Below the pieces are notes generated by a model. It saw nothing but the letters and a program-made list of their open reading frames with translations. It made no database searches and had not been told where the DNA came from. Shown piece after piece: positions 1 to 11,004 of a stretch of 11,004 nt of DNA. The position numbers and the translations under genes are program-made. How positions within the stretch are numbered: position 1 is the stretch's first letter; every line of letters begins with the position of its first letter. Location of the stretch: NCBI GenBank assembly GCA_030636485.1, contig DAOVWV010000027.1, forward strand, positions 1 through 11,004, written 5' to 3'. The stretch comes from Methyloprofundus sp. (GTDB taxonomy: Bacteria; Pseudomonadota; Gammaproteobacteria; Methylococcales; Methylomonadaceae).

Positions 1-339
1 AAAGGCAAACCCGACCATCCTGGGTTTGCGCCACATGCGCCGGTGCAACAGAAACGAAAAGCATTTGTCGTAGTAGCCTGCGCCCATGCCCAGCCGATTC
101 CCATTTGTATCAAATGCCACCAGCGGGCTAATCACGAGATCGAGCCAGCGTGGGCTCATGAAGTGACCAGGTCCGGTGACAGGTTCAAGAATCCCGAATT
201 GATTGGTACGCAATTCGGTGTCTTCATCAAAATGTGCAAACCTCAAATGATTGAGATTGTCGATCACTGGCAGGTATACAGTTTTACCCGCGGTTAGCGC
301 AGCCGCGATTATCTGACCGGTATCAAGTTCACCATCAAA
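1..339 (-). other. 5-formyltetrahydrofolate cyclo-ligase portion of the chimeric ORF (N-terminally truncated, continues past window)
   Basis: This segment encodes the cyclo-ligase part of the fused frame. The family (E. coli YgfA) converts 5-formyl-THF to 5,10-methenyl-THF with ATP. From memory, the E. coli protein has SFDGELDT followed by AGKRVYLPVL, then TPLVAFDEYGxRLGMGGGFYDR. The window protein has FDGELDT, AGKTVYLPVI and SPLVAFDTNGNRLGMGAGYYDK in the same order and spacing, so the identification is firm. The N-terminal third, including the basic nucleotide-binding residues, is replaced by PabB sequence. The last part of the enzyme lies beyond position 1. Confidence 0.85.
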
Positions 340-1533
340 ACCGATATAGGCAATGGAACCACAATAAATACCACGCCGGTGCGGCTCCAGCTCTTCGATA
401 ATTTCCATCGCACGGATTTTCGGTGCTCCGGTAATCGAGCCCCCCGGAAAACAGCTACGCAATAAATCCAGCGCATGATGATCACCTGCTAATTGGCCGG
501 TCACCGTACTGACCAAATGATGTACCGTGGCATAACTTTCCACATCAAACAGCTTAGGCACTTTCACTGAGCCTGGAATACAGTTTTTACTAATATCATT
601 GCGCAATAAATCCACAATCATCACATTTTCAGCACGGTCTTTATGGCTTTTCTGTAAATCGCTGATTTGTTGCTGATTCGCCTGCTCACTGTCTTTTCTC
701 GGTCGCGTCCCTTTAATAGGCTTGGTTTCCACCATCCCATTCGATACTTTTAGAAAACGCTCGGGCGAAGAACTCAGTACCTGCACGCCCGGCACATTCA
801 AATAACCACTAAAGGGAGCAGAGTTAATTTGCCGTAACTGCCGATAAGCGAGCCAAGGCTCCCCTTCACAACTAGCAACAAAGCGCTGCGCCAGATTAAC
901 CTGGTAACAGTCACCTTCTTTTAAATAGTGCTTAATTTTAGCAAAGGCCTGAGCATATCTTTCTTGCGTCATATTAGACTGAATGTCACTGGTGACCTGA
1001 AAGCTATCTGTACTTTGCTTGTGTGGATAATTACTAAATTGTTCAATCAAAGTCTGCCAGTGCTCTGGATTATCTGCACAACCGACCAGATAGCTTTTTT
1101 CTTGCTGGTGATCCACCACCACAGCCCATTGATAAATACCCACTGCCATATCCGGGATATGCTCAGCATCTTCGGCAATTTCTGGGAGCGATTCCAGATT
1201 TCTGCCTAAATCATAGGCAAAATACCCTATGGCTCCGCCATTAAAAGGGACTTCTGCAAAAGAGGGCTGTACAGGTAGTTGTTGTTTAATCAGTGTAAAC
1301 GGATCCTGCTCTGAAACAAATGCCTTATCAGCGGTAGAAACCGTGGTTTGTTGGCCTTGCGTCACTAAAGTACAGACAGGATCAACCGCTAAAATATCAT
1401 AGCGCCCCTGCCGCTTTTCGGCGAGACCACTATCGAGAAAAACGGCCCAAGGCTGGCTAGCAATGGCAGCAAACAATCGCGCGCTATCGGATAAATAAGG
1501 TAATACATAAAGCTGGTGGGTAGAAAGCGACAT
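1..1533 (-). CDS. pabB: Chimeric ORF: aminodeoxychorismate synthase component I (PabB) running in frame into 5-formyltetrahydrofolate cyclo-ligase; 3' end outside window
   Basis: Reading from ATG at 1533, 511 codons are open to the window edge. Residues 1 to about 400 match PabB, which with PabA converts chorismate plus glutamine nitrogen to 4-amino-4-deoxychorismate for folate. Visible PabB/TrpE-family motifs are SSSPERFL (254-261), PIKGTRPR (272-279, with the catalytic lysine typical of PabB), NVMIVDLLRND (303-313), FPGGSITGAPK (362-372) and YCGSIAYIGFDG (390-401). After FDGELDT (399-405) the protein no longer continues with the family's final block (IAIRT, then GGGIVADSxPxxEYxET). Instead it reads as 5-formyltetrahydrofolate cyclo-ligase: AGKTVYLPVI (415-424), SPLVAFDTNGNRLGMGAGYYDK (about 469-490). 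No stop or frameshift lies at the join. The PabB Mg2+/chorismate C-terminal block and the cyclo-ligase N-terminus (about 50-60 residues) are both absent, so neither activity is assured. No clear ribosome binding site precedes 1533; the start is the natural PabB N-terminus (MSLSTHQLYVLPY). Confidence 0.9.
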   Translation of the reverse strand, partial: MSLSTHQLYVLPYLSDSARLFAAIASQPWAVFLDSGLAEKRQGRYDILAVDPVCTLVTQGQQTTVSTADKAFVSEQDPFTLIKQQLPVQPSFAEVPFNGGAIGYFAYDLGRNLESLPEIAEDAEHIPDMAVGIYQWAVVVDHQQEKSYLVGCADNPEHWQTLIEQFSNYPHKQSTDSFQVTSDIQSNMTQERYAQAFAKIKHYLKEGDCYQVNLAQRFVASCEGEPWLAYRQLRQINSAPFSGYLNVPGVQVLSSSPERFLKVSNGMVETKPIKGTRPRKDSEQANQQQISDLQKSHKDRAENVMIVDLLRNDISKNCIPGSVKVPKLFDVESYATVHHLVSTVTGQLAGDHHALDLLRSCFPGGSITGAPKIRAMEIIEELEPHRRGIYCGSIAYIGFDGELDTGQIIAAALTAGKTVYLPVIDNLNHLRFAHFDEDTELRTNQFGILEPVTGPGHFMSPRWLDLVISPLVAFDTNGNRLGMGAGYYDKCFSFLLHRRMWRKPRMVGFAF

Positions 1534-1840
1534 GACGATTAACTGAATATGGTGTATTTCATAGGGGGGTGGCATTTAAGCCCTTTTGATAGACAGCTCA
1601 ATGAACTGTCAGTACTCACGATATTACTCAAAATGCATATTCCATATTCAAATGGTAATTTTAACAAATATTACTCACTAAAACATATTTCATTTGTCGT
1701 TTTACAGTTAACGCCTTAACCACTTAAGCAATCTTTCCTCCAGAAATGCAATATCCTGATAGCAACACAGCTCAATATTTAATTCCCGCACACGATCACA
1801 ATATGATGCGGCTGCAATTTATTCACACTGACCAATTATG

Positions 1841-1876
1841 GGTTCCCAGTAGACAGACTTCGGGAATGACGACCTT
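1841..1876 (-). repeat. REP-like palindromic repeat, copy A
   Basis: On the minus strand this segment reads GGTCGTCATTCCCGAAGTCT and onward. Its 24 bases at 1853-1876 are an exact inverted copy of 9183-9206. The copy then continues with weaker similarity (TACTGGGAACC here against TATCGGGAATC there), which closes a TTCCC/GGGAA hairpin. Intergenic elements starting CGTCATTCCCG and ending CGGGAAT are common REP-like repeats in proteobacteria. The placement in a spacer and the hairpin form fit that class. Confidence 0.7.
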
Positions 1877-1956
1877 ACCCAGCTCAACTGAGCACAAGCT
1901 TTATCTGCATTGACCTGTGAATAATGAGAAGTTACCAAGCGAAGCGGCAAAGCGTT

Positions 1957-1978
1957 GATTTATCGGGCGCGATAAATC
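1957..1978. repeat. Perfect 8-bp inverted repeat (GATTTATC / GATAAATC)
   Basis: GATTTATC (1957-1964) and GATAAATC (1971-1978) are exact reverse complements separated by the six bases GGGCGC. The GC-rich loop between AT-rich arms resembles intergenic repeats built around GCGATTTATCGC seen in several gammaproteobacteria. There is no T-run after either arm, so it is not a standard terminator. It more likely belongs to the repeat content of this spacer. Confidence 0.5.
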
Positions 1979-2124
1979 CTAATGAGATTTACAGGTGAGG
2001 TGCCCACTATCTGTACGGTAAAAAGGAATTTACCTGGATTGTAGAATAGATAGGTTTACTGATCAAAGTGAAACAAGAGACGGTATTCCTTGTAAGTCAT
2101 GCCAATTTCCTTATCAACAGGCAT

Positions 2125-2148
2125 AAAAAAACCCCAATTAAGGGGTTT
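2125..2148 (-). terminator. Rho-independent terminator of the initiator tRNA gene
   Basis: Nine bases after the tRNA 3' end, the minus strand has a 7-bp perfect stem AAACCCC / GGGGTTT around the loop TTAATT. A run of seven T residues (2125-2131), overlapping the distal stem, completes it. The geometry and position are those of an intrinsic terminator ending the single-tRNA transcript. Confidence 0.9.
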
Positions 2149-2157
2149 CTAAATATC

Positions 2158-2234
<77 letters not shown>

Positions 2235-2247
2235 ATTGATTTGTACT

Positions 2248-2275
2248 ATTATACTGAGTATTTCCTATCTGGCAA
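2248..2275 (-). promoter_or_regulatory. Sigma70-type promoter of the initiator tRNA gene
   Basis: On the minus strand TTGCCA (2270-2275) and a perfect TATAAT (2248-2253) are separated by 16 bp. The predicted start near 2241 lies about 7 bases before the mature tRNA 5' end. The promoter sits in the short gap after the pgpA stop, so the tRNA can be expressed independently of the thiL-pgpA transcript. Confidence 0.8.
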
Positions 2276-2282
2276 GTCTTTT

Positions 2283-2777
2283 TTAAAATAAATTAAAAAT
2301 AACTAACAAACCCCCAGCAAACAGGCCTGCAATCACATCATCCAACATAATGCCAAAGCCACCTGATACCTTTTGATCTATCCATTTTATAGGCCAAGGC
2401 TTGAGTATATCAAAAAATCTAAACAATACAAACCCCAATATCAGATTTTGCCAGGAAAAAGAGACAAACCACATCGTAATCAAAAGTCCTGCAATTTCAT
2501 CCCAGACGATCCCACCAAAATCATGTTCTCCCAGCCTATCAGCAGCGACACCACAAATCCAGATACCTGACACTGTACATATAATGGTCAGCAGACTATA
2601 GACAAGAATATGGGTTTGTACCAGTGCGATATAGATAGGAACAGCTGCTAAAGTCCCAAAGGTTCCCGGCGCTTTTTTGGCTAGCCCGGAACCAAAGCCA
2701 AAGGCTAAACATAAAATGGGATCTAATAATATTTGCCTTGCTGTTAATTGGTTTTTTCCAACTTTCATCATAAACAT
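2283..2777 (-). CDS. pgpA: Phosphatidylglycerophosphatase A
   Basis: The 164-residue integral membrane enzyme dephosphorylates phosphatidylglycerophosphate to phosphatidylglycerol in the inner membrane. All family signatures are visible: GSGLAKKAPGTFGTL (29-43), the acidic IVWDEIAG (90-97), FRFFDILKPWPI (119-130) and GGFGIMLDDVIAGL (139-152), with the Asp/Glu residues that bind Mg2+. Length is close to E. coli PgpA (about 170). Hydrophobic segments cover roughly 45-75, 97-120 and 148-164. It follows thiL by 10 bp, the classic thiL-pgpA order. The first in-frame ATG (2777) is taken as the start, but ATGs at residues 3 and 4 are nearly equivalent and only a weak GAG precedes them. Confidence 0.95.
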   Translation of the reverse strand: MFMMKVGKNQLTARQILLDPILCLAFGFGSGLAKKAPGTFGTLAAVPIYIALVQTHILVYSLLTIICTVSGIWICGVAADRLGEHDFGGIVWDEIAGLLITMWFVSFSWQNLILGFVLFRFFDILKPWPIKWIDQKVSGGFGIMLDDVIAGLFAGGLLVIFNLF

Positions 2778-2787
2778 TGTTTTTTAC

Positions 2788-3720
2788 TCATGCAAAGTGT
2801 TCAAAGCCACTGTTATTAAAAATTGAACTAATACCATTACGCGTCAAACGCAAGCCTTGCTCCGCTTCAATCACACCAATACAGGTACAGTCTATACTCA
2901 ACTGCCGGGCATATTCAGCTGCAATGGTAAAGCATAGCTCATAATCATCCCCTGCTACCAAGGGCATCTGCCAGTCTTCGGTATGCCGCATATACTCCAT
3001 GACCGCCGTTGATAAAGGCAAGTGCTCGTAAACCAGACACGCACCCAGGCCACTTCTGCTTAATATATGCCCTAGGTCTGCCGCCAAGCCATCAGAAATA
3101 TCTATACATGCATTGGCTAAGGCGCGTATGGCTAACCCTTCCTGAATTCGGGGTTCTGGCATATTAAAGCGCTGTAACGCTTGTTCTGTCTCTCGTCCTG
3201 AATAACCTTGCTTGATTTTCAGGCCTAAACCAGCATCGCCCAGAGTACCGGTTACATAAATTAAATCCCCCACTTTTGCAGTAGAACGCCTTAAAGCCTG
3301 CTGCTTAGGAACCAATCCCATCGCCTGAACAGTTAAAGTTAAAGATCCCGATGTAGTATCCCCACCAATTAAATCAAGCTGATATTTATCAACCAAGGCA
3401 AACACTCCTTTTGCAAAATCTTGCAACCAGAGGGTATCAACCTTGGGCATTGTCAAAGCCAACGTAATGGCAATAGGCTCCGCCCCCATGCTAGCCAAGT
3501 CACTTAAATTAACCGCGACTAATTTATAGCCTAATTGCTCTGGAGGTACATCAGGGAAAAAATGCACACCTTCTACCATGGTATCAACGGTAACAGCTAG
3601 CTCGTCCCCTTCAGGCACGGAAAGCAATGCACAATCATCACCGACTGATAGTTGAGTACTTTTATGCTGCGCAGGGCGCGTAAAAAACTGTTTGATTAAA
3701 TTAAATTCTGCAAGTGCCAT
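2788..3720 (-). CDS. thiL: Thiamine-monophosphate kinase
   Basis: This 310-residue cytosolic enzyme phosphorylates thiamine monophosphate to thiamine diphosphate with ATP. Motifs in order are VGDDCALL (26-33), DTMVEGVHF (46-54), LSDLASMGA (72-80), GGDTT (119-123), VTGTLGDAG (156-164), DISDGLAADLGH (207-218) and GDDYELCFT (257-265). These supply the Mg2+ and substrate ligands expected of the AIR-synthase-fold family. Length is slightly shorter than E. coli ThiL (325) but both domains are complete. The start MALAEFNLIKQFF is the normal family N-terminus, although the bases before it carry no good Shine-Dalgarno. That suggests translational coupling to the gene 15 bp upstream. No TPP riboswitch is visible near it. 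Confidence 0.97.
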   Translation of the reverse strand: MALAEFNLIKQFFTRPAQHKSTQLSVGDDCALLSVPEGDELAVTVDTMVEGVHFFPDVPPEQLGYKLVAVNLSDLASMGAEPIAITLALTMPKVDTLWLQDFAKGVFALVDKYQLDLIGGDTTSGSLTLTVQAMGLVPKQQALRRSTAKVGDLIYVTGTLGDAGLGLKIKQGYSGRETEQALQRFNMPEPRIQEGLAIRALANACIDISDGLAADLGHILSRSGLGACLVYEHLPLSTAVMEYMRHTEDWQMPLVAGDDYELCFTIAAEYARQLSIDCTCIGVIEAEQGLRLTRNGISSIFNNSGFEHFA

Positions 3721-3735
3721 ACTTGGTCATGTTGT

Positions 3736-4161
3736 TTACTGTAGCTGTTGTTGTAGTTGTTGTAATTCTTTTCTACGCTGATCCAGTTGGCGCTGCATTT
3801 CCAGTAGCCTGGCATTAGCCTCATCATCCACTTCGGGGGCATCCATTTGAGAATCCTCATCCTCATTTTCTGCCTTGGTTTTTACAGTTTCATAACCAGG
3901 CTTGATCAATGTGCCATTCTCATCATACTCTGGCCGGATATTCATGCGTATAAAATCTTTTACAGATTGTGCATCCCTCTCCTGCCGGGCTTTTTGCAAC
4001 TGACCTTCTTCAATATAGCGGTCTTTTATCAAAAACTGAGTGGTGGATTTTTTGGGGCAAGCCCCTAGCTTATAAGTCACTTTGCCATTTAATATACATT
4101 TGGTAATGGCAATGGCGGGCTGCATAAAGAAAAAAAGCAAAGAGGCCACTAAGATACGCAT
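3736..4161 (-). CDS. Small secreted DUF4124-like protein with C-terminal coiled coil
   Basis: The 141-residue protein begins with a signal peptide (MRILVASLLFFFMQPAIA, probable cleavage after residue 18). It continues TKCILNGKVTYKLGACP, close to the DUF4124 pattern (xKC...GKVTY...CP with two cysteines), so it is likely periplasmic. Residues about 90-110 are acidic and linker-like. Residues 112-141 form a Gln/Arg/Leu-rich predicted coiled coil ending ELQQLQQQLQ, encoded by imperfect CAACTA-type triplet repeats. Function is unknown for the family. It lies 15 bp upstream of thiL and is probably the first gene of the thiL-pgpA transcript. A GAGA stretch about 9 bases upstream of the ATG may serve as ribosome binding site. 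Confidence 0.8.
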   Translation of the reverse strand: MRILVASLLFFFMQPAIAITKCILNGKVTYKLGACPKKSTTQFLIKDRYIEEGQLQKARQERDAQSVKDFIRMNIRPEYDENGTLIKPGYETVKTKAENEDEDSQMDAPEVDDEANARLLEMQRQLDQRRKELQQLQQQLQ

Positions 4162-4188
4162 TTTAACATCTCTTTATTATCATAAATT

Positions 4189-4199
4189 GGTACTGTACC
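4189..4199. promoter_or_regulatory. Short perfect palindrome GGTACTGTACC upstream of the DUF4124-like gene
   Basis: This 11-base palindrome with a single central base sits 27 bp before the DUF4124-like start, in the 52-bp gap after the YqaA-family gene. A TATGATAAT stretch just downstream on the minus strand could be a -10 region. I cannot find a matching -35, and the palindrome could be chance. It is recorded as a possible operator only. Confidence 0.2.
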
Positions 4200-4213
4200 G
4201 CGAAGTATAACAA

Positions 4214-4795
4214 TTAAATACTCAAAAATTTGTATACCCCTACGCCTATTATAATCATAGCAACGACTGCCCAGCCGATAACATCCATATATTGGCGCAA
4301 TTTCGCTTCAAAGCTCTCGCCTCCCCACGCCAATAAACCAGCAACCAAAAAGAACCGTGCGCCACGCCCAACAAAAGAGGCCAGTACAAAAGGTAAAAAT
4401 AACATAGATAAAGCCCCGGCTGCAATCGTAAAGACTTTATAGGGGATAGGTGAAAACCCCGCAATAAAAATAGCCCAGAACCCCCAGTCTTTAAACCACT
4501 GCTCAGCCATTTGATATTTAGCCCAATAATGCGAACCCTCTAGCCAGGGCTGAATTATATCAAAGGCATAAAAACCGATTGCATAGCCTAACATTCCCCC
4601 TAAGACAGACGCAATCGTAGTAATAAGTGCCAGTCGCCAGGCTTTTTCTTGCCGCGCCAATACCATCGGTGCCAACATGACATCAGGTGGTACAGGAAAA
4701 AAAGAGGACTCGGCAAAGCTTAAAACAGCCAGGTAGTTTGTTGCATGACGGTGCTTAGAGTATTGAATGGCTTTATCGTATAGTTTTTTGAACAT
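4214..4795 (-). CDS. YqaA-family membrane protein (VTT/SNARE-associated, DedA-like superfamily)
   Basis: The 193-residue protein matches the YqaA group. It starts MFKKLYDKAIQYSKHRHA and has the hallmark FAESSFFPVPPDVMLAPM (27-44). Membrane segments lie around 54-80, 104-130 and 130-155 plus a C-terminal one (about 170-190). It also has the re-entrant motif GFSPIPYKVFTIAAG (113-127) and GRGARFF (143-149). DedA/VTT relatives are linked to membrane homeostasis and polyprenyl-lipid flipping; a specific role for YqaA is not established. The frame is open further upstream, to an ATG at 4945, but the extra 50 residues look non-conserved and basic. I therefore chose 4795, where family similarity begins. 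No strong Shine-Dalgarno supports either start. Its stop is 52 bp before the DUF4124-like gene. Confidence 0.85.
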   Translation of the reverse strand: MFKKLYDKAIQYSKHRHATNYLAVLSFAESSFFPVPPDVMLAPMVLARQEKAWRLALITTIASVLGGMLGYAIGFYAFDIIQPWLEGSHYWAKYQMAEQWFKDWGFWAIFIAGFSPIPYKVFTIAAGALSMLFLPFVLASFVGRGARFFLVAGLLAWGGESFEAKLRQYMDVIGWAVVAMIIIGVGVYKFLSI

Positions 4796-4971
4796 AGAAA
4801 TGTAAAATACATTAAGTTTTAGAAAAAGGTTTAAGTATCTCATGTTTGATAAAAAACCATATTTTACCGTACTTTTTGTAGGTAAAGCACGACAATAGCC
4901 CTTCTTTTTTTGCCACTGGTTCAACTTATGACCCAATAACATCAAGCTTATGGGCTTATAAAAAAGATGCT

Positions 4972-6162
4972 TTAATGCCGAGGCAAGCTAATTGAAATCA
5001 GGCTAGTCACTAAAAGAAACGCCGCCGATAGCAAAAGGCAGGCGGCTAATCCAGATTGCTGGTAAATCCAGCCTGATAGAATTGTTCCAACTAAACGCCC
5101 CATTGCATTGGCCATATAATAAAAACCAATATCCAGTGAGACACCTTCTTCTTTTGCGTACGCAACAATCAGGTATGAATGCACGGCGGAATTAATAGCG
5201 AATACCGCACCATAGACCAATAAACCAATAATTAACACGCTCTCTGTATGCCATTGCTGATATAGAAAAACAGCAATACTCAAAGGCAGAGTCGCTAACA
5301 ATAAAGCCCATAGCATTGCCGTTTTACCATCCGGCACCTTGCCTTTACGAATACCCGTAATAAAGGGGGCAACAGACTGCACTATACCGTAGCCTATGAC
5401 CCAGGCAGCAAGTAAAGCGCCAACGTCAGTGTAATCCCAATGTAACTGATCTTGAAGAAAAACAGGCAACGCAATCACGAACCAGATGTCCCGCGCAGAA
5501 AACAAAAAAAACCGTGCGGCAGACAGCTGATTTACCGCTGCACTTTTGGAAAAAATATCTGTAAATTTAGGTTTATAAGGCGTTTTTCCCAAGTCCTTTT
5601 TCATCAATAGAAAACTGAGCAGCAATACCACCACCAGACCGACTGCCATCACTGCAACCGCAGCTCTAAACCCTAGCGTTGCCAATAGCATAGAGCCTAA
5701 AAAAAAGCCCACTCCCTTTAGCGTATTTTTAGAACCGGTAAGTAGCGATACCCACTGGTATAGCTTTCCTTGCGCATGTCTGGGCACGAGTAATTTAATA
5801 CTACTTTTCGCACTCATTTTATTCAGGTCTTTTGCCATCCCAGACACCGCCTGAGCTATCATGACATAAACCACACTGAGCAACGATGGTTCGACCATTA
5901 GCATGGCCAAAGCAACAATCTGTAATGCCAGGCCAAATTGCAGGGTCGTATTCAGCCCCATATGTGCCGCTATCCAACCACCGACCAGGTTGGTAATGAC
6001 ACCACAGAACTCATACAATAAAAATAAGCTGGCTACCTCCAGAGGACTATAGCCTAATTGGTGAAAATATAAAATCACCAACATCCTCAGCGCACCATCA
6101 GTCAAAGTAAAGGCCCAGTAACTGGCCGTCACCAACATATATTGCTGCACAGGCGTACTCAT
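4972..6162 (-). CDS. arsJ: Organoarsenical efflux MFS transporter ArsJ
   Basis: This 396-residue major facilitator has about 12 hydrophobic segments. It carries the distinctive ArsJ sequence FTLTDGALRMLVILYFHQLG (18-37), then YEFCGVITNLVGGW, SGMAKDLNKMSAKSSIKLLV and LLTGSKNTLKGVGFFLG. These closely follow Pseudomonas ArsJ as I remember it. ArsJ exports 1-arseno-3-phosphoglycerate, the unstable product formed when GAPDH uses arsenate instead of phosphate. Outside, the product falls apart to arsenate and 3-phosphoglycerate. The gene starts 4 bp after the stop of the dedicated GAPDH, the known arsJ arrangement, which strongly supports the assignment. It ends PRH-stop, 176 bp before the chosen YqaA-family start. 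Confidence 0.93.
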   Translation of the reverse strand: MSTPVQQYMLVTASYWAFTLTDGALRMLVILYFHQLGYSPLEVASLFLLYEFCGVITNLVGGWIAAHMGLNTTLQFGLALQIVALAMLMVEPSLLSVVYVMIAQAVSGMAKDLNKMSAKSSIKLLVPRHAQGKLYQWVSLLTGSKNTLKGVGFFLGSMLLATLGFRAAVAVMAVGLVVVLLLSFLLMKKDLGKTPYKPKFTDIFSKSAAVNQLSAARFFLFSARDIWFVIALPVFLQDQLHWDYTDVGALLAAWVIGYGIVQSVAPFITGIRKGKVPDGKTAMLWALLLATLPLSIAVFLYQQWHTESVLIIGLLVYGAVFAINSAVHSYLIVAYAKEEGVSLDIGFYYMANAMGRLVGTILSGWIYQQSGLAACLLLSAAFLLVTSLISISLPRH

Positions 6163-6166
6163 AATC

Positions 6167-7180
6167 TTAGATATCCAATAACAATGCCAGTTTTTTAGTC
6201 AATTCCATCATTCGATGAACATAACCTATTTCATTGTCATACCAAAGCAATAACTTAACTTGTGTTCCATCTATGACCATCGTTGATAAGGCATCCACAG
6301 TACAGGAATGAGTATCATTGGTGTAGTCTGCGGAAACCAGAGGCTTTGTTTCATAGTTTAAAACACCTTTCAGGCTACCTAAAGCTGCACTTTCCAGTGC
6401 AGCATTCACTGCATCAACGCTAACGGGTTGTGCTACTTCAAAAACACAGTCCGTTAAAGAGGCATTTGCCAAAGGAACCCGAACAGCAATACCATTCAGC
6501 TTACCTTTTAATTCTGGAAATATTTCTGTGATAGCCGTTGCCGAACCTGTTGTTGTCGGGATAAGTGATAGGCCGCTAGCTCTTGCCCGGCGTAAATCAG
6601 GGTGATATTCATCCAGTATGCTCTGGGTATTGGTAATGTCGTGAATGGTCGTAATTGACCCATGTTTAATCGCAAAATTTTCATGGATCACTTTAAGTGC
6701 TGGCGCAATACAATTAGTCGTACAGGAAGCAGCAGTAACAATATTGTGTACCTCTGGGTTATAGAGATGATCATTAACCCCCATCACAATATTTAAAGTA
6801 CCATCCTTTACTGGCGCAGAAACCACGACTTTTTTCACCCCCTGCTCAAGATAAGGTGCCAAAGCCTCTTTGGATTTAAACTTGCCGGTGCATTCGACCA
6901 CGATATCAACACCGAGTTCATGCCACGGCGTTTGTTCAATGCTGGAATTCTGTGTATAACCCACCCGCTGGTTGTTGATCAACAACCCCAACTCATCACT
7001 ATCGACAAGCTGCCCCCAACGGCCATGCACTGAATCATAATTAAGCAAATGGGCAGCTGACGCTGCATCGCCTGCTATTTCATTGATATGCACTATCTCA
7101 AATTCAGGCCAACCCCATGCTGCCCGAAAGGCCAGCCTACCCATACGACCAAAGCCGTTAATTCCGATTTTAATTGTCAT
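6167..7180 (-). CDS. ArsJ-associated glyceraldehyde-3-phosphate dehydrogenase
   Basis: The 337-residue type I GAPDH has the Rossmann motif INGFGRMGR (7-15), catalytic cysteine in ASCTTNC (Cys153), catalytic histidine in [10 protein letters not shown] (His180) and the C-terminal WYDNEIGY. Two departures from ordinary glycolytic GAPDH mark it as the arsenate-linked type. [15 protein letters not shown] (32-46) replaces the usual IND pattern. GSATAI replaces GAAKAV after the TTT segment. It probably catalyses arsenylation of glyceraldehyde-3-phosphate to 1-arseno-3-phosphoglycerate with NAD+, feeding ArsJ. No good Shine-Dalgarno is seen. A palindromic GTATATAC (7191-7198) and a 9-bp hairpin lie just upstream. 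No arsR gene is in the window, so the inducer-sensing regulator is not evident. Confidence 0.93.
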
Positions 7181-7218
7181 AACTATTTATGTATATACGT
7201 TTAAGCAAATGTATTTTT

Positions 7219-7247
7219 CTAAAGCCACGGTTTAAAAATGGCTTTAG
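7219..7247. promoter_or_regulatory. Perfect 9-bp hairpin in the leader of the GAPDH-arsJ unit
   Basis: CTAAAGCCA (7219-7227) and TGGCTTTAG (7239-7247) are exact reverse complements around an 11-base loop. The hairpin lies 38 bp before the GAPDH start. It is not followed by T residues on either strand, which argues against an intrinsic terminator. An operator or mRNA leader hairpin is possible; nothing in the sequence decides between them. Confidence 0.45.
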
Positions 7248-7318
7248 GTTTGGTTAAAGTCAGGCATTAAGGTTTGTGTAGGCTACGTACTTAAGACGGG
7301 ACAAACAACACGCAATCT

Positions 7319-7355
7319 CGCTCCCACGCGGAGCGTCACGGCCATTAAGTTAAGA
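7319..7355. repeat. Dispersed intergenic repeat, copy 1, with hairpin CGCTCC-CACGC-GGAGCG
   Basis: A perfect 6-bp hairpin (7319-7335) opens a segment that continues CGTCACGGCCATTAAGT. Nearly the same sequence appears at 10922-10957 in the same orientation (TCCCACGC, then GCGTCAC, GCCATTAAGT). Both copies are in gene-free spacers on the same side of minus-strand genes, as expected of a genome-wide intergenic repeat. Confidence 0.6.
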
Positions 7356-7364
7356 GAATTAACA

Positions 7365-8285
7365 TCACTCCCCATCAAAAAACAATTTCTCTTCCAGTGT
7401 TTTACCTTGACTCAGCTGACGGTACTGCCAGCCATTATCAGCAATACAGCCCAGTACCTGTAGATCCATTTTCGCTTCAATATCTGGATTATACTGCACT
7501 ATATACTCATTCTTCTGGGGATTGGAAACCTGTATAACGCCCTTTAATTGCTTGAATTTTTCAATAACCTCAACGGCAGGAGAAGGCTCCATTTGTAGCG
7601 TGATAAACCGGGTAGGACTATTATGCTCAGAGGCGTTTAATTGCATTGAACTCATAAGCCCATTTTCCAGCAATAAAATTTTCTGACACAAGCGGCCTAA
7701 TTCAGTAAGATCATGAGAACTAATAATAAACGTTGTTGCAGGCGATAATTCAGTAATAATAGAGCGAATATTACGTGTATTAACGGGATCTAAGCCAGCT
7801 GTAGGCTCATCAAGAAGAATCAGCTCTGGGCTACCAATTAAAGCCTGGGCGATAGCAACGCGCTTAGCCATGCCATGACTCAGCGTATCAGGTTTTAGTT
7901 TAAACGAATCATTTAGGCTTACCGCATCTAAAACCCTTATTGCTTCATTTGTCGCCTGTTTCGTCGTCAAGCCCTGTAGTCGTGCATAAAAACGAAGTTG
8001 CTCACCGATTGTCAATGCAGGATCCAACCTGGCATCCTGAGGAAGCGCGGATACTTTACCACTCAGTACTGCCGCACCAGGCTTGTGACCAAACAGCGTC
8101 AACGTCCCCGATGATACCGGCAGAAAACCACAAAGCAGACTGAGTAAAGTGGTTTTACCTGCACCATTCGGCCCCACCAAACCAACGGGTTCCCCTGCGA
8201 GCACATTAAAACCGACATCGCTAAGCGCAGTTTTGCCAGTATAGGAATAACTAAGATGATGACATTGTATTATTGGCGTAGTCAT
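7365..8285 (-). CDS. ABC-2 type exporter, ATP-binding subunit
   Basis: The 306-residue nucleotide-binding subunit has Walker A GPNGAGKTT (38-46), Q-loop LPQDA (81-85), signature LSHGM (135-139, a variant of LSGGQ), Walker B LILLDEP (155-161) and the H-loop histidine (191). After about residue 215 comes an 85-90-residue C-terminal domain typical of ABC-2 exporter ATPases, ending LEEKLFFDGE. It should energise export by the permease encoded immediately upstream. The two genes overlap by ATGA, and an AGG 8 bases before the start serves as ribosome binding site. The substrate cannot be told from sequence. The general fold resembles the NosF/CcmA-like and drug- or lipid-exporter ATPases, without a decisive link. 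Confidence 0.92.
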   Translation of the reverse strand: MTTPIIQCHHLSYSYTGKTALSDVGFNVLAGEPVGLVGPNGAGKTTLLSLLCGFLPVSSGTLTLFGHKPGAAVLSGKVSALPQDARLDPALTIGEQLRFYARLQGLTTKQATNEAIRVLDAVSLNDSFKLKPDTLSHGMAKRVAIAQALIGSPELILLDEPTAGLDPVNTRNIRSIITELSPATTFIISSHDLTELGRLCQKILLLENGLMSSMQLNASEHNSPTRFITLQMEPSPAVEVIEKFKQLKGVIQVSNPQKNEYIVQYNPDIEAKMDLQVLGCIADNGWQYRQLSQGKTLEEKLFFDGE

Positions 8286-9103
8286 AATTTTTGCCTATGC
8301 ATAATCCAGCACCCTAAACTCAACAGCACGACACTTTGCAGTAAAGGAATATAAGCAAGCTGTATCGCCTGCCACTGTGAAAGCTGAGAGAGTGCAGACA
8401 TTTGATACCCGGGAACCAGGATTTTTAAGCTCTCCAATACAGGCAAATAAGAAGATAAAAGACTAATGATCCCGGCCAGAAAACTCCAGATCAAAATAGC
8501 CCATACTGTTGCTTGCCTAGCGGATTTTACCGTTGCCGATAATACTGCCATCATCGCGGTAAACGGTAGCAGAACGATAAGCAGGTTCACTGCGATAGCA
8601 GCCGCGCCATTCAATGCACTGGCAAGCAACGCCGCATCCTGATAAACAGCAACCACGACAGTACTTAATAAAGAGATAGCAATCAACAATGCATGACTTA
8701 ACATTGCTCCGGCAAAGCGACCAAAAAACAGACTGTTTCTACTCACTCGCAAGCCTAAAAACCGCAAAGTACCCCGCTCTCTATCAGAACAAGTCTGATC
8801 AGCAGATGTCAAAATAGTCAATAGTGGAAATATAATCAGCGCAAAATGCCAATATACCGCCAATTCTGGTACCTGCCAATTCAACAGCGCTCCCCAGCCC
8901 ACAAAGTCCAGAAAACTGCCACCAGCTGCTGCATTGTGTTCCTGAGCCAGAAAATCGGCTGCGGAGCGTAGTGGATAAAAGAGAATAAAATACCAGACCA
9001 ATGTAAATGTAATGAGATATAGCAGGCCTTTTCGGGTGGAAAACAACCTTTTTAGCTCAAACTGACAAATCAGCAAGGAATGCATTAGAAAGCCTGAAGA
9101 CAT
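8282..9103 (-). CDS. ABC-2 type exporter, membrane subunit
   Basis: The 273-residue permease begins MSSGFLMHSLLICQFELKRLFSTRKG. It has about six hydrophobic segments and the ABC-2 signature region SDRERGTLRFLGLRVSR just after the second, where a DRExGTLE-type coupling helix is expected. I chose ATG 9103 because AGGAAAG (9107-9113) precedes it with good spacing. The longer frame, to an ATG at 9193, would start inside the REP-like repeat and adds 30 residues that look non-coding. The stop overlaps the ATPase start (ATGA), so the two subunits are coupled. The transported substrate is unknown. Confidence 0.88.
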   Translation of the reverse strand: MSSGFLMHSLLICQFELKRLFSTRKGLLYLITFTLVWYFILFYPLRSAADFLAQEHNAAAGGSFLDFVGWGALLNWQVPELAVYWHFALIIFPLLTILTSADQTCSDRERGTLRFLGLRVSRNSLFFGRFAGAMLSHALLIAISLLSTVVVAVYQDAALLASALNGAAAIAVNLLIVLLPFTAMMAVLSATVKSARQATVWAILIWSFLAGIISLLSSYLPVLESLKILVPGYQMSALSQLSQWQAIQLAYIPLLQSVVLLSLGCWIMHRQKL

Positions 9104-9106
9104 ATT

Positions 9107-9113
9107 CTTTCCT
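9107..9113 (-). promoter_or_regulatory. Shine-Dalgarno AGGAAAG deciding the permease start
   Basis: AGGA lies six bases before ATG 9103, an ideal distance. No comparable site exists before the more distal ATG at 9193. Confidence 0.75.
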
Positions 9114-9182
9114 GTTAGTTGATATATTTTACTTAGGAGCGAGAATTGTAACGTCTCATTATTCACGGGTAAATGCAGATAA

Positions 9183-9216
9183 AAGGTCGTCATTCCCGAA
9201 GTCTGTTATCGGGAAT
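9183..9216 (+). repeat. REP-like palindromic repeat, copy B
   Basis: ATTCCCG (9192-9198) and CGGGAAT (9210-9216) form a perfect 7-bp stem with an 11-base loop. The first 24 bases (9183-9206) are an exact inverted copy of 1853-1876. The element lies between the cimA stop and the ABC permease, directly abutting the nested palindrome at 9217. Confidence 0.75.
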
Positions 9217-9311
9217 CTATAGATTCTCAGAAAAAGAACTTCACGGATACCATCCCTCAAAGGGATGTTATCCGTTGTACAAATGGAATTTATTTATCTG
9301 AGAACCTATAG
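9217..9311. mobile_element. MITE-like nested inverted-repeat element
   Basis: CTATAGATTCTCAG (9217-9230) and CTGAGAACCTATAG (9298-9311) are terminal inverted repeats matching at 13 of 14 positions. Between them is a long hairpin, ACGGATACCATCCCT / AGGGATGTTATCCGT (9243-9257 and 9261-9275), with 14 of 15 pairs and a CAA loop. There is no ORF inside. If the ends are placed at TAGATTCTCAG and CTGAGAACCTA (9220-9308), the element is flanked on both sides by TA. That would fit a miniature element mobilised by an IS630/Tc1-mariner-type transposase. The flanking TA also forms part of a CTATAG palindrome, so this reading is not proven. On the minus strand CTTTTTC follows the inner hairpin, so it could also end cimA transcripts. 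Confidence 0.5.
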
Positions 9312-9319
9312 CCCCAATC

Positions 9320-10852
9320 TCACCTTTGCTCATGCAACTGAATATTAATGATCCTCAGCGCAGCCAAAATAGCGGCAAAAACCTGATTGGAATGTACACC
9401 ACGGGTTTTACGATTATTATTATCACAATCCCAGGTAATCACACATTCTGTCAGCGCACTGGTATGTCCGCCTTTGGGGATTCTGACTTCATAGTCCAGC
9501 AAAGCAGGCAACGCATAATCATGCAGCTTCATGACTTTGTTAATCGCATCTATAAAGGCATCAAAGCCACCATTTCCAGAGCCTGCGGCAACATGTTGCT
9601 CACCTCTCACATCCACACGTAAACTGACGGTTGATTCTAAGTCAAAGCCACTGGTGATGGTGCAGTTAAGTAGTTTGATATGTTGATAATTTTTACTTTC
9701 CAATACATCAGCGATGATAAAAGGCAGGTCATCGGTGGTAATGGTTTGTTTGGAGTCGCCTAACCTCACAATTCTGGCTAGGACTTTTTTCTGGTTTTCC
9801 TCTGAAAGATCGAGTTCCAGTAGTTCCAGGTTCTTTTTTAGCGAAGCCTTGCCGCTCATTTTACCTAGCGCATAGCTATGAATACGTGAAAAACGTTCGG
9901 GCACTAATTTGCTTTTATACAAGTCACCTTTTTGATCACCATCAGCATGAATACCCGCCGTTTGGGTGAATACATCGGTGCCAATAATGGGGGTGTTCGC
10001 TGCAACGCGCTTACCGGAAAAGTTCTCGACTAAATTGCTGGTGCGCATCAAATGGCTTTCATCAATGGATAATTCCATCTGCATTTTGTCACGCAACACC
10101 ACACTCACTTGTGCCAGCGATGCATTCCCTGCCCTTTCTCCCAGGCAGTTAACCGTACAATGAATGGAATTTATTCCGGCTCGTACAGCAGCCATGACAT
10201 TCGCAGTGGCCAGGCCATAATCATTATGCGGATGAAAGTCAAAATGCAACTCTGGGTAACGATGACACATATCGCTTAAGCTATCAAAGACCTCATCAGG
10301 CGACATAACTCCCAAGGTATCAGGCAGCATAAAGTGATTGATGCCAGTACGTTGCAGGCGATCCATTAATTCAAACACATAATTACGGTTATCGCGATAG
10401 CCATTAGACCAATCTTCGAGATAGGCATTAACCGCTAGGCCTTTACTCAGTGCATACTCCACCGTTTTAAGAATATCATCGACATGCTGTTGCAGGGTTT
10501 TCCCCAACTGATCCCGGCAATGCTTTTCACTGCCTTTGGTCAGCAGATTGATAACACTACCGCCTGATTCCAGTATCCAGTCGACACTACGCGTGTGGTC
10601 AACAAACCCCAAGACTTCGACACGGCCATCAAAACCTTCTTCACGCGCCCATTCATTAATTCGCTTTACCGCTTGCTTTTCGCCTTCTGACACGCGTGCA
10701 GAAGCGACTTCAATTCGATCAACCTGTAATGATTGCAGGAGTGCTTTAGCGATATTTAGCTTCTCATCAGGCGCATAGGAAACCCCTTGAGTTTGCTCGC
10801 CATCACGTAAAGTGGTATCCATTATCTGGATATGTCGGGGGTGCGTGGACAT
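9320..10852 (-). CDS. cimA: (R)-citramalate synthase, Leptospira type
   Basis: The 510-residue protein of the isopropylmalate synthase family has a catalytic TIM barrel with DTTLRDGEQ (12-20; Arg16, Asp17), metal-binding HPH (His207, His209), NCLGERAGN (235-243), linker subdomains with GIHADGDQKGDLY, and a C-terminal LeuA-dimer regulatory domain (about 385-505). It aligns almost without gaps to Leptospira CimA as I remember it. The pyruvate-pocket residues coincide: Leu81, Leu104, Tyr144, Glu146 and Thr179, where isopropylmalate synthases carry His and Ser at two sites. It should condense pyruvate and acetyl-CoA to (R)-citramalate, a threonine-free route to isoleucine. The regulatory pocket keeps Asp431, Leu451, Tyr454 and Ile458 but has Phe430 where I recall Tyr. 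AAGG about 9 bases before ATG 10852 is the likely ribosome binding site. An automatic annotation might call it LeuA. Confidence 0.88.
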   Translation of the reverse strand: MSTHPRHIQIMDTTLRDGEQTQGVSYAPDEKLNIAKALLQSLQVDRIEVASARVSEGEKQAVKRINEWAREEGFDGRVEVLGFVDHTRSVDWILESGGSVINLLTKGSEKHCRDQLGKTLQQHVDDILKTVEYALSKGLAVNAYLEDWSNGYRDNRNYVFELMDRLQRTGINHFMLPDTLGVMSPDEVFDSLSDMCHRYPELHFDFHPHNDYGLATANVMAAVRAGINSIHCTVNCLGERAGNASLAQVSVVLRDKMQMELSIDESHLMRTSNLVENFSGKRVAANTPIIGTDVFTQTAGIHADGDQKGDLYKSKLVPERFSRIHSYALGKMSGKASLKKNLELLELDLSEENQKKVLARIVRLGDSKQTITTDDLPFIIADVLESKNYQHIKLLNCTITSGFDLESTVSLRVDVRGEQHVAAGSGNGGFDAFIDAINKVMKLHDYALPALLDYEVRIPKGGHTSALTECVITWDCDNNNRKTRGVHSNQVFAAILAALRIINIQLHEQR

Positions 10853-11004
10853 GTGTGTGTGCCTTAGAAAATGTACAGGAGGGACTGATATTCAACCCAA
10901 AACCAAAGGGTTTATACTCTCATTCCCACGCAGAAAGCGTCACTGCCATTAAGTGAGTGGCGAGAGACATAGGATGTGCTGAGGCACGAAGCGCATCTTT
11001 TGGA
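10853..11004. other. Spacer upstream of cimA with repeat material
   Basis: No coding signal is seen. Directly before the cimA start is a short (AC)n run. Copy 2 of the dispersed repeat is at 10922-10957. Beyond it, GATGTGC (about 10973-10979) can pair with GCGCATC (about 10991-10997) around TGAGGCACGAA-like sequence, another REP-like hairpin. TATAAA (minus strand, about 10911-10916) could be a -10 element, but no good -35 accompanies it. Confidence 0.45.
10922..10957. repeat. Dispersed intergenic repeat, copy 2
   Basis: The segment contains TCCCACGC, GCGTCACTGCCATTAAGT, matching 7322-7355 apart from a few substitutions and a small length difference near the centre. Here the 6-bp hairpin arm of copy 1 is degraded (CAGAAAGCG instead of CGGAGCG). 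Confidence 0.6.

Follow-up and report, generated by a model that had tools for sequence, protein, structure and literature searches.

In the PabB family (component I of aminodeoxychorismate synthase) the C-terminal block that carries EYQE contributes to the Mg/chorismate site. We found no report, in the open-licence PMC literature, of a protein in which PabB is fused to 5-formyltetrahydrofolate cyclo-ligase (FTCL, or MTHFS). Chimeric contigs in draft metagenome bins are marked by a foreign tip, a break in the middle of a gene, and the rest of that gene at the tip of another contig.

In this paper we analyse a window of 11,004 bases, which is the complete contig C169 of a draft Methyloprofundus sp. 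genome (394 contigs, 63% complete) and which carries at its start a reading frame that begins as PabB and ends as FTCL. We consider, with a probability of roughly 95%, that this apparent fusion is a chimeric contig end and no gene fusion. The draft assembly would have left an ordinary pabB in two pieces, one on C169 (from 1533 down to 332) and one on contig C108 (starting at base 3102 of that contig), and the 56 nt that separate them would be absent from the assembly. A 331-nt FTCL fragment of another, probably gammaproteobacterial, member of the community would then have been attached to the tip of C169, at a short stretch common to both genes, the AY[I/V]GFDG codons.

The open frame at the end of the contig

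The frame lies on the minus strand and runs from window position 1575 to position 1 (525 amino acids, no stops), where it is still open; the plus strand of positions 1-1533 contains many stops. The original prediction of one uninterrupted frame leading from PabB into FTCL, with FDGELDT at 339-319, is correct for the minus strand. The start of pabB is the ATG at 1533, with a further in-frame ATG at 1575. The Pfam models Anth_synt_I_N (PF04715, residues 32-163) and Chorismate_bind (PF00425, residues 204-434, profile positions 2-234 of 257) both match the translated frame above cut-off, and 5-FTHF_cyc-lig (PF01812) matches residues 409-524 (profile positions 45-162 of 186). Both NCBIfam models also exceed their cut-offs, TIGR00553 (PabB) with 334.1 against 328.4 bits and TIGR02727 (FTCL, residues 409-513) with 94.4 against 84.9 bits. 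From these domain matches and the DNA similarity to the genes of congeners, positions 332..1533 (minus strand) are the 5' part of pabB, about 400 of its 457 codons. Positions 1..331 (minus strand) hold the internal part of a presumably foreign FTCL gene, as indicated by PF01812, by a 96% identity to a metagenomic FTCL (P0001) and by codon composition. Because the window is the whole contig, the FTCL part consists of its outermost 331 bases and is cut inside FTCL by the contig edge.

The C-terminal GGGIVxDSxxxxEY block of PabB is absent from the frame. The FTCL domain is without its N-terminal quarter and its C-terminal end, and covers residues 34-151 of the 187 of P0001. The losses foreseen for both enzymes, the PabB block and the FTCL N-terminus, are thus seen in the Pfam matches and in the alignments, and a hybrid without the EYQE block and the FTCL N-terminal quarter would more probably have lost both functions than gained a new one.

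Other proteins with the same junction, which had been proposed as a sign of an inherited fusion, were not encountered. When the join region was used as the query and proteins of fusion length were admitted, none of the best 120 of 1379 matches (the window's own frame was not among the 120 listed) combined PF00425 with PF01812. The FTCL-bearing proteins among the 120 were P0121 (FTCL alone), P0122 (with PF06026, ribose-5-phosphate isomerase) and P0230 (with PF02875/PF08245, which we take to be Mur-ligase-type domains). In 40 relatives there was no place with both a PabB and an FTCL match, and 23 bases of the join had no exact match among the viral contigs searched.

Several other features of the contig were noted. 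Between pabB and pgpA (window 1534-2283) there are about 700 bases with a tRNA-Met (2158-2234). The DNA similarity to congener G014 upstream of pabB reaches only window 1676, and the compared stretches of the relatives have other genes upstream of pabB and no tRNA-Met/pgpA flank, so that this flank is possibly a rearrangement, or another misjoin. On the minus strand at 4972-7180, a glyceraldehyde-3-phosphate dehydrogenase (GAPDH) gene is directly followed by one for an MFS-like membrane protein. The former scores 541 bits against a cut-off of 450 with the NCBIfam model for ArsJ-associated glyceraldehyde-3-phosphate dehydrogenase, and together with the putative MFS protein it resembles the known ArsJ/GAPDH pair for resistance to arsenate. 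A 510-aa protein (9320-10852, minus strand) has the Leptospira-type (R)-citramalate synthase CimA as its best model, with 641 bits, below the cut-off of 950. Near the other end of the contig, 36 bases (10962-10997) match G014:C96:6872-6907 at 94% but their surroundings do not, and they may belong to a dispersed repeat at which the contig stopped.

The break in pabB and its missing end

The break was mapped by comparing window DNA with 19 pabB loci (L003-L021), 16 from congeners and 3 from other genera. The similarity of the congener genes (75-85%) ends at window position 332 in 14 of the 16 and at 331 in the other two. It ends at 332 in one of the three genes of other genera and at 319 in two, as PabB there reads GNMDT and a few more bases agree. 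When the whole window was compared with ten loci, nine of them among the congener genes above, the similarity ended at 332 in all but one, where it ended at 331. In the protein alignment, all 18 relatives go on with NMD[S/T]N and the AGGGIV.DS..EY block; this alignment left out L012, which agrees with the rest in the 19-locus DNA test. The GGGIVxDSxxxxEY pattern itself is present in 19/19 loci.

In the join region (331..354, minus strand) the alignments place the codons for AYIGFDG of PabB against those for AYVGFDG of P0001. PabB reads GSIAYIGFDG-NMDS, P0001 reads RVAAYVGFDG-ELDT, and the window reads GSIAYIGFDG-ELDT. Because the isoleucine is that of PabB and ELDT is that of FTCL, the switch lies within the GFDG codons, and the two enzymes do meet at a common FDG motif as had been proposed. 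The bases around the break are ..TATATCGGTTTTGATGG|TGAACTTG.. and, since the reading frame of the AY[I/V]GFDG codons is the same in both genes, any join within them is automatically in frame; the open frame is therefore no evidence against a chimera. We estimate from the donor protein that the identical bases common to both genes at the join number up to about 13, if the FTCL valine codon is GTC. Such a stretch is shorter than the usual assembly word, so that a pure graph error would be less likely than a library fragment or read that was itself chimeric, at a place of thin coverage. The chimera may have arisen by template switching or ligation in a library fragment, or when the assembler extended the contig where coverage was thin.

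The part of PabB that is missing from C169 is present at the end of C108 (3102 bases). A search of the own genome matched Chorismate_bind profile positions 236-257 there with 21.7 bits, below cut-off. The minus strand of C108, from base 3102 (the last of the contig) onwards, encodes FWAGGGIVNDSVKEAEYQECFDKAAAMISLLRQMRSS followed by a stop, beginning two bases in, and the missing PabB end, FWAGGGIVNDS..EYQE.., starts at the last base of the contig. With the intact PabB of G014 as the query, the own genome gave three matches, on C169, C108 and C170. Residues 1-411 match C169 at 85% identity (about the last ten residues lie inside the tail), and residues 421-456 match C108:2993-3100 at 89% identity (E 1.1e-15). 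The match on C170 has 35% identity and resembles a more distant paralogue of the relatives. After the break the 16 congener pabB genes match again on C108, and, measured on the genes of 19/19 relatives, C108 starts 56 nt beyond the break. Beyond pabB, C108 continues with a kinase-like gene, a 240-aa ORF, truA and a 286-aa ORF; truA and the kinase-like gene are so named here by our reading of the sequence. In 5/5 relatives (G009, G010, G014, G016 and G001) pabB is followed by the first three of these, arranged as on C108. The 286-aa ORF comes next in G009, G010 and G014 and partly in G001, and has no match in G016.

Because the pabB end stands on C108 together with the usual downstream genes, the pabB of this genome is best read as ordinary and split over two contigs. 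C169 and C108 would then be adjacent in the cell, with the 56 nt between them missing, as homology with the relatives indicates. A second, intact pabB may be present elsewhere in the genome, which is 63% complete. The proposal of a selected fusion with altered function finds no support, as the very end that PabB would have lost is present in the same genome. The search of the own genome for complete genes, which had been suggested, recovered the pabB end on C108 and no FTCL match other than the tail.

Origin of the FTCL tail and rival explanations

The search with the tail used window 1-348, that is 116 residues, of which six lie at or before the break. Along its full length the tail matches three metagenomic FTCLs that carry no PabB part, one of 187 aa (96% identity), one of 202 aa (84%) and another of 187 aa (79%). 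The closest, P0001, is a stand-alone protein of 187 aa, encoded on a JGI contig of 1767 bases, with the source label 5-formyltetrahydrofolate cyclo-ligase. Among the 17 other genomes of the genus, ten have an FTCL family match, that of G007 being a fragment of 69 residues at the edge of a contig. With the FTCLs of these ten, P0001 shares 29-37% identity. Over short stretches the identity between the tail and the FTCLs of congeners amounts to 39-50%, so that the description of the tail as foreign depends on the contrast with 96%. The best match in the order, besides the window, has 44% identity (301 genomes, 131 matched, own included), and the best in the class has 52% among the matches listed (369 genomes, 199 matched at E<=1e-30). 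A scan of genome contigs for the donor gave six loci from metagenome-assembled genomes, named Gammaproteobacteria or Proteobacteria, at 37-47% identity; one of the weaker matches is named Bacillota.

The composition of the tail was compared with 203 overlapping windows of 110 codons each from nine other gene stretches of the contig. Its GC3, 0.559, is the highest on the contig (others 0.30-0.545, mean 0.415); since these windows overlap and the next value, 0.545, is close, this is no more than an indication. Similarity and composition together suggest that the two sides of the join come from different genomes, and a recent horizontal acquisition would look alike. The tail most likely derives from another organism of the sampled community; its assignment to the Gammaproteobacteria is a guess based on how the weaker matches are named.

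The FTCL family match is lacking in three congeners that are 98-99% complete (G001, G005 and G011), and FTCL has perhaps been lost or replaced in part of the genus.

The strongest rival, which we nevertheless judge very improbable, is a real, strain-specific fusion: an FTCL gene obtained by horizontal transfer would have recombined into pabB by way of the AYxGFDG codons, with C108 carrying either the displaced remainder of pabB or part of an intact second copy. The frame is open throughout, as a fusion would have it, and a second pabB copy could be missing from a genome that is only 63% complete. Such a fusion would require gene transfer, in-frame recombination and a contig break inside FTCL, together with a coincidental second contig break 56 nt past the join, and its product would be without the conserved PabB GGGIV..EY block and the FTCL N-terminal quarter. 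C108 retains the genes that usually lie downstream of pabB, and the best 120 of the 1379 matches offer no other example.

A deletion between a pabB and an FTCL gene lying in tandem in one genome, which the original prediction put forward, has a still smaller chance of being correct, and is contradicted both by the order of genes in the relatives and by where the tail comes from. It is suggested by the fact that both are folate genes and that both have the FDG motif at the join. In five relatives the kinase-like gene, the 240-aa ORF and truA come directly after pabB, and the stretches searched contain no FTCL match next to it. The tail is not close to the FTCLs of the genus, to which its 96% match is only 29-37% identical, and with such a deletion the PabB end would have been lost as well, yet that end is present on C108. 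Equally slight are the chances of a mixed population of fusion cells and intact-pabB cells that forked the assembly graph: the genome bin contains the pabB 3' end in both versions, but C108 starts 56 nt past the break, as would be expected of a coverage gap and not of a fork, and the tail has just 331 nt and ends inside a gene.

The assembly misjoin, which had been named as an alternative, agrees with the pabB end on C108, the exact break and the foreign tail. In a chimeric contig end of this kind, a join at a motif common to two unrelated proteins would produce a perfectly in-frame "fusion protein" ready to be annotated. The significance of the case is that of a warning only: where a fusion is claimed from the tip of a contig in a draft genome, the missing halves should be sought.

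Comparison with known systems

The PabB side of the frame resembles PabB of known structure (PDB 1k0e, 8rp1), with which it aligns over query residues 25-428 (E about 4e-124), and it has 85% identity to the intact protein of congener G014. It differs from PabB in that the final part (NMDSN..GGGIV..EYQE..) is replaced by FTCL residues and stands on C108. The other side resembles FTCL (TIGR02727; PDB 1sou, 1ydm) in that residues 409-513 exceed the NCBIfam cut-off and in its 96% identity to P0001. Unlike a complete FTCL, the fragment is without the N-terminal quarter, is cut at its C-terminal end, and is far from the FTCL of the genus. With the chimeric contigs of draft metagenome bins the locus shares a foreign tip, a break within a gene and the remainder of that gene at the tip of another contig; it differs from them in that the join is in frame, through a motif common to both proteins.
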